Shown here: one piece after another, positions 1 through 64,000 of the stretch
Layout of the letters: each line of letters begins with the position of its first letter
How positions within the stretch are numbered: position 1 is the first letter of the stretch
Notes under the pieces: model-generated
Database searches by the model: none
Seen by the model: the letters and a program-made list of their open reading frames with translations, nothing else
Told to the model about the DNA's origin: nothing
Position numbers and translations under genes: made by a program
Source of the DNA: Anaeromassilibacillus sp. An250
Lineage (GTDB): Bacteria > Bacillota > Clostridia > Oscillospirales > Acutalibacteraceae
Reading direction: 5' to 3'
NCBI RefSeq assembly: GCF_002159845.1
Contig: NZ_NFJK01000017.1
Span: 1 to 64,000 of the forward strand
DNA: 64,000 nt

Positions 1-981
1 GCCCCCAGAACCTTTTATTATATGGCGGAGGGCCGGGAGAATCATCGGGGTGAAACGCCATTCTGGAACGATGTGACTGTGAAAACCATTCTCCGCAATG
101 AGGTCTATCTCGGTCACATGGTACAGAACAAGACGGGCACCGTCTCCTACAAAAACCACAAGCAGGTCAGCAAACCGGAGAGCGAGTGGATTCGGGTGGA
201 GAACACTCACGAGCCGCTGATTTCCCAGGAAGTGTGGGACGCGGTGCAGCGGATGGACAACCACCCCGCCAGAGGGCGCAGCGGGAAAAGCGGCACCGTT
301 TCTCTGTTCGGCGGTCTGCTCCGGTGTATGGATTGTGGTTCCTCCATGCGGTATATGCGGGATTACCGTAAAAAGGTGTCTGACAAGGAACCGGAGTACA
401 AGGCATATGTCTGCAACCGGTACGCTTCGGGCGGCAAAAACGCCTGCTCGTCCCATTACATCAACCAGAAAGCGTTGACACAAATCGTACTGACGGACAT
501 CCGCTGCAAGGCGATGTGGGCGCAGAACAGCCGGGATAAACTGCGTGAAAAAATCCTCGCGCAGAAGGAGTCTGCCGGACGGGAAAAACTCAGAACGCTT
601 CAAGCGGAGCTGAGCGCCATTGACCGGCGGTTGCCGGAGCTTGACCGGCTGGTGCAGTCCGCCTACGAGGACAAGGTGCTGGGCAAAATCCCGGAAAACC
701 TTTGTGTCCAGCTTCTCAATGGTTATGAGGCCGAGCGAAAAGCAAAGCAGGAGCGCAGACGGGAACTGACCGAGCAGCTTGCCGCCAGTCGGGAGAATGA
801 GCAATCCGTAGATGCATGGCTGGACATGGTGCGGGATTACTACGATTTGCAGGAGCTTGACCGTCCCACGCTCATGCGGCTGATTCAGAAGATCGAGATT
901 AGTGAGAAATACACGGTGGACGATCACGAGGAACGGAATATCCACATCTACTACAATTTTGTTGGTTATATCGAAGCTTGA
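1..981 (+). CDS. Large serine recombinase, C-terminal part (5' end outside window)
   Basis: The reading frame is open from base 1, so the N-terminal resolvase (catalytic) domain lies outside the window. The visible part holds the end of the Recombinase domain (ILRNEVYLGHMVQNKTG and EPLISQEVWDAVQ), a zinc ribbon with CMDC and a second cysteine pair near CNRYASGGKNAC, then a long charged coiled coil (KLRTLQAELSAIDRRL onward) and the typical end YYNFVGYIEA. These are the DNA-binding parts of the large serine integrase/transposase family, which move integrative elements. Whether the whole gene is intact cannot be judged here. A second recombinase remnant begins immediately downstream. Confidence 0.9.
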   Translation, partial: APRTFYYMAEGRENHRGETPFWNDVTVKTILRNEVYLGHMVQNKTGTVSYKNHKQVSKPESEWIRVENTHEPLISQEVWDAVQRMDNHPARGRSGKSGTVSLFGGLLRCMDCGSSMRYMRDYRKKVSDKEPEYKAYVCNRYASGGKNACSSHYINQKALTQIVLTDIRCKAMWAQNSRDKLREKILAQKESAGREKLRTLQAELSAIDRRLPELDRLVQSAYEDKVLGKIPENLCVQLLNGYEAERKAKQERRRELTEQLAASRENEQSVDAWLDMVRDYYDLQELDRPTLMRLIQKIEISEKYTVDDHEERNIHIYYNFVGYIEA

Positions 982-2300
982 GCTTGTCATTCTTTATGCG
1001 AAGTGAACTAACGAGTGGTATGCAAAAGACATCAGCCGGAAAGTCAGAAGTTCCAAGAAACTGCGCGGCAACGCAGGTGATCCCCCTTTGCTTGCCGCCC
1101 TACGGCTACAGGAAAGACCCGGAAAACCCCAAGCAGTGGATCATTGACGAGGAAGCCGCCGAAGTTGTCCGCAAAATCTACCGCCTTTGTATTGAGGGAA
1201 ACGGGATTGAAACCACCGCACGGATTTTACAGGAAAGCGGTATTTTAACCCCCACCTATTATTGGGCAAAGAAAGGAATCCGAAAGGGCGGAAAGAAAAC
1301 GCAGGACAATCCCTATAAATGGTGCAAAACAACCATTACCAAAATCCTGACCTTGCAGGAATATACCGGCGTTCTCATCAATTCCAAAACTTATTCCAAG
1401 TCATTCAAGGACAAACGCCGCCGCGAAAACCCGGAAGAAAATCAAAAGGTGTTTGAGAATCACCATGAGCCGATTATTGACCGCAGCACATGGGAAACGG
1501 TGCAGAAAATCCGTGCAGGCACAAAGTGCAGACAGCCTAAAAACAGCGAAAAAAATATGTTTGCAGGGCTTCTATACTGCGCCGACTGCGGCCATAAGCT
1601 GCATTACAATATCAATCATCCGAACAGCGCCATTGAGTATTTCAACTGTTCAAACTACCGGGGAAACCGTGGCACCTGTAATGAAACGCACTACGTTCGT
1701 GCCGATTCGTTGGAACAGGTTGTCCTTTTGGAACTGAACCGTATGGTAAGCTACCTACAGGAAAACGAGGAAGAGTTTGCTGAACTGCTTGCCCGGAAAA
1801 CCTCGCAGGATTATGAGCGTGAAAAACGCTTCCGCCAGCAGAAGCTGGCCGAACTGAACGCCCGATACAGTGAGGTTGATATGCTTTTTGAGCGCACCTA
1901 CGAGGACAATGTAAGCGGTAAACTCTCCGATGAACGCTTCATGAAGCTGTCGCAAAGGTATGACGAGGAGCAGCAATCCCTCAAAAAAGAAATCGCAGAG
2001 CTGGAAAGCATCTGCGACAAAGAGGACAGCCGGGTGTATTCAAAAAATCAGTTTCTAAAAGCGGTTCGGAAGTTTATGCAGATGAAAACCTTAACGCCTA
2101 CTATGCTTCACGAATTGGTAGAACGGATTGATGTCTACCACATTCAGGGGACAGAAAAAAACAGGACGCAGCGCCTTGTGATCCACTACAAGTTTGTCGG
2201 CGTATTGGATTTGCCGAAAAGCCCCGTTCTGCCGGAGAATGTCGTTCTCAACAGCAGACAGGGTGTAGAAATAGAATATCTGGTTGGAAAAGCCGGATAA
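978..2300 (+). pseudogene. Large serine recombinase remnant: catalytic domain missing, frameshifted
   Basis: The open frame from about 1083 encodes the Recombinase domain (PPYGYRKDPENPKQW), a zinc ribbon (CADCGHKLHYN...CSNYRGNRGTC), a coiled coil and the usual end VIHYKFVGVLDLP. The resolvase domain is absent. In another frame, codons from 1010 to about 1081 read NEWYAKDISRKVRSSKKLRG, the conserved segment that joins the catalytic and recombinase domains. The two frames meet at a run of five C at 1082-1086; one C fewer would give GDPLCLPPYGY in a single frame. A TGA at 1004-1006 blocks the upstream frame. The TTG at 978 is therefore not a convincing start. I read this as a degraded second recombinase whose 5' part was lost where the first one ends. 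Confidence 0.8.
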
Positions 2301-2306
2301 ATGAGA

Positions 2307-2335
2307 AAAGGAGCAGCCCTTTCGGACTACTCCTT
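2307..2335 (+). terminator. Imperfect hairpin after the recombinase remnant
   Basis: AAAGGAG-AG-CC pairs with GG-CT-CTCCTTT around a CTTTC loop. It lies directly after the remnant's stop codon. The T tract is short, so termination is only probable. Confidence 0.45.
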
Positions 2336-2373
2336 TACATAGGAATGTTCAGTTGCGTTATGAACATTCAAAC

Positions 2374-2460
2374 TGGTGCCGGTGGCCGGACTCGAACCGG
2401 CACGGTGTCGCCACCGGTGGATTTTGAGTCCACTACGTCTGCCAATTCCATCACACCGGC
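2374..2460 (-). tRNA. tRNA-Leu (anticodon CAA)
   Basis: On the minus strand an 87-nt class II tRNA folds: acceptor arms GCCGGTG and CACCGGC, D-loop AATTGGCAGACG, anticodon arm GTGGA with loop CTCAAAA (anticodon CAA, reading UUG), a long variable arm and T-loop GGTTCGAGTCC. CCA is encoded. The 3' end faces the recombinase genes, a common position for an integrated element, although no att duplication can be checked within this window. Confidence 0.95.
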
Positions 2461-2528
2461 ATGTAACGGTAAAGATTATACAACAAAAGCGATGAAAAAG
2501 CAACTGTTTTTTTCATAATTTTTTTTAA

Positions 2529-2594
2529 AAGAAGCCCTATTTTTCCGTTCTCTTTTGTAAAGACACTAAAGATAGCGGAATTTTAGGGCTTCTT
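2529..2594 (-). terminator. Long hairpin in the 3' region of the rnf operon
   Basis: AAGAAGCCCTA at 2529-2539 pairs exactly with TAGGGCTTCTT at 2584-2594, and an inner TTCCG pairs with CGGAA, leaving an A/T-rich loop. It lies 30 bases after rnfB and before the tRNA gene, so it probably ends the rnf transcript. The bases from 2461 to 2625 hold nothing else that I recognise. Confidence 0.55.
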
Positions 2595-2625
2595 CTTTTC
2601 ACCAATGGGAAAGTGGCATCAAAAT

Positions 2626-3417
2626 TTACTCCAGCATCGCCAGGCAATGACGTGGGCATGCCTCCACACATTTTCCACATCCCACGCACTTTTCTGGATC
2701 TACAGTAGCGTGGAAGTTTTCCACTTTGATTGCTCCCACTTCACAGACTTTTTGGCATTTCATACATCCAATGCAGCCTACTTTACAGACCTTGTTGGTC
2801 GAAGCACCCTTGTCGCAATTGCTGCAGCGGACAATCGCCTGCCGCTTTAGGGGAACCAATGTGATAAGATGCTTTGGACATGCCTTCACACACATGGAAC
2901 ACCCCTTGCAGCGCGATGGATCGACACGGGCAACCCCATTACATACTTCGATCGCGCCATACGCGCAAGCTTGTACACAATCGCCCATCCCCATACAGCC
3001 ATAGCGACAGCTGGAAACGCCTCCAGCTAGCTGTGCAGCAGCAGTACAACTCTGGATGCCTTCATACTCCATCTTATCGCTTGTATTGTCATAGCTGCCA
3101 AGACATTTGACCACTGCGACTTTTGCTTCAACAGCCACATCCGCCAAACCAAGATATTGGGAGACGGTCTTGGCCACCTCTGCCCCACCGGGGGCACAGA
3201 GGCCGGGCTTTGCTTCTCCGTGGGCCAAAGCCTTTGCATAACCGGAACATCCGGAAAACCCGCAGGCACCGCAATTGGCCCCTGGAAGCATTTCCTCAAT
3301 GGCCTCCGCTTTTTCATCCTTTGGTACAGCCAACAGAATCGAGGCAATTGCCAAGCCCAGGCCAGCAATCAAACCGATCACCACCACAATGACAACAGGA
3401 ACCCATAATTGACTCAT
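2626..3417 (-). CDS. rnfB: Rnf complex subunit B, iron-sulfur protein
   Basis: This 263-residue subunit is one of the electron-carrying Fe-S subunits of the membrane Rnf complex (ferredoxin:NAD+ oxidoreductase coupled to ion pumping). One N-terminal membrane helix (residues about 5-30) is followed by the RnfB-type cluster motif CGACGFSGCSGYAKAL. Several ferredoxin-type clusters follow, including CKGCSMCVKACP, CIGCMKCQKVC and CVGCGKCVEACP at the C-terminus. It is the last gene of rnfCDGEAB, 14 bases after rnfA, with the ribosome binding site GGGGAGGAAT before its ATG. Confidence 0.96.
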   Translation of the reverse strand: MSQLWVPVVIVVVIGLIAGLGLAIASILLAVPKDEKAEAIEEMLPGANCGACGFSGCSGYAKALAHGEAKPGLCAPGGAEVAKTVSQYLGLADVAVEAKVAVVKCLGSYDNTSDKMEYEGIQSCTAAAQLAGGVSSCRYGCMGMGDCVQACAYGAIEVCNGVARVDPSRCKGCSMCVKACPKHLITLVPLKRQAIVRCSNCDKGASTNKVCKVGCIGCMKCQKVCEVGAIKVENFHATVDPEKCVGCGKCVEACPRHCLAMLE

Positions 3418-3431
3418 CTCTATTCCTCCCC

Positions 3432-4040
3432 TCAGCCTAATAAGCCGTCGACAAGGCCCTGGAACCCAAGGAAGGACACCGCCACAAGCGATGCTGCGAT
3501 CAGGGTGATGGGAAGGCCTTTGAGAAATTTTGGAATGTCGTTCGTCTCCATGCGCTCGCGGACACCAGCAAAGATCACCATAGCGACCATAAAGCCAATA
3601 CCGGAGCCGAACGCATTGACCAAGGATTCCACATATCCGAAAGTCGGGTCCGCAGCACCCTTTTCAAGCACCAGCATGGTAATGCCCAAAACCGCGCAGT
3701 TCGTGGTAATCAGCGGCAAATAGATGCCTAACGCATTATAAAGCGGCGGCATAAATTTGCGCAGGATGGTCTCAATCAACTGGACCAGCGCCGCAATAAT
3801 CAAAATAAAGACGATGGTCTGTAGATACTCCAAATGATTGGGGACGAGCACATACATATAGATTGGCCAGGTCACTGCAGTGGAAATCACCATTACAAAC
3901 GTAACTGCAATGCTCATGCCAACCGCTGTATTCAGCTTCTTCGATACGCCGAGGAACGGGCAGATACCGAGGAATTTATTCAAAATATAGTTTTCTGTCA
4001 GGATCGCCGCCAAAAAGATGGCTACAAGATTCTTAATCAT
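3432..4040 (-). CDS. rnfA: Rnf complex membrane subunit A
   Basis: A 202-residue integral membrane protein with about six helices, of the RnfA/NqrE family. It contains the family segments ENYILNKFLGICPFLGVSKK near the N-terminus and LPLITTNCAVLG in the middle. RnfA and RnfE are homologous half-channels that form the membrane core of the complex. The ATG overlaps the rnfE stop by four bases, and GGAGG lies upstream inside the end of rnfE, so the two are translationally coupled. Confidence 0.96.
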   Translation of the reverse strand: MIKNLVAIFLAAILTENYILNKFLGICPFLGVSKKLNTAVGMSIAVTFVMVISTAVTWPIYMYVLVPNHLEYLQTIVFILIIAALVQLIETILRKFMPPLYNALGIYLPLITTNCAVLGITMLVLEKGAADPTFGYVESLVNAFGSGIGFMVAMVIFAGVRERMETNDIPKFLKGLPITLIAASLVAVSFLGFQGLVDGLLG

Positions 4041-4723
4041 TTCTTAGCAGCCTCCTTTTCTTGAAGCTTCGAGCAATTTGCCGCCAGCGGGCATCCCTGA
4101 CAGCCAAGCTCTGCCGGACGCGAACCCTCGCCCGACAACCGGTTTGCTACCGCAATCAAAATACCAAACACAAAGAACCCTCCAGGCGGCAGAATGAAGA
4201 TAATGATGGGGTCCACCACTCCGGCCGTAATCGGAATGCCAAACAAGCTACCCGAACCGAGGAACTCACGGATCATCCCCATCACCAACAGCGTAGTCGT
4301 AAAACCAATTCCCATCCCAAGGCCATCGACAATGGAGGGGAGAACCTTATTCTTGCTGGCGAACATCTCTGCACGCCCCAAGATAATACAGTTGACCACA
4401 ATCAGAGGCAGATAGATGCCCAGGGCCTCGTCAAGTGCTGGAGAATATGCCTGAATAAACATCTGCACAACCGATACAAATCCTGCGATCACTGTGATGA
4501 ACGCCGGAATGCGAACCTTATCCGGGATCACCTTACGCAGCAGGGAGATCGCTGCATTGGAACAGACCAGGACAAAGGTCGTCGCCAAACCCATTCCAAT
4601 TGCGTTACTAGCAGAGGTGCTGACTGCAAGCGTTGCGCAGCATCCAAGCACCAAACGCAACACAGGATTTTCTTTGATAATACCCTTGGTAAATTCACTC
4701 CATAGGGATCTCTTTTTCTCCAT
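4037..4723 (-). CDS. rnfE: Rnf complex membrane subunit E
   Basis: A 228-residue membrane protein of the RnfE/NqrD family. Motifs are FTKGIIKENPVLRLVLG at the N-terminus and ALGIYLPLIVVNCIILGRAE in the middle. The C-terminus carries a cysteine-containing tail (CQGCPLAANC). I chose the ATG at 4723, nine bases after GGAGG and two bases after the rnfG stop, over the TTG at 4729. It is the paralogue of RnfA and sits beside it, as in all rnf operons. Confidence 0.95.
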   Translation of the reverse strand: MEKKRSLWSEFTKGIIKENPVLRLVLGCCATLAVSTSASNAIGMGLATTFVLVCSNAAISLLRKVIPDKVRIPAFITVIAGFVSVVQMFIQAYSPALDEALGIYLPLIVVNCIILGRAEMFASKNKVLPSIVDGLGMGIGFTTTLLVMGMIREFLGSGSLFGIPITAGVVDPIIIFILPPGGFFVFGILIAVANRLSGEGSRPAELGCQGCPLAANCSKLQEKEAAKK

Positions 4724-4725
4724 CC

Positions 4726-5304
4726 TCAAGCGCCTCCTTTTACGGTTTCATACAGGGCCAATGCCTCGTTTACCGCGTCGGTTACGCCCTGTGTAGTGAT
4801 GGTTGCACCGGTCATCGCCATAATCTGGCCGTCCTGTTTTTCCCCGGACTTGATGACTTCAAATGCTCCGGATTCCGGGATTGGCTGTTGGTACTGCGCA
4901 CGGAATTCCTCTTTTTGCGCATTCATTCCAAGGCCCGGCGTATCGTCGATACTAAGCAATTGCACGCCGGATACTTCCCCATCCGCCCGTATGCCGGTCA
5001 TCACCTGGACCGGTCCACCATACGAACTGGCGGAAGTGGTAAACACATAGCCAGCCACTTCCCCGCCTTCCTTTCCAACATAATAAACCACGCTCTCCCC
5101 ATCGGCATCCGTGGCCTCCATCTCTTCAAACTCTTCAACGCCGGGAAGGACTAGTTCGCGCGCCTCGCTGGCAGCTTGCTCCTCCTGCTGTGCAATCTTA
5201 TCCTTGGTCAAAAGGTTTGTCCCCGCCAAAAGCGCCGCGACTACAAAACAGATCACGGTCAATGTAATGGTGGGACGCAGGACTTCTTTTGCATCTATCT
5301 TCAT
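4726..5304 (-). CDS. rnfG: Rnf complex flavoprotein subunit G
   Basis: A 192-residue subunit with one N-terminal membrane helix (residues about 12-32) and an extracytoplasmic FMN-binding domain. The sequence AMTGATITTQGV near residue 167 is the site where ApbE links FMN covalently to a threonine. LSIDDTPGLGMNA is also family-typical. Its start overlaps the rnfD stop by four bases and has AGGAGG upstream. The apbE gene lies just upstream of the operon, which supports flavinylation. Confidence 0.95.
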   Translation of the reverse strand: MKIDAKEVLRPTITLTVICFVVAALLAGTNLLTKDKIAQQEEQAASEARELVLPGVEEFEEMEATDADGESVVYYVGKEGGEVAGYVFTTSASSYGGPVQVMTGIRADGEVSGVQLLSIDDTPGLGMNAQKEEFRAQYQQPIPESGAFEVIKSGEKQDGQIMAMTGATITTQGVTDAVNEALALYETVKGGA

Positions 5305-6272
5305 TCGTGTGCAGCCTCCTTTTTGGCCTTCTCCTTTTTGACGCCAAAGGGACGCGGGCGGGTGATCCGCTCAATATGCGGCACCAAAATGTTCATCAGG
5401 ATAATCGAGAAGGACACGCCCTCCGGCAACGAACCGAACATCCGGATCAGCATTGTCAAAATGCCGCAGCCGATCGCATATACAATCCGGCCATTCCGGT
5501 TGATGGGGGATGTTGTATAGTCCGTCGCCATAAAGATTGCACCGAGCAACAGGCCGCCGGAAAGCAATTCGAAAATTACGTCACGGCCGGCGATCAAGGA
5601 GATCACCGCTACAGTTCCAAGATAGCACAACGGGATTACTGGGCTGATAACCTTACGGGCCACCAGATAAATGCCTCCCAGGATCAATGCAATGGCACAG
5701 GTTTCCCCCAAACAGCCGGCACGCGCGCCAAGCAGCATGTCCAGATGGCTGGGAAGCTGATCCGATGCCCCTTGCTTGAGCAGGCCAAGCGGGGATGCTG
5801 TGGTAATCGCGTCGGGGTTCCCGCTGCGGTACCAGAAGGGCACCACCCAATTGCTCATCTTCGCCGGGAAGGACGACATCAGCACGATGCGCGCCGTCAG
5901 AGCTGGATTGACAAAGTTCTGCCCAATGCCGCCGAACATCTGCTTTACAACAACAATTGCCACTACGCTCCCAAAGACCGCAATCAGGGGGTTGATCGTC
6001 GCTGGTAGGTTGAAGGCCAGCAAAAGGCCAGTGACTACCGCGCTGAGGTCAAAAATGGTGTTGTCGCGTTTCATCACCTTACGGCTGAGATATTCGGCAA
6101 GCACACAGGAAATCACACAGGTCAGGATCAAGATTAGCGCCTGAATCCCAAATAAAATACAGGATGCAATTGCCGCCGGGATCAGGGCAATAATAACGTC
6201 CAGCATAATTTTTTGCGTAGTTGCTCCGCTCCCCAGATGGGGCGAAGACGATACAATCAATTTCTGCTCCAT
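5301..6272 (-). CDS. rnfD: Rnf complex membrane subunit D
   Basis: A 323-residue polytopic membrane protein of the RnfD/NqrB family. It begins KLIVSSSPHLGSG. The flavinylation region reads DAITTASPLGLLKQG, with a threonine in place for covalent FMN. MATDYTTSPINRNGR is the conserved late segment. The ATG follows the rnfC stop codon without a gap. Confidence 0.95.
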   Translation of the reverse strand: MEQKLIVSSSPHLGSGATTQKIMLDVIIALIPAAIASCILFGIQALILILTCVISCVLAEYLSRKVMKRDNTIFDLSAVVTGLLLAFNLPATINPLIAVFGSVVAIVVVKQMFGGIGQNFVNPALTARIVLMSSFPAKMSNWVVPFWYRSGNPDAITTASPLGLLKQGASDQLPSHLDMLLGARAGCLGETCAIALILGGIYLVARKVISPVIPLCYLGTVAVISLIAGRDVIFELLSGGLLLGAIFMATDYTTSPINRNGRIVYAIGCGILTMLIRMFGSLPEGVSFSIILMNILVPHIERITRPRPFGVKKEKAKKEAAHE

Positions 6273-7616
6273 TTATTTCTTCCCTCCCGCATTTCTAACA
6301 AGAGCCTTTCCTAGCCGGATGGCCTGCACCAACGGCCGGTGGGCCGGGCAGCGATAAGCGCAGGTACCGCATTCCATACAGTCCATCACACAATATTCCT
6401 GCAATTCTTCCACACGTTTGGCTTCCGCATACTTTTCCAGCTTAGTCGGGACCAGATTCATTGGGCATCCGCTCACACAGCGGCCACAGCGGATACAGGC
6501 AGTTGGTTCATGCAGGCGCGCCTCTTCCTCTCCAAAGCAGAGGATACCATTGTTTTGCTTGATGACCGGCAGGCTGTCGTCTGTAAGGGCAATTCCCATC
6601 ATGGGGCCGCCCATCAGGATCTTTTTCGGCGGAACCGCATACCCTCCGCAGAAGCGGATGATCTCTGCAATCGGCGTACCGATCGGAACAATAACGTTCT
6701 GCGGGGATTTTACGGCGGAGCCGTCGATGGTGACGCGCTTCTTCACCAGAGGCATCCCTGTCCTGAGATAATCGGCCAGGAAGGCAACGGACGTTATGTT
6801 CATCACAATACAACCCACATCTGCAGGCAGCTTCCCCATGGGGACCTCGCGTCCGGTGCAGGACTTGATGAGCACCTTTTCCGCTCCCTGCGGGTAGGAA
6901 GCGGAAAGCGCCAACACACAAACGTTTTTGTCCGGGCTGGCTTGTCCATCATTCTCCATCTTCCGCAGTGCTTCGATTACATCGGGCTTATTGTCTTCCA
7001 CCGCTATGATCGCCCGCTCAATTCCCAACATCTTCCGGACCGTATTGATTCCGGAAAATACCGCCTTTGTGTTTTCCAGCGCTTCCCGATGGTCGGCCGT
7101 TATGTATGGTTCGCACTCCGCAGCGTTGATAATGAGCGTGTCAATGTTCTTATCGGGGGATACATTCAACTTGACATGTGTAGGAAAACCAGCGCCGCCC
7201 AATCCAACCAAGCCGGACTCCCGCACAGCACGGAGAAACTCCTCGCGGGTATCCACCTTTGGCGGATGTACCTCTGGAGAAACCTTCATCTCTCCATCGG
7301 AGTCGATCACAAGCGCATCCACATATTGGCCCCCAGAGAGCATCACCTGGTTGACCGCATGCACTTTGCCTGAAACGCTGGCATGAATGGGCGCGCTGAC
7401 AACCGCATCGCTGTCGGCGATCTTTTGCCCTACAAGCACCTCGTCCCCCACTTGGACAAGAGGTTTGCACGGGGCCCCGGCATGCTGCTGCATGGGGATG
7501 ATGACCTGCGCCGGAGGCGGCATTATTTTGGATTCCATCTGCGCCGTGTTCTTATAATGCGGCACATGCGCCCCGCCATGTGTTTTGAAAGGCTTTTCTG
7601 GAAATGCAAATTCCAT
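6273..7616 (-). CDS. rnfC: Rnf complex NADH-binding subunit C
   Basis: A 447-residue peripheral subunit that exchanges electrons with NAD. It shows a glycine-rich nucleotide/FMN region (GLVGLGGAGFPTHVKL), INAAECEPYITADHR, and two 4Fe-4S motifs near the C-terminus (CIRCGRCVSGCP and CMECGTCAYRCP). I start it at the ATG at 7616, which has GGAGGG eight bases upstream. An 18-codon extension to 7670 is open but lacks a better ribosome binding site. It is the first gene of the operon. Confidence 0.95.
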   Translation of the reverse strand: MEFAFPEKPFKTHGGAHVPHYKNTAQMESKIMPPPAQVIIPMQQHAGAPCKPLVQVGDEVLVGQKIADSDAVVSAPIHASVSGKVHAVNQVMLSGGQYVDALVIDSDGEMKVSPEVHPPKVDTREEFLRAVRESGLVGLGGAGFPTHVKLNVSPDKNIDTLIINAAECEPYITADHREALENTKAVFSGINTVRKMLGIERAIIAVEDNKPDVIEALRKMENDGQASPDKNVCVLALSASYPQGAEKVLIKSCTGREVPMGKLPADVGCIVMNITSVAFLADYLRTGMPLVKKRVTIDGSAVKSPQNVIVPIGTPIAEIIRFCGGYAVPPKKILMGGPMMGIALTDDSLPVIKQNNGILCFGEEEARLHEPTACIRCGRCVSGCPMNLVPTKLEKYAEAKRVEELQEYCVMDCMECGTCAYRCPAHRPLVQAIRLGKALVRNAGGKK

Positions 7617-7687
7617 TCTTTTCCCTCCATTTTCATTTTTTACTTTCTTCCTAAAAAGACCGTTGTTCAAAATATTGTATTGAGTAA

Positions 7688-7727
7688 CGGCACAGCTGCC
7701 TGAGGCATTGGCCTCATATGCGTGCCG
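7688..7727 (-). other. Two-stem leader structure before rnfC
   Basis: In the transcribed leader, CGGCAC (7722-7727) pairs with GTGCCG (7688-7693). Inside it, TGAGGC pairs with GCCTCA around a four-base loop (7701-7716). It lies between the predicted start of transcription and the rnfC ribosome binding site. It is not followed by a T run, so it looks like an RNA element rather than a terminator. No known riboswitch class was recognised. Confidence 0.4.
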
Positions 7728-7755
7728 GCACTACCCCAATCAGAAGCAATCAAGA

Positions 7756-7784
7756 AATATACCATACAAACGCCTACATTGCAA
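7756..7784 (-). promoter_or_regulatory. rnf operon promoter
   Basis: On the minus strand TTGCAA (7784-7779) and TATATT (7761-7756) are separated by 17 bases. This would give a leader of about 130 nt before rnfC. Confidence 0.65.
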
Positions 7785-7798
7785 GTACACTATATGGT

Positions 7799-7850
7799 AT
7801 GGTACCATTCTATCCGAAAGGATGCCTTCAACAATCCATTCTATATAGAA
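7799..7850. promoter_or_regulatory. Two palindromes upstream of the rnf promoter
   Basis: ATGGTACCAT (7799-7808) and TTCTATATAGAA (7839-7850) are perfect palindromes just upstream of the -35 box. They could be regulator sites. They do not match the Rex consensus. The rest of 7617-8083 holds no gene that I can support. Confidence 0.3.
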
Positions 7851-7918
7851 CCCCATGTGGCCTCTTCATCCCATCTTCAAAACAAGCCAAAACATTCCTA
7901 CCTAAACGCAAGCAAACA

Positions 7919-7941
7919 CACGGCCGATCATCCCGGCCGTG
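7919..7941 (-). terminator. Hairpin downstream of apbE
   Basis: CACGGCCG and CGGCCGTG pair around a seven-base loop. On the minus strand the stem is followed by TGTTTGCTT. It is about 140 bases past the apbE stop and upstream of the rnf promoter. Confidence 0.5.
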
Positions 7942-8083
7942 CCTAATTTCCTATTGAAATATCTAATTTCTTTGGAACACTGGGAGCGGGGAAAGACCTT
8001 CCCTTTATTTTTGCTATTTACAAGGATTGTCCCTGGCCCAACAGTTTCAACTTTGCCAGCAAGTGCGCCCACCCAATCCCCTC

Positions 8084-9145
8084 TTATGATACAAGGGTAT
8101 ACATATCTGAAGTGAGCTGGAAAGCGTCCTTCAAGGAGTCGGATACCAAAACACGGTTATCTTGCGAGATTAACACCCCACCCGCTCCATACTCTTCCAG
8201 CAAGGCCATGCCCTGTTCTTCCCCAAGCACGAACACGGCTGTCGCCAAGGCGTCGCTCAAAGCGCCGCTCTTCGCCACAACGGTGACGGATACAAGCCCG
8301 CTTTCCGCTGGATAACCAGTCTTTGGGTCTAAAAGATGATGGTAGGTCTTCCCATTTTCTGTGAAGGTTTTTTCATAGGAGCCAGACGTGGATACAAATC
8401 CAGACGCCAGATCCAGAAGCCCCATCGCTTCCGCCCTATCGTCGCCGCTATTTGGGTCGCGCACGCCTAGGCGCCACAAGCTGCCATCCGGCTTCTCCCC
8501 ATATAGGCCAATGCTTCCACCCACCGCGACAATGCCAGCCTCCGCACCGCTTTCCTGATACATCTGAACCGCAGCGTCACACGCTGCGCCTTTTCCAATT
8601 CCTCCGAGATCAATCGCCGCACCATGGATTTTCAAAGAAGCCTCCGAAGCCTGTTCATCTACACGCAAATTTTGATACCCAACATAGGAACGGTATTCTT
8701 CAATCTGTTCAGCTTCCGGCAAATGTTGGTTTTCCCCGCCAAAGTCCCAAAGGGAGCTGACCGGCAGGATCGTCGGATCGTACGCCCCATTTGAGCGCTC
8801 CGCCACATCCAACGCTTGTGCCAGCAGCTCTGCGGTCTGTGGATCAATAGCAATCCAATCCGTCCCTGCAGCTTCGTTCAACCGTGCGATATCCGAACCC
8901 TCTATCCGCCACGAAATCTGGTTTTCTAAGCGTTGCACCGCGTTGGCTGCTTCCGACGCCGCTTCTTCCCTTCTATCGCCATAAACAGTTTGTTGGACAT
9001 AACTTCCCATTGCAAATTCCGTGCTGGTAAACGGTTGTTGCTCTGCCTTCCACCGGTTCCACTGTACTACAACAGCCACTAAAACCAAAACCGCCGCCAG
9101 AACCGCCAGAGCCCATCCAACTTTCCGTTTTCTTTGCTCGTTCAT
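8084..9145 (-). CDS. apbE: FAD:protein FMN transferase
   Basis: A 353-residue enzyme that moves FMN from FAD to a threonine of target proteins at the outer membrane face. A membrane anchor (residues about 10-27) precedes the ApbE fold, with ISWRIEGSDIARLNEAAG, YDPTILPVSSLWDFG, the central AAIDLGGIGKGAACDAA, and the C-terminal GKTYHHLLDPKTGYPAESGL metal-binding region with SDALATAVFVLG. GGAGG lies before the ATG. Because it sits directly upstream of rnfCDGEAB on the same strand, RnfG and RnfD are the expected substrates. It has its own promoter and terminator. Confidence 0.95.
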   Translation of the reverse strand: MNEQRKRKVGWALAVLAAVLVLVAVVVQWNRWKAEQQPFTSTEFAMGSYVQQTVYGDRREEAASEAANAVQRLENQISWRIEGSDIARLNEAAGTDWIAIDPQTAELLAQALDVAERSNGAYDPTILPVSSLWDFGGENQHLPEAEQIEEYRSYVGYQNLRVDEQASEASLKIHGAAIDLGGIGKGAACDAAVQMYQESGAEAGIVAVGGSIGLYGEKPDGSLWRLGVRDPNSGDDRAEAMGLLDLASGFVSTSGSYEKTFTENGKTYHHLLDPKTGYPAESGLVSVTVVAKSGALSDALATAVFVLGEEQGMALLEEYGAGGVLISQDNRVLVSDSLKDAFQLTSDMYTLVS

Positions 9146-9188
9146 TGGTTTCCTCCACCACTGGTTTCGTTGCTCATATGTGGTCTAT

Positions 9189-9197
9189 AGTATAGCA
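9189..9197 (-). promoter_or_regulatory. apbE promoter, extended -10
   Basis: The minus strand reads TGCTATACT, an extended -10 element, 44 bases upstream of the apbE start. No good -35 box is visible. Confidence 0.5.
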
Positions 9198-9365
9198 TAC
9201 TCTTCGCAGCACAAGCAAATGGCTACCGCGTTTTTCCTTTGGATGATTTGTTAGAAAATTCATCGAAAAAAGCTAATTTTTTTCTTTCCCTTACACATTT
9301 CAAAAAACCGCAGCAAAAAGTCAAAAAAAGCCTATATTTTTTGTTTTATCTCACAAATTCTTTTT

Positions 9366-9400
9366 TAGACACTTTCCAATGTCTATTCTTATGCTATACT
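9366..9400 (+). promoter_or_regulatory. Promoter of the ybaK-trmB pair, with a small inverted repeat
   Basis: TGCTATACT at 9392-9400 is an extended -10. TAGACA (9366-9371) and TGTCTA (9380-9385) form an inverted repeat across the -35 position and may be an operator. Bases 9198-9365 are A/T-rich and hold nothing else recognisable. Confidence 0.45.
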
Positions 9401-9470
9401 TTGTTAGAATTATGTTACTGAAAAAGCCGCAAAATCGATACAATCTGATAGCAGCATGGAGGGATTTATC

Positions 9471-9971
9471 ATGTCTATTGAGGCAGTAAAAACGTATCTA
9501 GAATCCTATGGCGTGGCTGGCCGTGTGCAGGAATTCGATGTCTCCAGCGCAACAGTCGAATTGGCAGCGCAAGCGCTTGGTGTAGAGCCTGCGCGTATTG
9601 CCAAAACCATCTCCCTACAGTCGGACGGCGGTTGTATTCTTGTCGTGGCAGCCGGAGATGCCAAAATCGATAACAGCAAATTCAAAGCGGAATTCCACCG
9701 GAAAGCCAAAATGCTGAGTGCCGATGAAGTTTTACCGCTTACAGGCTATCCGGTGGGAGGCGTCTGCCCCTTTGCCAATCCGGACACGGCCGCTGTATAT
9801 TGCGATATTTCTTTGAAGCGCTTTTCGACGGTATTCCCAGCCAGCGGTACTCCCAATTCCGCAATTGAACTGAGCTGCGAGGAACTGTTTCAATATTCCC
9901 ACAGTCAAAAATGGGTTGACGTGTGCAAAAATTGGGATACGGAGGGAACGCCGCATGCGGATGCGCAATAA
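9471..9971 (+). CDS. YbaK/EbsC family aminoacyl-tRNA deacylase
   Basis: A 166-residue protein of the YbaK family, which hydrolyses mischarged tRNA such as Cys-tRNA(Pro). Typical segments are ALGVEPARIAKTISL, AAGDAKIDNSKFKAEF and LTGYPVGGVCPFA. I start it at ATG 9471, which has GGAGGG seven bases upstream; the ATG at 9456 lies before that site. It overlaps trmB by 17 bases, so the two translation-quality genes are co-translated. Confidence 0.9.
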   Translation: MSIEAVKTYLESYGVAGRVQEFDVSSATVELAAQALGVEPARIAKTISLQSDGGCILVVAAGDAKIDNSKFKAEFHRKAKMLSADEVLPLTGYPVGGVCPFANPDTAAVYCDISLKRFSTVFPASGTPNSAIELSCEELFQYSHSQKWVDVCKNWDTEGTPHADAQ

Positions 9972-10629
9972 GCCTTGGGCAGCTCCAGAGCTGAATGCCT
10001 GTCCCTTTTTTGTGCGTGGTCCGGAACGGATGGCCGGAAAATGGCAGGATTGGTTTCCGAAAAAGCAACCCATCCATTTGGAGCTCGGCTGCGGGAAGGG
10101 CTGGTATATTGCAGGGCTGGCCCCAAAAAATCCACAGGTCAATTACCTCGGTGTAGATTTGAAGGACGTCGTATTAGCCCCCGCGAAGCGCATTGTGGAA
10201 GCGGCCTTCGCTGGGGCCGGGCGTCCAGTGGACAACGTTGGGTTGACCGCTTATAACGTGGAACAAATCTGCAACATGCTCCGGCCGGAGGACGGCGTCG
10301 CCCGCATCTGTATCAATTTTTGCAACCCGTGGCCCCGTGCCAAGCACAACAAACGCCGCCTGACACACCCGCGCCGTTTGAACGATTATAAGCAGTTCTT
10401 GCAGCCGGGCGGCGAACTCTGGTTTAAGACGGACGACGACGGCCTATTTGCCGATACCTTAGAATATATAAAGGAAAGCGGGTTCATGCTTCTGCGCCAA
10501 ACCGCCGATCTCCATGCAAATCCAGGCTTTTTTGCGCAGGATGCCCCGACGGAGCACGAAAAGATGTTTACGGAAAAGGGAATCCCCATCAAAGCCCTGG
10601 CCGCCCGTTGGGAACCGCCTGTTGAATAA
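9955..10629 (+). CDS. trmB: tRNA (guanine-N7-)-methyltransferase
   Basis: A 224-residue Rossmann-fold methyltransferase that makes m7G46 in tRNA with S-adenosylmethionine. Motif I is LELGCGKGWYIAGLA, and INFCNPWPRAKHNKRRL is the conserved substrate region, followed by GELWFKTDDDGLF. ATG 9955 has GGAGGG eight bases upstream, inside the end of the preceding gene. Confidence 0.95.
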   Translation: MRMRNKPWAAPELNACPFFVRGPERMAGKWQDWFPKKQPIHLELGCGKGWYIAGLAPKNPQVNYLGVDLKDVVLAPAKRIVEAAFAGAGRPVDNVGLTAYNVEQICNMLRPEDGVARICINFCNPWPRAKHNKRRLTHPRRLNDYKQFLQPGGELWFKTDDDGLFADTLEYIKESGFMLLRQTADLHANPGFFAQDAPTEHEKMFTEKGIPIKALAARWEPPVE

Positions 10630-10650
10630 GGTAGAATCTGCGCACAATAC

Positions 10651-10679
10651 TTGACACGCATGTCATTGTGCCGTATAAT
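10651..10679 (+). promoter_or_regulatory. metNIQ promoter (perfect consensus)
   Basis: TTGACA (10651-10656), a 17-base spacer and TATAAT (10674-10679) match the sigma-A consensus exactly. The leader to metN is about 75 nt, too short for an S-box riboswitch. Confidence 0.85.
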
Positions 10680-10701
10680 TCCTATTAAATCAGTAATGTT
10701 T

Positions 10702-10726
10702 TGAACGCTTTGCGGCATAGCGTTCA
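10702..10726 (+). promoter_or_regulatory. Inverted repeat in the metN leader
   Basis: TGAACGCT and AGCGTTCA pair perfectly around a nine-base loop, starting about 15 bases after the predicted transcription start. It could be an operator for a methionine/cysteine regulator or an RNA hairpin; no T run follows. Confidence 0.45.
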
Positions 10727-10762
10727 GCAGAAGAACATGGAAACGGAAAAGAGGGGTGTCAT

Positions 10763-11782
10763 GTGGAAAGAAAACCGATCATTGAAATTCGCTCCCTCAG
10801 CAAAACCTTCCGGGGCAAAAACGCGGAGGTCCATGCGCTGCAGGACATCAACCTGAAAATCGAACAGGGGGATATCTTCGGCATTATCGGTATGAGCGGC
10901 GCAGGAAAGAGCACGCTTGTACGCTGTATGAATATGCTGGAAATCCCAACGGAGGGGACCGTCCTGTTCGACGGCATGGATCTTTCCAAGCTAAATCGAA
11001 AACAGCTTCGTGAAGCGCGGCGCTCCATGGGGATGATCTTCCAGCAATTCAACCTGCTGATGCAGCGGACTGCGGAAGCGAACATCTGCTTCCCCTTGGA
11101 AATCGCCGGGGTGGACAAGGCGACCGCCAAAAAGCGCGCAAAGGAGCTTTTGGAACTCGTCGGTTTGTCGGATAAAGCGAAGTCTTATCCCTCCCAGCTC
11201 TCCGGCGGGCAAAAGCAGCGTATTGCAATCGCCCGCGCGTTGGCCACCAATCCAAAGGTGCTCCTGTGTGACGAAGCGACGTCCGCCCTGGACCCCAATA
11301 CGACGTCCTCGATTTTGGCTCTGCTGAAGGACATCAACCGCCGTCTGGGGATTACCATTGTAATCATCACCCACGAGATGCGCGTGATCGAAGAGATCTG
11401 CAACCGTGTGGCCATCATCAGTGAAAGCAAAATTGCCGAGTGCGGCGACGTTACCGAAATCTTTTCCCACCCCAAGACGCCGGCTGCGCAGCACCTGGTG
11501 TTCCCAGAAGGAAAGCATACCACTGAAACGTTTACTGGCAAACACGCCATCCGCATTGTCTTCAACGGGAGTTCCTCTTTTGAACCCGTAATCGCCAATA
11601 TGGTGCTCGAATATAAATCGCCTGTAAATATTCTCTTTGCTGATACTAAAAACATGGACGGAAAAGCGTTTGGGCAGATTGTCATCCAACTGCCCGAAGA
11701 CGAATCCCTCGCGGATAAGATGCAGCGGTATCTGCATATGCGGGGCCTGACCGTAGAGGAGGTGAGCGGAAATGTGGGATGA
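10763..11782 (+). CDS. metN: Methionine ABC transporter ATP-binding protein
   Basis: A 339-residue ATPase of the MetNIQ importer. Walker A is GMSGAGKST (residues 43-51), the signature is LSGGQKQR (about 145), and Walker B is VLLCDEATSALDP. The last 80 residues form the NIL domain (IRIVFNGSSSFEPVIANM), which binds methionine and inhibits transport in this family. The start is GTG with GAGGGG upstream. Its end overlaps metI. Confidence 0.95.
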   Translation: MERKPIIEIRSLSKTFRGKNAEVHALQDINLKIEQGDIFGIIGMSGAGKSTLVRCMNMLEIPTEGTVLFDGMDLSKLNRKQLREARRSMGMIFQQFNLLMQRTAEANICFPLEIAGVDKATAKKRAKELLELVGLSDKAKSYPSQLSGGQKQRIAIARALATNPKVLLCDEATSALDPNTTSSILALLKDINRRLGITIVIITHEMRVIEEICNRVAIISESKIAECGDVTEIFSHPKTPAAQHLVFPEGKHTTETFTGKHAIRIVFNGSSSFEPVIANMVLEYKSPVNILFADTKNMDGKAFGQIVIQLPEDESLADKMQRYLHMRGLTVEEVSGNVG

Positions 11783-12431
11783 ATCCACGCTGCAAATGTT
11801 GCTGCAAGGCGTCGGTGAAACCCTGTATATGACGTTGGGGTCCACCCTCTTCGCGTATATCATCGGATTGCCGTTGGGTGTGCTGCTCGTCATGTGGGCT
11901 GCGGACGGGATCCGCCCCCACCCTGTCCTATATAAAATATTGGACGTGATCGTCAACCTGACCCGTTCGTTCCCATTTATCATTTTATTGATCGCGGTCC
12001 TGCCGTTCACCCGCTGGCTTCTGGGCACAACCCTTGGCCCTACGGCCGTCATCGTGCCTCTGACCATCTCAGCTGCGCCCTTCGTCGCCCGGCTGGTCGA
12101 AGGTTCTCTCAAAGAAGTGGACGTCGGTGTGATCGAAGCATCCCAGTCCATGGGCGCTTCCGCTCTGCAAATCATTTGGAAAGTCCTTTTGCCGGAGGCT
12201 CGCCCCTCGTTGATCCTCAACTGCGCCATTGCCATCACGACGATCCTCGGCTATACCGCAATGGCCGGATTTGTCGGCGGCGGCGGTTTGGGCGATATCG
12301 CCATTCGCTTCGGCTATTACCGCCGTGAGGAGGACATCATGCTCGTCACCGTCGTCCTGCTCATTGTGGTGGTGCAGGTATTCCAGGGACTGGGCCTCTG
12401 GATTGCCCGGCGGTTGGACCGGCGCAAATAA
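11772..12431 (+). CDS. metI: Methionine ABC transporter permease
   Basis: A 219-residue permease with about five membrane helices. The EAA loop that contacts the ATPase reads EASQSMGASALQIIWKVLLP. GFVGGGGLGDIAIRFGYYR near the C-terminus is characteristic of MetI. It overlaps metN by 11 bases. Confidence 0.95.
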   Translation: MWDESTLQMLLQGVGETLYMTLGSTLFAYIIGLPLGVLLVMWAADGIRPHPVLYKILDVIVNLTRSFPFIILLIAVLPFTRWLLGTTLGPTAVIVPLTISAAPFVARLVEGSLKEVDVGVIEASQSMGASALQIIWKVLLPEARPSLILNCAIAITTILGYTAMAGFVGGGGLGDIAIRFGYYRREEDIMLVTVVLLIVVVQVFQGLGLWIARRLDRRK

Positions 12432-12493
12432 TGCTTTGAAAGAGGAGCATTCTCTGTTCTTTCAAAGCCCTTAACAAAAGGAGGAACTATCCT

Positions 12494-13333
12494 ATGAAAA
12501 AGATTTTTGCACTCATTCTCGCGGTTGCACTTTCCGCCACCGTATTGGCCGGATGTCAGTCCGGCGGCGATGCGGCGTCCGGTGAAAATGCGGACAATTC
12601 CGAATCCAAGGTGATCAAGGTCGGGGCGTCTCCTGCTCCGCACGCAGAAATCCTGGAGGTTGCCAGCGATATCCTCAAGGAGCAGGGGTATGAGCTGGAT
12701 GTGGTGGAGTTCTCCGACTATGTGCAGCCGAACCTGGCGCTCTCCGAAGGGGAACTGGACGCCAACTATTTCCAGCATCAGACCTATCTGGACAATTTTA
12801 ACGAGGAGTACGGAACGGAGTTGGTCTCGATCGGCGCAATCCATTACGAGCCGCTCGGCATCTACGCGGGCCGGACGACCTCCCTGGACAGCCTGCCGGA
12901 CAACGCGACCATCGCCGTTCCAAATGATACCACCAACGAGGCGCGCGCACTTCTACTTCTTCAGGATCAGGGACTGATCGAGGTGGATGAATCCGCGGGA
13001 TTGAACGCCACCGTAAAGGATATCACCAGCAATCCGAAAAACATCCAGATTACCGAAATCGAAGCGGCACAGTTGTCCCGCATCCTGCCCGACGTCGATC
13101 TCGCCGTGATCAACGGTAACTATGCCATCGACGGCGGCTTGAAGATGAGCGATGCACTGGCCGTGGAAGAGAGCGGTTCCGTTGCAACAACAGCCTATCC
13201 CAACGTGATCGCTGTCCGCAAGGGCGACGAAAACCGCCCGGAACTGCAGGCGCTCGTGGAGGCGCTCAAGAGCGACACGGTCAAGCAATATATCAATGAG
13301 ACCTATGAGGGTTCCGTGGTCCCGATCGACTGA
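12494..13333 (+). CDS. metQ: Methionine-binding lipoprotein
   Basis: A 279-residue substrate-binding protein of the NlpA/MetQ family. It has a signal peptide and lipobox LAGC with the lipidated Cys at residue 21. The mature part shows KVIKVGASPAPHAEIL, LSEGELDANYFQHQTYLDNF and DLAVINGNYAIDGGL, all typical of MetQ. It lies 62 bases after metI with its own ribosome binding site and is followed by a strong terminator. Confidence 0.95.
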   Translation: MKKIFALILAVALSATVLAGCQSGGDAASGENADNSESKVIKVGASPAPHAEILEVASDILKEQGYELDVVEFSDYVQPNLALSEGELDANYFQHQTYLDNFNEEYGTELVSIGAIHYEPLGIYAGRTTSLDSLPDNATIAVPNDTTNEARALLLLQDQGLIEVDESAGLNATVKDITSNPKNIQITEIEAAQLSRILPDVDLAVINGNYAIDGGLKMSDALAVEESGSVATTAYPNVIAVRKGDENRPELQALVEALKSDTVKQYINETYEGSVVPID

Positions 13334-13349
13334 GGAAAATCCATCAATC

Positions 13350-13389
13350 AAAAAACGGTTATGCAGCGTATGCCGCATAACCGTTTTTT
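13350..13389 (+). terminator. Terminator of metNIQ
   Basis: AAAAAACGGTTATGC pairs with GCATAACCGTTTTTT around a ten-base loop. T and A runs on both sides allow it to work in both directions, and it separates metQ from the convergent sortase gene. Confidence 0.85.
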
Positions 13390-13466
13390 CATAGCCAAAA
13401 GGAACAAAAGGCTCTGTCTTGATAAATTCAAATCGTTCTATCTATGATTCACTCCTGTGTTTCTCG

Positions 13467-14345
13467 TCAACTCCCATATTTCTGCACCCAGCAGTCCGGG
13501 TAAACTGGGGAAGGATTGTATGCCGCCTTGTCCAAATCAACGGTCGCATCCTCGCCTTCCCGCACCCGGCGGGCTACCACGACAGTGCGAAACTCTTCAA
13601 ATTCATAGGAGCAGGTGGACAACGTGAGCAATTGATCGTCCGCATTCACATCGACCGGCAGATTCAAAATGGACCGGCTGCGCATCTCTTCGATGAAAGC
13701 CGTGAACGCCTCATCGTCCTCGAAATCCGGCTGGGCGTAGTCGAAGATTTCCCCCTGTTCCGGGAGTGTATTGATCTTAAACACGGAGAACACTTTCCAT
13801 TTGCCCTCCACCCCTTCCAGATCGAAGTCGATCACCGGGGCGCTCTTATAAAACTCCAGATCGGTGTATTGCAGGATCGCGGCAAACATCTGCCCATCGT
13901 TCATGTTGTGCCCATAGAGTGTCAAATTCTTCATTTCCTGAGCCGGGGTACAGTTGGCATCCAAAAAGATGCAGCCGTATTGGGTGTATTTCTTATCGTA
14001 TCCATGACGGAGATAGAGCTCCGGATTGTCCTTTGAGGACTGCATCACCGGATAGTCCACCACCGTATTGGGAATCTGAATCCAACCGATGGTGTCCGGG
14101 TTGCCCGCTTTCAATTGGGCAAAGGCGTCCCGCTTCCGCTGCACAGCCTCCTCGGACGTCTGTGAGGAAGGGGAACTGTCCTTCTCCTCCCCGTCTTCTT
14201 CAGCGTGATAAATCTGCTGTACCTGCTTGACCGCATGCCGGTTCTGCATGGGCTCATAGATCCCCTTATATCCGAGCACACTCATAGAACCTATAAAAAC
14301 ACAGAGCGATGCTATAAAAATCCCCTTGCGCAAACGTTTTTTCAT
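13467..14345 (-). CDS. srtB: Class B sortase
   Basis: A 292-residue transpeptidase with an N-terminal membrane anchor (residues 7-26). Sortase B features are IGWIQIPNTVVDYPVMQ, the catalytic His in LTLYGHNMNDGQMFA, the catalytic Cys in LLTLSTCSYEF, and a late Arg in FRTVVVARRV. Class B sortases attach NPxTx-type proteins to peptidoglycan or build pili. No such substrate gene is present in the window, so its partner is unknown. It is the last gene of the minus-strand run from 19101, 33 bases after the BTAD regulator. Confidence 0.92.
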   Translation of the reverse strand: MKKRLRKGIFIASLCVFIGSMSVLGYKGIYEPMQNRHAVKQVQQIYHAEEDGEEKDSSPSSQTSEEAVQRKRDAFAQLKAGNPDTIGWIQIPNTVVDYPVMQSSKDNPELYLRHGYDKKYTQYGCIFLDANCTPAQEMKNLTLYGHNMNDGQMFAAILQYTDLEFYKSAPVIDFDLEGVEGKWKVFSVFKINTLPEQGEIFDYAQPDFEDDEAFTAFIEEMRSRSILNLPVDVNADDQLLTLSTCSYEFEEFRTVVVARRVREGEDATVDLDKAAYNPSPVYPDCWVQKYGS

Positions 14346-14378
14346 AGGTTCTCCTTTCGTCGGATTCGGCTGCGGTTG

Positions 14379-15614
14379 TCAGTTCTGCGAATCCTCGGCA
14401 CGCAGGCTAATCATCTGTTCTTTTAGATAAATCTCACCTTTCCGGCGGCATTTCGCCTCAAACGCATTCCGGATGCGGTTGGCTACCAATTGCCCGTTCT
14501 CTTCCTCGGCCACCAACAGGCCCAAGATGAACTGGGAAGGGCTATACCGCGCGACAATATCGTTCCGGCGCAGCGTTTCAGAGATTGCTTCTTTTAAGAC
14601 AGTCATAATATTTTTTAGCTTTTCCAACGGCGGAATTTCCCCGTTCTTGTCTGTCGCTGTGAGCAGGATCAAAATCTCGCTCTGGTTATAACGCTCCCGG
14701 GCGCGCATCTGCACCCGGCAGATCTCACGGAACACCGTATACTCACAAAAAAACGGCGTCGAGCCGGATGTCTCCTCCGCAAGAATATCCTCCTTGATCT
14801 GATTCATATCAATTTCGACCATATTGAGCCCTTGGATAATCTCGCGGTGCAGATTGCGGATCGAATTCGAAAGCCCCATGCCCAGCTCCCGGTTAAAGGA
14901 TTCGGAAATGTGCTCGTAGTGTACCAACGCCTGGGCATACTGCCCCGTGCGCAGATAGGCCTTCAGTAAGATATGATGGATATCTTCCTGATAAGGGCAA
15001 AACCGCACCGCACGCTCGCAAACTGAAATAACATTCCCATATTGCTCCGACTGATTCAAAAGGCGGCATAAGGTCAACACACAGCTGACATAAAGGCTTT
15101 CATACTGTGCGCGCTTTGCAAAAATCCACTCGTCCTCCCCCAAATTCGGCAGGAATTCCCCGTTGTACAGCTCTACCGCCTGGGAGTAGCAGGCAATCCG
15201 GCTTTCAATTGCCTGGTCTTCATCCGAACCGCGCTTTGCCAGAAGGGTCATCACTTCCGTGTCAATTTCACACGGGATATCTTCGTTCCACATATATGCC
15301 CCTTCGGAAAAACGGATAAACTCCATTCCCTCTTCGCACACTTCATCTTCCAGCACCAAATCGTCCAAGAGCATCCGCGCGCGATAGACCAAATTTTTTA
15401 GGGAGTTGGCTGGGTCTATGCATTCATCCCCCTCACGCCATAGCAACTGGATCAATTTTTCCTGAGCCAGCCTTTGCCCTCGATTCGTCAAAAGGATGCC
15501 AATCAAGTGCCAAATCTTTTTGGAGCGGTTCCCTTTTTTCACCACTTCCCGGTCGCCACGCCGGATGGAAAAATCCCCCAGCATCTGCACATACAGCTTT
15601 TCGGTGGCCATCAT
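14379..15614 (-). CDS. BTAD/SARP-type transcriptional regulator
   Basis: A 411-residue protein with an N-terminal winged-helix (OmpR/PhoB-like) DNA-binding region (VQMLGDFSIRRGDREV to LIQLLWREGD). A bacterial transcriptional activation domain of TPR-like helices follows (CYSQAVELYNGEFLPNLGEDEWI to LVHYEHISESFNRELG). The last 100 residues resemble a degenerate GGDEF-like fold (LRRNDIVARYSPSQFILGLLV), as seen in some clostridial BTAD proteins. I chose ATG 15614, with GGGGGAGA seven bases upstream. A longer frame to 15809 overlaps azlD and is unlikely. Its target is unknown; the sortase gene follows directly. Confidence 0.8.
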   Translation of the reverse strand: MMATEKLYVQMLGDFSIRRGDREVVKKGNRSKKIWHLIGILLTNRGQRLAQEKLIQLLWREGDECIDPANSLKNLVYRARMLLDDLVLEDEVCEEGMEFIRFSEGAYMWNEDIPCEIDTEVMTLLAKRGSDEDQAIESRIACYSQAVELYNGEFLPNLGEDEWIFAKRAQYESLYVSCVLTLCRLLNQSEQYGNVISVCERAVRFCPYQEDIHHILLKAYLRTGQYAQALVHYEHISESFNRELGMGLSNSIRNLHREIIQGLNMVEIDMNQIKEDILAEETSGSTPFFCEYTVFREICRVQMRARERYNQSEILILLTATDKNGEIPPLEKLKNIMTVLKEAISETLRRNDIVARYSPSQFILGLLVAEEENGQLVANRIRNAFEAKCRRKGEIYLKEQMISLRAEDSQN

Positions 15615-15670
15615 TCCGATCTCCCCCACAATCCTTTTCAATTTTCCCCGCCCATCCGGGGCGGAAGCCC

Positions 15671-16006
15671 TTATGTAGCAAAAACAAACTGCACCAATAC
15701 CATATACAACACGGTTCCCACGCCAATGCTCAACAGGGTGTTCTTCTTCCACACATGCAACGCCACAACAGCCGCCACCGCAATCAGCTCCGGCAAGCCG
15801 TATGGCCACGTCAGAAGGCTCGTTCCCTTTAAACAGTATACTACAAGCATGGCAATGATTGCAAAAGGCAAAACTTTCCCCAAATAACGCACATATGGCG
15901 GCGTTTCCTTTCCCTCCGGGAACAGGACAAAGGGAAGAAGTCTTGTGAAAAATGTAACAAGCGCAATTAACGCAATCACAAGCAGCGCACGAATTGCCCC
16001 AGTCAT
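15671..16006 (-). CDS. azlD: AzlD family branched-chain amino acid export subunit
   Basis: A 111-residue membrane protein with about four helices ([16 protein letters not shown] near the start). AzlD is the small partner of AzlC in a branched-chain amino acid exporter. It overlaps azlC by four bases, as is usual for the pair. Confidence 0.88.
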
Positions 16007-16734
16007 GTTGTAGCCTCCTCCTCCGGTCGATCCAACCGTTTCCGAACGACGGTCAGCAACACGACCATACTGATGAGCGCCGGCAGAATAAAATTATCCG
16101 CTCCAAAAAGGAGAAGGCAAACAACGGAGCATGCCAATCCCGCCAAGGCCGGCGCATGGCTTTTTGTTTCACGCCACTGGTTGACAAAAATCACCACGAA
16201 GAGCGCAGTCATCGCAAAATCAATGCCCTGTGTATTGAATGAAAAGGAAGAACCCAGCAGTCCTCCCACGACAGAACCGACAATCCAGTAAAGTTGGTCC
16301 AACAAGGCGATAAAAAAGAAAAACCAACTGCGGTCCACATTTTTGGGCGGCTCTGCACTACAGAGCAGAGAAAACGTCTCATCGGACAGGGAAAAAATCA
16401 TATAGGGCTTTTTCGCGCCAAAATTTTGAAATTTCCCCAACAGGGAGAGGCCATAAAACACATGGCGGATATTGACCATCAAGGTCATCAACGCCACCTG
16501 CAAAAAGCCCGCTCCCGTCGCCAACAGATCGACCGCCACAAATTGCATCGAGCCCGCATAGACAATCACGCTCATCAAGGCGGCCCACCCGAAGCCATAG
16601 CCTTTGCTCTCCAGCAGAATGCCAAAAGCTGCCCCCAAGAACAGATAACCCACCATCACGGGGATGGTCATCGGGAACGCTGCGCGGAGAGCCAGCTTTA
16701 CTTTCTGCGCTTTTGCAGACGTTTCCTTCTGCAT
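16003..16734 (-). CDS. azlC: AzlC family branched-chain amino acid permease
   Basis: A 243-residue membrane protein of the AzlC/YgaZ family. Motifs are [20 protein letters not shown] at the N-terminus, [20 protein letters not shown], and [13 protein letters not shown] start it at ATG 16734 (GGGAGG nine bases upstream) rather than at 16782. It is 13 bases from the DUF2207 gene and coupled to azlD. Confidence 0.92.
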
Positions 16735-16747
16735 CGTTTGGCCTCCC

Positions 16748-17734
16748 TTATGCCTTCTTCTTTCTGCGGATGCGGGAAACAATCAAAACCAAGGCAGCGC
16801 CGCCGATCAATACGACCGGGGCCGCAATGCGGATGATCTGGTCCTTCCGCGCCTCCCGCGCCGTATATGCCGGGTCCTGGTCGGGGTCGTTTTCCTTCTG
16901 CAAAATCTGCATATAGGCATCCTGGCCGGTCTTATAGGCGTCCGCGGCATCGGGGAACAAATACAGCGGCGCGGTCACGCGGATGTCTACCGCATGGTTG
17001 GCCGGGACCTCATTGACCGTCAGACCCACCAGCTCGCCGCTTTCGATGACCAGCTCATAGTCCTCCTGGTCGTACGTCCAGGCTTTGACCTCATCGCGCT
17101 GCGCTCCATAGGGCAGAATCACGTAGCCGGTCAACAGCCCCGCTTCATAGGGGATGTCCTCCCCAATCAGCTCCCAATTGAATTCCATAATATCGTTGTG
17201 GAACTGCACGGCGCCCTTTACGGTATAGAGCACCTTGATCGTCGTGGTGGCATTCCAATTCTTCAAATATGCGTTGATCTCATAGCCCGTGTCGGTTTCA
17301 TCCAGCGTGTACTTCCGCTCCGGGTATTTTTCCCCTTCGCTTTCCGTCGCCGCCTGAATCTCCTCGTAGCTGTTGAAGCGCTCCAGCTCCTCCGAGCCCA
17401 TCACCACGCGGATATCCGAAATCTCATAGTCTTCGGATTTGGCGAGCGTGCGCTCAAACTTTGTCATCTTCTCAAAGTTCCGGCAGGAATACGTCCAATA
17501 TTCCGTGACGTTCACCGTGCCGTCCGTGAGCAGTTCGGCTTCCACCTTTTCCGACTGGCAGGTATATCCCTCGACCGCCAGGTCAAACGCCTCGGCCTGG
17601 TGGTTCATGATATATTCACCGAGCTCCTTCATCTCCGGCGAAATCTCTTCTTCATCCTCTTCGGCCGCAAACGCCAGAGACGTACACGAGAGCGCCACCA
17701 GCAGCGCAAGCAACAGAGAAAGGTATTTTTTCAT
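16748..17734 (-). CDS. DUF2207-type membrane-anchored protein
   Basis: A 328-residue secreted protein with a signal peptide (residues 1-23), a beta-rich extracytoplasmic region of the DUF2207 type (VNVTEYWTYSCRNFEKMTKFER, VLYTVKGAVQFHNDIMEFNW, LPYGAQRDEVKAWTY) and one C-terminal helix with an RRKKKA tail. The molecular role of the family is not established. There is no LPxTG or NPxTx sorting motif, so it is not an obvious substrate of the sortase downstream. It lies 26 bases after the flippase gene. Confidence 0.7.
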   Translation of the reverse strand: MKKYLSLLLALLVALSCTSLAFAAEEDEEEISPEMKELGEYIMNHQAEAFDLAVEGYTCQSEKVEAELLTDGTVNVTEYWTYSCRNFEKMTKFERTLAKSEDYEISDIRVVMGSEELERFNSYEEIQAATESEGEKYPERKYTLDETDTGYEINAYLKNWNATTTIKVLYTVKGAVQFHNDIMEFNWELIGEDIPYEAGLLTGYVILPYGAQRDEVKAWTYDQEDYELVIESGELVGLTVNEVPANHAVDIRVTAPLYLFPDAADAYKTGQDAYMQILQKENDPDQDPAYTAREARKDQIIRIAAPVVLIGGAALVLIVSRIRRKKKA

Positions 17735-17760
17735 GGATGCTCTCTCCTTGAATTCACAAA

Positions 17761-19101
17761 TTATTTTTTAAAGATCTGTTTGACAGAGCGGATCTCTTCC
17801 CCGTTCGGAATCAGAAGGCGATAGAACGGGGTATGTGTAAACAGGCAGAAAATCACCATGGAGGTGAACCCCTGCGCGGTCAGCGAGGCGGAGGTCGCCA
17901 GCGCAATGCCGTTGACGCCCATCGGCGGAATCAGAACAAACGACAAGCTCAAATTGACTATAATCCCGATGATGGTCGGCAAAATGTTCAATTCCGGCTT
18001 GCCATAGGCGGCGATGGAATTGGCCAACACCTTTGCATAGCAGATAAAAATCGAACCGATAATCAAATACCGCAGAGGCGCAATGGCCTCCACGTACTTC
18101 GGGAACACAATCGGCACAAACACCTGCGCCACCAACACCAACAGCACCGCACAAACAATGGTGATATAGGTGACCACTTTACAGGACATCAAGGTCAAAC
18201 GGACTTTATCGTCCTTTTCATGCATGGCTGCAATCCGGCTCATAATGACCTGGCTCACCGCGTCGGGCAGCAGCCACACCTGCTGCATCATGGTGACAGC
18301 CGCATTGTAAATGCCGAAGGTCGAAAGGGAATACACGGCGTTTACAATGTACGATCCCAAATACGAATTGATATAGGTCATCACATTCGAGACATGCGAC
18401 TTTAAGCTATAGCGGAACATCGCGCCCGTCTGCACCGAGTGGTCGTCTTCCGGCGCGGGGTCCGGTTCCTTTCCATTCCAGCGCTTGATGCCATACAGGG
18501 CGAAGAGGATCATCAGCACCTGGATGCCGATCATGGAGGTAACCAGCAGCATGGCACTGGGCCATACAAGCATGGAGAACATGAACGCGGTCAACAACAC
18601 CTTTTGCAAAAGGTTGATCGTATTAAACATTTTAAATTTGTTTTCCCCGCGCAAAATCGCCAGGCAAACATTCATCAAGAAGGAGAACAAGCCATACACG
18701 ACCGCCGCCCAGCAATAGAAGGCCGTACTGCCGGAGAAAAAGATTTCCTTCATAAACAGCACAGCAACGGCGCCCGCCGCCAAAATCAGGGCAGACATCG
18801 CCACAGTCAACTTTGCAATCGCTTTTTTGGTGTTCTTGATCTTATAGCGGGAGACAAAATAGATCATCGCGGCATTGATGCTAAATCCAAACAGCGTAAA
18901 CAGCCCGTTGCCGACCAGCTGTACCTGATTATATTGCCCCTTGACCGCCGGGTCCAACACACCCAGCACAAAAAAGGCCGAGATGATGGACAGCAGGGAA
19001 CCAATGACGTTGGTGCCAAAGGTGTTGATGCTGTCCCGCACAATGTCGCTATGAAGTCTTTTAGGTTTTTTTTCTGTATCCTTCATCCTAGAAAGCTCCA
19101 T
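17761..19101 (-). CDS. Oligosaccharide flippase family (MOP/Wzx-like) protein
   Basis: A 446-residue membrane protein with about 12-14 helices. The N-terminal block DSINTFGTNVIGSLLSIIS and the later helix PLRYLIIGSIFICYAKVLANSIAAYGKPEL resemble Wzx/RfbX polysaccharide flippases, which move lipid-linked sugars across the membrane. No glycosyltransferase gene lies nearby, so the cargo is unknown. The start may be 19101 or the ATG at 19086, which has GGAG nine bases upstream. Confidence 0.82.
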   Translation of the reverse strand: MELSRMKDTEKKPKRLHSDIVRDSINTFGTNVIGSLLSIISAFFVLGVLDPAVKGQYNQVQLVGNGLFTLFGFSINAAMIYFVSRYKIKNTKKAIAKLTVAMSALILAAGAVAVLFMKEIFFSGSTAFYCWAAVVYGLFSFLMNVCLAILRGENKFKMFNTINLLQKVLLTAFMFSMLVWPSAMLLVTSMIGIQVLMILFALYGIKRWNGKEPDPAPEDDHSVQTGAMFRYSLKSHVSNVMTYINSYLGSYIVNAVYSLSTFGIYNAAVTMMQQVWLLPDAVSQVIMSRIAAMHEKDDKVRLTLMSCKVVTYITIVCAVLLVLVAQVFVPIVFPKYVEAIAPLRYLIIGSIFICYAKVLANSIAAYGKPELNILPTIIGIIVNLSLSFVLIPPMGVNGIALATSASLTAQGFTSMVIFCLFTHTPFYRLLIPNGEEIRSVKQIFKK

Positions 19102-19145
19102 TCCAGGGGAGATCCCCTTTTTTAAGGTCGAAATTCATAAAGATT

Positions 19146-19175
19146 ATTATAGCATTCTGACAGGCAGTTCCACAA
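19146..19175 (-). promoter_or_regulatory. Promoter of the flippase-to-sortase gene run
   Basis: The minus strand shows TTGTGG (19175-19170), an 18-base spacer and TGCTATAAT with the -10 at 19151-19146 (extended -10). Confidence 0.55.
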
Positions 19176-19320
19176 GGGATTTTCCGGATTTTCTGCGTAT
19201 TCTGAGGATGGAACGCCACAAATGGTGAAAACGATCGAAAAAGCATGCTTCTGTACCTTAACATTTCCAGCAGCTCTACAAGATGTCAAGATTTTTCACA
19301 CCCAACTTTTTCCATTTTCT

Positions 19321-19349
19321 TTGACTTACGTTGCTACGAAATTTATAAT
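19321..19349 (+). promoter_or_regulatory. Promoter of the RHH regulator gene
   Basis: TTGACT (19321-19326), 17 bases, TATAAT (19344-19349). Confidence 0.75.
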
Positions 19350-19368
19350 ATGATTATGGTGCTACGAA
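19333..19368 (+). repeat. Direct repeats flanking the -10 box of the RHH gene
   Basis: GCTACGAA occurs at 19333-19340 and 19361-19368, 28 bases apart, one copy on each side of the -10. Ribbon-helix-helix proteins often bind repeated short sites over their own promoters, so this is a candidate autoregulatory operator. Confidence 0.5.
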
Positions 19369-19388
19369 AAGGAGGTGTATTTCTTCAA

Positions 19389-19565
19389 GTGCCAGGTAAA
19401 AAACTAGGCCGCCCTACGGATAGCCCAAAAACATTTATGCTGCGTGTCAAGATGGACAAAGAAACATTAACTGAATTGGACGAATGTTGTAAAGTAGAGC
19501 GTACAAACCGTTCTGAATTTGTCCGCAGGGCTATCCACGAAAAGTATTCCGGCCTCAAAAAATGA
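19389..19565 (+). CDS. Small ribbon-helix-helix DNA-binding protein
   Basis: A 58-residue protein. LRVKMDKETLTELDECCKVERTNRSEFVRRAIHEKY fits the CopG/Arc-type fold: a beta strand, then two helices with the NRSEFVRRAI pattern. GTG 19389 is the likely start; AAAGGAGG lies 13 bases upstream, a little far. Upstream in-frame codons to 19245 run through the promoter and are not coding. No toxin partner follows, so a solo regulator is more likely than an antitoxin. Confidence 0.72.
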   Translation: MPGKKLGRPTDSPKTFMLRVKMDKETLTELDECCKVERTNRSEFVRRAIHEKYSGLKK

Positions 19566-19708
19566 AAGGAAACGGCCTCCCCTCTCTAAGTCGAAGCCGC
19601 TTCCCCACAAACCAACAACCGCGAAAGCGGATTGCTGCGTAAATAGTATACCATGCGCGGTGATTCCTTTCAAGCGTTGTTGGAATTCACAGAGAAAGGA
19701 ACCTGTAC

Positions 19709-19987
19709 ATGACGGAACAAGAAATCTTTGACGTTTTCCTGGATGAACTCCTGCAACGCGCCGTTGACGACTTCCACGCTACCGCACAATACGCGCTGTT
19801 GGCCGAAAAGCTGGAACGGATGCACCGCGACTGCGATTCCATGTTTGCCGCAGACGAAAAAGAGTTCGCCGAAGAATGCTTCTCCCTCCTGCTGGACGTC
19901 TCCGGACACCAGGAACGCCACCTCTATCAAAAGGGGCTGCGCGACGGCGTGACCATTTTAAAACGGCTGGGCGTTTTTGCCACATAA
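19709..19987 (+). CDS. Hypothetical protein, 92 residues
   Basis: A short acidic, mostly helical protein (MTEQEIFDVFLDELL, then KLERMHRDCDSMFAADEKEFAEE, ending KGLRDGVTILKRLGVF). AAAGGA precedes the ATG and a terminator follows, which supports a real gene. The ending YQKGLRDGVTILKRLG resembles small clostridial proteins of unknown function. No function can be assigned. Confidence 0.7.
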   Translation: MTEQEIFDVFLDELLQRAVDDFHATAQYALLAEKLERMHRDCDSMFAADEKEFAEECFSLLLDVSGHQERHLYQKGLRDGVTILKRLGVFAT

Positions 19988-20012
19988 CGCGCCCAGCCGC
20001 CTGAAAGCAACA

Positions 20013-20051
20013 ACAGCCGGTTGTATGCACAAACGCAATACAACCGGCTGT
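20013..20051 (+). terminator. Strong hairpin between convergent genes
   Basis: ACAGCCGGTTGTAT pairs exactly with ATACAACCGGCTGT around an 11-base loop. It lies between the 92-residue gene and the convergent ECF gene and probably serves the plus strand. Confidence 0.7.
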
Positions 20052-20077
20052 CTGTCTATTCAAGATCGTTCAACATT

Positions 20078-20662
20078 TTATGCCCGGCGCGGACCGCCAA
20101 CAGGCAAATGCGCCCGCTCCAAAGCTTTGCGGATGGCAAAGAAGAACGGCACCGCGATCACGTCCGCCACAATGGCATTGGTCAGCGTCGCTGCCAGCTT
20201 CGTCACCATGGCGATGGCCGCAGCCTCCGGCGCGGAACCCACCAGGATCAGCTTCAGGAACGAGTATCCCAAATACAGCACGCAGTAGCACAGGGAACCG
20301 CTCACCGCACCCACAATCACGCGGGAGAGCTTTCTTGCGGTCCGGTCGCCGCCCCATGCGATCAATCCGCATACAAATGCCATCATAAATTTGAAGATCA
20401 GGGTCGTCGGCGCGCTGTCCGCCCATCCGCCCATCAGGTCAAAAATACAAGAACCGATCCCCGCTGCAAGGCCGCCGTAAACCGGGCCCAACAACAGGCC
20501 GGACAAAATACAAAATACATTTGCAAAGCCGATCATGGTCTTATCGGTTCCCACTGGGATCTCCACCTTGAAGAACATGGTCGCCACCAGGACCAACGCC
20601 GCCATCAGACCGGTGAGCGCCAGATTGACGCTGGTGTTGCGTTCGTTTAAATTGAGTTTCAT
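20078..20662 (-). CDS. ECF transporter S-component, possibly for vitamin B6
   Basis: A 194-residue membrane protein with about six helices, of the ECF substrate-binding type: NLALTGLMAALVLVATMFF, then LSGLLLGPVYGGLAAGIGSCIFDLMGG and a long C-terminal pair of helices. S-components use a shared energising module encoded elsewhere. ATG 20662 has GGAGGGGAAG upstream. The gene is divergent from a MocR-type PLP-binding regulator; in related bacteria such pairs suggest pyridoxine or pyridoxal uptake (PdxU-like). The substrate is an inference from context only. Confidence 0.8.
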   Translation of the reverse strand: MKLNLNERNTSVNLALTGLMAALVLVATMFFKVEIPVGTDKTMIGFANVFCILSGLLLGPVYGGLAAGIGSCIFDLMGGWADSAPTTLIFKFMMAFVCGLIAWGGDRTARKLSRVIVGAVSGSLCYCVLYLGYSFLKLILVGSAPEAAAIAMVTKLAATLTNAIVADVIAVPFFFAIRKALERAHLPVGGPRRA

Positions 20663-20696
20663 GGTCTTCCCCTCCAGACATCTTCCGCAAAGCGTC

Positions 20697-20724
20697 TTGC
20701 ATCTTTGCTCGTTTGTGGTATAAT
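20697..20724 (+). promoter_or_regulatory. Promoter of the MocR regulator gene
   Basis: TTGCAT (20697-20702), 16 bases, TATAAT (20719-20724). Confidence 0.6.
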
Positions 20725-20759
20725 CATAGCCATAGCGCAAAAGTGTTCATACTAAAATA

Positions 20760-20791
20760 TACAGTTTATAAAAAATTGACCAGTACAGTTT
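20760..20791 (+). repeat. Direct repeat in the divergent ECF/MocR promoter region
   Basis: TACAGTTT occurs at 20760-20767 and 20784-20791, starts 24 bases apart. MocR regulators such as GabR bind direct repeats, so this is a candidate operator. Confidence 0.45.
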
Positions 20792-20805
20792 GAAGAGGAA
20801 TTTCC

Positions 20806-22242
20806 ATGACATACGATTTTCTTATGCTCAATCCCGCATCCGATACCCCCTTGTACCAGCAACTCTATGAATCGCTGCGCAGATCCATCGAACGGGGGCA
20901 TCTCACAACGAACGAAAAGCTCCCCTCCATCCGCAAGCTCTCCGAGGACTTGCGCCTGAGCCGCACCACGGTGGAAATGGCCTATCAGCAGCTCTGCGTC
21001 GAGGGGTATGTACGCGCGCGTCCGCAGAGCGGCTTTTTCGTAGAGGCCGGGGCCATCCGGCCGGAACGCTCCAGCCATTTGGAGCCTCCCCAGACGATCG
21101 TGCAAGCGGAACGTCCAGGCCCAAACGTCCGCTACAATTTCGGCAGCGATTCGGTGGACAGCGGGTGCATCGACATCAAAATCTGGCGCCGCCATATCCG
21201 CGACGTCCTCACCCAGCAGGAGGTGCTCACCTCCTATGGCGATCCCCAGGGGGAACCCGCCCTGCGGGAAGCGCTCTCCTCCTATTGCTACGGCGTCCGC
21301 GGTGTAAAAGCCAGCCCGGAACAGATCGTGGTCGGCGCGGGCACCCAGCCGCTCCTGTACCTGCTGTGCGGCCTTCTTCCCGAAAAGACCGTCGCGATCG
21401 ACGAGCGCGGATTCCCGCAGGCGGAGCGCGTTTTTGCGGACTGCGGCTTTACGGTTTTGCGCCTGCCCACCGACCGGGACGGCATCCGGATGGACGCGCT
21501 GGAGGCGAGCGGCGTCCGGGCGGTGTTGGTGCGCCCATCCCACAGCGTTTCAAGCGGCACCGCCATGCCGATGAGCCGCCGGTTTGCCCTGTTGGAATGG
21601 GCGAAAGCGCATCAAGCCCTCGTGATTGAAGACGACTACAATGGGGAACTGCGTTACAATGCCCGGCCCATCCCTGCGATGCAGGGGATTGCGGACGGGG
21701 AACTGGTGGCCTACATCGGTTCTTTTTCCAAACTGCTGCTTCCCTCTGTGCGCATCGGCTATATGGCGCTGCCACCGGCACTGCTCGCGGATTACCGTTC
21801 CCGCGCCAAAAGCTACAACCAAACGGCTTCAAAAGTGGAACAGCTCGCCCTAAGCAACTATGTCAAAAGCGGCCAGTTGGAGCGCCATCTGCGCCGCTTG
21901 CGCAAGCTCTACGCCGCGAAAAGCGCGGAACTGAGCCGTTCCGTCCGAAGCGCCTTTGGACGGCGCTGCCGCCTCTTCTTGCAGGAAACAGCCCTCCGGC
22001 TAACCTTGTACCTGCCTTGCGATGCTCCCTCGGAGGAACTCTGCCGCCGGGCAATACAGCGCGGGGTCCGTGTGATTGCAGAAACCGAGCCGGGCAGCGT
22101 AACGTTGGGCTTTGCAGGCATCCCCTTGGAGGACATCGCCCCCGCCGTGGAACAGCTTCACGCAGCGTGGAGCGATTTGCTCGGGCCAAGCAAAGGCGCG
22201 GAACGCAAAACCGCGCCAGAACAGGGGGATACGCAGAGATGA
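20806..22242 (+). CDS. MocR/PdxR-family transcriptional regulator
   Basis: A 478-residue protein with a GntR-type winged helix (LYQQLYESLRRSIERGHLTTNEKLPSIRKLSEDLRLSRTTV, residues about 15-60) fused to a class I aminotransferase-like domain. The PLP lysine lies in YIGSFSKLLLPSVRIGY, and VIEDDYNGELRY carries the Asp/Tyr that contact the cofactor. Such proteins sense PLP or a PLP adduct and control vitamin B6 or aminotransferase genes. It is divergent from an ECF S-component gene. The start has AGAGGA upstream. Confidence 0.92.
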   Translation: MTYDFLMLNPASDTPLYQQLYESLRRSIERGHLTTNEKLPSIRKLSEDLRLSRTTVEMAYQQLCVEGYVRARPQSGFFVEAGAIRPERSSHLEPPQTIVQAERPGPNVRYNFGSDSVDSGCIDIKIWRRHIRDVLTQQEVLTSYGDPQGEPALREALSSYCYGVRGVKASPEQIVVGAGTQPLLYLLCGLLPEKTVAIDERGFPQAERVFADCGFTVLRLPTDRDGIRMDALEASGVRAVLVRPSHSVSSGTAMPMSRRFALLEWAKAHQALVIEDDYNGELRYNARPIPAMQGIADGELVAYIGSFSKLLLPSVRIGYMALPPALLADYRSRAKSYNQTASKVEQLALSNYVKSGQLERHLRRLRKLYAAKSAELSRSVRSAFGRRCRLFLQETALRLTLYLPCDAPSEELCRRAIQRGVRVIAETEPGSVTLGFAGIPLEDIAPAVEQLHAAWSDLLGPSKGAERKTAPEQGDTQR

Positions 22243-22622
22243 AGGCCATAGAAATCCTCGCCCTGGACGCCACCGAACCGGATAACCAGCGGTGGAAAGC
22301 CCTCGTGGAACAGTATGCCAAAACCGCTGCTTCCTTTGAAATCCACTGCTGGAACGAAGAAACGGAGTGGATCGCCCTTGCGCTGCAATACGGCAATCAC
22401 AAGCAAACCGATTGGGCGTTTGGCAAGATCGTTTCCGGGCCAATCACGCCGGAATTTCTTCAAATGCTTCTCGGCCTGCCAAAGCCAACCGATACCGAAA
22501 TTTACAACAAAATGACGCCCTTTTTCTCCATCTTCTTCGACAATGGTTTTTCCAGCGAGCATTACGGAACCGAGCTGCATGTTTGTGAGGGCGCTTCTTG
22601 TGAAAACCACATTGCACTTTAG
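22239..22622 (+). CDS. Hypothetical protein, 127 residues
   Basis: The ATG overlaps the stop codon of the MocR gene (ATGA), so it is probably translated with it. The protein (MKAIEILALDATEPD, SFEIHCWNEETEWIALALQYG, FGKIVSGPITPEFLQMLLG) has no motif that I recognise. It looks like a small soluble domain. Coupling to the regulator is the only hint of function. Confidence 0.65.
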   Translation: MKAIEILALDATEPDNQRWKALVEQYAKTAASFEIHCWNEETEWIALALQYGNHKQTDWAFGKIVSGPITPEFLQMLLGLPKPTDTEIYNKMTPFFSIFFDNGFSSEHYGTELHVCEGASCENHIAL

Positions 22623-22678
22623 AGAATTTTGGCGTATGATGAGGAAAAAGGATTTTTCACCGAAAGGGGATCTATAAA

Positions 22679-23893
22679 ATGCGAGCTTACGAGCGATTGC
22701 TGCAATATGTACGTTACCATACCACCTCCGACGAAAATGCGCCGGAGGACAAATGCCCCACAACAGACCGTCAAAAGGTTCTGGGCGCTGCGCTTGCGGA
22801 GGAGCTGCGCGGCCTGGGGCTGGCCGACGCCCACATGGACGAATTCGGCTATGTCTACGGGACCTTACCGGCCAACTGTGAAACCGACCGCCCGATCCTG
22901 GGGCTGATCGCGCATATGGACACCGCTCCCGCTGCCAGCGGCGAGAATGTGCGTGCGCGCATCGTCGAGAACTACGACGGCGGGGATATCGTCCTCAACG
23001 CGGAAAAGAATATCGTCATGCGCCCTGCGGAATTTGAAAGCCTTCTGGACTACAAAGGCCAGGATCTGATCGTGACCGACGGCACGACGCTGCTCGGCTC
23101 GGACGATAAAGCGGGCATCGCGGAAATTTTTACCACATTGGAACGCCTGGTTGCGGAGAACATTCCTCACGGGACCATCAAAGTCGGCATCACGCCGGAC
23201 GAGGAGACGGGCCGCGGCGCGGATCGCTTCGATGTCAAGGGCTTTGGGGCGCAGTACGCCTATACGGTGGACGGCGGCAAGCTCGGCGAGATCGAATATG
23301 AGAACTTCAACGCGGCGGACGCCAAGATTACCATCAACGGGGTGAGCGTCCATCCGGGCACGGCAAAGGGCAAAATGAAAAATGCCATCTTGATCGCAAT
23401 GGAATTCCATTCCATGCTTCCGGTTTTTGAAAACCCGGCCTTTACCGAAGGGTATGAAGGGTTCAGCCACCTGGAGGGCATCCAGGGCCATGAAGAGCAG
23501 GCAAGCCTGCACTATATCATCCGCGACCACGATATGGAAAAATTTGAAGCCAAAAAAGCGCGCTTCCAAAAGATCGCGGACTATCTCAACGACAAATACG
23601 GTGCGGGGACAGTTGTCCTCAACCTGACAGACACCTATTACAACATGAAGCAGCAGATTGCGCCCCACATGTTCCTGATTGAAGACGCGGAGCAGGCGAT
23701 GCGGGACGCCGGGGTAGAGCCCCTGGTCGTACCGATCCGCGGCGGCACGGACGGTGCGCGCCTCTCATTTATGGGGCTGCCCTGCCCCAACCTATCCACC
23801 GGCGGGCACAATTTCCACGGTCGGTTCGAGTATATCCCGGTCCAAAGCATGGACAAAATGGTGGAGGTTCTGCTCAATCTCGTGCGCGTGTAA
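22679..23893 (+). CDS. pepT: Peptidase T (tripeptide aminopeptidase)
   Basis: A 404-residue M20 metallopeptidase that removes the N-terminal residue from tripeptides in the cytoplasm. Metal and catalytic motifs are [13 protein letters not shown] (His and Asp), [31 protein letters not shown] (Glu pair), the dimer-domain [15 protein letters not shown], and [26 protein letters not shown] near the end. AAAGGGG precedes the ATG. Confidence 0.96.
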
Positions 23894-23921
23894 GAGCTGT
23901 GATTCCATGTACAAAGGAAGA

Positions 23922-23957
23922 GGCTGCCAGCCGGTACATCCCGGTTGGCAGCCTTTT
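23922..23957 (+). terminator. Terminator of pepT
   Basis: GGCTGCCAGCCGG and its complement around a short loop are followed by TTTTG. It lies 30 bases after the pepT stop. Confidence 0.85.
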
Positions 23958-23990
23958 GTTTCGTTTTATGCTGTTAAACGGAAAACCGGC

Positions 23991-25358
23991 TTACCGCAAA
24001 AACCAACGCAGGAGCTGTTCCTTTCTCGCAGTGGCCGGAGGATACCGCACAGGCATATCCAGAAAGCTAGAATTCTTCAAAATGCTTTTATAATGGCTGA
24101 ACGTATCGAAGCTCTTTTTGCCATGGTAGCTCCCCATCCCGCTTTTGCCGACGCCGCCAAATGCCATGTACGGCGTGGCGAGGTGCACCACCGTGTCGTT
24201 GACACAGCCGCCGCCAAACGAGACTTCCTGCAACACGCGCTTTTCCGTTGTGCGGTCCGTGGTAAAGAGATAGAGCGCCAGGGGCTTCTCGCGCGCTTTT
24301 ACAAAGCGGATCGCTTCCTCTAACGTTGCATACGTCAAAATGGGAAGGATCGGGCCGAAGATTTCCTCCTGCATCACCGGCGCATCGGGGGAAACGGCGT
24401 CCAGCAGCGTCGGGGCGATCTTATCGGTCCCGTTGTCGTCGCCGCCCACCAGGATATGCTGGTTTTCCATGAGCCCTTTCAGGCGCAGGAAGTGCTTTTC
24501 ATTGATAATCTTGGGATAATCGGGATTTTCCTGCGGTTTTTTCCCATAGAACAACTGAAGATACCTCCGCATATACGCGACCAGCGTATTTTTCACTTCC
24601 CGATGCACCAGCAGGTAATCCGGTGCAACACAGGTCTGGCCGGCATTGAGGAATTTCCCGAATACAATCCGCTTTGCCGCCAGCTTCACATTGGCTGTCC
24701 GGTCTACGATGCAGGGGCTTTTCCCGCCCAATTCCAATGTAACCGGCGTCAGATGCGCCGCAGCCCGCTCCATCACAAGCTTTCCCACCGCCACGCTTCC
24801 GGTAAAGAAGATATAGTCAAACCGTTGCTCCAAGAGTGCTGTGTTGGCCTCCCGGCCGCCCTGTACCACCGCTACATATTCCGGCGGAAAGCAAGCCCCG
24901 AGCAGCTCTTCTAGCTCTTTGGCCATATGGGGCGCATAGGCGGAAGGCTTGAGAACGACCGTATTCCCTGCGGCCAACGCGCCGATGAGCGGCTCCATGC
25001 TCAATAAAAACGGGTAATTCCAAGGCGCCATCACCAAAACCACCCCGTAGGGCTCTGCCTGGCAGAAGCTTCTGGACGGAAACTGGCTCAGAGGCGTCGG
25101 GACCCACTTTTTGGCCGCCCATCGGTGGATGTGCGCAGCGATATAGCGCAGCTCGCTGCATGTGAGGCCTATCTCGGTCATGTAGGCTTCCATATTGGAT
25201 TTTCCCAGATCCTGCCGCAAAGCGCGCAATAGCCGATGTTCCCGCGCGCGAATTTCGCGCTCCAATCGCTCCAAGGCCACGGCGCGGAATGCAAGGTTCT
25301 TTGTCCTCCCATGGTCGAAAAAGGCGCGCTGCGCCTGAACCAGATCGGCTGTACTCAT
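23991..25358 (-). CDS. Aldehyde dehydrogenase (class 3-like)
   Basis: A 455-residue NAD(P)-dependent aldehyde dehydrogenase. The N-terminal region LRALRQDLGKSNMEAYMTEIG and VLVMAPWNYPFLLSMEPLIGA match the fatty/aromatic aldehyde branch. FFTGSVAVGKLVMERAA binds the cofactor. LELGGKSPCIV carries the general-base Glu and FLNAGQTCVAPDYLLV the catalytic Cys. The length fits soluble class 3 enzymes without a membrane tail. ATG 25358 has GGAGGAAG upstream. Confidence 0.93.
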   Translation of the reverse strand: MSTADLVQAQRAFFDHGRTKNLAFRAVALERLEREIRAREHRLLRALRQDLGKSNMEAYMTEIGLTCSELRYIAAHIHRWAAKKWVPTPLSQFPSRSFCQAEPYGVVLVMAPWNYPFLLSMEPLIGALAAGNTVVLKPSAYAPHMAKELEELLGACFPPEYVAVVQGGREANTALLEQRFDYIFFTGSVAVGKLVMERAAAHLTPVTLELGGKSPCIVDRTANVKLAAKRIVFGKFLNAGQTCVAPDYLLVHREVKNTLVAYMRRYLQLFYGKKPQENPDYPKIINEKHFLRLKGLMENQHILVGGDDNGTDKIAPTLLDAVSPDAPVMQEEIFGPILPILTYATLEEAIRFVKAREKPLALYLFTTDRTTEKRVLQEVSFGGGCVNDTVVHLATPYMAFGGVGKSGMGSYHGKKSFDTFSHYKSILKNSSFLDMPVRYPPATARKEQLLRWFLR

Positions 25359-25392
25359 CGCTCTTCCTCCCTGTTTGTCCTTTCTCCCATTC

Positions 25393-25422
25393 ATTATATC
25401 CAGATACGGCGGCAATCTGCAA
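25393..25422 (-). promoter_or_regulatory. Promoter of the aldehyde dehydrogenase gene
   Basis: Minus strand TTGCAG (25422-25417), 18 bases, TATAAT (25398-25393). Confidence 0.55.
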
Positions 25423-25426
25423 GCAA

Positions 25427-25443
25427 ATTTTGTAAAACAAAAT
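25427..25443. promoter_or_regulatory. 17-bp palindrome upstream of the aldehyde dehydrogenase promoter
   Basis: ATTTTGT-AAA-ACAAAAT is a perfect inverted repeat just upstream of the -35 box, a candidate operator. No regulator can be named. Confidence 0.4.
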
Positions 25444-25498
25444 ATTCCCTTCTGTATTTCAGAAAAACCTGCAAAGAATAATCGTGCGCTTTGATTCT

Positions 25499-25539
25499 CT
25501 GGGATTCGTCTGTGTAATACGTATGGATGCGAATCCCAG
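25499..25539 (+). other. Leader hairpin before the 57-residue gene
   Basis: CTGGGATTCG and CGAATCCCAG form a perfect 10-bp stem with a 21-base loop, ending about 17 bases before the AGGAGGTG ribosome binding site. Confidence 0.5.
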
Positions 25540-25569
25540 GAAAAAGCGGACAGACAGGAGGTGAATCAA

Positions 25570-25743
25570 ATGCCGGAAGACAAGGCAAACGCCGCTTTGA
25601 ACAATCCACAGATGAAGAAATTCTTCTCCGCACAGCCCTTCTTTGTGCAGGAGTGCATCATGCAGACCGGCGTGGGGGCAAGCACCGAAACCGAGCTGAA
25701 GCAGTGCGCGGAAAATCTCTCCAAAAAGCAGCCGGCTGAATAA
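25570..25743 (+). CDS. Hypothetical small protein, 57 residues
   Basis: The start ATG has a perfect AGGAGGTG upstream and the gene ends at a terminator, so it is likely real. The protein (MPEDKANAALNNPQ, then QPFFVQECIMQTGVG, ending in a lysine-rich tail) has no membrane helix and no motif that I recognise. Confidence 0.68.
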   Translation: MPEDKANAALNNPQMKKFFSAQPFFVQECIMQTGVGASTETELKQCAENLSKKQPAE

Positions 25744-25749
25744 ACGAAG

Positions 25750-25787
25750 ACATCCCGCGGAACGCTTCCTGACCTTCCGCGGGATGT
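25750..25787. terminator. Hairpin after the 57-residue gene
   Basis: ACATCCCGCGGAA pairs with TTCCGCGGGATGT around a 12-base loop. It separates this gene from the convergent ferritin-like gene. Confidence 0.75.
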
Positions 25788-25790
25788 TTC

Positions 25791-26324
25791 CTATTGAATC
25801 AACACGTCCAAATACGACCGAAAAATCTTTACATGTACCTTTTCATCCTCGACGATGCGCAGCAAAACCGCGGCGAGCGAGGCATCCTGTACCATTGCGG
25901 CTTGCCGCCGGTAGCGGTCGATTGTCTCCTGCTCCGCAAGCAGGTTGTTCTGCATCATATGGAAAAAATTTTTGCATGGGGAAACCATTGTCCCATCCCA
26001 AACCCGCCTGCGCCGCCGGAACGAAACAGCATAGACCGGATCCCCGCCCAACTGCTGGACGAGCTGCGCAAAAATATTCAGGTGATGCATCTCCACCATG
26101 GCGATCCGCTGTAAGTCCTGGGCTGCCTCCGCATGGTTTGCGTTCATCACCCAGCTTTGGTAAAGATATTGCATCAGTGCGGTCAGTTCACTATGTGCGG
26201 CACACATATTCATGTGCATCAATCCAGCGTATAACCGGTTTTTTCCAGCCACCACAATGGGCGGGTATGGTTCTGGAGAGACAAATGCCTTCACGGATTC
26301 TATGTGCTTGTCACGTTTTTCCAC
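25791..26324 (-). CDS. Ferritin-like (manganese-catalase-like) protein
   Basis: A 177-residue helical protein. The helices carry metal-ligand patterns of the ferritin-like fold: AAHSELTALMQYLYQ (Glu), VEMHHLNIFAQLVQQLGGDP (ExxH), NLLAEQETIDRYRRQ (Glu) and RIVEDEKVHVKIF (ExxxH). This arrangement matches spore-coat and manganese-catalase-like or bacterioferritin-like proteins in clostridia. The likely start is GTG 26324 with GGAGG seven bases upstream. The extra N-terminal codons to 26474 cross a plus-strand promoter. The substrate is unknown. Confidence 0.75.
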   Translation of the reverse strand: MEKRDKHIESVKAFVSPEPYPPIVVAGKNRLYAGLMHMNMCAAHSELTALMQYLYQSWVMNANHAEAAQDLQRIAMVEMHHLNIFAQLVQQLGGDPVYAVSFRRRRRVWDGTMVSPCKNFFHMMQNNLLAEQETIDRYRRQAAMVQDASLAAVLLRIVEDEKVHVKIFRSYLDVLIQ

Positions 26325-26411
26325 GAGAAATCCTCCATTACGAATGAATTCATCCATATATATGCGTCGCACGCCCCGGCTAGTACCGCGGCCTCTTTGG
26401 GCATTTGGGAA

Positions 26412-26440
26412 TTGACATTCTTTCTTGAGGAGCGTATGAT
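26412..26440 (+). promoter_or_regulatory. Promoter of the 64-residue gene
   Basis: TTGACA (26412-26417), 17 bases, TATGAT (26435-26440), ending 25 bases before the ATG. Confidence 0.65.
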
Positions 26441-26465
26441 TCTTTCCAGAAAGAGGGATTTCACT

Positions 26466-26660
26466 ATGGAACAAACTACCATCAAAATCATCTCGGGCTA
26501 TTGCCCGTATTTACAAGCAGAGCATTCGATCCGCGCTACATACACGCTGATCCCCCATCGCGGTCGAAAATTTTCCAACAGCAGCTGCAAATATGCGCAG
26601 GAATGCGGGCGGTTGGAGCATTGCCCGCTGCGGCGTGAAGCAATGATGGAAGAGGACTGA
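26466..26660 (+). CDS. Small cysteine-containing protein, 64 residues
   Basis: Four cysteines (SGYCPYLQAEHSI, NSSCKYAQECGRLEHCPL) are spaced as in a small zinc-binding domain; the last three are CKYAQEC...C. A consensus promoter and AGAGGG precede the ATG. Similar short Cys proteins are common in clostridial genomes and have no known role. Frame-open codons back to 26304 are antisense to the ferritin-like gene and not used. Confidence 0.7.
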   Translation: MEQTTIKIISGYCPYLQAEHSIRATYTLIPHRGRKFSNSSCKYAQECGRLEHCPLRREAMMEED

Positions 26661-26706
26661 CGCATATTTCCCCCTTCCCGGCAAACGCTATGGGAGGGTG
26701 ATTGAA

Positions 26707-26898
26707 TTGCTGGAAACACCGCTCGGCTTTGGGATGCCAATGATCCAATGCCCGGAGGCTATGCAGTATTTGGAGGTGGACCGGACGGTCGATACCCTCC
26801 TGGAAACACAGCCCAATCCAGAGCTGCGGGAAGTGCGCCGGACGCAGGAGCACCGTTTTGCCGCAAAATTTCAAGAAGCGCTCCGTTGGCGCGTCTAA
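26707..26898 (+). CDS. Hypothetical small protein, 63 residues
   Basis: The likely start is TTG 26707, eight to nine bases after GGGAGG; the GTG at 26698 is too close to that site. The protein (MLETPLGFGMPMIQCPEAMQ, then a charged helix ending in HRFAAKFQEALRWRV) has no recognisable domain. It ends at a strong terminator and may form a unit with the preceding 64-residue gene. Confidence 0.55.
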   Translation: MLETPLGFGMPMIQCPEAMQYLEVDRTVDTLLETQPNPELREVRRTQEHRFAAKFQEALRWRV

Positions 26899-26920
26899 AA
26901 ATTCGTCTCATTTTACAAAA

Positions 26921-26960
26921 AGCCGCCGCCAATGTTAGAAGCATTGGCGGCGGCTTTTTT
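26921..26960 (+). terminator. Strong terminator, 13-bp GC-rich stem
   Basis: GCCGCCGCCAATG and CATTGGCGGCGGC are followed by TTTTTT on the plus strand. An A/T-rich stretch on the other side may let it serve the convergent Rrf2 gene too. Confidence 0.88.
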
Positions 26961-26969
26961 GTCTCTTGT

Positions 26970-27401
26970 TTATAATGCGGAACTCTCCGCAGACGATTCC
27001 TGCAATTGGATGCGCTTCACCATATCCGCCAGTGTGGTGGCATACAAGGTATTCTCCACTTCGCGGTCGATGACGTCCCACACATGCTGTTTGAGAAAGG
27101 CGCGGATGGGCGACCCTATGTCGGCCTCCTCAAAAACGGATAGATCGCCCTCCAAAGCCTCCAAGATGGACTGCAACGAAATCTGATCCGCCGGGCGTGC
27201 CAGGGAATATCCCCCTTGCGCACCAGCCGTCCCGATGACAAACCCAGCGCGCTTGAGCGCGGAAAAAATGCTCTCCAAATAATTGAGGGACAGGTCCTGC
27301 CTGGCGGCGATCCCCGCAAGCGTCACCCGCCCTTCATCTTCATGGAGGGCAAGATCGATCATTGCGCGCAGGCCGTAACGCCCCCGGGTCGATATTTTCA
27401 T
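26970..27401 (-). CDS. Rrf2-family regulator without cysteine cluster
   Basis: A 143-residue winged-helix regulator starting MKISTRGRYGLRAMIDLALH, with the recognition region LSLNYLESIFSALKRAGFV and the GAQGGYSLARP wing. It has no cysteine, so it cannot hold an Fe-S cluster like IscR, and in that respect resembles CymR, which controls cysteine metabolism by binding CysK. The start overlaps the stop of the second Rrf2 gene. cysK is divergent next door. Confidence 0.9.
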   Translation of the reverse strand: MKISTRGRYGLRAMIDLALHEDEGRVTLAGIAARQDLSLNYLESIFSALKRAGFVIGTAGAQGGYSLARPADQISLQSILEALEGDLSVFEEADIGSPIRAFLKQHVWDVIDREVENTLYATTLADMVKRIQLQESSAESSAL

Positions 27402-27838
27402 AGGGCTTGCCCCCCTCTCTGTTCCGCAAGCCATTCGTTCCGCAGCTGTTCCAGTGTCAGGCTGTCTGCTACCCGCGCAATCGCATCAGAGAGATCCACC
27501 CATACCTGGCGGCTGATGCAGGTTCCCCGCACCTTGCTGGTACATGCGGAGAGGGACTCCACGCATTTGACCGGCACAAGGCTTCCCTCCACCGCCCGGA
27601 TAATCTGTCCGACGGTGATTTCCGAAAGCGGCTTCTCAAACAGGAAGCCTCCGCGCGCGCCCCGCACCGTCCGGATAATCCCAAACTGTTTCAGTTTAAA
27701 AAAGATCTGTTCCAAATAGGCGGGGGAAATCTGCGTTTCCGCTGCGATCTCTTTGATACTCGCCGCCCGGTCTAAGGTTGCAATTGCCATATAAAAAAGG
27801 CCCTCAAGCGCATAACGGCTCTTGGTTGAAAGTTTCAT
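27398..27838 (-). CDS. Rrf2-family regulator with three cysteines (IscR-like)
   Basis: A 146-residue winged-helix protein (MKLSTKSRYALEGLFYMAIA; ISPAYLEQIFFKLKQFGII; GARGGFLFEKP). Three cysteines in KCVESLSACTSKVRGTCIS fall where IscR ligates an Fe-S cluster, although the spacing here is C-x6-C-x7-C instead of C-x5-C-x5-C. It precedes and overlaps the cysteine-free paralogue by four bases. A role in sensing sulfur or iron-sulfur status is likely but inferred. Confidence 0.9.
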   Translation of the reverse strand: MKLSTKSRYALEGLFYMAIATLDRAASIKEIAAETQISPAYLEQIFFKLKQFGIIRTVRGARGGFLFEKPLSEITVGQIIRAVEGSLVPVKCVESLSACTSKVRGTCISRQVWVDLSDAIARVADSLTLEQLRNEWLAEQRGGQAL

Positions 27839-27877
27839 TGCGCTTCCCCTTTTTCTACTGCCATTTTATTGTTTACC

Positions 27878-27906
27878 ATTATACTATGGTTTCGATTTCA
27901 ATGCAA
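27878..27906 (-). promoter_or_regulatory. Promoter of the Rrf2 gene pair
   Basis: Minus strand TTGCAT (27906-27901), 17 bases, TATAAT (27883-27878). Confidence 0.7.
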
Positions 27907-27926
27907 TAAAAACCAGATTTTTCCTA

Positions 27927-27955
27927 TTGACTTTGTCATATATATGGAATATAAT
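27927..27955 (+). promoter_or_regulatory. cysK promoter
   Basis: TTGACT (27927-27932), 17 bases, TATAAT (27950-27955). Confidence 0.7.
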
Positions 27956-27956
27956 A

Positions 27957-27988
27957 AGGAAAAATTAATCCTGACTATTTTAATAGGA
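27957..27988 (+). promoter_or_regulatory. Candidate Rrf2 operator at the cysK start of transcription
   Basis: Overlapping inverted repeats lie just after the -10: AGGA (27957-27960) with TCCT (27969-27972), and TCCT...CTATT with AATAG...AGGA (27969-27988). This is a position where a repressor would block transcription. Confidence 0.45.
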
Positions 27989-28033
27989 ATTTAAATTTCT
28001 TTGTCAAATCTGAATGGAATGGAGCGACTGCAA

Positions 28034-28966
28034 ATGAAAATCGCAAAAAAATTAACCGACCTGATCGGCCATACCCCTCTGTTGGAACTCTCCAACTATG
28101 AAAAGAAGCATGCTTTGGAGGCCACGCTCATCGCGAAGGTGGAATCCTTCAACCCGCTTTCCTCCGTCAAGGACCGCGTCGGTTTTGCCCTGATCCAAGA
28201 TGCCGAGGAACGCGGCCTTGTCAATCAGGATACGACGATCATCGAGCCCACCAGCGGAAACACGGGCGTTGGGCTTGCGTTTGTAGCCGCTTCACGGGGT
28301 TACCGGCTGATCCTGACCATGCCGGAGACCATGAGCCTGGAACGCCGCCGGCTGGTCTCCGCCCTTGGCGCGGAGCTGGTCCTCACCGAAGGCGCGGCAG
28401 GCATGAAGGGGGCCATTGCAAAGGCGGAAGAGCTGGCCAAGGAAATCCCGAATTCCTTTATCCCCGGCCAGTTTACCAACCCGGCAAACCCCGCTGCACA
28501 TCGGGCGGCCACCGCCCAGGAAATCTGGGAGGATACCGATGGGAAAATCGACCTCTTTGTTGCGGGCATTGGGACCGGCGGAACAATCACCGGCACAGGC
28601 GAAGGATTGAAAGCCCACAATCCCGGCATCCGGATCGTCGGGGTGGAACCCGCTTCTTCCCCGGTCATCAGCCAGGGAAAGGCCGGCCCGCATAAAATCC
28701 AGGGTATCGGCGCCGGATTTGTGCCGGATATTCTCAACACCGATATTCTGGATGAGGTTCTCACCGTAACAAATGAAGACGCCTACGCGACCGCCAAGGA
28801 ACTGGCCCGCACGGAAGGGCTCCTGGTTGGGATTTCCGCAGGCGCGGCAGTCTTTGCTGCAACGCAACTGGCAAAGCGCCCGGAAAACAAGGGCAAACAG
28901 ATCGTTGTCCTTCTGCCGGATACCGGAGAGCGTTACCTCTCCACCGGTGTGTTTGATGCGGATTAA
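28034..28966 (+). CDS. cysK: Cysteine synthase A
   Basis: A 310-residue O-acetylserine sulfhydrylase that makes cysteine from O-acetylserine and sulfide. The PLP lysine is K46 in [37 protein letters not shown] and the late GISAGAAV are family motifs. ATG 28034 has GGAG ten bases upstream; the longer frame from 28001 is less likely. A terminator follows. Divergence from two Rrf2 regulators suggests control by sulfur supply. Confidence 0.96.
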
Positions 28967-28985
28967 CAGGCATTGGAACTAACAA

Positions 28986-29018
28986 GCGCTCCGGATTGTT
29001 CATCCGGGCGTATTTTTT
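28986..29018 (+). terminator. Terminator of cysK
   Basis: CGCTCCGGAT and ATCCGGGCG pair around a short loop and are followed by TATTTTTTC. Confidence 0.85.
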
Positions 29019-29031
29019 CAGAAAAGATCGT

Positions 29032-29060
29032 TTGACAAACAAATAGAAGAGCAGTAAAAT
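29032..29060 (+). promoter_or_regulatory. Promoter of the cytidylate-kinase-like gene
   Basis: TTGACA (29032-29037), 17 bases, TAAAAT (29055-29060). Confidence 0.7.
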
Positions 29061-29144
29061 AAAGAAAATTCACAAAAAAAACAAATTTTTAGCAAATTTT
29101 TAAAGGTCTCTGAAATCTGTTTTTGATTAGGAGGGGTCGAGCAT

Positions 29145-29774
29145 ATGCGTATTCACACGATTATTACCATTGCACGGCAGTACGGCAGCGGCGGAAGGGA
29201 AATCGGAGAAAGGGTTGCAAAGCATTTTGACATTCCTTTTTACAATAAGGACTTGATTACGCTGGCCGCAAAACAGAGCGGGATGAGTCCGGAAATTCTT
29301 GAGAAGGCGGATGAGAAGGCCACCAATAGCCTCCTGTATTCCCTGATGATGGGAAACTATACATTCGGTAGCCAGGTATCCCCCATAGACAACCTTCCCA
29401 TCAATGATAAAGTATTTCTTGCACAGTCCCAAGTCATCCGGGAAGCGGCGGAAAAAGGGCCTTGCGTTATTGTGGGGCGCTGTGCCGATTATGTCTTACG
29501 TGAAAATAAGAATTGCCTGCATGTTTATGTCTATGCAAATCATTTTACACGCATGGACCGTATCATTAAACAGTATGGGGTCGATCCGGCCAAAGCCGCT
29601 GACACGCTTGTAAAGCAGGATAAACAGCGCGCCAACTACTATAATTTCTACTCCAACCAAAAGTGGGGAAACCCAGAAAACTATGATTTGTTGGTGGACT
29701 CCTCTGCCTTTGGCATTGAGAACTCCATTGACTTGATCTGTCAGGCGGTCGAAATGAAGGAAAAACTTTTATAA
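29145..29774 (+). CDS. Cytidylate kinase-like family protein (Cytidylate_kin2)
   Basis: A 209-residue P-loop protein. ITIARQYGSGGREIGERVAKH is the modified nucleotide-binding loop of the Cytidylate_kin2 family, followed by IPFYNKDLITLAAKQSG and GPCVIVGRCADYVLRE. These proteins resemble CMP kinases, but the substrate is not known for most members. AGGAGGGG precedes the ATG and a terminator follows the gene. Confidence 0.88.
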   Translation: MRIHTIITIARQYGSGGREIGERVAKHFDIPFYNKDLITLAAKQSGMSPEILEKADEKATNSLLYSLMMGNYTFGSQVSPIDNLPINDKVFLAQSQVIREAAEKGPCVIVGRCADYVLRENKNCLHVYVYANHFTRMDRIIKQYGVDPAKAADTLVKQDKQRANYYNFYSNQKWGNPENYDLLVDSSAFGIENSIDLICQAVEMKEKLL

Positions 29775-29807
29775 TTTTCTTCTTCAATACTTGCGCTATT
29801 CATTTCG

Positions 29808-29853
29808 AGCCCTTTTGGAGCGCCGTTGACCGGCATCTCCGAAAGGGCTTTTC
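29808..29853 (+). terminator. Terminator after the kinase-like gene
   Basis: AGCCCTTT-GGAG pairs with CTCC-AAAGGGCT with a 16-base loop, followed by TTTTC. Confidence 0.75.
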
Positions 29854-29889
29854 TATGCCCAACTTATAAAATAAAAGGAAGGATTGTTT

Positions 29890-31293
29890 GTGAAAAAGCT
29901 TCGTTCTAATGCCACGGATATGACAAGCGGCAGCCCCTACCGTCTGTTGTTCCTGTTTACGGCCCCCTTGCTCCTAGGCAATGTCTTTCAACAGCTCTAT
30001 AACATGGTCGACAGCATCGTTGTGGGCAACTTCATCGGAGAAAAGGCGCTGGCCGCAGTGGGAACCGGTTTTCCCATCACCTTTATGATGAGTTCTTTAT
30101 TCATGGGATTGAGCACCGGCGCAACCATCATGATCTCGCAATATTACGGGGCAAGGGACATTGAGCAAGTCCGCGCCACTGTGAACACCATCTATACCTC
30201 CATGATGATTGGCATTATCCCCCTCACCATTGTGGGCGTCCTATGTAGCAGGCCGCTTCTTCTCCTGATGAATGTGCCGGACGACGGCACGTTGGATATG
30301 GCGGATACCTACATGGTCGTCATTTTTGTCGGCATGATCGGCACGCTCGGATTCAATATCAACGCCGGCATCCTACAGGGGCTTGGGGACAGCCGTACCT
30401 CCCTATTGTTCCTCTCAATTGCAGCTGGCATCAACATCGTTTTAGATCTGGTCTTTACACTCTGTGGGATGGGGGTCTTTGGCGTCGCGTTCGCAACTAT
30501 CATCGCCCAGATCGCCTCATGGCTGTTTGGCGTGTATTTTATCAACCGTCACTATACCTTCCTACATATTCAGCTCTTTAAAATCCAGTTTCAGCGCTCC
30601 CTATTTAAGAAAGCGATTCAGCTGGGAATTCCCTCCGGCATTCAGCAGGCGCTGTTTGCAGTCGGTATTATGGCGATGCAGGCGCTCGTGAACAGCTATG
30701 GCTCTACCTTTACCGCCGGATTCAACGGTGCCAATAAGATCGACACCTTCGTGTTTCTCCCCATCCAGAGCATGTCCAGCGCTGTCACCACCTACGTCGG
30801 GCAAAATGTCGGCGCGGCCCGCATGGAGCGTGTTCGCCGCGGTACCCGCGCCGGTCTGATCCTGTGCGTTGTAGCGAGCGTGGCGATCAGTGTGGTCGTC
30901 TACCCATTGAGCGATGTGCTGATGCGCATGTTCAGCCAAAGCCCCGGCGTGATTGAAGCAGGCGTCTACTATTTACATGCCCTGTTGCCCTTCTATTTCC
31001 TGTGTGCGATCCTGTTCATCTTAAGCGCCGTACTGCGCGGCGCCGGCTCCATGATTGTTCCCATGGCGGCAAGCCTGCTTTCGCTGTGGCTGGCAAGAGT
31101 CCCCATCGCCTATTGGATCGCAGGCGCTTGGGGAAAGGAATTCATCTATTACTCCTACCCCATCAGCTGGGCCATCGGGATTCTGATCGTGTTGGTCGCC
31201 TATCTTCACGGCGGGTGGAAGAAGAAAGCCATCGTTGCCCCCACCAACCGGGAGGAACAACCGGCGGATCATCTGTCGCCATTTGCCAACTGA
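29890..31293 (+). CDS. MATE family efflux transporter
   Basis: A 467-residue membrane protein with 12 helices in two halves. NVFQQLYNMVDSIVVGNFIG and GLSTGATIMISQYYGARD are N-terminal MATE signatures, and GIPSGIQQALFAVGIMAMQ marks the second half. MATE proteins export drugs or metabolites with Na+ or H+. I chose GTG 29890 (AAAGGAAGG seven bases upstream) over TTG 29884. The cargo is unknown. Confidence 0.93.
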   Translation: MKKLRSNATDMTSGSPYRLLFLFTAPLLLGNVFQQLYNMVDSIVVGNFIGEKALAAVGTGFPITFMMSSLFMGLSTGATIMISQYYGARDIEQVRATVNTIYTSMMIGIIPLTIVGVLCSRPLLLLMNVPDDGTLDMADTYMVVIFVGMIGTLGFNINAGILQGLGDSRTSLLFLSIAAGINIVLDLVFTLCGMGVFGVAFATIIAQIASWLFGVYFINRHYTFLHIQLFKIQFQRSLFKKAIQLGIPSGIQQALFAVGIMAMQALVNSYGSTFTAGFNGANKIDTFVFLPIQSMSSAVTTYVGQNVGAARMERVRRGTRAGLILCVVASVAISVVVYPLSDVLMRMFSQSPGVIEAGVYYLHALLPFYFLCAILFILSAVLRGAGSMIVPMAASLLSLWLARVPIAYWIAGAWGKEFIYYSYPISWAIGILIVLVAYLHGGWKKKAIVAPTNREEQPADHLSPFAN

Positions 31294-31311
31294 GGATAAG
31301 GGGGAGTTTTT

Positions 31312-31827
31312 ATGCATGTCCGTGTGGTTCCCTATCGTCCGGAATGGCCGCTCCTGTTTGCTCAGGAGGCAGAAAAAATCGGCAAAGCCTTCGGTGCGGA
31401 GCTTCTTGCGGTTCATCACATTGGAAGCACCTCCGTGGAAGGTCTGGCTGCAAAGCCCATCATCGACATCCTGGCTGTGGTGCGGGATGTGAACGCAATC
31501 GATACGTTTGCCCCTGCGATGGAAGCACTGGGCTATGAGGCCATGGGGGAATTCGGCATCCCCGGCCGCCGCTATTACCGGAAAGGCGGTGAAAACCGCA
31601 CCCACCAAATCCACGCCTTTTCGGAAGAGGACCATTGGAACATCGACCGCCACTTGGCGGTCCGGGATTACCTGCGGGTTCATCCAAAGGAGGCACAGCT
31701 CTATGGCAATCTAAAGCAGCATCTGGCGCAACAATTTCCGGAGGACATCGAACAGTACTGCGACGGGAAGGACGCCTTCGTAAAAGCGTTGGAAAAGCGC
31801 GCTTATGCATGGTACTTTACAAAATAG
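31312..31827 (+). CDS. GrpB family (UPF0157) nucleotidyltransferase-fold protein
   Basis: A 171-residue protein with the GrpB pattern: VVPYRPEWPLLFAQEA, then HHIGSTSVEGLAAKPIIDILAVV (nucleotidyltransferase-like GS and DxD region), and THQIHAFSEEDHWNIDRHLAVRDYLR. Biochemical function is not established; some relatives are fused to CoaE. AAGGGGGAG precedes the ATG, 18 bases after the MATE gene, so the two may be co-transcribed. Confidence 0.88.
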   Translation: MHVRVVPYRPEWPLLFAQEAEKIGKAFGAELLAVHHIGSTSVEGLAAKPIIDILAVVRDVNAIDTFAPAMEALGYEAMGEFGIPGRRYYRKGGENRTHQIHAFSEEDHWNIDRHLAVRDYLRVHPKEAQLYGNLKQHLAQQFPEDIEQYCDGKDAFVKALEKRAYAWYFTK

Positions 31828-31847
31828 AGAAAAATCGATCAAAAGGC

Positions 31848-31878
31848 TTGACTGTTCCCCTGGGGAACGCGGTACACT
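31848..31878 (+). promoter_or_regulatory. MerR-type promoter with dyad in a 19-bp spacer
   Basis: TTGACT (31848-31853) and TACACT (31873-31878) are separated by 19 bases instead of 17. GTTCCCC-T-GGGGAAC (31854-31868) is a perfect palindrome in the spacer. This is the classic arrangement that MerR-family activators untwist, so the gene is probably autoregulated. Confidence 0.8.
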
Positions 31879-31899
31879 TAGCGCGTGAGGTGAACCGTT

Positions 31900-32787
31900 A
31901 TGCGTATCCACGAAGTTTGTCAGGCAACGGGCCTGACCAAGAAGGCCATCAACTGGTATGAAGAACAGGGGCTCATCGCCATCCCAACGGATGAAAATGG
32001 ATACCGCGATTTTCAAGACGCGGACATCCAAAAGCTGAAAGAAATCGGCTTGCTGCGCAGTCTGGGTCTCAGTGCCAAGGAAATTGAAACCGTGCTGCGG
32101 GCCTCCGACAAGCCTGCTGTTTTAAAAGCCATCCAGGCGCAGAAGCAGAGCGCGTTGGAAGCCCAGCAATTCCAGGTGGAATTGCTGGGAAAATTGTCGC
32201 AGAATTATACCTCCGATACCATCGAGCAATTGCGCCAGGAATGGAACAGCGCTCCCATTGGCCAAAAACTGCAAAGCGCTTTTCCGGGGTTCTTTGGACG
32301 GGTCTTATTTCAACATTTTCTCCCCTACTTGCAGGAACCCATCCGTACCGAGGAACAGCAAAACGCCTACCAAACAATCCTCACCTTTTTGGATGGGTTG
32401 GAACTTCAGATTCCTCTGGCCATTCGTATCGCCGACCGCCTATGGGGAGAAGCTTACGACCGGTTGGCCTTTGATCCAAACGCCGGGATCAACCGGCTTT
32501 TGAATGCCAGCGAAGCGGAACTGGAAGCCTTTAAAAAGACCGTTTTACAGGAGGCACGAAAGCGCAGGAAGTGGACCGCCCGGCTCAATCCATTCCTGCA
32601 CGCCCATCAAACCCTCCGCAGGCGGCTGACCGAAGCGGGATATTATGATGTCTTTTTGCCAAACCTGCGCATCCTCAGCGCCACCTACGCGGAATACATG
32701 GACCGTCTCCAGGCGCTCAACTGCACCGTCTGTGAAGAACAGGGAATCCACATGGACGAACGCGGACGCATCACGATCGAAGAATAA
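31900..32787 (+). CDS. MerR-family transcriptional regulator
   Basis: A 295-residue protein. The N-terminal MerR winged helix reads RIHEVCQATGLTKKAINWYEEQGLI and NGYRDFQDADIQKLKEIGLLRSLGLS, followed by the dimer coiled coil. The 200-residue C-terminal region is helical and unlike metal-binding MerR tails (TYAEYMDRLQALNCTVCEE near the end), so a bulky effector is likely but unknown. GAGGTG precedes the ATG. Confidence 0.9.
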   Translation: MRIHEVCQATGLTKKAINWYEEQGLIAIPTDENGYRDFQDADIQKLKEIGLLRSLGLSAKEIETVLRASDKPAVLKAIQAQKQSALEAQQFQVELLGKLSQNYTSDTIEQLRQEWNSAPIGQKLQSAFPGFFGRVLFQHFLPYLQEPIRTEEQQNAYQTILTFLDGLELQIPLAIRIADRLWGEAYDRLAFDPNAGINRLLNASEAELEAFKKTVLQEARKRRKWTARLNPFLHAHQTLRRRLTEAGYYDVFLPNLRILSATYAEYMDRLQALNCTVCEEQGIHMDERGRITIEE

Positions 32788-32800
32788 AGGATGCATATAG

Positions 32801-32845
32801 AAACAGAGGACTTCTTTCCCAATCCAGGAAAGAAGTCCTCTGTTT
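32801..32845. terminator. Strong hairpin between convergent MerR and coaX genes
   Basis: AACAGAGGACTTCTTTCC pairs exactly with its complement around a seven-base loop. The outer A and T bases on both sides suit both directions. Confidence 0.8.
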
Positions 32846-32854
32846 CTAACGGGA

Positions 32855-33625
32855 TCAGCCCCGCTTGTTCTTATTGTAGACGATCAACAAGCCCTTCAAC
32901 ATCAGGTTATCGTCGCAGATGATCTTCCTGCGGCAGTGCGGCACAATCACGCGGGCAAGGCCGCCGGTCGCAACCACAGTGGGCGCTTCACCCAGTTCCT
33001 CTGTCACGCGCTCCACGATGCCGTCCAGCATGGCGGCGTTCCCGTAAATTGCGCCGCTCTTCATGCAGTCGATGGTATTGGTCCCCACCAAACGCTTTGG
33101 CGCATCCAGGCCGATATGTGGCAACTGGGACGCGCGGTTGGAAATCGCTTCAACGCCCACAACGACGCCGGGCATAATCATACCGCCCAAATAATTGCCT
33201 TTTTTATCCACCACCGAAAGGGTCGTTGCGGTCCCTAGGTCAAAGATCACGATCGGCTTGGGATACTCCGCAATGGCCGCCACGGCGTCAACCACCAGGT
33301 CGCTGCCGAGCTGCGCCGGATTGTCAATCAGGATATTCAGGCCCGTCTTCAGGCCGCTGCCAACCACCATGCAGGGTTTCCCTGTGATCTTCTCCAAAGC
33401 AAGCCGCAGGGTCGTGGCCAGCGCGGGGACCACCGTGGAAATGATGCTCCCCTCCATATCGGCCGGGTCATATCCGTTTAGTTCAATCAAGTTCTTGATT
33501 AAAACCGCATATTCATCGTTCGACTTAAAGCGGTCGGTGGAAAGCCGCACGGTGAAATAGATTTTTTCATTGTCAATGCCACCCAAAACAATGTTGCTGT
33601 TTCCCACATCAATGGCAAGAATCAT
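32855..33625 (-). CDS. coaX: Type III pantothenate kinase
   Basis: A 256-residue kinase for the first step of coenzyme A synthesis. ILAIDVGNSNIVLGG is the phosphate-binding motif, VIFDLGTATTLSVVDKKGNYLGG carries the catalytic Asp, and GANP-type region IGLDAPKRLVGTNTIDCMKSG and VVATGGLARV follow. The type III enzyme is not inhibited by CoA. It is preceded by a panT-like transporter gene on the same strand. Confidence 0.95.
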   Translation of the reverse strand: MILAIDVGNSNIVLGGIDNEKIYFTVRLSTDRFKSNDEYAVLIKNLIELNGYDPADMEGSIISTVVPALATTLRLALEKITGKPCMVVGSGLKTGLNILIDNPAQLGSDLVVDAVAAIAEYPKPIVIFDLGTATTLSVVDKKGNYLGGMIMPGVVVGVEAISNRASQLPHIGLDAPKRLVGTNTIDCMKSGAIYGNAAMLDGIVERVTEELGEAPTVVATGGLARVIVPHCRRKIICDDNLMLKGLLIVYNKNKRG

Positions 33626-33652
33626 CGGTCGATCATCCTTTCTACCTTGCGT

Positions 33653-34297
33653 TTATACGCGCCCTTTTCTCTGCAACCCCAACAGGGCTTTGCCAATCGC
33701 CACTGTCAACACAATGGCAGCCACTGCCTCCGGCACGCCATTCGCGCCAACAACGGCAAGGATGGCCCCCATAACGGCATCTGCGGGGATGCCCTTGATT
33801 GCCGCATACGCATCTTTAAAAATGACAAAGATGCTCCCCATAACCAAAATGGTGTTTGTAAAAGACCCCACCAGTGCACCAAGCGCAAGGGACAAAAACT
33901 CGCCCTTTGTGCTTTTTTTCATCAGCTTTTGGCACAGCGCAAAGACATAGTACGCGAATACCCCCACCAAAATGCGCGGCACAAAGCAGATGAACAGGCT
34001 CCAAATGCTGCCGTTCGGCGTCCCTGGGAGTGGGATCGCCGGCGAAAATGCAAAGGAGAGCGCCGTGGGCATAAAGGTGTTGCTGATAAAGCTGGTCAGC
34101 CCGAACAGAACGCCTAAAATAGCGCCCTTTTTGGGGCCGAGTATAATCGCGCCGAGGATCACCGGCACATGGACGATGGTGGCCTTGATGATTGGAAGCT
34201 GGATATATCCAATCGGCGTAAAGGCCAACAACAGGATGATGGCCGCAAACAGGGCCAACAGCACAAAATCACGGTACTTTGCGGTTTGACGATTCAC
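33653..34297 (-). CDS. panT: ECF transporter S-component, probably for pantothenate
   Basis: A 214-residue membrane protein with six helices: RDFVLLALFAAIILLLAFTPIG, then IKATIVHVPVILGAIILGPKKGAILG and the C-terminal VGANGVPEAVAAIVLTVAIG. These fit PanT-like S-components. The start is GTG with AGGAGGTAATAA upstream. It lies 27 bases before coaX, so uptake and phosphorylation of pantothenate are encoded together. The symbol is by context. Confidence 0.82.
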   Translation of the reverse strand: MNRQTAKYRDFVLLALFAAIILLLAFTPIGYIQLPIIKATIVHVPVILGAIILGPKKGAILGVLFGLTSFISNTFMPTALSFAFSPAIPLPGTPNGSIWSLFICFVPRILVGVFAYYVFALCQKLMKKSTKGEFLSLALGALVGSFTNTILVMGSIFVIFKDAYAAIKGIPADAVMGAILAVVGANGVPEAVAAIVLTVAIGKALLGLQRKGRV

Positions 34298-34355
34298 TTT
34301 TATTACCTCCTGCTGCTGCTCTTTTCCAAAAGATGCAGCGCAAATTTTCGCCTTT

Positions 34356-34384
34356 ATTATACGCTAAGATCGTTAAAAAATCAA
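34356..34384 (-). promoter_or_regulatory. Promoter of panT-coaX
   Basis: Minus strand TTGATT (34384-34379), 17 bases, TATAAT (34361-34356). Confidence 0.65.
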
Positions 34385-34494
34385 CAATATATTTCCAACG
34401 TTGCGCGCGGGCAGAACACCTCCCGCTGTACGCTGGTGTAAAATCATGGTATACTATAAAAAAGCAAGATTTCAAATACAAAGGAGGGAGTATC

Positions 34495-35028
34495 GTGCTG
34501 TATAATGTCTGCGGCTTATCCTGCGGAGGCTGCCCGCATCTTGGGAAGGAATGCGCCGGATGCCATTCCTTGAAAGGAAAGGTCTATTGGGCGCCCTACA
34601 CAGGCGGGGACATCTGCCCTATCTACCATTGTTGTACGGTTCAAAACGGCTGGAAGCATTGCGGGGAATGCCCCCAGGTCCCATGTGAACGCTGGAAGAC
34701 GCTGAAAGATCCCGATGAATCGGATGAACAGTTCCAGCAGTCCGTAAACGCGCGTTTTCGTGCGCTGCGTTTTGCCGGGGCCGAAAGCGACCTGCAAACG
34801 ATCCCGGGCGTTGGAAAGAATATTGCGCAGGATCTCATCGATTTGGGATATCCAACTGTGGAGTCGTTAAGAGGGCAGGACCCCGAAGAGCTCTATCGGA
34901 AGGACTGCTTGCGCAAGGGACGCATCGAAGACCGCTGCCAGCTCTATGTGTTCCGGGAAGCGGTATATTTCGCCGGGCAGGAAGAGCACGATCCCGAAAA
35001 ATTAAAATGGTGGAACTGGAAAGATTGA
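34495..35028 (+). CDS. DUF3795 plus Cdd1 helix-hairpin-helix protein
   Basis: A 177-residue, two-part protein. Residues about 5-65 are cysteine-rich (CGLSCGGCPHLGKECAGC, then CPIYHCC and CGECPQVPCERW), as in DUF3795. Residues about 95-165 match the Cdd1 (pathogenicity locus) helix-hairpin-helix: LQTIPGVGKNIAQDLIDLGY, then RCQLYVFREAVYFAG. The first half may bind metal and the second DNA; no activity is known. The start is GTG with AGGAGGGA upstream. coaBC follows after 24 bases, so they may be co-transcribed. Confidence 0.82.
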   Translation: MLYNVCGLSCGGCPHLGKECAGCHSLKGKVYWAPYTGGDICPIYHCCTVQNGWKHCGECPQVPCERWKTLKDPDESDEQFQQSVNARFRALRFAGAESDLQTIPGVGKNIAQDLIDLGYPTVESLRGQDPEELYRKDCLRKGRIEDRCQLYVFREAVYFAGQEEHDPEKLKWWNWKD

Positions 35029-35052
35029 ATTGCAAGAAATGGGGGAACAAAA

Positions 35053-36258
35053 ATGTTACAGGGAAAGACCATTCTGTTGGGCGTCACTGGAGGAATCGCC
35101 GCCTATAAAGCCGCCTATTTGGCCAGCGCGCTTCATAAGCAGGGCTGTATCGTCCATGTCTTGATGACACAGAACGCCACAAACTTTATCAATCCCATCA
35201 CTTTTGAAAGCTTGACCGGAAATAAATGCCTGGTGGATACCTTTGACCGCAATTTTGAGTTTCAGGTGGAGCACGTCTCTCTCGCGAAGGCCGCAGATCT
35301 CTGCCTGATCGCACCGGCAACCGCCAACGTGATTGCGAAAATGGCGCATGGCCTGGCGGACGATATGCTCACCACAACCGTGTTGGCATGCCAGTGCAAA
35401 AAGCTGGTTTCCCCTGCCATGAACACCAGGATGTACGAAAACCCCATCACGCAGGACAACTTGGACATCCTGCGCAAATATGGGTTTACGATCATCGAGC
35501 CGAGCACCGGCTATCTCGCCTGTGGGGACACGGGCGCAGGGAAATTCCCGGACCCGGAAATCATTCTGGAATACGTCTACCAGGAACTGGCCTGCGAAAA
35601 GGATATGGCCGGCCTTCATGTGCTGGTCACGGCAGGCCCCACGCAGGAATCCATCGACCCCGTGCGCTATATTACCAATCATTCCACCGGGAAAATGGGA
35701 TATGCGCTCGCGCAGAACGCCGCCCGGCGCGGTGCAGCCGTTACATTGGTCACAGGCCCGACCCCGCTCAAGCCGCCTGCCTTTGTAGACGTAGTCCCTG
35801 TGACCACGGCGCAGGAAATGTTTGAGGCGGTCACCTCCCGCAGCGATGCACAGGACATCATCGTAAAGGCGGCAGCGGTGGCCGATTACCGTCCCTCGTA
35901 CGTATACGAGGATAAAATGAAAAAGCAGGATAGCGATAGCAGCCTGCCCCTCGAACGGACTGCGGACATTCTTCAATATCTGGGAGAACACCGCCATCCG
36001 GGACAGTTCCTCTGCGGTTTTTCCATGGAGACGCAAAACATGCTGGAAAATTCGCGCAAAAAGCTTGCCAAAAAGCATGTGGACATGATGGTCGCCAACA
36101 ATTTGAAGGTGGCGGGCGCAGGCTTTGGAACCGATACCAATATTGTAACGCTCATCACCGCAAACTCCGAAACGGAATTACCCCAGCTCTCGAAGGAAGA
36201 GACGGCTGCCCGCATTTTTGATCAAATTTTGGAAATAAAATCGCAAGCGCATGCATAA
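35053..36258 (+). CDS. coaBC: Bifunctional phosphopantothenoylcysteine decarboxylase/synthase
   Basis: A 401-residue fusion that adds cysteine to phosphopantothenate (CoaB) and decarboxylates it (CoaC). The N-terminal flavoprotein half has LLGVTGGIAAYKAAYLASAL, a His in FQVEHVSLAKAADL and SPAMNTRMYENPITQ. The CoaB half begins VTAGPTQESIDPVRYITNHS and includes KAAAVADYRP. With coaX and coaD also in the window, most of the CoA pathway is present. Confidence 0.96.
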   Translation: MLQGKTILLGVTGGIAAYKAAYLASALHKQGCIVHVLMTQNATNFINPITFESLTGNKCLVDTFDRNFEFQVEHVSLAKAADLCLIAPATANVIAKMAHGLADDMLTTTVLACQCKKLVSPAMNTRMYENPITQDNLDILRKYGFTIIEPSTGYLACGDTGAGKFPDPEIILEYVYQELACEKDMAGLHVLVTAGPTQESIDPVRYITNHSTGKMGYALAQNAARRGAAVTLVTGPTPLKPPAFVDVVPVTTAQEMFEAVTSRSDAQDIIVKAAAVADYRPSYVYEDKMKKQDSDSSLPLERTADILQYLGEHRHPGQFLCGFSMETQNMLENSRKKLAKKHVDMMVANNLKVAGAGFGTDTNIVTLITANSETELPQLSKEETAARIFDQILEIKSQAHA

Positions 36259-36365
36259 TTTCTTAGATTCGGCGAACAATAGATTTGCATCCTCTTCTGC
36301 CGGGCCGATTGGACAATCGCCCCGGCAGAATTCGGGTGTGATTCTATTGTACTGGAAGTGTGGAT

Positions 36366-36698
36366 ATGACGAATTTAAGATGTACCGTCACAAGCTGCGC
36401 GAACAATAGCCAGGATTGCTGCTGCCGCCCGGATATCAAGGTTGCAGGCGCCTGCGCTTGCGGATGCGAGCAGACCTGCTGTTCTGATTTTACAGGAAAG
36501 AGCGGTTCTGCAAGCAACGTCTCGTCTTGTGGCTGTTCCAACCCCAATCCGTCCCTGCATGTCCGCTGTGAAGCGCGCAATTGCATCTATAATGAAAATA
36601 ACGAATGCATTGCAGAAAACATCCATGTGGCGGACGGCTCCTGCGGAAAAGCCGATTGCAAGAGCCAGACCGAATGCGCTACCTTTAAAATGAGATAA
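36366..36698 (+). CDS. Tandem DUF1540 cysteine-rich protein
   Basis: A 110-residue protein with 18 cysteines. Two DUF1540 units are visible: LRCTVTSCANNSQDCCC to CCSDF, and VRCEARNCIYNENNEC to ECATF, joined by a Ser/Gly/Cys linker (SASNVSSCGCSNPNPS). The first unit is richer in Cys. Metal binding is likely; the family is common in clostridia and of unknown role. ATG 36366 has GGAAG upstream; GTG 36360 is an alternative. Confidence 0.85.
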   Translation: MTNLRCTVTSCANNSQDCCCRPDIKVAGACACGCEQTCCSDFTGKSGSASNVSSCGCSNPNPSLHVRCEARNCIYNENNECIAENIHVADGSCGKADCKSQTECATFKMR

Positions 36699-36709
36699 GC
36701 AAAAAATTG

Positions 36710-36750
36710 GCTGCGTAAAAGCGGAAATGCCGTTTTTACGCAGCTCTTTT
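36710..36750. terminator. Bidirectional terminator
   Basis: GCTGCGTAAAA pairs with TTTTACGCAGC and is followed by TCTTTT; the minus strand has a T6 run as well. It lies between convergent DUF1540 and Sir2 genes. Confidence 0.85.
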
Positions 36751-36767
36751 CTTGTTTTGCCCTGCTA

Positions 36768-37499
36768 TTATCGAACTTGAATCGCTCCAAGGACTTCCCC
36801 GATGCTGCCTTGAATCGCCAAATTCGCATTCTGATCCATCGGGGTTGTGGACTTATTGATGAGGACCAACCGGTCGCCGCGATAATAGTTGACCAGGCTA
36901 GCGGCCGGATATACGGCCAGCGACGTCCCGCCGATGATCAACATATCCGCATGTTCAATTGCGTCCAATGCCTTTGTCAGCGTGTGCTGATCCAGGCTTT
37001 CTTCATAGAGCACTACGTCCGGCTTCACCTTCCCGCCGCATGTACAGGTGGGAATCCCTGTGCTGTGCAGCATGAATTCGGCGTCGTACATCTTGTGGCA
37101 GCGCTGGCAGAAATTGCGGTGGACCGACCCGTGCAGTTCCAACACGTTTTTACTCCCGGCTTTTTGATGCAGGCCGTCGATATTTTGCGTGACCACCGCA
37201 GTAAGTTTTCCCGCTGTCTCCAATTCCGCCAGCTTTTTATGGGCCGCATTGGGCTGCGCATCCAGGTAAAGCATCTTTGTCCGGTAGAAATCGAAAAACT
37301 CCTCCGTGTGCGCTACATAAAAGCTGTGACTGAGCATGACCTCCGGCGGATATTTATAGCGCTGGTTGTAAAGGCCGTCCACACTGCGGAAGTCCGGAAT
37401 CCCGCTCTCCGTCGAAACCCCTGCGCCGCCGAAAAAGACAATCCGCCTGCTCCGGTCCACCATTTCCTGCAATTGCTGCAATTGTTTGGGTTCCTGCAT
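36768..37499 (-). CDS. cobB: Sir2-family NAD-dependent protein deacylase
   Basis: A 243-residue sirtuin. NAD-binding motifs are GAGVSTESGIPDFRS and TQNIDGLHQKAG, the catalytic His is in VLELHGSVHRN, and the zinc site is CQRC plus CTCGG. It removes acyl groups from lysines in proteins such as acetyl-CoA synthetase. ATG 37499 has GGAGG upstream; 32 extra codons to 37595 overlap the moxR promoter. Confidence 0.93.
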   Translation of the reverse strand: MQEPKQLQQLQEMVDRSRRIVFFGGAGVSTESGIPDFRSVDGLYNQRYKYPPEVMLSHSFYVAHTEEFFDFYRTKMLYLDAQPNAAHKKLAELETAGKLTAVVTQNIDGLHQKAGSKNVLELHGSVHRNFCQRCHKMYDAEFMLHSTGIPTCTCGGKVKPDVVLYEESLDQHTLTKALDAIEHADMLIIGGTSLAVYPAASLVNYYRGDRLVLINKSTTPMDQNANLAIQGSIGEVLGAIQVR

Positions 37500-37594
37500 A
37501 TTAACGCCTCCCTCTATTGTTAACCTTATTGTACGCCTCTGCAAGTCATGGAGCAAGCAATTTTGAATGTTTTTTGAACTCTTCTCTCCTTCCA

Positions 37595-37623
37595 TTGCAA
37601 AGAGCCACTGGATTTTCTATAAT
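37595..37623 (+). promoter_or_regulatory. Promoter of moxR-DUF58-transglutaminase
   Basis: TTGCAA (37595-37600), 17 bases, TATAAT (37618-37623). Confidence 0.7.
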
Positions 37624-37688
37624 AGACACAGTTAATTTTTATAAAAATTTCTGTAATATCTTTCAATTTGAAAATAGGAGAATGAGGA

Positions 37689-38618
37689 ATGCAAAAAGCT
37701 TTAGAGATCATTGAGGAAGTGAAAAAAGCGGTCGTTGGAAAAAACGCTGTCGTTGGCAAGATGCTCATGGTCATTCTTGCCCAAGGGCATATCCTGTTGG
37801 AGGACATCCCCGGCGTTGGAAAAACCACCCTGGCCCTGGCCTTTTCCAAGGCGATGGCGTTGGACTATCGCCGGATGCAGTTCACCCCGGACGTCATGCC
37901 CACCGATGTGACCGGTTTTTCCGTATACAATAAGGCGACTGGACAGTTGGAATACAAACCCGGCGCAGCGCTGTGCAACCTCTTTTTGGCGGACGAAATC
38001 AACCGCACGTCCAGCAAAACGCAGGCCGCTCTGCTGGAAGTGATGGAAGAGGGCCGCATCACCGTGGACGGTGTGACGCGCGAAACGCCCAAACCGTACA
38101 CTGTCATCGCCACACAGAATCCGGTCGGCTCTGCAGGGACCCAGCTGTTGCCGGAGTCCCAGATGGACCGCTTCATGGTCTGCCTGCGCATGGGATACCC
38201 CAAGCTGGAGGATGAGGTGGAGATTTTGCGCCGCAAGCAGGGTGGAGACCCATTGGAGCAGGTACAGAAGGTTGTGGACGCCCAGGGGATTCTTGCCATG
38301 CAGCATGAAGTGGAAAATGTCTATTTGGCTGACAGCCTTTATGATTACATTGCGCGCCTGACCTCTGCCACCCGGAAGGACCCGATGATCCGCCTGGGAG
38401 CAAGCCCCCGCGGTTCCATCGCCTTGACCCGCATGGCGCAGGCAGCCGCTTACCTGAGCGGGCGCGATTACGTAATCCCGCGCGACGTCCAGATCGTTTT
38501 CCACGACGTGATCGGCCACCGGATTGTCCTGAGCCCCCAGGCAAAAATGGGGGATGTCACGGCTGCCGCGCTTCTGGAAAAAATCCTCAACCGCGTCGAT
38601 GCGCCCTCGGTTAAATGA
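37689..38618 (+). CDS. MoxR-family AAA ATPase
   Basis: A 309-residue AAA+ ATPase. Walker A is DIPGVGKTTLALAF, Walker B is NLFLADEINRTSSKTQAALLEVMEEG, and sensor 1 is VIATQNPVGSAGTQLLPESQMDRF. MoxR proteins act as chaperones for metalloproteins or complexes; the DUF58 protein that follows normally works with it. The three genes overlap or lie within ten bases. Confidence 0.93.
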   Translation: MQKALEIIEEVKKAVVGKNAVVGKMLMVILAQGHILLEDIPGVGKTTLALAFSKAMALDYRRMQFTPDVMPTDVTGFSVYNKATGQLEYKPGAALCNLFLADEINRTSSKTQAALLEVMEEGRITVDGVTRETPKPYTVIATQNPVGSAGTQLLPESQMDRFMVCLRMGYPKLEDEVEILRRKQGGDPLEQVQKVVDAQGILAMQHEVENVYLADSLYDYIARLTSATRKDPMIRLGASPRGSIALTRMAQAAAYLSGRDYVIPRDVQIVFHDVIGHRIVLSPQAKMGDVTAAALLEKILNRVDAPSVK

Positions 38619-38627
38619 GGTGGGCCT

Positions 38628-39668
38628 ATGTTGCGATGCCGTATCGTTTACCTGATCGCCCTTGTGGGCGCTGTATTGTTTTTCATTTTTTTTAATGGAT
38701 ATTTATCCTTTTTTGTGCTGGTCTTTGCCCTGCTGCTGCCGCTCCTTTCCCTGCTGTTGAGCCTGCCGGGGATGTGCGGGGTCCGTGCGCATGTGGAGCT
38801 TCCCCTGGCCGCTGTCCCGCGGAACAACCCGTTCCCCATCCAGCTGGTCGTGGAGAACCGGACCTTCTTTCCCATGGCGCGCACCCGGCTGCGGCTGCGG
38901 TATTCCAATCCGTTCAGCGGGGACGAAACCACGGAAACCGCGTTTCTTCCAGCTCTCCATGGGAAACAGCGGGTAGACCGGGAAGGGATCTCCCAGCATT
39001 GCGGCAAACTGATCATTGTTTTAGAGGAAATCCGTTGTTATGATTTCCTCGGGCTGTTTACCTGCCGGCATAAGACGTCCAGCCCAAACGAGCTGTTTAT
39101 CCTTCCCGATCTCGAACCCCTGGAGCTTCCATTGGAACCGTCCGCAGCGCCAGACCCGGAGAGCGACACCTTTTCTAAGGTGAAACCCGGGGACGATCCA
39201 TCGGAAATCTTCGATGTCCGGCCCTATCGGGAGGGGGACCGCCTGCGCAGCATCCACTGGAAGCTTTCTTCCCGCACCGGCGAACTCATGGTAAAGGAAT
39301 TTAGCCTGCCGGTGTGCAGTTCTGCGTTGGTCACAATGGACCTATTCGGGGATATTTATGCGTTGGATCTCGTTTTGGACAAGTTGGTTGCCCTCTGCCA
39401 GTTTCTTCTGGAAAACGGTTTAGAACATGATGTAGAGTGGTACGACCCGGACGCCGTCCAGCTCCGCCAGATACATCTGTCCGGTATGGATGATTTGTAT
39501 GTAGTTTTAAATCAATTGTTGGCGCACCCAGCCCCAAAGGAGGGCTTACCAATACCGGAATGCCGGGCCCGCCTGGGGGATACAAAGGAATATCCCTATC
39601 TCTTTTATATCACGCCGCAGCGCATTGAAGAGCTTGTCAGCGGCACGGTCTGGGAGGAAACGCTATGA
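38628..39668 (+). CDS. DUF58 protein
   Basis: A 346-residue protein with two N-terminal membrane helices (residues about 5-45) and the DUF58 core FDVRPYREGDRLRSIHWKLSSRTGELMVKEF, a degenerate von Willebrand A-like region. It is the standard partner of MoxR. It overlaps the next gene by four bases. Confidence 0.92.
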   Translation: MLRCRIVYLIALVGAVLFFIFFNGYLSFFVLVFALLLPLLSLLLSLPGMCGVRAHVELPLAAVPRNNPFPIQLVVENRTFFPMARTRLRLRYSNPFSGDETTETAFLPALHGKQRVDREGISQHCGKLIIVLEEIRCYDFLGLFTCRHKTSSPNELFILPDLEPLELPLEPSAAPDPESDTFSKVKPGDDPSEIFDVRPYREGDRLRSIHWKLSSRTGELMVKEFSLPVCSSALVTMDLFGDIYALDLVLDKLVALCQFLLENGLEHDVEWYDPDAVQLRQIHLSGMDDLYVVLNQLLAHPAPKEGLPIPECRARLGDTKEYPYLFYITPQRIEELVSGTVWEETL

Positions 39669-41950
39669 AAGATGGAAATCAAGCAGGAATCCTCTTGAGC
39701 CAGCCAGCTTGGAAAGAGCCCATGCATGGGAATCTCTCTGCCCTACTTGCGGATACGCTCCTGGTGTTGCTTGGCCTGTTTGGAGTGGCGCAATGTACGG
39801 TGTCCGCTTTTTCCATACCGGTGAAACCGATCTTTTTGTCCATCTGTATCGCCCTGTTTGCCTTCCTGTTTCTCGCAATCTTTTCTTTAAAACGGTGGCG
39901 GATGCCCATCCTATTGATCTTATCTGCCGCCTACTGCGTAACCGCCTACCTGCTGCGCACATACTTTTTGCAGGGGTTTGTGATCTCCACCAATCAAGTT
40001 CTCTCTACAATCAGCGACAACTCCCGCTTTGATCTGCCGCAGTTCCGTGTAAACCTGCCCGTAGGAGAGTATACAAATGCCTGCTCGGTATTCCTGGCAT
40101 TTGTGCTATTTTTCTTAGCGTGTTACGTATGCTGGGCGGTCCGGCGGCACAGTTTTTGGCTTGCCCTGCTGGGGACAGCGCCTTTTTTACTTGTTCCCCT
40201 CGGCTTTACCATTACACCCGCTTGGCCCTCCGTATTGATGCTGCTTGGCTTCTGGGCCACCCTTTTGCTCAGCCGCCTTTGCGCAAACAGCTCATTTGGG
40301 CGAACGGCCGCCGCGGGCCGCGTTGCTTTGCTCGTGTTGCCCGCCGTCGCCCTTTGCCTGATTGCTATGAGCATCCTGATGCCACAGGATACCTATACGC
40401 GCCCAGCTTCCATCGAGTCGCTCCGTCAAGAACTGGAAGGCGGCATTTACCGCTCTTCCTTGTTTTCCCAACAAAATGGAGCGCTGGGGCGCGTCAGTTT
40501 AGATTCTGCGGGCAACCGTCAATATACAGGGCAGACGGTACTGCGCGTACACAACCCAAGCAAAACGCCGCTGTATCTGCACGCTTTTTCCGGAAGCGTT
40601 TATACCGGTGTTAGCTGGGAATCCCTTCCCGACTCCACCTACGCCGAGTTGGAGAATTCGCTGTATTTTAATCCACAAAACATGGCGGGACAGCTGCTTT
40701 CGTTTTATTCGCTTCCAGAAGAACAGTCGCTGCTGATGGAGATCCAAGTTGAAAATGTCGCTGCTAACCGGAATTGCATCTATGCTCCCTATGGGTTGGC
40801 CTCCCGCCCGGAGGAGCTTTCTGGCACAGCCTTTGTACACGACGCCTACATCCGTGTCACCTCACCCTTTGGCATCTCGGACTACACCCTACAGGCATGG
40901 GACATTCCCCATTTTCCCCGGGCTGTAAATCTCAATTTGATCTCCGAGCCGTTCTATTCGGCGGAAGCGGCATACCGTTCCTTTGCCAATACCTACTACA
41001 CGCAGCTTCCACAGAACCTGCGTGAAAAATTGCAATGGTACTGTACACAAGTGGGGATTCCCGATGCAGAAACCGCAGGACAGGAAGCTGTGATCTATGC
41101 GATCGCCAACCTGGTGCGCACCAGCGGGGAATATACCCTTTCCCCCGGCACAACGCCGGAGGGCCGCGACTTTGTAGACTATTTTCTTTTTGAAAACCAG
41201 AAGGGCTATTGCGTCCACTTCGCAAGCGCCGCCGTTGCGCTCCTGCGGTCGCAGGGGATTCCCGCCCGCTATGCAGAGGGATATGCGGTAACGGCAATGG
41301 ATTACGACGAGGAGGGATGGGCCGACATCCCGGACCAGCATGCACATGCCTGGGCAGAGGTCTATACCCCTGGCCTAGGCTGGCAACCGCTAGAGGTTAC
41401 GCCCGGCGTACGCCTCTCGACCGGAGAGTTGAATCAGCAAGCACAGGACGCCCTCTCGGAGGACTCCAGCACTCCAGAAAGCGAGGCGGAATCCAGCAGC
41501 GAACCGGAATCCAGTTCGCCCGAATCTTCCAGCGCGCTTGAGGATTCCTCTGCCCTTGGAAGCGATGAAACCACCGGTGCAATCCCGTTCGATTTCCGCA
41601 CCTTGCAGCACGTGTTGGCTGGGATTGGGGTGGCAGGCGGTGCTGTTCTGCTGGTTGTCCTGCGGCGTATTTTCCTGATCAAACGCCGCAAAAAGCGGTT
41701 CCATTCAGCAAATGTCAACCAATCCGCAATCGCTATTTACAAGTATTTGACCGACTTAACGTCATTTGGGGCGTCGATCGATCCCTATTCAGAGGAGCTG
41801 GCCCTCAAGGCCAAATTCAGCCAGCATACACTCACAGAGGAGGAAATGAATGCGCTGCTCTCCGATGCAGACCGGGCGGCGCATGAAACATACCGGACTT
41901 TACCTGCGGTTCGCAAGCTGTTCTTTAAATATGGGAAATGCTTGCTGTAA
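39665..41950 (+). CDS. Membrane transglutaminase-like protein (TgpA type)
   Basis: A 761-residue protein. About six N-terminal helices precede an extracytoplasmic transglutaminase core with Cys in NQKGYCVHFASAAVALLRSQG and His in DQHAHAWAEVYTPGLGW. The third position, usually Asp, is Glu here (PLEVTPG), as in some other clostridial members. A Ser/Glu-rich linker (residues about 595-640) leads to a last helix and a cytoplasmic DUF4129-like tail. With MoxR and DUF58 it forms a conserved but poorly understood envelope module. Confidence 0.9.
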   Translation: MKDGNQAGILLSQPAWKEPMHGNLSALLADTLLVLLGLFGVAQCTVSAFSIPVKPIFLSICIALFAFLFLAIFSLKRWRMPILLILSAAYCVTAYLLRTYFLQGFVISTNQVLSTISDNSRFDLPQFRVNLPVGEYTNACSVFLAFVLFFLACYVCWAVRRHSFWLALLGTAPFLLVPLGFTITPAWPSVLMLLGFWATLLLSRLCANSSFGRTAAAGRVALLVLPAVALCLIAMSILMPQDTYTRPASIESLRQELEGGIYRSSLFSQQNGALGRVSLDSAGNRQYTGQTVLRVHNPSKTPLYLHAFSGSVYTGVSWESLPDSTYAELENSLYFNPQNMAGQLLSFYSLPEEQSLLMEIQVENVAANRNCIYAPYGLASRPEELSGTAFVHDAYIRVTSPFGISDYTLQAWDIPHFPRAVNLNLISEPFYSAEAAYRSFANTYYTQLPQNLREKLQWYCTQVGIPDAETAGQEAVIYAIANLVRTSGEYTLSPGTTPEGRDFVDYFLFENQKGYCVHFASAAVALLRSQGIPARYAEGYAVTAMDYDEEGWADIPDQHAHAWAEVYTPGLGWQPLEVTPGVRLSTGELNQQAQDALSEDSSTPESEAESSSEPESSSPESSSALEDSSALGSDETTGAIPFDFRTLQHVLAGIGVAGGAVLLVVLRRIFLIKRRKKRFHSANVNQSAIAIYKYLTDLTSFGASIDPYSEELALKAKFSQHTLTEEEMNALLSDADRAAHETYRTLPAVRKLFFKYGKCLL

Positions 41951-42040
41951 ACCAATCCCTTTGAAAAAGTGTTCCCCTGAAACTTCCCTTGATAGGGGGA
42001 TGGATATAGGGACCCCTAGAGAAAAAAGAATCCTATACAA

Positions 42041-42093
42041 AAGAGGCTATGTCGCTTTGGCTGGAAGGCCAAAGCGACATAGCCTCTTTTTTT
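42041..42093. terminator. Strong terminator after the transglutaminase gene
   Basis: A 20-bp stem (AGAGGCTATGTCGCTTTGGC and its complement) with a six-base loop is followed by T7. The A run on the other side may also serve htpG. Confidence 0.92.
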
Positions 42094-42111
42094 GAATGAA
42101 AGGAACCGGTT

Positions 42112-44001
42112 TTATACCATCAGGTTGCAGATCCGGTTTGAGAAGGCTACCGGGTCGTCGATGGAAACGCCTTCGATCAGCAACGCTTGATCGTACAAGA
42201 GCTGTGTATACTCTTTGAGCTTGTCTTTGTCCTCTGCATACAGGCTGCACAACTTTTCGAAAATCGGATGGTTGGAATTGATCTCAAGCACACGCTGCGC
42301 CTGTACTTTTTGATCGTTCGGCATCGAATTGAGCACCTTCTCCATTTCAATGGAGATCGCGCCTTCCGAAGACAAGCACACCGGATGCGTCTTCAGCTTT
42401 TGCGAAAGGATGACCTCTTTGACCTTGCCGTCCAAGGACTCCTTCATAAAGGCTAGCATATCCTTGTTCTCTTCCACCTTTTTCGCGGCTGCCTGCTTCT
42501 CTTCTTCGGTCTCCAAATCCAAGTCGTCTGCCGAAATGGAGCGGAATTCCTTATCGTCGTACTTCATCATCATGCGCAGGGCAAACTCATCCACGTTGTC
42601 CGTCAAATAGAGGATCTCATAGCCTTTGTCCTTGAGCGCCTCGGTCTGCGGCAGCATGTCAATCTTATCCGTTGTTTCGCCACAGGCGTAATAGATATAT
42701 TTCTGTCCTTCTTTCATGCGGCCCACATATTCTTTGAGCGTGACTAGTTTCTTTTCGCTCGAAGAGTAGAACAGCAGGAGATCCTGCAAGACATCCTTGT
42801 GCATTCCATAGTCTTCGTACACGCCGTATTTAAGTTGCAAACCGAAGTTCTTATAGAAGGATTCGTATTTGTCGCGGTCATTGAGGAGCATGCTCTCCAA
42901 CTCGGACTTGATCTTTTTCTCCAACCTGGAAGCAATCACCTTCAGCTGGCGGTCATGCTGCAACATTTCTCTGGAAATATTCAGCGATAAATCCTGCGAA
43001 TCGACAAGGCCCTTCACAAAGCTGAAGTAATCGGGCAGCAAATCCGGGCATTTCTCCATGATCAACACGCCGTTGGAATAGAGCTGAAGCCCCTTTTCAT
43101 AATCACGGGTGTAAAAATCGAACGGGGCGCGCGCCGGGATGAACAGCAGGGCGTTATAGGTGGCCACACCCTCCGTGCTGCTGTGGATCACCTTGAGCGG
43201 CTTCTCATAATCGTTGAATTTCTCCTGATAGAAACGGTTGTATTCGTCCTCGGTGATTTCATTCTTATTTTTGCGCCAGAGTGGTACCATGCTATTCAGG
43301 GTTTCATTCTCTGTATAGGTCTCAAATTCGGGGTTCTTTTCGTCGCACCCCTCCTTCATGCGGCTCTTCTCCACATCCATGCGGATGGGATAGCGGATAT
43401 AATCAGAGTATTTCTTGACAAGGTTCTTGATGGTATAGGTATCCAGGAACTCGTCGTAATTGTTCTCTTCCGTATTTGGCTTGATGTTCAGAACGATTTC
43501 TGTGCCATGGCCCTCTTTTTCGCACAGTTCCATGGTGTAACCCTCAGCGCCCCGGCTGGTCCATTTCCAAGCCTCATCGCTGCCATAAGCGCGGCTGACC
43601 ACGGTGACGCAGTCGCTCACCATAAAGGCCGAATAGAAGCCCACGCCAAATTGGCCGATGATCTCAATATCCTCTTTGGGCTCGTTGTCCTTCTTAAAGT
43701 TCAGCGAACCGCTTTTCGCAATCGTACCCAAGTTGTTTTCCAACTCGTCCTTCGTCATGCCGCAGCCATTGTCCGTGATGGTCAACGTCCGCGCTTCCTT
43801 ATTCGGCTGGATGGAGATGCTGAAATCCTCCCTGGAAAGGCCGGTATCCCCGTCGGATAACGTTTTATAATAGAGCTTATCAATAGCGTCGCTTGCGTTG
43901 GAAATCAACTCGCGTAGGAAAATTTCACGATGTGTATAGATGGAATTAATCATCAAATCCAAAAGGCGCTTCGACTCCGCCTGAAACTGCTTCATTTCCA
44001 T
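42112..44001 (-). CDS. htpG: Hsp90-family chaperone
   Basis: A 629-residue ATP-dependent chaperone. The GHKL ATPase domain shows [36 protein letters not shown], and [15 protein letters not shown]; the middle domain follows with [17 protein letters not shown]. The length fits bacterial HtpG. ATG 44001 follows AGAGGTTGATTGATC. A CIRCE element sits 31 bases upstream, so HrcA control is expected. Confidence 0.97.
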
Positions 44002-44031
44002 GATCAATCAACCTCTTGTATCTCTTTAAAT

Positions 44032-44058
44032 TTAGCACTCTTTACACCTAAGTGCTAA
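44032..44058 (-). promoter_or_regulatory. CIRCE element (HrcA operator)
   Basis: TTAGCACTC, nine bases, then AAGTGCTAA. Only one base differs from the perfect inverted repeat TTAGCACTC-N9-GAGTGCTAA. It lies between the promoter region and the htpG start. Confidence 0.88.
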
Positions 44059-44196
44059 TTGTATTGTAGTACAACTTTTCCCAAAATGCAATGAATAAAT
44101 TATGAACAAACAAACCCGTTCTGAAACAAAAAATTGGACAACATGGATTCCTCCATATTGCCCAATACAATGGATGCCGAATGTTTATCTGTGATC

Positions 44197-45390
44197 TTAC
44201 TCTTTCGTTTTTTCTGCGATGCGAGGTACGTAATCGTGATCTACGGTCAGCACTGCGAAGTAAGTAGCGTTCAAGTTTGCAATCTGTTCCGAAATGCGCT
44301 GGATCAGCTCCGTATCCGACCATTGGAATCCAAACGGCACACAAACGTCAAAAATCACATTGGTGTGGGTCGTCCCCCAAACCACACGGAAATCGTGCAT
44401 ACTGATCTGATCCGAGAGTCCGTTTAAAATCTGTTCCACCTGTTGTTTCAGCTTTGTCGTGCGTTCATCGTCCGTCACCACGGGATCCAGATGGATCACC
44501 AGGTGGATGTTCATATCCCGAAGGAAATCGCGCTCGATGTTATCAATGATATCATGGCTGACCAAGATATCCTGCTCCGCAGGGACCTCGCAGTGTACCG
44601 AAGCAAAGCAGCGGCCCGGCCCATAGTTGTGTACATTCAGGTCGTGCAGGCCCAGAACACCGTCGTAGCTCAAGATCTTTTGGTAAATACCCTGCACCAA
44701 TTCTTCGGTCGGCGCGACCCCCAACAGCGGATTGCTGGTTTCCATAATCAACTGCACGCCGCCGACCACAATCAGAAGCGCCACAATCAAGCCCATCCAG
44801 CCATCCAAATTATAGCTGGTCAACCAGGTGATCCCCATGCCAATCAAAATGGCAACCGTGCTGAATACGTCGTTGCGGCTGTCCGCCGCCGTCGCCTCCA
44901 GTGTGGTTGAGGAAATACGCCGGCCAACCGTCCGATAAAACAGGAATTGCCACAACTTGATCAGCACCGAAACGACCAAGATTCCCACCGCCACCAGGCT
45001 GGTTTCGCTCTCTTCCGGATGGAGGATCTTTCCCAGAGAGGACTGCGCCAATTGGAATCCCAGCAGAAGGATCACCAGCGATACGATCAGCCCGCTGATG
45101 TATTCAATCCGCGCATGGCCATAGGGATGCTCTTTATCCGCCGGTTTCGCCGAAAGCTTGAATCCTACCAAAGTCACCACGGAGGATGCGGAATCCGACA
45201 GGTTGTTGACCGCATCCGCCACAATCGCGACGCTGTGAAAGACAATCCCTGCAAAAATCTTGATACAAAACAACAGGATATTGGTGGCAATGCCAACAAT
45301 CCCGGCGAATTTCCCATAGCGTTCGCGCACGGTGTGATTTTCCACGTCCTGATAATCCTTGACAAAAAGGCGTATCAATAAATTGGTCAT
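44197..45390 (-). CDS. Cation diffusion facilitator family transporter
   Basis: A 397-residue metal exporter. Six helices include HSVAIVADAVNNLSDSASS (Asn/Asp and Asp metal ligands) and KEHPYGHARIEYISGL; EATAADSRNDVFSTVAI has the second DxxxD set. The cytoplasmic domain (VHNYGPGRCFASVHCEVPAEQDI, then a second ferredoxin-like repeat) is longer than in FieF. It exports Zn2+, Fe2+ or Mn2+ in relatives; the metal is not certain. ATG 45390 follows AGGGGG. Confidence 0.93.
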   Translation of the reverse strand: MTNLLIRLFVKDYQDVENHTVRERYGKFAGIVGIATNILLFCIKIFAGIVFHSVAIVADAVNNLSDSASSVVTLVGFKLSAKPADKEHPYGHARIEYISGLIVSLVILLLGFQLAQSSLGKILHPEESETSLVAVGILVVSVLIKLWQFLFYRTVGRRISSTTLEATAADSRNDVFSTVAILIGMGITWLTSYNLDGWMGLIVALLIVVGGVQLIMETSNPLLGVAPTEELVQGIYQKILSYDGVLGLHDLNVHNYGPGRCFASVHCEVPAEQDILVSHDIIDNIERDFLRDMNIHLVIHLDPVVTDDERTTKLKQQVEQILNGLSDQISMHDFRVVWGTTHTNVIFDVCVPFGFQWSDTELIQRISEQIANLNATYFAVLTVDHDYVPRIAEKTKE

Positions 45391-45415
45391 AAAATCCCCC
45401 TCGCTTCTAATGGGA

Positions 45416-45946
45416 TCAATCTGCGAAGAGACTGCCCCCCGCGCAATCAATGGTCACAAAGAGTGGAAAATCTTCAATTTGAAGTTCCTTGACCGACTCA
45501 CAACCGAGATCCTCATAAGCGATCACCTTTAAACTGCGCACACATTTGGCCGCCAATGCGCCGGCACCGCCGATGGCGCAGAGGTATACAGCCCCATTAC
45601 GGCGGATGGCATCCACCACGGCTGGGGCGCGGTTCCCCTTCCCAATCATGCACACCATGCCCAGATCCAGCAAGCGCGGGGCAAAGACGTCCATCCTTGA
45701 AGAAGTGGTCGGGCCACAGGCACCGATGGGCAACCCCTCCGGGGCGGGCGTCGGCCCGGCATAATAAACGGTGGACCCCTGTATCGGGAAGGGCGGCTCC
45801 TCTCCGCGGTCTAACTGTGCGCAGATGCGCTTGTGCGCTGCGTCGCGGGCGGTGTAAATGGTGCCGCTCAACAGGAGCTGGTCGCCCGCGCGGAGCGTCT
45901 TCGCGCGCTCCATCAATTCACTGGTATGAACCCGAATCCGTTCCAT
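45416..45946 (-). CDS. Class I fumarase/tartrate dehydratase beta subunit, orphan
   Basis: A 176-residue Fe-S hydro-lyase beta domain: LLLSGTIYTARDAAHKRI, PIGACGPTTSSRMDVFAP, MIGKGNR and YLCAIGGAGALAAKCV. In two-subunit enzymes the alpha subunit carries the 4Fe-4S cluster and is usually the neighbouring gene. Here the neighbours are a CDF transporter and corA, so the alpha subunit must lie elsewhere. Start ATG 45946 has GGAGGGATAA upstream. Confidence 0.88.
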   Translation of the reverse strand: MERIRVHTSELMERAKTLRAGDQLLLSGTIYTARDAAHKRICAQLDRGEEPPFPIQGSTVYYAGPTPAPEGLPIGACGPTTSSRMDVFAPRLLDLGMVCMIGKGNRAPAVVDAIRRNGAVYLCAIGGAGALAAKCVRSLKVIAYEDLGCESVKELQIEDFPLFVTIDCAGGSLFAD

Positions 45947-45969
45947 GATTTTATCCCTCCACAAAAGAA

Positions 45970-45991
45970 GGGAGCTGCCTTTGCAGTTCCC
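45970..45991 (-). terminator. Hairpin after corA
   Basis: GGGA-CTGC and GCAG-TCCC pair around a four-base loop; the minus strand continues TTCTTTTG. It falls between corA and the fumarase-like gene. Confidence 0.6.
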
Positions 45992-46008
45992 TCGTTTGGT
46001 TCGTCCCT

Positions 46009-46932
46009 TTAGAACATATCCTTCTTCCGAAGGATCAAATATGCAATCCCCATGCTTACAATGGCCAAAAGCAACGGGAACCAGAAAAACGGCAGCGGAA
46101 GCCCCTCGACATTCATCCCATAGAAACTGGAGATAACCGTCGGAATGGAGATGATCAGGGTGATGGAGGCCAAGACCTTCATCACGATGTTCAAGTTGTT
46201 GCTGATGACCGAGGCAAAGGCATCCATCGTGCCGGAAAGGATGTTCAAATAAATGCTGGACATCTCAATCGCCTGCCGGACCTCGATCAGCACATCTTCC
46301 AGCAGGTCCTGGTCTTCCTCATAAAGCTTCACAACGCGTCCGCGTGAAATTTTCTCAATGGTAATTTCACTGCCTTTTAGCGAAGAGGAGAAGTAGACCA
46401 AGGACTTCTCAATATCCAAAAGCTGAATCAGCTCAGAATTCTTCATGGATTTGCGCAGCTCACGCTCCACATGGCTGCTGAGTTTATCAATCTGCTTCAA
46501 ATACTGCAAATATTTTGTTGCAATCCGGAGCATCAGATGAAGGATAAAGCGCGTTTTCAGATTGGTCTGTACCCCTTTGACCGCCCCATCTGTAAACTCA
46601 TCCAGGACGGGGTTCCCCCTTGTACAGACGGTAATCACATTTTTTTCTGTGATAATGATGCCGAGCGGCGTGGTGGAATAGGTCACATTGTCGCCGGACG
46701 TTTCCGCCACCGGCATATCGATGATGACCAACGTGCTGTAATCTTCGGTATCAATATGCGAAGATTCCTCTTCGTCCATTGCGGCACGGAAGAAGTCCGG
46801 TTCAATCTGGAAATCTTCAATCAGGCCGCTAATCTCCGCATCGGTCGGGGCAATGCAGTTGATCCAGCAACCCGGTTCGCATGCCTCCAACTGAGTAATA
46901 TGTCCGTCAATCGTCTTGTAGTAGGACAGCAT
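46009..46932 (-). CDS. corA: CorA-family magnesium transporter
   Basis: A 307-residue pentameric channel subunit for Mg2+ (or Co2+). A long cytoplasmic funnel with coiled-coil helices is followed by two C-terminal helices, with the selectivity motif SSFYGMNVEGLPLP between them and a basic tail RKKDMF. I chose ATG 46932, nine bases after AAAGGAG; ATG 46941 is too close to that site. The first codons overlap the end of a short leader ORF in another frame. Confidence 0.94.
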   Translation of the reverse strand: MLSYYKTIDGHITQLEACEPGCWINCIAPTDAEISGLIEDFQIEPDFFRAAMDEEESSHIDTEDYSTLVIIDMPVAETSGDNVTYSTTPLGIIITEKNVITVCTRGNPVLDEFTDGAVKGVQTNLKTRFILHLMLRIATKYLQYLKQIDKLSSHVERELRKSMKNSELIQLLDIEKSLVYFSSSLKGSEITIEKISRGRVVKLYEEDQDLLEDVLIEVRQAIEMSSIYLNILSGTMDAFASVISNNLNIVMKVLASITLIISIPTVISSFYGMNVEGLPLPFFWFPLLLAIVSMGIAYLILRKKDMF

Positions 46933-46990
46933 TGCGTTCATCTCCTTTATTCTCTTTTTCTATGTGACTACATAAAGGGTCCGGTTTCAC
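46907..46990 (-). CDS. Leader peptide ORF (27 codons) before and overlapping corA
   Basis: GTG 46990 has a perfect GGGAGG seven bases upstream (47003-46998). The peptide starts MKPDPLCSH and is then charged (EKENKGDERN) to a TGA at 46909-46907, inside corA in another frame. The corA ribosome binding site lies within this ORF, so its translation should affect corA. The KPDP start resembles MEPDP of the enterobacterial MgtL leader, where alternating Pro and acidic residues make ribosomes fall off at low Mg2+. Function is inferred; only the ORF, its ribosome binding site and the overlap are seen. Confidence 0.5.
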   Translation of the reverse strand: MKPDPLCSHIEKENKGDERNAVLLQDD

Positions 46991-47022
46991 AATGCCACCT
47001 CCCAACGGGCGCAGGAATGCGC

Positions 47023-47049
47023 AAAAAAATGCGCGCGGATGTACGCGCG
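47023..47049 (-). terminator. Terminator-like hairpin in the corA leader (possible attenuator)
   Basis: CGCGCG pairs with CGCGCG around a six-base loop (47049-47032) and is followed two bases later by seven T on the minus strand (47029-47023). It lies between the promoter and the leader ORF. A GCGC before and after the T run could form an alternative pairing. Confidence 0.5.
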
Positions 47050-47076
47050 AACACTTTTTCTCTCGATAACAAATTC

Positions 47077-47104
47077 ATTATAGCACAAAAAGTGGAGATT
47101 TCAA
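47077..47104 (-). promoter_or_regulatory. corA promoter, extended -10
   Basis: Minus strand TTGAAA (47104-47099), 16 bases, TATAAT (47082-47077) preceded by TGC. Bases 47105-47216 hold nothing further that I can support. Confidence 0.7.
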
Positions 47105-47216
47105 GGGTGCGCAGCACATTTTGCGCATTATTTTCAGAAATTTATCCTGTAATGCCACACAGGGCCCAATTTGGCCTCAAATCATCTTTTTTCTATTCCA
47201 GTTTTGAATGGGCACG

Positions 47217-47243
47217 AAAAAAGCCCGGAATGTTCCGGGCTTT
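47217..47243 (-). terminator. Terminator after ftsZ
   Basis: AAAGCCCGGAA and TTCCGGGCTTT pair around a two-base loop, with TTTTTTC on the minus strand. It closes the dcw transcript. Confidence 0.88.
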
Positions 47244-47261
47244 AAGCGTCCTTATGTACGA

Positions 47262-48389
47262 TTACTTGCGATTAAAAATCGACATGATATCTATGAAAGT
47301 ATCATCGTCGTCGATGGGGGCTGGAGCTGACCGGCGGGACTGGCTATCACGGCTATCGCGTGTATTATTGGAATACGTCCCCGTAGGCGCGCTGCTCTTA
47401 CGGTCATCCTGGGCGGCTTCGTTGCTGCCGTCGTGCGTTGCAAATCCAGTAGCAATAACCGTAACACTCATTTCGTCTTCCATGCTCTCATCAAAGGCAG
47501 CGCCCCAAATGATATTTGCATCTTCGTGTGCCTGGGAAGCAATCATAGAAGAGGCTGTTTCGATTTCGTCCAAACCGATATCCGGGGAAGAAGTAATATT
47601 CACAATCACACCCTTTGCGCCATTGATCGCCGTCTCCAACAGCGGGCTGGAAATCGCCATATTTGCCGCTGCCTCCGCCTTATCCTTGCCGGATGCGCGG
47701 CCAACGCCCATGTGCGCATAGCCAGCGTCTTTCATGATCGCCGTAACGTCCGCAAAGTCCAAGTTGACCAATCCGGGGAGCTTAATCAGGTCCGAGATGC
47801 TCTGCACGCCCTGGCGGAGCACATCGTCCGCGATGGAAAACGCATTCACCAGCGTAATCCGCTGCTCGCTCACCAACTTCAGGCGTTCATTCGGAATGAC
47901 TACAAGGGAATCCACATGTTCACGCAAGGCGGCGATTCCGCTCTCCGCCTGTTCCATGCGGCGTCTGCCTTCAAATGCAAAGGGTTTTGTGACAATGCCA
48001 ACGGTCAAAACACCCATATCGCGCGCCACTTCCGCAACGATCGGCGCCGCACCCGTGCCCGTACCGCCGCCCATACCGGCGGTAATGAATACCATGTCGC
48101 TCCCACGGATCGCCGCCGCAATTGCCTCACGGCTTTCCTCACCGGCCTTTTGGCCCATCTCCGGCTTCGAGCCGGCGCCCTTTCCGTGGGTCACCTTCTC
48201 GCCAATCTGAATCTTTTGGGTTGCTTTTGAACGGTAAAGTGCCTGCTTATCTGTATTGATGGAGATAAACTCCACCCCTTGGACCCCCATGGACACCATG
48301 CGGTCGATAGCGTTCCCGCCGCCGCCGCCGACGCCAATCACTTTTATCTGTACAATATTGTCAAAATCATTATCAATCTCAAAAGGCAT
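47262..48389 (-). CDS. ftsZ: Cell division GTPase FtsZ
   Basis: A 375-residue tubulin-like GTPase that forms the division ring. [17 protein letters not shown] opens the GTPase fold, [16 protein letters not shown] is the tubulin signature, and [15 protein letters not shown] is the T7 synergy loop. The C-terminal linker is short and ends in a conserved-type tail ([14 protein letters not shown]). ATG 48389 has AAGGGGGA upstream. It is the last gene of the dcw cluster; ftsA is absent. Confidence 0.97.
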
Positions 48390-48522
48390 TGCTGCGTCCC
48401 CCTTAAACATCCTTTTATTCCATAGCGCCAGACTTTGCCTAGGATATTACTAATTTATCACTTTTACAAAACAATTTCAATAACTATTTGCGTAAGCTTA
48501 AAAGTTTCCAAACTTTCCCAAG

Positions 48523-49539
48523 CTATCCAGGCGCCGCTGCACTCGAATTTGAATAATCCGGTTCGAATGGTACTCTATTGTCCATGGCATCCGAAAGCTT
48601 CAAAGTTCCTTTTTCGGTATCTTTGATCCCTCCGGCATCTAATATTCCTTTTGCGTAATGGAGTTTATACTCCAAATCGGTGGGCAACCCCAGCTCCATC
48701 GTAATGCGGTTATCGTAAAGGATCACGAGGTTATACCGGTCGCTAAGATCGATCTCCGTAATCTTGTCCAATCCGCTTTCCTCAATGGCCGTCCAAAGCT
48801 CCTGAAAGATCTCTTTTGACTTGTGGCTGGAATCTTCCCCCCCAGCAAGTGTGGACTCGCTCGGACTGCTCCCCGATGCTTCGGCAGACGACCCATCCGC
48901 TTCCGAAGCATCGTCCGCAGGCGAGGAACTCAACTCCACATCATCCGTGTATACAATCGGTTGCCCTACTTCGGCCTTTGCAAGATCCAGCCCTTTCACC
49001 AAAGTAACCCCCTGGGGGAGAGTATCCACAAATTCCAATACCTTGTCGCCGCTTCCAATCAGCGCATACTGCCCTTCATAGGCGATCGCACCCTTTGCGG
49101 TATCGTCCTCGACATGGATCACAATGGTGGCAGGTAACTGCCGGGAAACGGTTGCTGCTTTGATATAAGGCAACTGGCTTTCAATGGCCGTACGCGCCTC
49201 TTTTGTCTTGGCTAAGAACAGGTTTTCCCCCTGCACGATTCCACTAATCGAAACAATCTGCTGCGCTGGATAACGAGAACTACCCGTCACTTGGATGGTA
49301 TCGATTTTGAACAACACCGTTAAAGAAAGCGTCACCGCTGCAACGACGACAAACAAAAACATCGCTATGTAAAATAGGATTGCCCGCCGGCGCTTCCGGC
49401 GGCGGCGTAGAGCCGCCCGCTGCTCAATTCCGTGTGGGACCTGCCGCCCACTGGAATAGTGCGGCGGTTCTCTCGGAGGGTTCTGTGGAGTCCTCCGGCT
49501 TTGCGGGCCGTCTCTCGTGCCGTTGGGTGTCCTTGCCAT
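48523..49539 (-). CDS. ftsQ: Cell division protein FtsQ/DivIB
   Basis: A 338-residue protein with a basic cytoplasmic N-terminus (RRRRKRRR), one helix (residues about 55-75), a POTRA domain (FKIDTIQVTGSSRYPAQQIV) and the FtsQ beta domain (RQLPATIVIHVEDD). Unusual is an inserted Ser/Asp/Glu-rich stretch at residues about 205-245. The start is probably ATG 49539 (GGAAG ten bases upstream) rather than 49560. Confidence 0.88.
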   Translation of the reverse strand: MARTPNGTRDGPQSRRTPQNPPREPPHYSSGRQVPHGIEQRAALRRRRKRRRAILFYIAMFLFVVVAAVTLSLTVLFKIDTIQVTGSSRYPAQQIVSISGIVQGENLFLAKTKEARTAIESQLPYIKAATVSRQLPATIVIHVEDDTAKGAIAYEGQYALIGSGDKVLEFVDTLPQGVTLVKGLDLAKAEVGQPIVYTDDVELSSSPADDASEADGSSAEASGSSPSESTLAGGEDSSHKSKEIFQELWTAIEESGLDKITEIDLSDRYNLVILYDNRITMELGLPTDLEYKLHYAKGILDAGGIKDTEKGTLKLSDAMDNRVPFEPDYSNSSAAAPG

Positions 49540-49584
49540 GCTGGTTTCACTTCCTTCCATTTGGACTTGCCGCTTGGCTCCCTA

Positions 49585-50844
49585 TCAATCCGGAAGCCGC
49601 TTTACCTGCGCGCCGAGAAGGCACAAATTTTCTTCTAAGCATTCATACCCGCGGTCAATGTGCCGCACACCGCTGACGAGGGTTTCCCCCTGGGCCGCCA
49701 ACCCGGCTACGACCAACGCTGCGCCTCCACGCAGGTCTGCCGCTTCCACAGGCGCGCCGGAAAGGCGTCCAACACCTTCCACCACAGCTACGCGCCCCTC
49801 CACCTTGATATTGGCCCCCAGGCGGAGCAACTCCCCCACATGCTTATAACGGCTTTCAAAAATATTTTCAACAAAGATGCTTGTGCCATTCGCTACGGCG
49901 GCCATTGCCATCATAGGCGCTTGTGCGTCTGTCGGGAAACCCGGATAAGGCATGGTCCGCACATTCTTTATCCGGCCCAACCGGCTTGGCGCAGACATAT
50001 AAATCTCCTTTTCATGAATAGCAAAACGGCATCCACTTTCTTCAAACAATGGAAGGACTGGCGCCAGATGTTCCGGGACGACGTGGTTCAATATAATGCT
50101 GCCCCCCGTCGCCGCCGTTGCCGCCAGATAAGTTGCAGCGGCAATCCGGTCTGGGATCACCTCATGCTCACAGCCGTGCAGGCTTTTTACACCCTCAATA
50201 ACAATGGTGCTATCCCCTGCACCGCTGATCTTCGCACCGCAACAGTTTAAGAAATCCGCCAAATCGCAGATTTCCGGTTCACGGGCCGCATTGGTAATCG
50301 TGGTCGTCCCACCTGCACAGCAGGCGGCAAGCAGGACATTTTCCGTCGCCCCAACGCTCGGGAAAGAAAAGGCAATCTGGACGCCTTTGAGTCCTTCCGG
50401 CGCACTGCACTTCAAACAACCGTGATCCTCTTGAATGGTGACCCCCATCTTCCGCAGAGCGGAGAGGTGCAGATCGATCGGACGCGGACCCAACTCGCAA
50501 CCTCCTGGAAACGAAAGCTCTGCACGGCCCATCCTGGAAAGGATCGCACCCAAAAAGACAATGGAAGAGCGCATTTCTCGCATCAGGTGCTCTGGAATAT
50601 CGCTCTGTTCCACGCCGCGCGGGTCAATCAAAACATCCGAGCCGGAGCGCCCCGTGCGGCACCCCAGATGCTGTAAAATCTTTTCCGAAGTCTTTACATC
50701 GGAAAGGACCGGACAGTTATGTAGCACACATGTGCTGTCACAGAGCAGCGAAGCCGCCATCAAAGGTAGTGTACTGTTTTTCGCGCCATGTACGCGAATT
50801 TCCCCCTTTAACCGGCTGGGCCCTTGAATCAAAAGTTTTGACAT
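49585..50844 (-). CDS. murA: UDP-N-acetylglucosamine 1-carboxyvinyltransferase
   Basis: A 419-residue enzyme for the first committed step of peptidoglycan synthesis (PEP plus UDP-GlcNAc). HGAKNSTLPLMAASLL binds substrate, and SFPGGCELGPRPIDLHL carries the PEP-reactive Cys (fosfomycin target). GFPTDAQAPMMAMA is a late motif. ATG 50844 follows AAAGGGGTG. The residues around the active site agree with a functional, fosfomycin-type enzyme. Confidence 0.96.
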   Translation of the reverse strand: MSKLLIQGPSRLKGEIRVHGAKNSTLPLMAASLLCDSTCVLHNCPVLSDVKTSEKILQHLGCRTGRSGSDVLIDPRGVEQSDIPEHLMREMRSSIVFLGAILSRMGRAELSFPGGCELGPRPIDLHLSALRKMGVTIQEDHGCLKCSAPEGLKGVQIAFSFPSVGATENVLLAACCAGGTTTITNAAREPEICDLADFLNCCGAKISGAGDSTIVIEGVKSLHGCEHEVIPDRIAAATYLAATAATGGSIILNHVVPEHLAPVLPLFEESGCRFAIHEKEIYMSAPSRLGRIKNVRTMPYPGFPTDAQAPMMAMAAVANGTSIFVENIFESRYKHVGELLRLGANIKVEGRVAVVEGVGRLSGAPVEAADLRGGAALVVAGLAAQGETLVSGVRHIDRGYECLEENLCLLGAQVKRLPD

Positions 50845-50976
50845 AGCCGCACCCCTTTTCCCCTGGGAAACATGCCGGCGCCCGGCGTTTTCCACGTATT
50901 ACAGGAATTTTTTGAACTGCTGTATACTATGCACAGGGGGTGTATGCTGTGCACATTAGAAAAAAGAGCGCAGGCC

Positions 50977-52092
50977 CTACTTTATAATCTCTTTTATGAT
51001 ATGATAAATGCGCTCATTTGCATCCAGAATTGCCATTTTTTTGGCGTTTGCCGCAAATGTAGGAATCGTATCGGGATTTTCAAATAATCCCTGGACTTTT
51101 TTGCAGAGCGCTTCCCCGCTCAGGTCTTTTTCCTCCAAGATTGCAGCAGCGCCGCGGTTGACCAACGCCATGGCGTTGTGGTATTGGTGGTTCTCCGCCA
51201 CATTCGGGGAAGGAATCAAGATCGATGCACGCCCCTGCGCTTGTAACTCGCTGAGCGTAATGGCGCCGGCACGGCAAATCACGAGATCCGCCGCCGCCAG
51301 GCAATCCGGCATGTCGTTGATATACTCCCGGATATCCATCTGGGGATGTTTGGCAAGATCTAACCCTTTTTCCTTTAGAAGGCTGGGGAACCATTTCCCC
51401 CATTGGCCATAAGCATGAATATGTTGGAACCTCCCCGAATGGGCACTCCATACCAGCAGGTCGGCCACCGCCTCATTGATCTTACGGGCGCCAAGGCTCC
51501 CGCCAAAGGAAAGGATCAGGGGGCGCTCGTCCAACCCCAGCTTCTTGCGCGCATCCTCCCGCCGGGCGCGGATGACCTCCTGCCGCACAGGATTGCCCGT
51601 CAGCACGCAGCGTGCTTTGGGGTCAAGATGCCGCTGGGCATCTGCCACCGCCAACATGGTCCGTGTCGCGTGCCGGCTCAGCGCCTTATTGGTAACGCCC
51701 GGATACGCATTTTGCTCGTGGATCACGGACGGGATCCCCATCTTGATGGCATCGCGGATCACAGGCCCGCTCACATAACCTCCCGTTCCCACACAGACGT
51801 CCGGCTTGAATTCGGCAATAATCTTCCGCGCCTCATGGCTTGAGGTGAACATCCGCACAACGGTCTTTGCGTTCTTTTTCAAGTTCTCCCAGCTCAACTT
51901 TCGCTGGAAGCCCGAAATCGTGATGCTTTGGAACGGGTACCCTGCGGCCGGAACCAGACGTTCTTCCATGCCGCCCTTGGCACCGATGTATAAGATTTCC
52001 GCATCCGGTTCCCGCTCACGCAGGTATCCCGCAATTGCCAATGCGGGGTTGATGTGCCCGGCGGTCCCGCCGCCAGCAAACAAAACTCTCAT
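50977..52092 (-). CDS. murG: Undecaprenyl-PP-MurNAc-pentapeptide GlcNAc transferase
   Basis: A 371-residue GT-B glycosyltransferase that makes lipid II at the inner membrane face. N-terminal LFAGGGTAGHINPALAIA, VGTGGYVSGPVIRDA and HEQNAYPGVTNKAL are MurG motifs; the donor site has SFGGSLGARKINEAV and ICRAGAITLSELQAQGRASILIPSP. Confidence 0.96.
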   Translation of the reverse strand: MRVLFAGGGTAGHINPALAIAGYLREREPDAEILYIGAKGGMEERLVPAAGYPFQSITISGFQRKLSWENLKKNAKTVVRMFTSSHEARKIIAEFKPDVCVGTGGYVSGPVIRDAIKMGIPSVIHEQNAYPGVTNKALSRHATRTMLAVADAQRHLDPKARCVLTGNPVRQEVIRARREDARKKLGLDERPLILSFGGSLGARKINEAVADLLVWSAHSGRFQHIHAYGQWGKWFPSLLKEKGLDLAKHPQMDIREYINDMPDCLAAADLVICRAGAITLSELQAQGRASILIPSPNVAENHQYHNAMALVNRGAAAILEEKDLSGEALCKKVQGLFENPDTIPTFAANAKKMAILDANERIYHIIKEIIK

Positions 52093-52128
52093 AAATACCT
52101 TCTCCTATCATAATCCAACTGCCCGGGG

Positions 52129-53361
52129 CTATGTCTTTTCAATCGTGGAAGTTCGTGAGATCGACAGGACAACCCCCATCTCCGCCAGAAGAATCATCAG
52201 GGATGAACCGCCATAACTAAAGAAGGGCAAGCTGATGCCCGTATTGGGAATGGTATTGGTTACCACGGCAATGTTCAAAATCACCTGTAAGCCCACTTGG
52301 ACAGTCAGCCCGATCCCCAACAGCATGCCAAATTTGTCCTTCGCTTTGAGGGACACAGTGATCCCACGCCACACCAACATGGCAAACAAAATAACAATCA
52401 GCAGGGCACCAATAAAACCAAGCTCCTCACAGACCACCGCAAAGATAAAATCGTTCTGCGGTTCCGGAAGATACAGATATTTTTGACGGGACTGCCCCAA
52501 GCCAAGGCCCAGCAAACCGCCCGATCCAATCGACATCAGCGATTGGCGCGTCTGCCACGTATCCACGGTTGTCCCGAAGGGGTCCAGCCATCCAGAGATG
52601 CGGTCGCTCGCATAGCCAAATTTTGCGCTAAACAAGACAATATAAGCCACGGCCGCACCCAACACCCCAAAGGCAATGGCAAACCAACGCAATTGGACGC
52701 CTCCGATAAACAGCATCACGCCCGCCAACGCTACCAAAATCAGGGTTGCAGAGACATGCTTTTCAAGCAGGACCAAAACCGCAATCGAACCCAAGATCAA
52801 TAGGTACGGCAGCACCCCATACCGGAAGGTACTCATACGCTTGAAATTGATGGAGATCAAATGGGCAAAAATGAGGACCAAAGCAAACTTGGCGATCTCA
52901 GAAGGCTGGAAATTGACCGGCCCTAGATAGATCCAGCGCCGCACACCGTTTCTTTCGGGCATAAACAGCACTAACACCAGGAGCATGTAAGTGACTAATA
53001 GGATTGGGATGGCCAATTTGTGTAGGTGGTGGTAATCAAAATAGGAGATCGCCACCATAATGAAAATACCCGCAACTGCAAAGCCAGCTTGCCGGATGAT
53101 AAAATAATAGCTGTTTCCATAATTATAATAGGCATAGGCATAGCTGGAAGAGAACAGCATAATCAGGCCGATCACCATGAGCGTGAGCACCAGGAAAAAG
53201 AAAGGCAGGTCCATCCCTGCACGCACGGAAAACAAGCGGAATTTTTTCCGGATTCGCCTTCCAAACGACGCCTTCCGAGGGATCTCCCCCGTGTCTGAAT
53301 TCCGCGCGGTGGGCAAGCGCGTTACGGTTGCTCCGCGTTTGCTGTCCGCCCTTGTCGCCAT
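52129..53361 (-). CDS. ftsW: SEDS glycosyltransferase FtsW/SpoVE
   Basis: A 410-residue membrane protein with about ten helices. The SEDS motifs are WIYLGPVNFQPSEIAKFALV, and IGSGGLLGLGLGQSRQKYLYLPEPQNDFIFA and GISLPFFSYGGSSLM near the end. It polymerises lipid II together with a class B PBP such as the SpoVD-like protein upstream. Whether it serves vegetative division, sporulation (SpoVE) or both cannot be read from the sequence. Confidence 0.95.
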   Translation of the reverse strand: MATRADSKRGATVTRLPTARNSDTGEIPRKASFGRRIRKKFRLFSVRAGMDLPFFFLVLTLMVIGLIMLFSSSYAYAYYNYGNSYYFIIRQAGFAVAGIFIMVAISYFDYHHLHKLAIPILLVTYMLLVLVLFMPERNGVRRWIYLGPVNFQPSEIAKFALVLIFAHLISINFKRMSTFRYGVLPYLLILGSIAVLVLLEKHVSATLILVALAGVMLFIGGVQLRWFAIAFGVLGAAVAYIVLFSAKFGYASDRISGWLDPFGTTVDTWQTRQSLMSIGSGGLLGLGLGQSRQKYLYLPEPQNDFIFAVVCEELGFIGALLIVILFAMLVWRGITVSLKAKDKFGMLLGIGLTVQVGLQVILNIAVVTNTIPNTGISLPFFSYGGSSLMILLAEMGVVLSISRTSTIEKT

Positions 53362-53468
53362 AAAGACGTCCCCCTTTCGAATCCGGTCAATCCTCGGAAA
53401 AGTCTAAAACTTACGGGCTCTTTTTCCATTAAACCACAAATCGATTGCCAAAAATGTCATTTTAACGC

Positions 53469-54479
53469 TTACAGCCCAAACCAGGCCGCCGCCACGCTAA
53501 ACGCGCCAAACAACAGCGTCACCAGGCTGAAAACGGCACAAATTTTGACCTCGCTCCAGCCGCACATCTCAAAATGATGGTGAATAGGGCTCATTTTAAA
53601 CAGCCGCTTTCCACCGGTCGCCTTAAAATAGGTGACCTGCAAGACGACGGAAAGGATCTCTACAATATAAATAATCCCGATGGGAAGAATCAAAACCGGC
53701 AGATTCAGGCCGAAGCCCAATGCGCAGACCATCCCGCCCAGGAACAGGGAACCGGTGTCGCCCATAAAGACCTTCGCCGGATTGAAATTCCAGATCAGGA
53801 ACCCAAGGCATCCGCCTGCTGTCGCAGCGGCGAGGATTCCCATGCCGTTCGCCCCCAAAATCCCGGCGATCACCATAAAGATCAAGGAGGCAAAAAATGT
53901 CACCGAGGCATTCAGGCCATCGATCCCATCGGTAAAATTGACTGCATTGACCATTCCCACAATCCCCAGCAGGGAAATTACCCAATAAAAAATGCCCAGG
54001 TCCACACCGCCCAGGAACGGGATCAAGGTGACCGATGAACCGCCGGAGAGATAGAGGGAAAGAAGATACGCGCCTGCCACCAGAAATTGCAAAATCAGCT
54101 TCTGCTTTTCGTTGAGGCCCAAATTGCGCTTCTTGACTACCTTGATATAGTCGTCGATAAAGCCGACACCGCCAAAACCTACTGCCATGAGGAAGCCGCC
54201 CAGCAGCTTTGTCTGCATGTTCATATCCTGGGGGTTTTGCCCAGAAGCCCGGTAGAACAGTATAAGGCAGGCCGCAGCGGCCACAAAAATGCCGATGATG
54301 AACATAAAACCGCCCATCGTCGGCGTTCCGTTTTTCTTTTGATGCCACTTGGGGCCCACTTCCCGGATCGTCTGTCCGAAATTGATCTTGTGCAGAAATG
54401 GTACCAGCCATTTCCCAAGCAACCCCGTCACTGCAAACGCAATGACCGCCGCCGCCAGTATCCAGATGCCGTCCGCCAT
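53469..54479 (-). CDS. mraY: Phospho-MurNAc-pentapeptide transferase
   Basis: A 336-residue membrane enzyme that makes lipid I. Typical segments are PKWHQKKNGTPTMGGFMFI, GFIDDYIKVVKKRNLGLNEKQKL (catalytic Asp pair), NAVNFTDGIDGLNASV and GDTGSLFLGGMV, ending SPIHHHFEMCGWSE. ATG 54479 has AAGGGGATA upstream. Confidence 0.96.
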   Translation of the reverse strand: MADGIWILAAAVIAFAVTGLLGKWLVPFLHKINFGQTIREVGPKWHQKKNGTPTMGGFMFIIGIFVAAAACLILFYRASGQNPQDMNMQTKLLGGFLMAVGFGGVGFIDDYIKVVKKRNLGLNEKQKLILQFLVAGAYLLSLYLSGGSSVTLIPFLGGVDLGIFYWVISLLGIVGMVNAVNFTDGIDGLNASVTFFASLIFMVIAGILGANGMGILAAATAGGCLGFLIWNFNPAKVFMGDTGSLFLGGMVCALGFGLNLPVLILPIGIIYIVEILSVVLQVTYFKATGGKRLFKMSPIHHHFEMCGWSEVKICAVFSLVTLLFGAFSVAAAWFGL

Positions 54480-54539
54480 ATGCAATATCCCCTTTGTCAC
54501 CATTTCCGCGCACACGCGGTATTATTATAACCCATCTGC

Positions 54540-54582
54540 GTAGAAAAGCCGCCCAGGATTGCCATTCCGGCGGCTTTTCTAC
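54540..54582 (-). terminator. Hairpin between spoVD and mraY
   Basis: GTAGAAAAGCCGCC pairs exactly with GGCGGCTTTTCTAC around a 15-base loop. A T-poor tail means it may attenuate rather than end transcription into mraY. Confidence 0.6.
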
Positions 54583-54688
54583 ATTCCCAATGGGAATTTT
54601 CCATATATGTTCATTATACCATCTTTTCCCCCTAGGTTCATTGGGAAAAAGCACGGATATATCGCCTTTTTTAAACCATTTCTTGGTT

Positions 54689-56911
54689 CTATTCCACGGA
54701 ATCCAACTCCACAAAATCAACTGTTACCATAGTCCCTGGAGGAACCTGGCTGCCCTCCGGGATACTTTGCAGGTTGGAAACCGCATTGTTCCCGGTAAGC
54801 GCTGCGCCGGAAATACTGATGTTGATCCCTGCATTGGCCGCCACGGAGTTAGCTTGTGATAAAGTAAGCCCTACAAGGTTGGGAACTGTCACTGTCTGCG
54901 AAGTGCTCTCTTCGTCGGTGAACAAAACCACGCAACCGCTCTTCGGAATACTTTTGCCCGGTTCTGGTACCTGCGAGAGAACAGTCTCACCTTGGCCGTA
55001 TACCTTTACATCAAGCTCTGCGCTCTGTAGAGTGTTCTGAGCTTCCTGTACGTTCTTGCCTAACACATCTGGGGTACTGGTATCCAGCTTCGCAAGTTCT
55101 TCCTCCGTATATTTGGCCTCCACGCCGAGATAGGGGAGGATTTCGCTCATCGCCTTTGCAAACGGCGGGCCTGCAATCGCGCTGCCGAACACCTGGCCAC
55201 CCTGCGGAAGCGGTTCATCGAAGAACACTAGCATAGCCACCTGCGGGTCGTCCGCTGGGGCGTAACCGCAATAAGAAGCGATGTATTTCTTTTCTCCCTG
55301 TTTTCCCTGTGCAACCCATTCCGCGATCTTTTCGGAAGTACCGGTCTTACCAGCCACGCGGTAGCCTGCAATATAGCCGTTCTTAGCTGTACCTGTGGTT
55401 GCAGTCTCCTGGAGCATCGCACTCACTCTGCGGGATGTTTCATTGGAGATCACTTGGCGTTTGACCGTCGTATCCGTTGTTCGGACGATATTCCCTTCAT
55501 CGTCGATCACCTGGGCTACCACATGCGGCTGCACCAGATAGCCGCCGTTTGCAACGGCCGCTGCCGCAGTAATCATCTGAATGGGCGTAATACTGAAGTT
55601 CTGACCAAAGGATTCGGTCGCCAGTTCCACGGGGCCCATTGTCTCGTCGTAGTAAATACTGCGGGACTCGCCCGGCAGGTCGATGCCCGTCTTCTGGGTA
55701 AATCCAAACGCTTCAAAATACTTAAAGAATGTTTCCGGGCCTAACTTTTCACCCACCTGAATGAATACTGGGTTGCAAGAATTGCACAATCCCTGGGCAA
55801 AGGTCTCCGAACCATGGCCGCCCGACTTCCAGCAGCTGATACGGCGGTCCGCAACCACGTAATAACCCGGGCAGGAGAAGGAGGTGTTCTCGCTGATGAT
55901 GCCCTCTTCCAATCCCATAGAAGCTGTCACCATTTTGAAGACGGAACCTGGGTAATAGGTGTCGCTGACGCACTTATTCCGCCATTGCTTCTGCCGCGCC
56001 TCATTCAGCGCCTTGGTCCGTTCTTCCCCCTGGAGGGCATCGACCGCTGCCTGTTCCTTGGGATCGCTCAACGTAAACGGATCATTGGGGTCGAAGTCCC
56101 CTTTGACCGCCATTCCAAGGATTGCACCTGTATTGACATCCATCACGATCCCGCAGGCACGGTTTCTGGTGCCGCTGTTCGCTACGCCCTCTTCCAGATA
56201 TTTTTCCAGGAAATGCTGTACCACTTCGTCGATAGTGAGGACCAAGCTGTGGCCGTTTTGTGCATCCACCATCTGTTCATAGTCAAATGGCATATCGGTT
56301 CCAACGGCGTTTTTCGCCGTAACAAGGCGCCCAGGGACGCCCGTTAACTCCGAATCATACTGCGCTTCAATGCCCGCCAAGCCCTGATTGTCCGAACCTG
56401 TAAATCCCAGCACGGAAGAGGCAAACTTTCCATATGGATAGTAGCGCTTGTAATCCGGGATCAGCCGAATCCCATTGGTGATCTCATTTTCTTCCTTAAA
56501 GGCTACAATCTGGTCCTTGACGTCGGTTTCTACCTTGTTCTGAACCACATCATAATAGGTCTTTTTCTTGCTTCTCTCGATCAAGTCCGCTTTGTCCAGA
56601 CCGAGAATCTGGGACAGCCCGTTGCAGATCAATTCTCGGTTGTCATCGGTGATATAATTGGGCTCCAATACCACTTTCCAGACACCGGCGCTCTTTGCCA
56701 ACACCTTCATATTACAGTCATAGATCGTACCGCGTTTAGCGCTGATAGACGTATCTTTCAGATATTGGTCTACCGCACGGGTCTGCATCTCTTCCCCCTG
56801 CACCAACTGCAAGCGGAATAGGCTCCCTACAACCACAGCGAAGCCAATGATGAGAATGGCCAATAGAAAAGCGGTGCGTCTCCACATTCGGATCGTTGTT
56901 CCTTTTGCCAT
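54689..56911 (-). CDS. spoVD: Penicillin-binding protein, SpoVD/FtsI type, with two PASTA domains
   Basis: A 740-residue class B transpeptidase. One N-terminal helix, a dimerisation domain (RGTIYDCNMKVLAKS), the catalytic SVFK-type motif PGSVFKMVTASMG, SCNPVFIQVGEKLG (SxN) and VAGKTGTSEKIAEW (KTG). The last about 140 residues hold two PASTA domains (TPDVLGKNVQEAQNTLQ and VPNLVGLTLSQANSVA). SpoVD usually has one PASTA domain. It may be the only class B PBP of the division cluster. ATG 56911 has GGAGG upstream. Confidence 0.95.
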   Translation of the reverse strand: MAKGTTIRMWRRTAFLLAILIIGFAVVVGSLFRLQLVQGEEMQTRAVDQYLKDTSISAKRGTIYDCNMKVLAKSAGVWKVVLEPNYITDDNRELICNGLSQILGLDKADLIERSKKKTYYDVVQNKVETDVKDQIVAFKEENEITNGIRLIPDYKRYYPYGKFASSVLGFTGSDNQGLAGIEAQYDSELTGVPGRLVTAKNAVGTDMPFDYEQMVDAQNGHSLVLTIDEVVQHFLEKYLEEGVANSGTRNRACGIVMDVNTGAILGMAVKGDFDPNDPFTLSDPKEQAAVDALQGEERTKALNEARQKQWRNKCVSDTYYPGSVFKMVTASMGLEEGIISENTSFSCPGYYVVADRRISCWKSGGHGSETFAQGLCNSCNPVFIQVGEKLGPETFFKYFEAFGFTQKTGIDLPGESRSIYYDETMGPVELATESFGQNFSITPIQMITAAAAVANGGYLVQPHVVAQVIDDEGNIVRTTDTTVKRQVISNETSRRVSAMLQETATTGTAKNGYIAGYRVAGKTGTSEKIAEWVAQGKQGEKKYIASYCGYAPADDPQVAMLVFFDEPLPQGGQVFGSAIAGPPFAKAMSEILPYLGVEAKYTEEELAKLDTSTPDVLGKNVQEAQNTLQSAELDVKVYGQGETVLSQVPEPGKSIPKSGCVVLFTDEESTSQTVTVPNLVGLTLSQANSVAANAGINISISGAALTGNNAVSNLQSIPEGSQVPPGTMVTVDFVELDSVE

Positions 56912-57068
56912 TTGCAACCTCCATATTACAAAGCGGAGAGTCAAGATACCCTCTTAACTCTCCCGCTTCTACAATCATTGATTTCGGGAGGAATCCTGAT
57001 GTATCCCATGGAACAGGAATCCCCTCTTATGAACGGTCCCTTTCAATCTATATGCGCATTGGTAAACA

Positions 57069-57569
57069 TTATGATAATAACTGTTGAATAAAGTTCCAAG
57101 CAGAGGTCAGCCAGTTCTCCGAAGAATCCTCTTCCAGGACTTCGCCCTTGTCCCCTTCGGACAAACTAATATATTCCACCTGGTTTTGCTCCAACTTGCG
57201 CATCCCCAACTGCGTCTCTGCGTATTCCTCAACGGTTTCCAACGACAGCTTTGCCTGGGATTTCATTTTCAACTGGGTATATAAGCTCTCCTGCTCAGAC
57301 AGCTCTGTGGTCGTGCTGTTGATTTCATTCGTCAATTCGGAAAGGCGGACCTGTCCGTACACGAACGTCCCAACAATTCCCAACATCACCACCAGGAATG
57401 TACACACAGAAATCACCTTGAAGGCCCTGTGTTTCGGACGGCGGTTCTTTTCCAGTTCTTCCCGCGGAAGCCGTATGACATTGTTTTGGGGTTGCGGTTG
57501 CAACTCCTGCTTTCTCTTTGGCTCAAAAAGCTCAAAATCATACGCCTCGCCTCTGGTATGCGTCGCCAT
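57069..57569 (-). CDS. ftsL: FtsL-like cell division protein
   Basis: A 166-residue protein with a basic cytoplasmic region, one helix (VISVCTFLVVMLGIVGTFVY, residues about 50-70) and an extracellular coiled coil (LTNEINSTTTELSEQESLYTQ), the septum-initiator layout. It lies between rsmH and spoVD, the position of ftsL. Sequence conservation is low in this family, so the call rests mainly on layout and place. Confidence 0.85.
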   Translation of the reverse strand: MATHTRGEAYDFELFEPKRKQELQPQPQNNVIRLPREELEKNRRPKHRAFKVISVCTFLVVMLGIVGTFVYGQVRLSELTNEINSTTTELSEQESLYTQLKMKSQAKLSLETVEEYAETQLGMRKLEQNQVEYISLSEGDKGEVLEEDSSENWLTSAWNFIQQLLS

Positions 57570-57603
57570 GCACAGACCCTTCTTTCCTCATTTCTTTACA
57601 AAA

Positions 57604-58530
57604 TCAAAGTTTGATGCAAACCCGCAGCCGCGCGCTGCGGCTTCTGGGATTCTGTTCCAATTCCGCCTCGGTTGGAGCAAGCCCCTTTTTATAGAGCAGC
57701 TTCGCCTTCGGCTTTTTTCCACATACACACACCGGAAAATCCGGCGGACATGTGCAACCCTGGCACCAAGATGCCATACGTTGTTTCACCATCCGATCCT
57801 CTAAGGAATGAAAGGTGATGACTGCCAGGCGCCCACCCGGCTTCAGGATAGAGAACGCAGCGTCCAACCCATCGGACAGCGCATCCAACTCGCCGTTTAC
57901 CTCGATGCGCAACGCCTGGAATGTTTTCCTGGCCGGATGCCCTTGTTCCCTGCGCACAGCTGCGGGAACGGACGCTTTAATGATCTCTGCCAGCTGCCCG
58001 GTGGTCTCGATCGGCCCATCCTCACGGGCACGGACGATCCCCTTGGCAATGCTTTTTGCATTGCGGTCTTCCCCGTAGCGGCTGATGATCTCCGCCAGCT
58101 CCTGCCAGGACAGGGTATTCACCAAATCCTTGGCACTGGGCCCCTGCTTGCTCATACGCATATCGAGCGGTGCATCGGAATGATAGGAGAACCCACGCTC
58201 CGGCGTATCCAGCTGATAGGAGGAGACACCGATATCCAGCAGAACGCCATCCACAGGCACAAGGCCCCTCTCCCGCGCCACGCGGTCCATATCGCTGAAA
58301 TTCGCGCGTACGACGGTCGAACACGCCATCCCCTTTAACCGTTCCTTGACCACGGCAACCGCGTCCGGATCTTGGTCGATGGAGAGCAGCGTTCCGGTTG
58401 TCAGGCGGTCTGCAATCGCCTTGGAGTGCCCCCCACCGCCTGCGGTTCCATCAATATAAACCCCGTCGGGGCGAATCTCCAAAGAGGCGATTGCCTCATC
58501 AAACAACACGGGTTTATGCTGAAATTCCAT
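57604..58530 (-). CDS. rsmH: 16S rRNA (cytosine-1402-N4)-methyltransferase
   Basis: A 308-residue SAM methyltransferase. HKPVLFDEAIASL, the SAM loop YIDGTAGGGGHSKAI and DGVLLDIGVSSYQLDTPERGFSY are typical, with GGRLAVITFHSLEDRMVK late. It follows mraZ, as in most dcw clusters; GGAGG lies before the ATG. Confidence 0.96.
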   Translation of the reverse strand: MEFQHKPVLFDEAIASLEIRPDGVYIDGTAGGGGHSKAIADRLTTGTLLSIDQDPDAVAVVKERLKGMACSTVVRANFSDMDRVARERGLVPVDGVLLDIGVSSYQLDTPERGFSYHSDAPLDMRMSKQGPSAKDLVNTLSWQELAEIISRYGEDRNAKSIAKGIVRAREDGPIETTGQLAEIIKASVPAAVRREQGHPARKTFQALRIEVNGELDALSDGLDAAFSILKPGGRLAVITFHSLEDRMVKQRMASWCQGCTCPPDFPVCVCGKKPKAKLLYKKGLAPTEAELEQNPRSRSARLRVCIKL

Positions 58531-58610
58531 CCTTATGTGCCTCCGGTTTTTGGGTTTGTTTTACGATGGACAGGCATCTGGAAGCGCTCTTTTTGGTTTT
58601 CCATTCAAAC

Positions 58611-59030
58611 TTAGAACTGCAACTCTTCCATGACGGCAATCAAGCTGCTATCATCTAGCTCTGCATTAAAGGAAGCCCACCGCTGGGCATCCCAAATCTC
58701 TGCCCGGTTAGAAGTCCCGATAAAAGCCACATCCTTTTCCAATCCCGCATACTCCCGCAAGTGCTGTGGGAGCAGGATACGCCCCTGCTTGTCCGGCTCC
58801 ACTTCTGCGGCTCCGGAGAAGAAAAAGCGCTGGATCCCACGGGCCTTTCCCATGGGCATCGCCATGATTTTTTCCTGCAACTTGGTCCATTCAGTGGGGG
58901 GAAGGACAAACAGACAGTGATCTAGGCCTTTTGTGACATAAAAACGCTCGCCCAGATCCTCCCGGAACCGGGCGGGGACAATCACGCGGCCTTTCGCGTC
59001 AATATTATGTTGGTATTCGCCGATCAACAT
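58611..59030 (-). CDS. mraZ: Transcriptional regulator MraZ
   Basis: A 139-residue protein with two SpoVT-AbrB-like units: GEYQHNIDAKGRVIVPARFRE and EPDKQGRILLPQHLREYAGL. MraZ represses or tunes the dcw operon that it heads. Repeats that fit its binding sites lie in the leader just upstream. Confidence 0.95.
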   Translation of the reverse strand: MLIGEYQHNIDAKGRVIVPARFREDLGERFYVTKGLDHCLFVLPPTEWTKLQEKIMAMPMGKARGIQRFFFSGAAEVEPDKQGRILLPQHLREYAGLEKDVAFIGTSNRAEIWDAQRWASFNAELDDSSLIAVMEELQF

Positions 59031-59070
59031 AATTGCAACGCCTTTCCAGGGCGAACGATGGGTTTATAAA

Positions 59071-59110
59071 CCACATCTTACTATTTCGCCCCACCTTCCT
59101 CCACTTATTG
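59071..59110 (-). promoter_or_regulatory. Candidate MraZ boxes
   Basis: On the minus strand AAGTGG, AGGTGG and ATGTGG end at 59101, 59091 and 59071: a ten-base period with the third of four positions degenerate (AAATAG). MraZ is known to bind tandem GTGG/TGGG-type repeats with this spacing. They lie between the -10 box and the mraZ start. Confidence 0.6.
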
Positions 59111-59116
59111 ATTACG

Positions 59117-59145
59117 ATTATACTCGATTCGTAACAAAAATGCAA
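59117..59145 (-). promoter_or_regulatory. dcw cluster promoter
   Basis: Minus strand TTGCAT (59145-59140), 17 bases, TATAAT (59122-59117). Confidence 0.75.
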
Positions 59146-59226
59146 CTAATTTATTTTGATTATGTCAACCAATTCGACAAATCCCAATCTTCTTTTGGAC
59201 GAAATCCGCTTATCTAGTGGTACAAA

Positions 59227-59258
59227 AAAACGCACCACAAGATCTTGTGGTGCGTTTT
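59227..59258 (-). terminator. Perfect 32-bp palindrome
   Basis: AAAACGCACCACAAGA and its exact complement abut without a loop; on the minus strand T7 follows. It ends the transcript of the coiled-coil protein gene. The rest of 59146-59333 shows no gene. Confidence 0.8.
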
Positions 59259-59333
59259 CAAGAAAAAATTAATTTTTTCTATATTATCCAAATATTACCA
59301 TACTTTTCTAGTGGAACAATACAATTCATTCGA

Positions 59334-59798
59334 TCAATTTTGACCGGAACGCTGCGTTGCTTTGATGTTTTGGCGGGTTTTGCGCAGCTCTGCAAGGTTG
59401 GCGGCAAGCGCCTCATCCGTGCGGCGCATCAAATCATCCACATATTCGTTGGCCGCTTTGCGCATCTCACGCGTTTTTATCTGCGTCTGCGTCAGCAGGT
59501 CATTTGCCTTCTGTTGTGCCTGTTTAACAATTTCATCCTGATTGACCATGGCCCGGGCGCGCTCCTCTGCCACGCGGATCTTGGTTTCGGCCTCCATCTT
59601 CGCCGTGCTGATGATCTGGTTGCGATCCGCAACAATCGCCTTTGCTTTGAGCAGCTCCTGGGGCAGATTCTCGCGGATCTCATCCAAAATTTGTTTGACC
59701 TCTTCCCCATCCAGCACCGCTCGGCCGCGGCTGAGTGGAAGGTTCCACGCCTTCTCTACCATCTCATACAGTTCATCGATCAATTCTTCTACGTTCAT
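59334..59798 (-). CDS. Coiled-coil protein, ATP-synthase-B-like
   Basis: A 154-residue, largely helical protein: MNVEELIDELYEMVEKA at the start, then a long coiled coil (DRNQIISTAKMEAETKIRVAEERARAMVNQDE, KANDLLTQTQIKTREMRK). It resembles DivIVA or ATP-synthase b-type stalk sequences, but lacks a membrane helix. Such a gene often lies beside coaD in clostridia and has no known role. The start may be 59798 or 59810. Confidence 0.7.
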   Translation of the reverse strand: MNVEELIDELYEMVEKAWNLPLSRGRAVLDGEEVKQILDEIRENLPQELLKAKAIVADRNQIISTAKMEAETKIRVAEERARAMVNQDEIVKQAQQKANDLLTQTQIKTREMRKAANEYVDDLMRRTDEALAANLAELRKTRQNIKATQRSGQN

Positions 59799-59868
59799 CG
59801 TCTCGATCATTCCTTTCCGAGAGCCGCAGTGTTATCTATTGGGAAAACGGGTCCCCAACCAAGGCGCT

Positions 59869-60357
59869 TCACTTCTTTGCGGCATAGATTCTTTCCTTGA
59901 TGTCGTCCAAAATGCACGCCGGTACAAAATTAGACACATCGCCGCCAAAGCTGGCGATCTGTTTGACAATACTAGAACTCAGGAACATGTTTTCCGCCCT
60001 TGTAATCATGAAAACGGTTTCCAGTTCCGGGTTGAGCTTCCGGTTTGTAAGCGCTTGCTGGAATTCATATTCGAAGTCGGACATGGCGCGCAACCCCTTG
60101 ACAATCGCAGTTGCCCCACGCATCTTGGCATAGTCCGCCAAAAGCCCGTCAAAGCTGACCACTTCTACATCTTCCATGTCCTTTGTACATTTCTGAATCA
60201 GCGCGATCCGCTCTTCAGTGGTAAACATGGTATGTTTTTCAGGATTTACCATCACGGCGACAATCACATGGTCAAAGATTTTCCTAGCTCGCCCAATAAT
60301 ATCAAGATGCCCAATTGTGACCGGGTCAAAGCTTCCCGGGCAAATTGCAAGTTTCAT
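59869..60357 (-). CDS. coaD: Phosphopantetheine adenylyltransferase
   Basis: A 162-residue enzyme for the fourth step of CoA synthesis. CPGSFDPVTIGHLDIIGRA carries the T/HxGH motif, and FLSSSIVKQIASFGGDVS is the conserved C-terminal SSS motif. It matches family length. Start ATG 60357. Confidence 0.96.
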   Translation of the reverse strand: MKLAICPGSFDPVTIGHLDIIGRARKIFDHVIVAVMVNPEKHTMFTTEERIALIQKCTKDMEDVEVVSFDGLLADYAKMRGATAIVKGLRAMSDFEYEFQQALTNRKLNPELETVFMITRAENMFLSSSIVKQIASFGGDVSNFVPACILDDIKERIYAAKK

Positions 60358-60400
60358 AGCGTTCTTCCTTTCCAAACTCGTCCCTCATAGAACTGCCCTA

Positions 60401-60943
60401 TCATAAATCCCTATGCCGGTATACCGTCAATAAAATTTTCCCATAACGGTAATCGCGCTTCCTTTCAAAATCCCCCGCCGTATCTGGGACTTCCTCGTCA
60501 ACCGGATGCTCACATACAATGACGCCGCCCTTATTCATAATCGCGGCAGTCATCGGGAGCGCCTTTTGCAAAAGGCCTGTCCGGTAGGGTGGATCTAGGA
60601 ATGCAATATCAAAGGGATCGTTTCGCCGCAAGAGGAACGCCGCATAATCCATATGCAAAACCCTGGCGCGCTCTTCCAAGCCAGTGTTGGCAATATTCTT
60701 TTCTATGATAGAGATGGGTTCTTTCCCCGCATCCACAAAGACCGCTTCCCGCGCGCCGCGGCTGAGCGCTTCCAAGCCAAGCTGACCGGAACCTGCAAAT
60801 AGATCCAGCACACGCCGTCCCTCTATTTGAAACTGCAGGATGCTGAACAAAGCCTCTTTCACCCGCTCCGTTGTGGGGCGGACATTCTCGCCTTCCAGCG
60901 TTAAGAGGCGCCTCCCACGGGCTGATCCAGTGATGATTCGCAT
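60401..60943 (-). CDS. rsmD: 16S rRNA (guanine-966-N2)-methyltransferase
   Basis: A 180-residue methyltransferase. MRIITGSARGRRLLTLEG is the typical start, LDLFAGSGQLGLEALSRGA the SAM site, and FLDPPYRTGLLQKAL the catalytic DPPY motif. It is adjacent to coaD, as in many Firmicutes. AAGGAG precedes ATG 60943. Confidence 0.95.
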   Translation of the reverse strand: MRIITGSARGRRLLTLEGENVRPTTERVKEALFSILQFQIEGRRVLDLFAGSGQLGLEALSRGAREAVFVDAGKEPISIIEKNIANTGLEERARVLHMDYAAFLLRRNDPFDIAFLDPPYRTGLLQKALPMTAAIMNKGGVIVCEHPVDEEVPDTAGDFERKRDYRYGKILLTVYRHRDL

Positions 60944-61048
60944 AGATACAGACTCCTTCAAAAATCGAAGTTGTAAAATTGTCCTTTTATTATCCCATTA
61001 TCTGCTGCATCTGTCAAGCGAAAGGCAAATCGCCTGAAACAATGCCGC

Positions 61049-62914
61049 TTATGGCATTTCCGGGGATTCTTCCCCATGGAAATACTCATAGACTTTCCTG
61101 GCCGCCGGTTTCGTCATTCCAGGGGCGGTTTCCAACTCTGCAAGATCCGCCTGGCGGATTGCCGTCAAGGTGCGGAAATGCCGCAGGAGGGCGCGTGCGC
61201 GCGTTTCCCCGATCCCTTCAATTTCGGTCAGGGTGGTGGTCAGGGTGTTCTTTTTCCGCGTCTGGCGGTGATACCCGATCGCAAAGCGGTGGACCTCCTC
61301 CTGAATGGAGGAAACCAGCGTAAACGCCTTCCGGTTGGAGTTGATGGCGATTTCCCCGCCGTCCTCTGCAATGGCCCGCGTGCGGTGTTTGTCGTCCTTC
61401 ACCATGCCAAACAGCGCGATGTCCAGCCCGGACGCCTCCAAAATTGGCTTCACCGCCGCCACATGCCCCTTGCCGCCGTCCAGCAAGATTAGGTCCGGCA
61501 GGCGGCCAAAGCCTTCGCCGCTGTCCTTGTTTGCGAAGTATTCCTGCAAACGGCGCCCGATCACTTCCCGCATGGAGCCGTAGTCGTCCTGCCCCACAAC
61601 CGTTTTGATCTTGAACTTACGGTACGCACTTTTAAGCGGGCGGCCATTTTCAAACACCACCATTCCTGCGACATTATCCCCGCCAGCCAGGTTGCTGATG
61701 TCATACGCTTCGATATAGGCAGGGGGATGCGCCATTCCCAACAAGCGGGCCAGCTCGTCCAGCGCGGAGGCTTCCCGCCCCGTCCGCCCGACCGACTGTG
61801 CCAACTGCTCCGCCGCATTGTTGCGGCACATCTCCACCAGCTGGGCCTGCTCGCCCTTTTGCGGGACGTATACCAGGACCTTCCGCCCGGCCTTTTGGCT
61901 CAGCCATTCCGAGAGCAGCTCCATATCCGATGCCGGTCCATCGAGGCTTACGCGCGGCGGCACGCGGTCGCGCATGGAATAATAGCGCTCCATAAACTCG
62001 CTTCGTGCAGCTTCCGGCTCGCCAATCTCCCCCATCAAATACGTTTCCCGGTCGCACAGGCGGCCATTCATAAAGCGGAACACTTCAAAGCAATTCCGCT
62101 CCGGGCCCTGCGCCAAGGCGATGATATCCTGTTCCGGGACCTTTAAGGCCACCACCTTCTGACGGTCGCCCATGCGCTTGATTGCCGCAAGGCGGTCACG
62201 GATGCGCGCGGCGCGTTCAAATTCAAGGTTCTCCGCCGCCTCTTCCATTTTTTTCGTCAGGTTCCGCACGCATTCCGCACTTCCGCCGCGCAGAAAATCG
62301 ATCGCTTCCTTGACCGCTTCCCGGTAATCCGCCTGCGAAATTTTGCCCTGGCAGGGTGCGCTGCACTGCTTGATATAATAGTTTAAGCACGGCCGCCCCT
62401 TTCCAATATCCTGGGGGAATTTGCGGGAACACGAGGGCAGGCGGAAGATTTTCAGCGCTTCGTCCACAGTCTCCTTCGTGGCCCAGGAGCTGACAAACGG
62501 ACCGATATAGTCCGCATCGTCGTCCAACATCTGCTTCGCCTGCGAGATGCGCGGCCAGGGTCCGCGCGTCACCTTAATGTAATGGTACCCCTTGTCGTCC
62601 TTCAAAAGGATGTTGTACTTTGGGGTATGCTGCTTGATGAGGCTGCATTCCAGCACCAGGGCTTCGAATTCGCTGTCGGTGAGGATATATTCAAAGTCCT
62701 CCACGTTGCTGACCATCTGGCGGACTTTTTTGTCGTGATTCTTTTCACTGCCAAAATACTGGCTGACACGGTTTTTCAGCGCCTTGGCCTTTCCAATATA
62801 GATGATCTTCCCTGTCTGGTCGTGCATGATATACACACCGGGGTGCAATGGCAAGCGCATGGCCTTTTTTCGCAGTTTCCGGATATGCTCCAAATGTTTC
62901 TCCTGCTCTTCCAC
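61049..62914 (-). CDS. uvrC: Excinuclease ABC subunit C
   Basis: A 621-residue nuclease of nucleotide excision repair. The N-terminal GIY-YIG domain reads LPLHPGVYIMHDQTGKIIYIGKAK. The UVR domain (RNLTKKMEEAAENLEFERAARIRDRL) binds UvrB. The C-terminal RNase H-like domain (EAYDISNLAGGDNVAGMVVFENG) and two HhH motifs (LTEIEGIGETRARALLRHF) follow. The start is GTG 62914 with GGGAGGG upstream. Confidence 0.96.
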   Translation of the reverse strand: MEEQEKHLEHIRKLRKKAMRLPLHPGVYIMHDQTGKIIYIGKAKALKNRVSQYFGSEKNHDKKVRQMVSNVEDFEYILTDSEFEALVLECSLIKQHTPKYNILLKDDKGYHYIKVTRGPWPRISQAKQMLDDDADYIGPFVSSWATKETVDEALKIFRLPSCSRKFPQDIGKGRPCLNYYIKQCSAPCQGKISQADYREAVKEAIDFLRGGSAECVRNLTKKMEEAAENLEFERAARIRDRLAAIKRMGDRQKVVALKVPEQDIIALAQGPERNCFEVFRFMNGRLCDRETYLMGEIGEPEAARSEFMERYYSMRDRVPPRVSLDGPASDMELLSEWLSQKAGRKVLVYVPQKGEQAQLVEMCRNNAAEQLAQSVGRTGREASALDELARLLGMAHPPAYIEAYDISNLAGGDNVAGMVVFENGRPLKSAYRKFKIKTVVGQDDYGSMREVIGRRLQEYFANKDSGEGFGRLPDLILLDGGKGHVAAVKPILEASGLDIALFGMVKDDKHRTRAIAEDGGEIAINSNRKAFTLVSSIQEEVHRFAIGYHRQTRKKNTLTTTLTEIEGIGETRARALLRHFRTLTAIRQADLAELETAPGMTKPAARKVYEYFHGEESPEMP

Positions 62915-63037
62915 GGCCGTCCCTCCCTTCTGCAAAATGGTTCATTCCGGTTTTATCGGGCAAGGTCGATCGATACAAGATAATTGAAACAGCCCACCGG
63001 TTATATTCCGTCTGAAACAAGACGTCATAAAAAAATA

Positions 63038-63062
63038 GAACGCCCATCGGGCGTTCTTTTTT
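63038..63062. terminator. Bidirectional terminator between HPr gene and uvrC
   Basis: GAACGCCC and GGGCGTTC pair around a three-base loop with T6 on the plus strand and T7 on the minus strand. It should end the HPr transcript. Confidence 0.85.
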
Positions 63063-63136
63063 CATCTTGTTCCAAGAACTGGACTTGGCACACAGGTGCA
63101 TCCACACACCTTTAGATCTTCCCGGCTCTCAAAAAA

Positions 63137-63400
63137 TTACTCAGCAAAACCGGATTTTACCAGATCCACCAGGTTTTCTACAGCTTCTTCCTCATCGGGA
63201 CCGTCCGCAATAATGCGAATCGACGTGCCGCCTACGATACCAAGGGAAAGGACGCCCAGCAAGCTCTTTGCATTGACGCGTCTCTCTTCCTTCTCCACCC
63301 AGATCGAAGATTTATACTCATTTGCCTTCTGGATGAAGAACGTCGCCGGACGTGCATGGAGACCCACCTGATTCTGAACCAAAACCTCTTTAACGCACAT
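63137..63400 (-). CDS. ptsH: Phosphocarrier protein HPr
   Basis: An 87-residue HPr. His15 in VGLHARPATFF is the PTS phosphorylation site, and Ser46 in NAKSLLGVLSLGI is the HPr kinase site used in carbon catabolite control. Both are present, so it looks like true HPr and not Crh. AGGAGTGAGTAAGA precedes the ATG. Enzyme I is not nearby. Confidence 0.95.
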   Translation of the reverse strand: MCVKEVLVQNQVGLHARPATFFIQKANEYKSSIWVEKEERRVNAKSLLGVLSLGIVGGTSIRIIADGPDEEEAVENLVDLVKSGFAE

Positions 63401-63495
63401 TCTTACTCACTCCTAAAACAAAATCAAAGTCAAAACCATTCCAACCAAACCAAATTAAAATACAATTAAGACCCTGTAAACCAGATCATGGAGTT

Positions 63496-63523
63496 ATTAT
63501 ATCACAATTCGGAAGGCCGTCAA
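63496..63523 (-). promoter_or_regulatory. ptsH promoter
   Basis: Minus strand TTGACG (63523-63518), 16 bases, TATAAT (63501-63496). Bases 63524-63677 hold nothing else that I recognise. Confidence 0.7.
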
Positions 63524-63677
63524 TAAATTTGAAAAAACTTTGGATTGATAACCGAATTGGAGCTTTTTTGTCCCCGCGACCTTTGTGCATCTTGCTATGA
63601 ATGTTGAAAACTTTTGTGCCGTATTCCATATTTTCGAAAAATCAAATCTTCCAAAATCAGACAAATTGTATAAGCAT

Positions 63678-64000
63678 CTATTCTTTTTCCACATGAGTTT
63701 CCAACGATACTAAATATTTTTTGTCCTGTTTTGTCAGCTCCGCCGCGGCGAGCAAGTCTGGCCGTTTGTGCAATGTGCGCAAAAGTGATTGCTCCCGGCG
63801 CCATTTTGCGATCGCTGCGTGGTTCCCCGACAAAAGCACCGGAGGGACGCTCCTCCCGCGCCACGTTGCCGGGCGGGTGTACTGCGGATATTCCAGCAGG
63901 CCGTTGTAATGGCTCTCCTCTTCAAAACAAACGTCGTTGGACAGGACGCCGTCTTTCATGCGGCACACAGCGTCCGCAACCACCAGGGCAGGAAGTTCGC
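63678..64000 (-). CDS. trmD: tRNA (guanine-37-N1)-methyltransferase, C-terminal part (cut by window end)
   Basis: The minus-strand frame is open to base 64000 and reads [38 protein letters not shown] and [19 protein letters not shown]. These are the SPOUT knot and C-terminal domain of TrmD, which makes m1G37. The N-terminal half lies outside the window. Confidence 0.92.

Follow-up and report, generated by a model that had tools for sequence, protein, structure and literature searches.

A conserved Asp-Pro leader ORF pairs with the start of corA in a clostridium: a candidate translational attenuator

In Erm-type attenuators, whose leaders respond to antibiotics, alternative hairpins compete for the downstream ribosome binding site (RBS), and a ribosome halted on the leader ORF switches between them. 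Leaders of Mg2+ transporter genes are described here from excerpts of the papers cited. MgtL, the leader of mgtA in Salmonella and E. coli, has Glu2 and Asp4 in an EPDP motif and, when EttA is present, gives a toeprint that places Pro3 in the P site; drop-off on MgtL in low Mg2+ raises mgtA (PMC11282234). The Salmonella leader mgtQ, between mgtC and mgtB, has early acidic residues, and a ribosome on its region 1 lets the 2:3 pairing form, which frees the mgtB RBS (PMC8092293). Similarly, corL is a leader ORF of corA in Salmonella and E. coli that is expressed inversely to corA, acts via Rho and is reported to have a single Pro in its conserved start (PMC11552253), while the corA RNA motif is restricted to gammaproteobacteria (PMC6429828). 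In the M-box of M. tuberculosis, a small uORF and a translational platform are involved (PMC12810186). Finally, Asp-Pro stretches stall ribosomes of B. subtilis, and YfmR relieves these stalls (PMC11381351).

We analysed a stretch of 64,000 nucleotides (the window) from Anaeromassilibacillus sp. An250, in which corA has a leader ORF. Like MgtL, this leader is a short ORF directly before a Mg2+ transporter gene and has Pro-Asp-Pro at codons 3-5. The first-pass annotation of the window had likened the two leaders; the likeness holds for Pro3-Asp4-Pro5, which stand at the same positions, and fails at residue 2, which is Lys and not acidic. In the open-licence literature of PubMed Central, with subscription papers largely outside its scope, we found no such system for a Gram-positive corA.

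The corA locus of An250

By inspection of the minus strand, the locus reads 5' to 3' as a promoter, a GC hairpin followed by T7, a strong Shine-Dalgarno (SD) sequence, a leader ORF with a GTG start, and corA. The putative promoter TTGAAA-16-TATAAT has an extended -10 element with TG before the -10 box (47077-47104) and comes from a scan that gave one site in 1.5 kb vs 2.0 expected, and is by itself not above chance; TATAAT-like boxes are visible upstream of the leader in many of the corA relatives whose upstream regions were inspected. The leader SD GGGAGGTGG (46995-47003) is extended and includes GGGAGG at 47003-46998. The leader ORF MKPDPLCSHIEKENKGDERNAVLLQDD (46907-46990) has 27 codons followed by TGA; its peptide begins MKPDPLCSHI, and the Pro3-Asp4-Pro5 codons (46976-46984) are the proposed site of pausing or drop-off. 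The ORF includes the corA SD AAAGGAG (46942-46948) and stops 26 nt within corA. The promoter, the hairpin with T7, GGGAGG, the 27-codon GTG ORF ending within corA and the internal corA RBS had all been named in the first-pass annotation, and all are present on this strand.

The terminator-like hairpin, which lies 5' of the leader ORF and which we regard as accessory, spans 47023-47059 (CGCGCG-TACATC-CGCGCG at 47049-47032, T7 tail at 47029-47023) and was assessed by scanning, folding and comparison. It had been proposed as an attenuator-like part of the corA leader device; among 63 upstream regions inspected by eye (63 of the best 80 loci) together with the window, this form occurs solely in the window and in its nearest relative (L035). 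We rejected the hairpin as the core of the device, as it is not conserved among the inspected relatives. Separately, by eye, each of the four species of the genus (the window, L035, L036 and L083) has a hairpin placed after the promoter and ahead of the leader; it comes in two unrelated forms with T-rich tails and may attenuate transcription within the genus. Further upstream, directly past ftsZ, the hairpin GCCCGGAACATTCCGGGC followed by T6 (47213-47245) resembles by eye an ftsZ terminator, which would keep the leader-corA transcript apart from ftsZ.

The annotated first ATG of corA (46941) adjoins the SD without spacing, and the conserved ATG is codon 4 (46932), 9 nt past AAAGGAG. A start at 46941 was rejected because of the zero SD spacing and because it is not conserved in relatives. 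Counted from the conserved Met4, corA (46009-46932) encodes a CorA-like Mg2+ transporter with the YGMN motif (PF01544, E 5.5e-53). The CorA protein (46009-46941) scores 110 bits vs a cut-off of 200.75 for the NCBIfam corA equivalog; being below this cut-off despite the strong Pfam match, this clostridial CorA group is divergent. A search of the An250 genome (76 contigs, estimated complete) found one CorA, no MgtE, no M-box, and 17 P-type ATPase matches with none above the MgtA cut-off.

Conservation of the leader start

A search through named genomes found 435 CorA relatives, from which the best 80 were kept; without L067, whose contig starts inside corA, and with the window added, 80 loci have upstream DNA. 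Asp-Pro is found at leader codons 4-5 in 74 of these 80 corA loci (drawn from the best 80 of 435 relatives plus the window), and the start is conserved in the same number. The remaining six have Arg-Pro (L060), Lys-Pro (L066), Gly-Pro (L089), Asp-His (L112), Asp-Tyr (L113) or no such leader (L081). In a strict test in which the window is not counted, an SD followed by a start codon and x-x-Asp-Pro is present in 72/79 corA upstream regions, vs 3/1390 random windows of the same loci and 1/309 regions upstream of other ORFs of at least 150 codons; misses are counted in both the 72/79 and the 74/80 figures. We conclude that the conservation of the leader ORF exceeds chance. In the related loci L060 (MKPRP) and L066 (MKPKP), a basic residue replaces Asp4, with the leader start and the pairing described below retained.

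The codon table was made from 75 loci chosen by a pattern that requires codon 4 to encode Asp, Arg or Lys and codon 5 to encode Pro, and its figures for codons 4-5 are therefore partly built in; codon 3 was not a selection criterion. Codon 3 encodes Pro in 60/75 loci, with all four synonyms used (CCT, CCG, CCC and CCA), and it changes chiefly at the silent position, while the peptide drifts past codon 7. Left out of the 75 loci are L067, L043 (leader intact, SD replaced near a contig end), L081, L089, L112 and L113; because its contig starts inside corA and its leader is spurious, L067 was also omitted from the partner swaps relied on below. In the alignment that the first-pass annotation had called for, a GTG or ATG start, a strong SD and a (Pro)-Asp-Pro start are conserved across the family and the remaining peptide drifts; this outcome favours the reading given there.

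The window's own leader DNA was matched by BLAST in 30/300 genomes of its family. The strict pattern GAGGTGG-N2..8-TGARNBCNGAYCC matched 13/394 genomes of the order (with corA in 12 cases and without it in L125) and gave six matches in 398 genomes of the phylum; two of these are from the window's genus, and the other four lie in loci that have no CorA match. It was rejected as a census because it is too stringent for counting.

Outside the family, we examined CorA loci from other families of the order and from one genome of another order, 35 in all, and found an upstream ORF with Asp-Pro at codons 4-5 in 22. Examples of these leader starts are MSPDP, MNPDP, MKSDP, MAGDP, MDGDP, MEGDP and MDTDP, and residue 2 is acidic in five of the 22 (L159, L162, L163, L164 and L165; MDGDP, MEGDP, MDTDP). 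By eye, six loci of other families have related starts (L132, L135, L143, L153, L155 and L166), and seven have no such leader (L139, L141, L142, L150, L157, L158 and L161). In the more distant leaders, Pro3 is replaced by Ser, Ala, Gly or Thr and Asp4-Pro5 is retained. In a second order of the same class, in which 60 genomes yielded 25 fetched corA loci, Asp-Pro at leader codons 4-5 occurs in 0/25.

RNA pairing and the modelled corA site

When the window leader is folded to minimum free energy, its start pairs with that of corA; this fold lies only 1.8 SD below shuffles (z -1.8). The outer helix, P1, joins the 5' arm AGGTGGCATTGTG (46988-47000), which comprises the end of the leader SD, the spacer and the start codon, to the 3' arm CGCAATGCTGTCCT (46923-46936) in the corA start region. 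Inside P1, an inner helix joins CCTTTAT (46972-46978), in leader codons 5-7, to ATAAAGG (46944-46950), which contains the corA SD. These arms were defined by folding and comparison. The pairing of the leader SD and start codon with a downstream segment is new beyond the first-pass annotation, as are the putative competing hairpins in relatives.

The 75 pattern-chosen loci fall into type A (28 loci including the window), in which the leader overlaps corA, and type B (47 loci). In type A, the AGGTGGCATTGTG leader segment pairs with the corA start region and, inside this pairing, codons 5-7 pair with the corA SD. In the 27-row alignment A1 (27/28 type A loci; L079 is identical to L078 there), 88.9% of cells are paired vs 38-60% when the arms are slid, with 95.7% for P1 and 77.8% for the inner helix. 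One P1 column pair changes from GC to AU in six rows; covariation is weak, with two double-change pairs vs 1.9 by shuffling, because the sequence is nearly invariant.

In type B, the P1 partner lies between the leader and corA, usually ~20-50 nt before the corA ATG, and the sequences vary freely, so that covariation can be read there. In the 25-row alignment A2 (25/47 type B loci; 22 with different spacing were dropped), P1 in fixed register is paired in 72.7% of cells vs 32-54% when slid, with 0/2000 permutations reaching this value. When P1 partners were swapped among all 47 loci, a test that ignores relatedness, the own partners gave -12.9 kcal/mol vs a permutation mean of -9.4, with 0/5000 as low; swaps restricted to relatives, within clusters of >75% CorA identity, gave 0/3000, and the reversed-sequence control 387/2000. 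For 23 further loci from other families, P1 gave 0/5000, with a reversed control that was also low (89/5000).

Type B relatives have a second helix, P2 (A2 columns 73-80 with 102-109), in which 83.5% of cells are paired vs 30-58% when slid and which has 27 double-change cells vs 11.7 after shuffling (0/500). The 3' arm of P2 may instead pair with the corA SD in a candidate helix, P3; P2 would leave the corA site free and P3 would mask it. In fixed register, P3 has no covariation (69.0% paired vs a shuffled mean of 68.1%). Because its arms are separated by stretches of variable length, a register-free partner swap was run, in which the own partners gave -13.3 vs -11.2 (0/5000 over all loci, again ignoring relatedness; 0/3000 within relatives); the reversed control was itself somewhat low (24/2000), and part of the P3 signal is thus base composition. 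P2 and the putative P3 were found in type B relatives and are absent in the window type. Judged by these alignments and swaps, P1 and P2 covary.

Using an equilibrium folding model that leaves aside pseudoknots and kinetics, we placed a ribosome footprint, from -14 to +15 relative to the P site, on each leader codon in turn and calculated what it costs to open the corA site. For the window, the model gives 11.2 kcal/mol for naked RNA, 6.3 with a ribosome at codon 4, 10.6 at codon 8 and 9.9 at codon 10. The predicted medians for type A (28 loci) are 12.9 kcal/mol naked, 7.1 at codon 4, 10.9 at codon 8 and 12.4 at codon 10; past codon 10, the leader ribosome itself occludes the corA site in most loci. 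For type B (47 loci), they are 9.5 kcal/mol naked, 7.1 at codon 4, 8.5 at codon 8, 9.7 at codon 10 and 10.6 at codon 14. The modelled gain exceeds 0.5 kcal/mol in 27/28 type A and 34/47 type B loci, and shuffling of the upstream sequence abolishes it (subtracting codon 4 from naked then gives set medians from -0.41 to 0.14). The 23 further loci were chosen for Asp-Pro, with L144 removed because it duplicates L127; here the gain has a median of 3.2 kcal/mol and is >0.5 in 19/23. The predicted gain is absent from 13/47 type B, 1/28 type A and 4/23 further loci. By this model, the corA site opens most under a ribosome at leader codons 1-5 and has closed again by codon 10, in the 23 further loci too.

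In family f162 of the second order, of which 11 genomes matched, an ORF of 10-12 codons with the start M-E/D/G-E/D-x-P (e.g. MEEGP, MDDGP, MEDLP) precedes corA in 9/9 fetched loci (L176, L178, L183, L185, L186, L190, L191, L198 and L199), these nine leaders having been selected after their sequences were viewed, and long overlapping hairpins around the corA SD follow. In family f32 of the same order, no such leader was seen by eye in 16 loci. For f162, the modelled medians for opening the corA site are 8.1 kcal/mol naked, 7.0 with a ribosome at codon 3 and 10.9 at codon 10; with a ribosome at the stop codon, the values are mixed. We treat the f162 leaders as a lead to a differently built relative of the same idea.

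Proposed mechanism, alternatives and known systems

We consider it nearly certain that the element, with its leader, P1 and P2 identified by comparison, is real and conserved, and quite likely that it controls corA translation via alternative pairing, the opening and closing of the corA site being modelled. We infer Asp-Pro pausing or drop-off and, through it, a Mg2+ input, which by analogy to MgtL we hold to be somewhat probable. As a whole, the explanation that we favour as the best, with reasonable though limited confidence, is a cis-acting translational attenuator of corA that is driven by Asp-Pro pausing or drop-off and works like MgtL or mgtQ.

In this proposal, P1 and the inner helix over the corA SD would fold the start regions of the leader and of corA together, so that corA translation from naked mRNA would be poor. 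A ribosome located at leader codons 1-5 would disrupt this fold and free the corA site; in type B relatives, opening of P1 would let P2 form, which would keep the corA-masking P3 open. Once a ribosome has passed Pro-Asp-Pro and runs on, the mask would re-form, and in the window the ribosome would then cross the corA start itself. The corA site would be most open if a ribosome stayed at codons 1-5 or if ribosomes kept loading there and falling off. CorA would therefore rise when ribosomes pause or drop off at Asp-Pro, which low Mg2+ would make likelier, as with MgtL, and would fall when ample Mg2+ lets the leader be translated smoothly. The window appears unusually compact in that one helix joins the leader start to the corA start, so that initiation on one would open the other. 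The position of Pro-Asp-Pro, the downstream Mg2+ channel and the early-ribosome optimum fit together, with the Mg2+ dependence suggested by analogy. However, one Asp flanked by Pro on both sides makes a weaker motif than EPDP, and Lys2 in the window, Arg4 or Lys4 in two loci and the single acidic residue of most leaders speak against a Mg2+ input.

Plain translational coupling, in which leader ribosomes just open the corA site without sensing and Asp-Pro is kept e.g. for a tuned speed of leader translation, would suit P1 and the opening model, which require no more than a ribosome at the leader start; moreover, the leader stop precedes the corA ATG by 14 to 22 nt in 17/47 type B loci, where terminating ribosomes could re-initiate. 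We nevertheless regard it as unlikely: the first five leader codons are retained while the rest drifts, with codon 3 varying mostly silently, leaders of other families also keep Asp-Pro, and the type A stop lies 26-131 nt within corA, too distant for ordinary re-initiation. Slow decoding of another kind at Pro or Asp-Pro, in which the leader would respond to Pro-tRNA charging, EF-P or an ABCF factor instead of Mg2+, has precedents in excerpts of two reports, as YfmR and EF-P act on Asp-Pro stalls in B. subtilis (PMC11381351) and Salmonella mgtP is described as a sensor of charged tRNA-Pro (PMC8092293). That the downstream gene is a Mg2+ channel in the loci examined, and that distant leaders lose Pro3 yet hold Asp4-Pro5, makes this reading doubtful, and we give it a lower probability than plain coupling.

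A riboswitch-like RNA that senses Mg2+ itself, with the peptide secondary, would draw on type B loci, where the P1 partner lies mostly within the P2 loop and P1 with that loop could form a Mg2+-dependent pseudoknot. This is improbable, since the window type has P1 without P2, the peptide start is the most constant part, and in most type B loci the few bases that separate the P1 partner from the 3' arm of P2 look insufficient for a full pseudoknot; in addition, the leader region matches no Rfam family. At gathering level, Rfam gave one tRNA only in the window, and in 13 relatives searched to E 1 it gave nothing at the corA leader, on which ground a known Mg2+ riboswitch or other riboswitch was rejected. 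A transcription attenuator, in which the GC hairpin with T7 governs read-through into corA, has the least to recommend it and seems very improbable: the scan does find its stem and T tract, with four such sites in the stretch vs 1.7 expected, and the hairpin is retained in L035, with a different hairpin at that place in L036 and L083, but it precedes the leader ORF, and its form is absent from the other inspected relatives, which retain the leader.

Returning to the Asp-Pro attenuator, we see an even chance that clostridial corA genes have independent Mg2+ sensors, in which a five-residue leader start destabilises the ribosome as Mg2+ falls and acts at translation. The same reading, held with equal reserve, would take x-Pro-Asp-Pro in Oscillospirales-type genomes and Glu/Asp-Glu/Asp-x-Pro in the second order as such starts, with pairing between the leader start and the corA start as the readout. 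It would amount to the principle of MgtL and mgtQ, arrived at independently in Gram-positives. If true, Mg2+ sensing by ribosome survival on an acidic or proline-containing start would be a recurrent solution and not an enterobacterial speciality; moreover, in An250 the sensor would serve what is apparently the only CorA-type channel, in a genome without MgtE, M-box or an above-threshold MgtA.

Compared with MgtL, which has Glu2, the window leader has no second acidic residue, and residue 2 is Lys, Asn or Ser in most loci. MgtL acts via Rho-dependent termination, whereas the corA leader structures point to translational control, and we detected no sequence link between the two beyond the motif, the likeness being limited to five residues. 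The leader resembles corL in being an ORF upstream of corA and differs from it in its Pro-Asp-Pro start; corL acts via Rho. Unlike the gammaproteobacterial corA RNA motif, it has no Rfam match. With the M-box (ykoK) it would share 5' control of Mg2+-related genes, although the constant part of the corA leader is a peptide start and not an aptamer, and the genome has no M-box. Unlike Erm leaders, the corA leader would presumably respond to how hard Asp-Pro is to translate in itself, and its own start lies within P1. mgtQ lies inside an operon and acts on mgtB, whereas the corA leader is a 5' leader whose segment 1 consists of its own SD with the start codon; in the window type, the 2:3 pairing is lacking. 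The type B relatives appear to show the 1:2 / 2:3 / 3:4 layout of mgtQ as excerpted, and, as in the four-segment attenuators of mgtQ and erm, the 1:2 pairing includes the leader.
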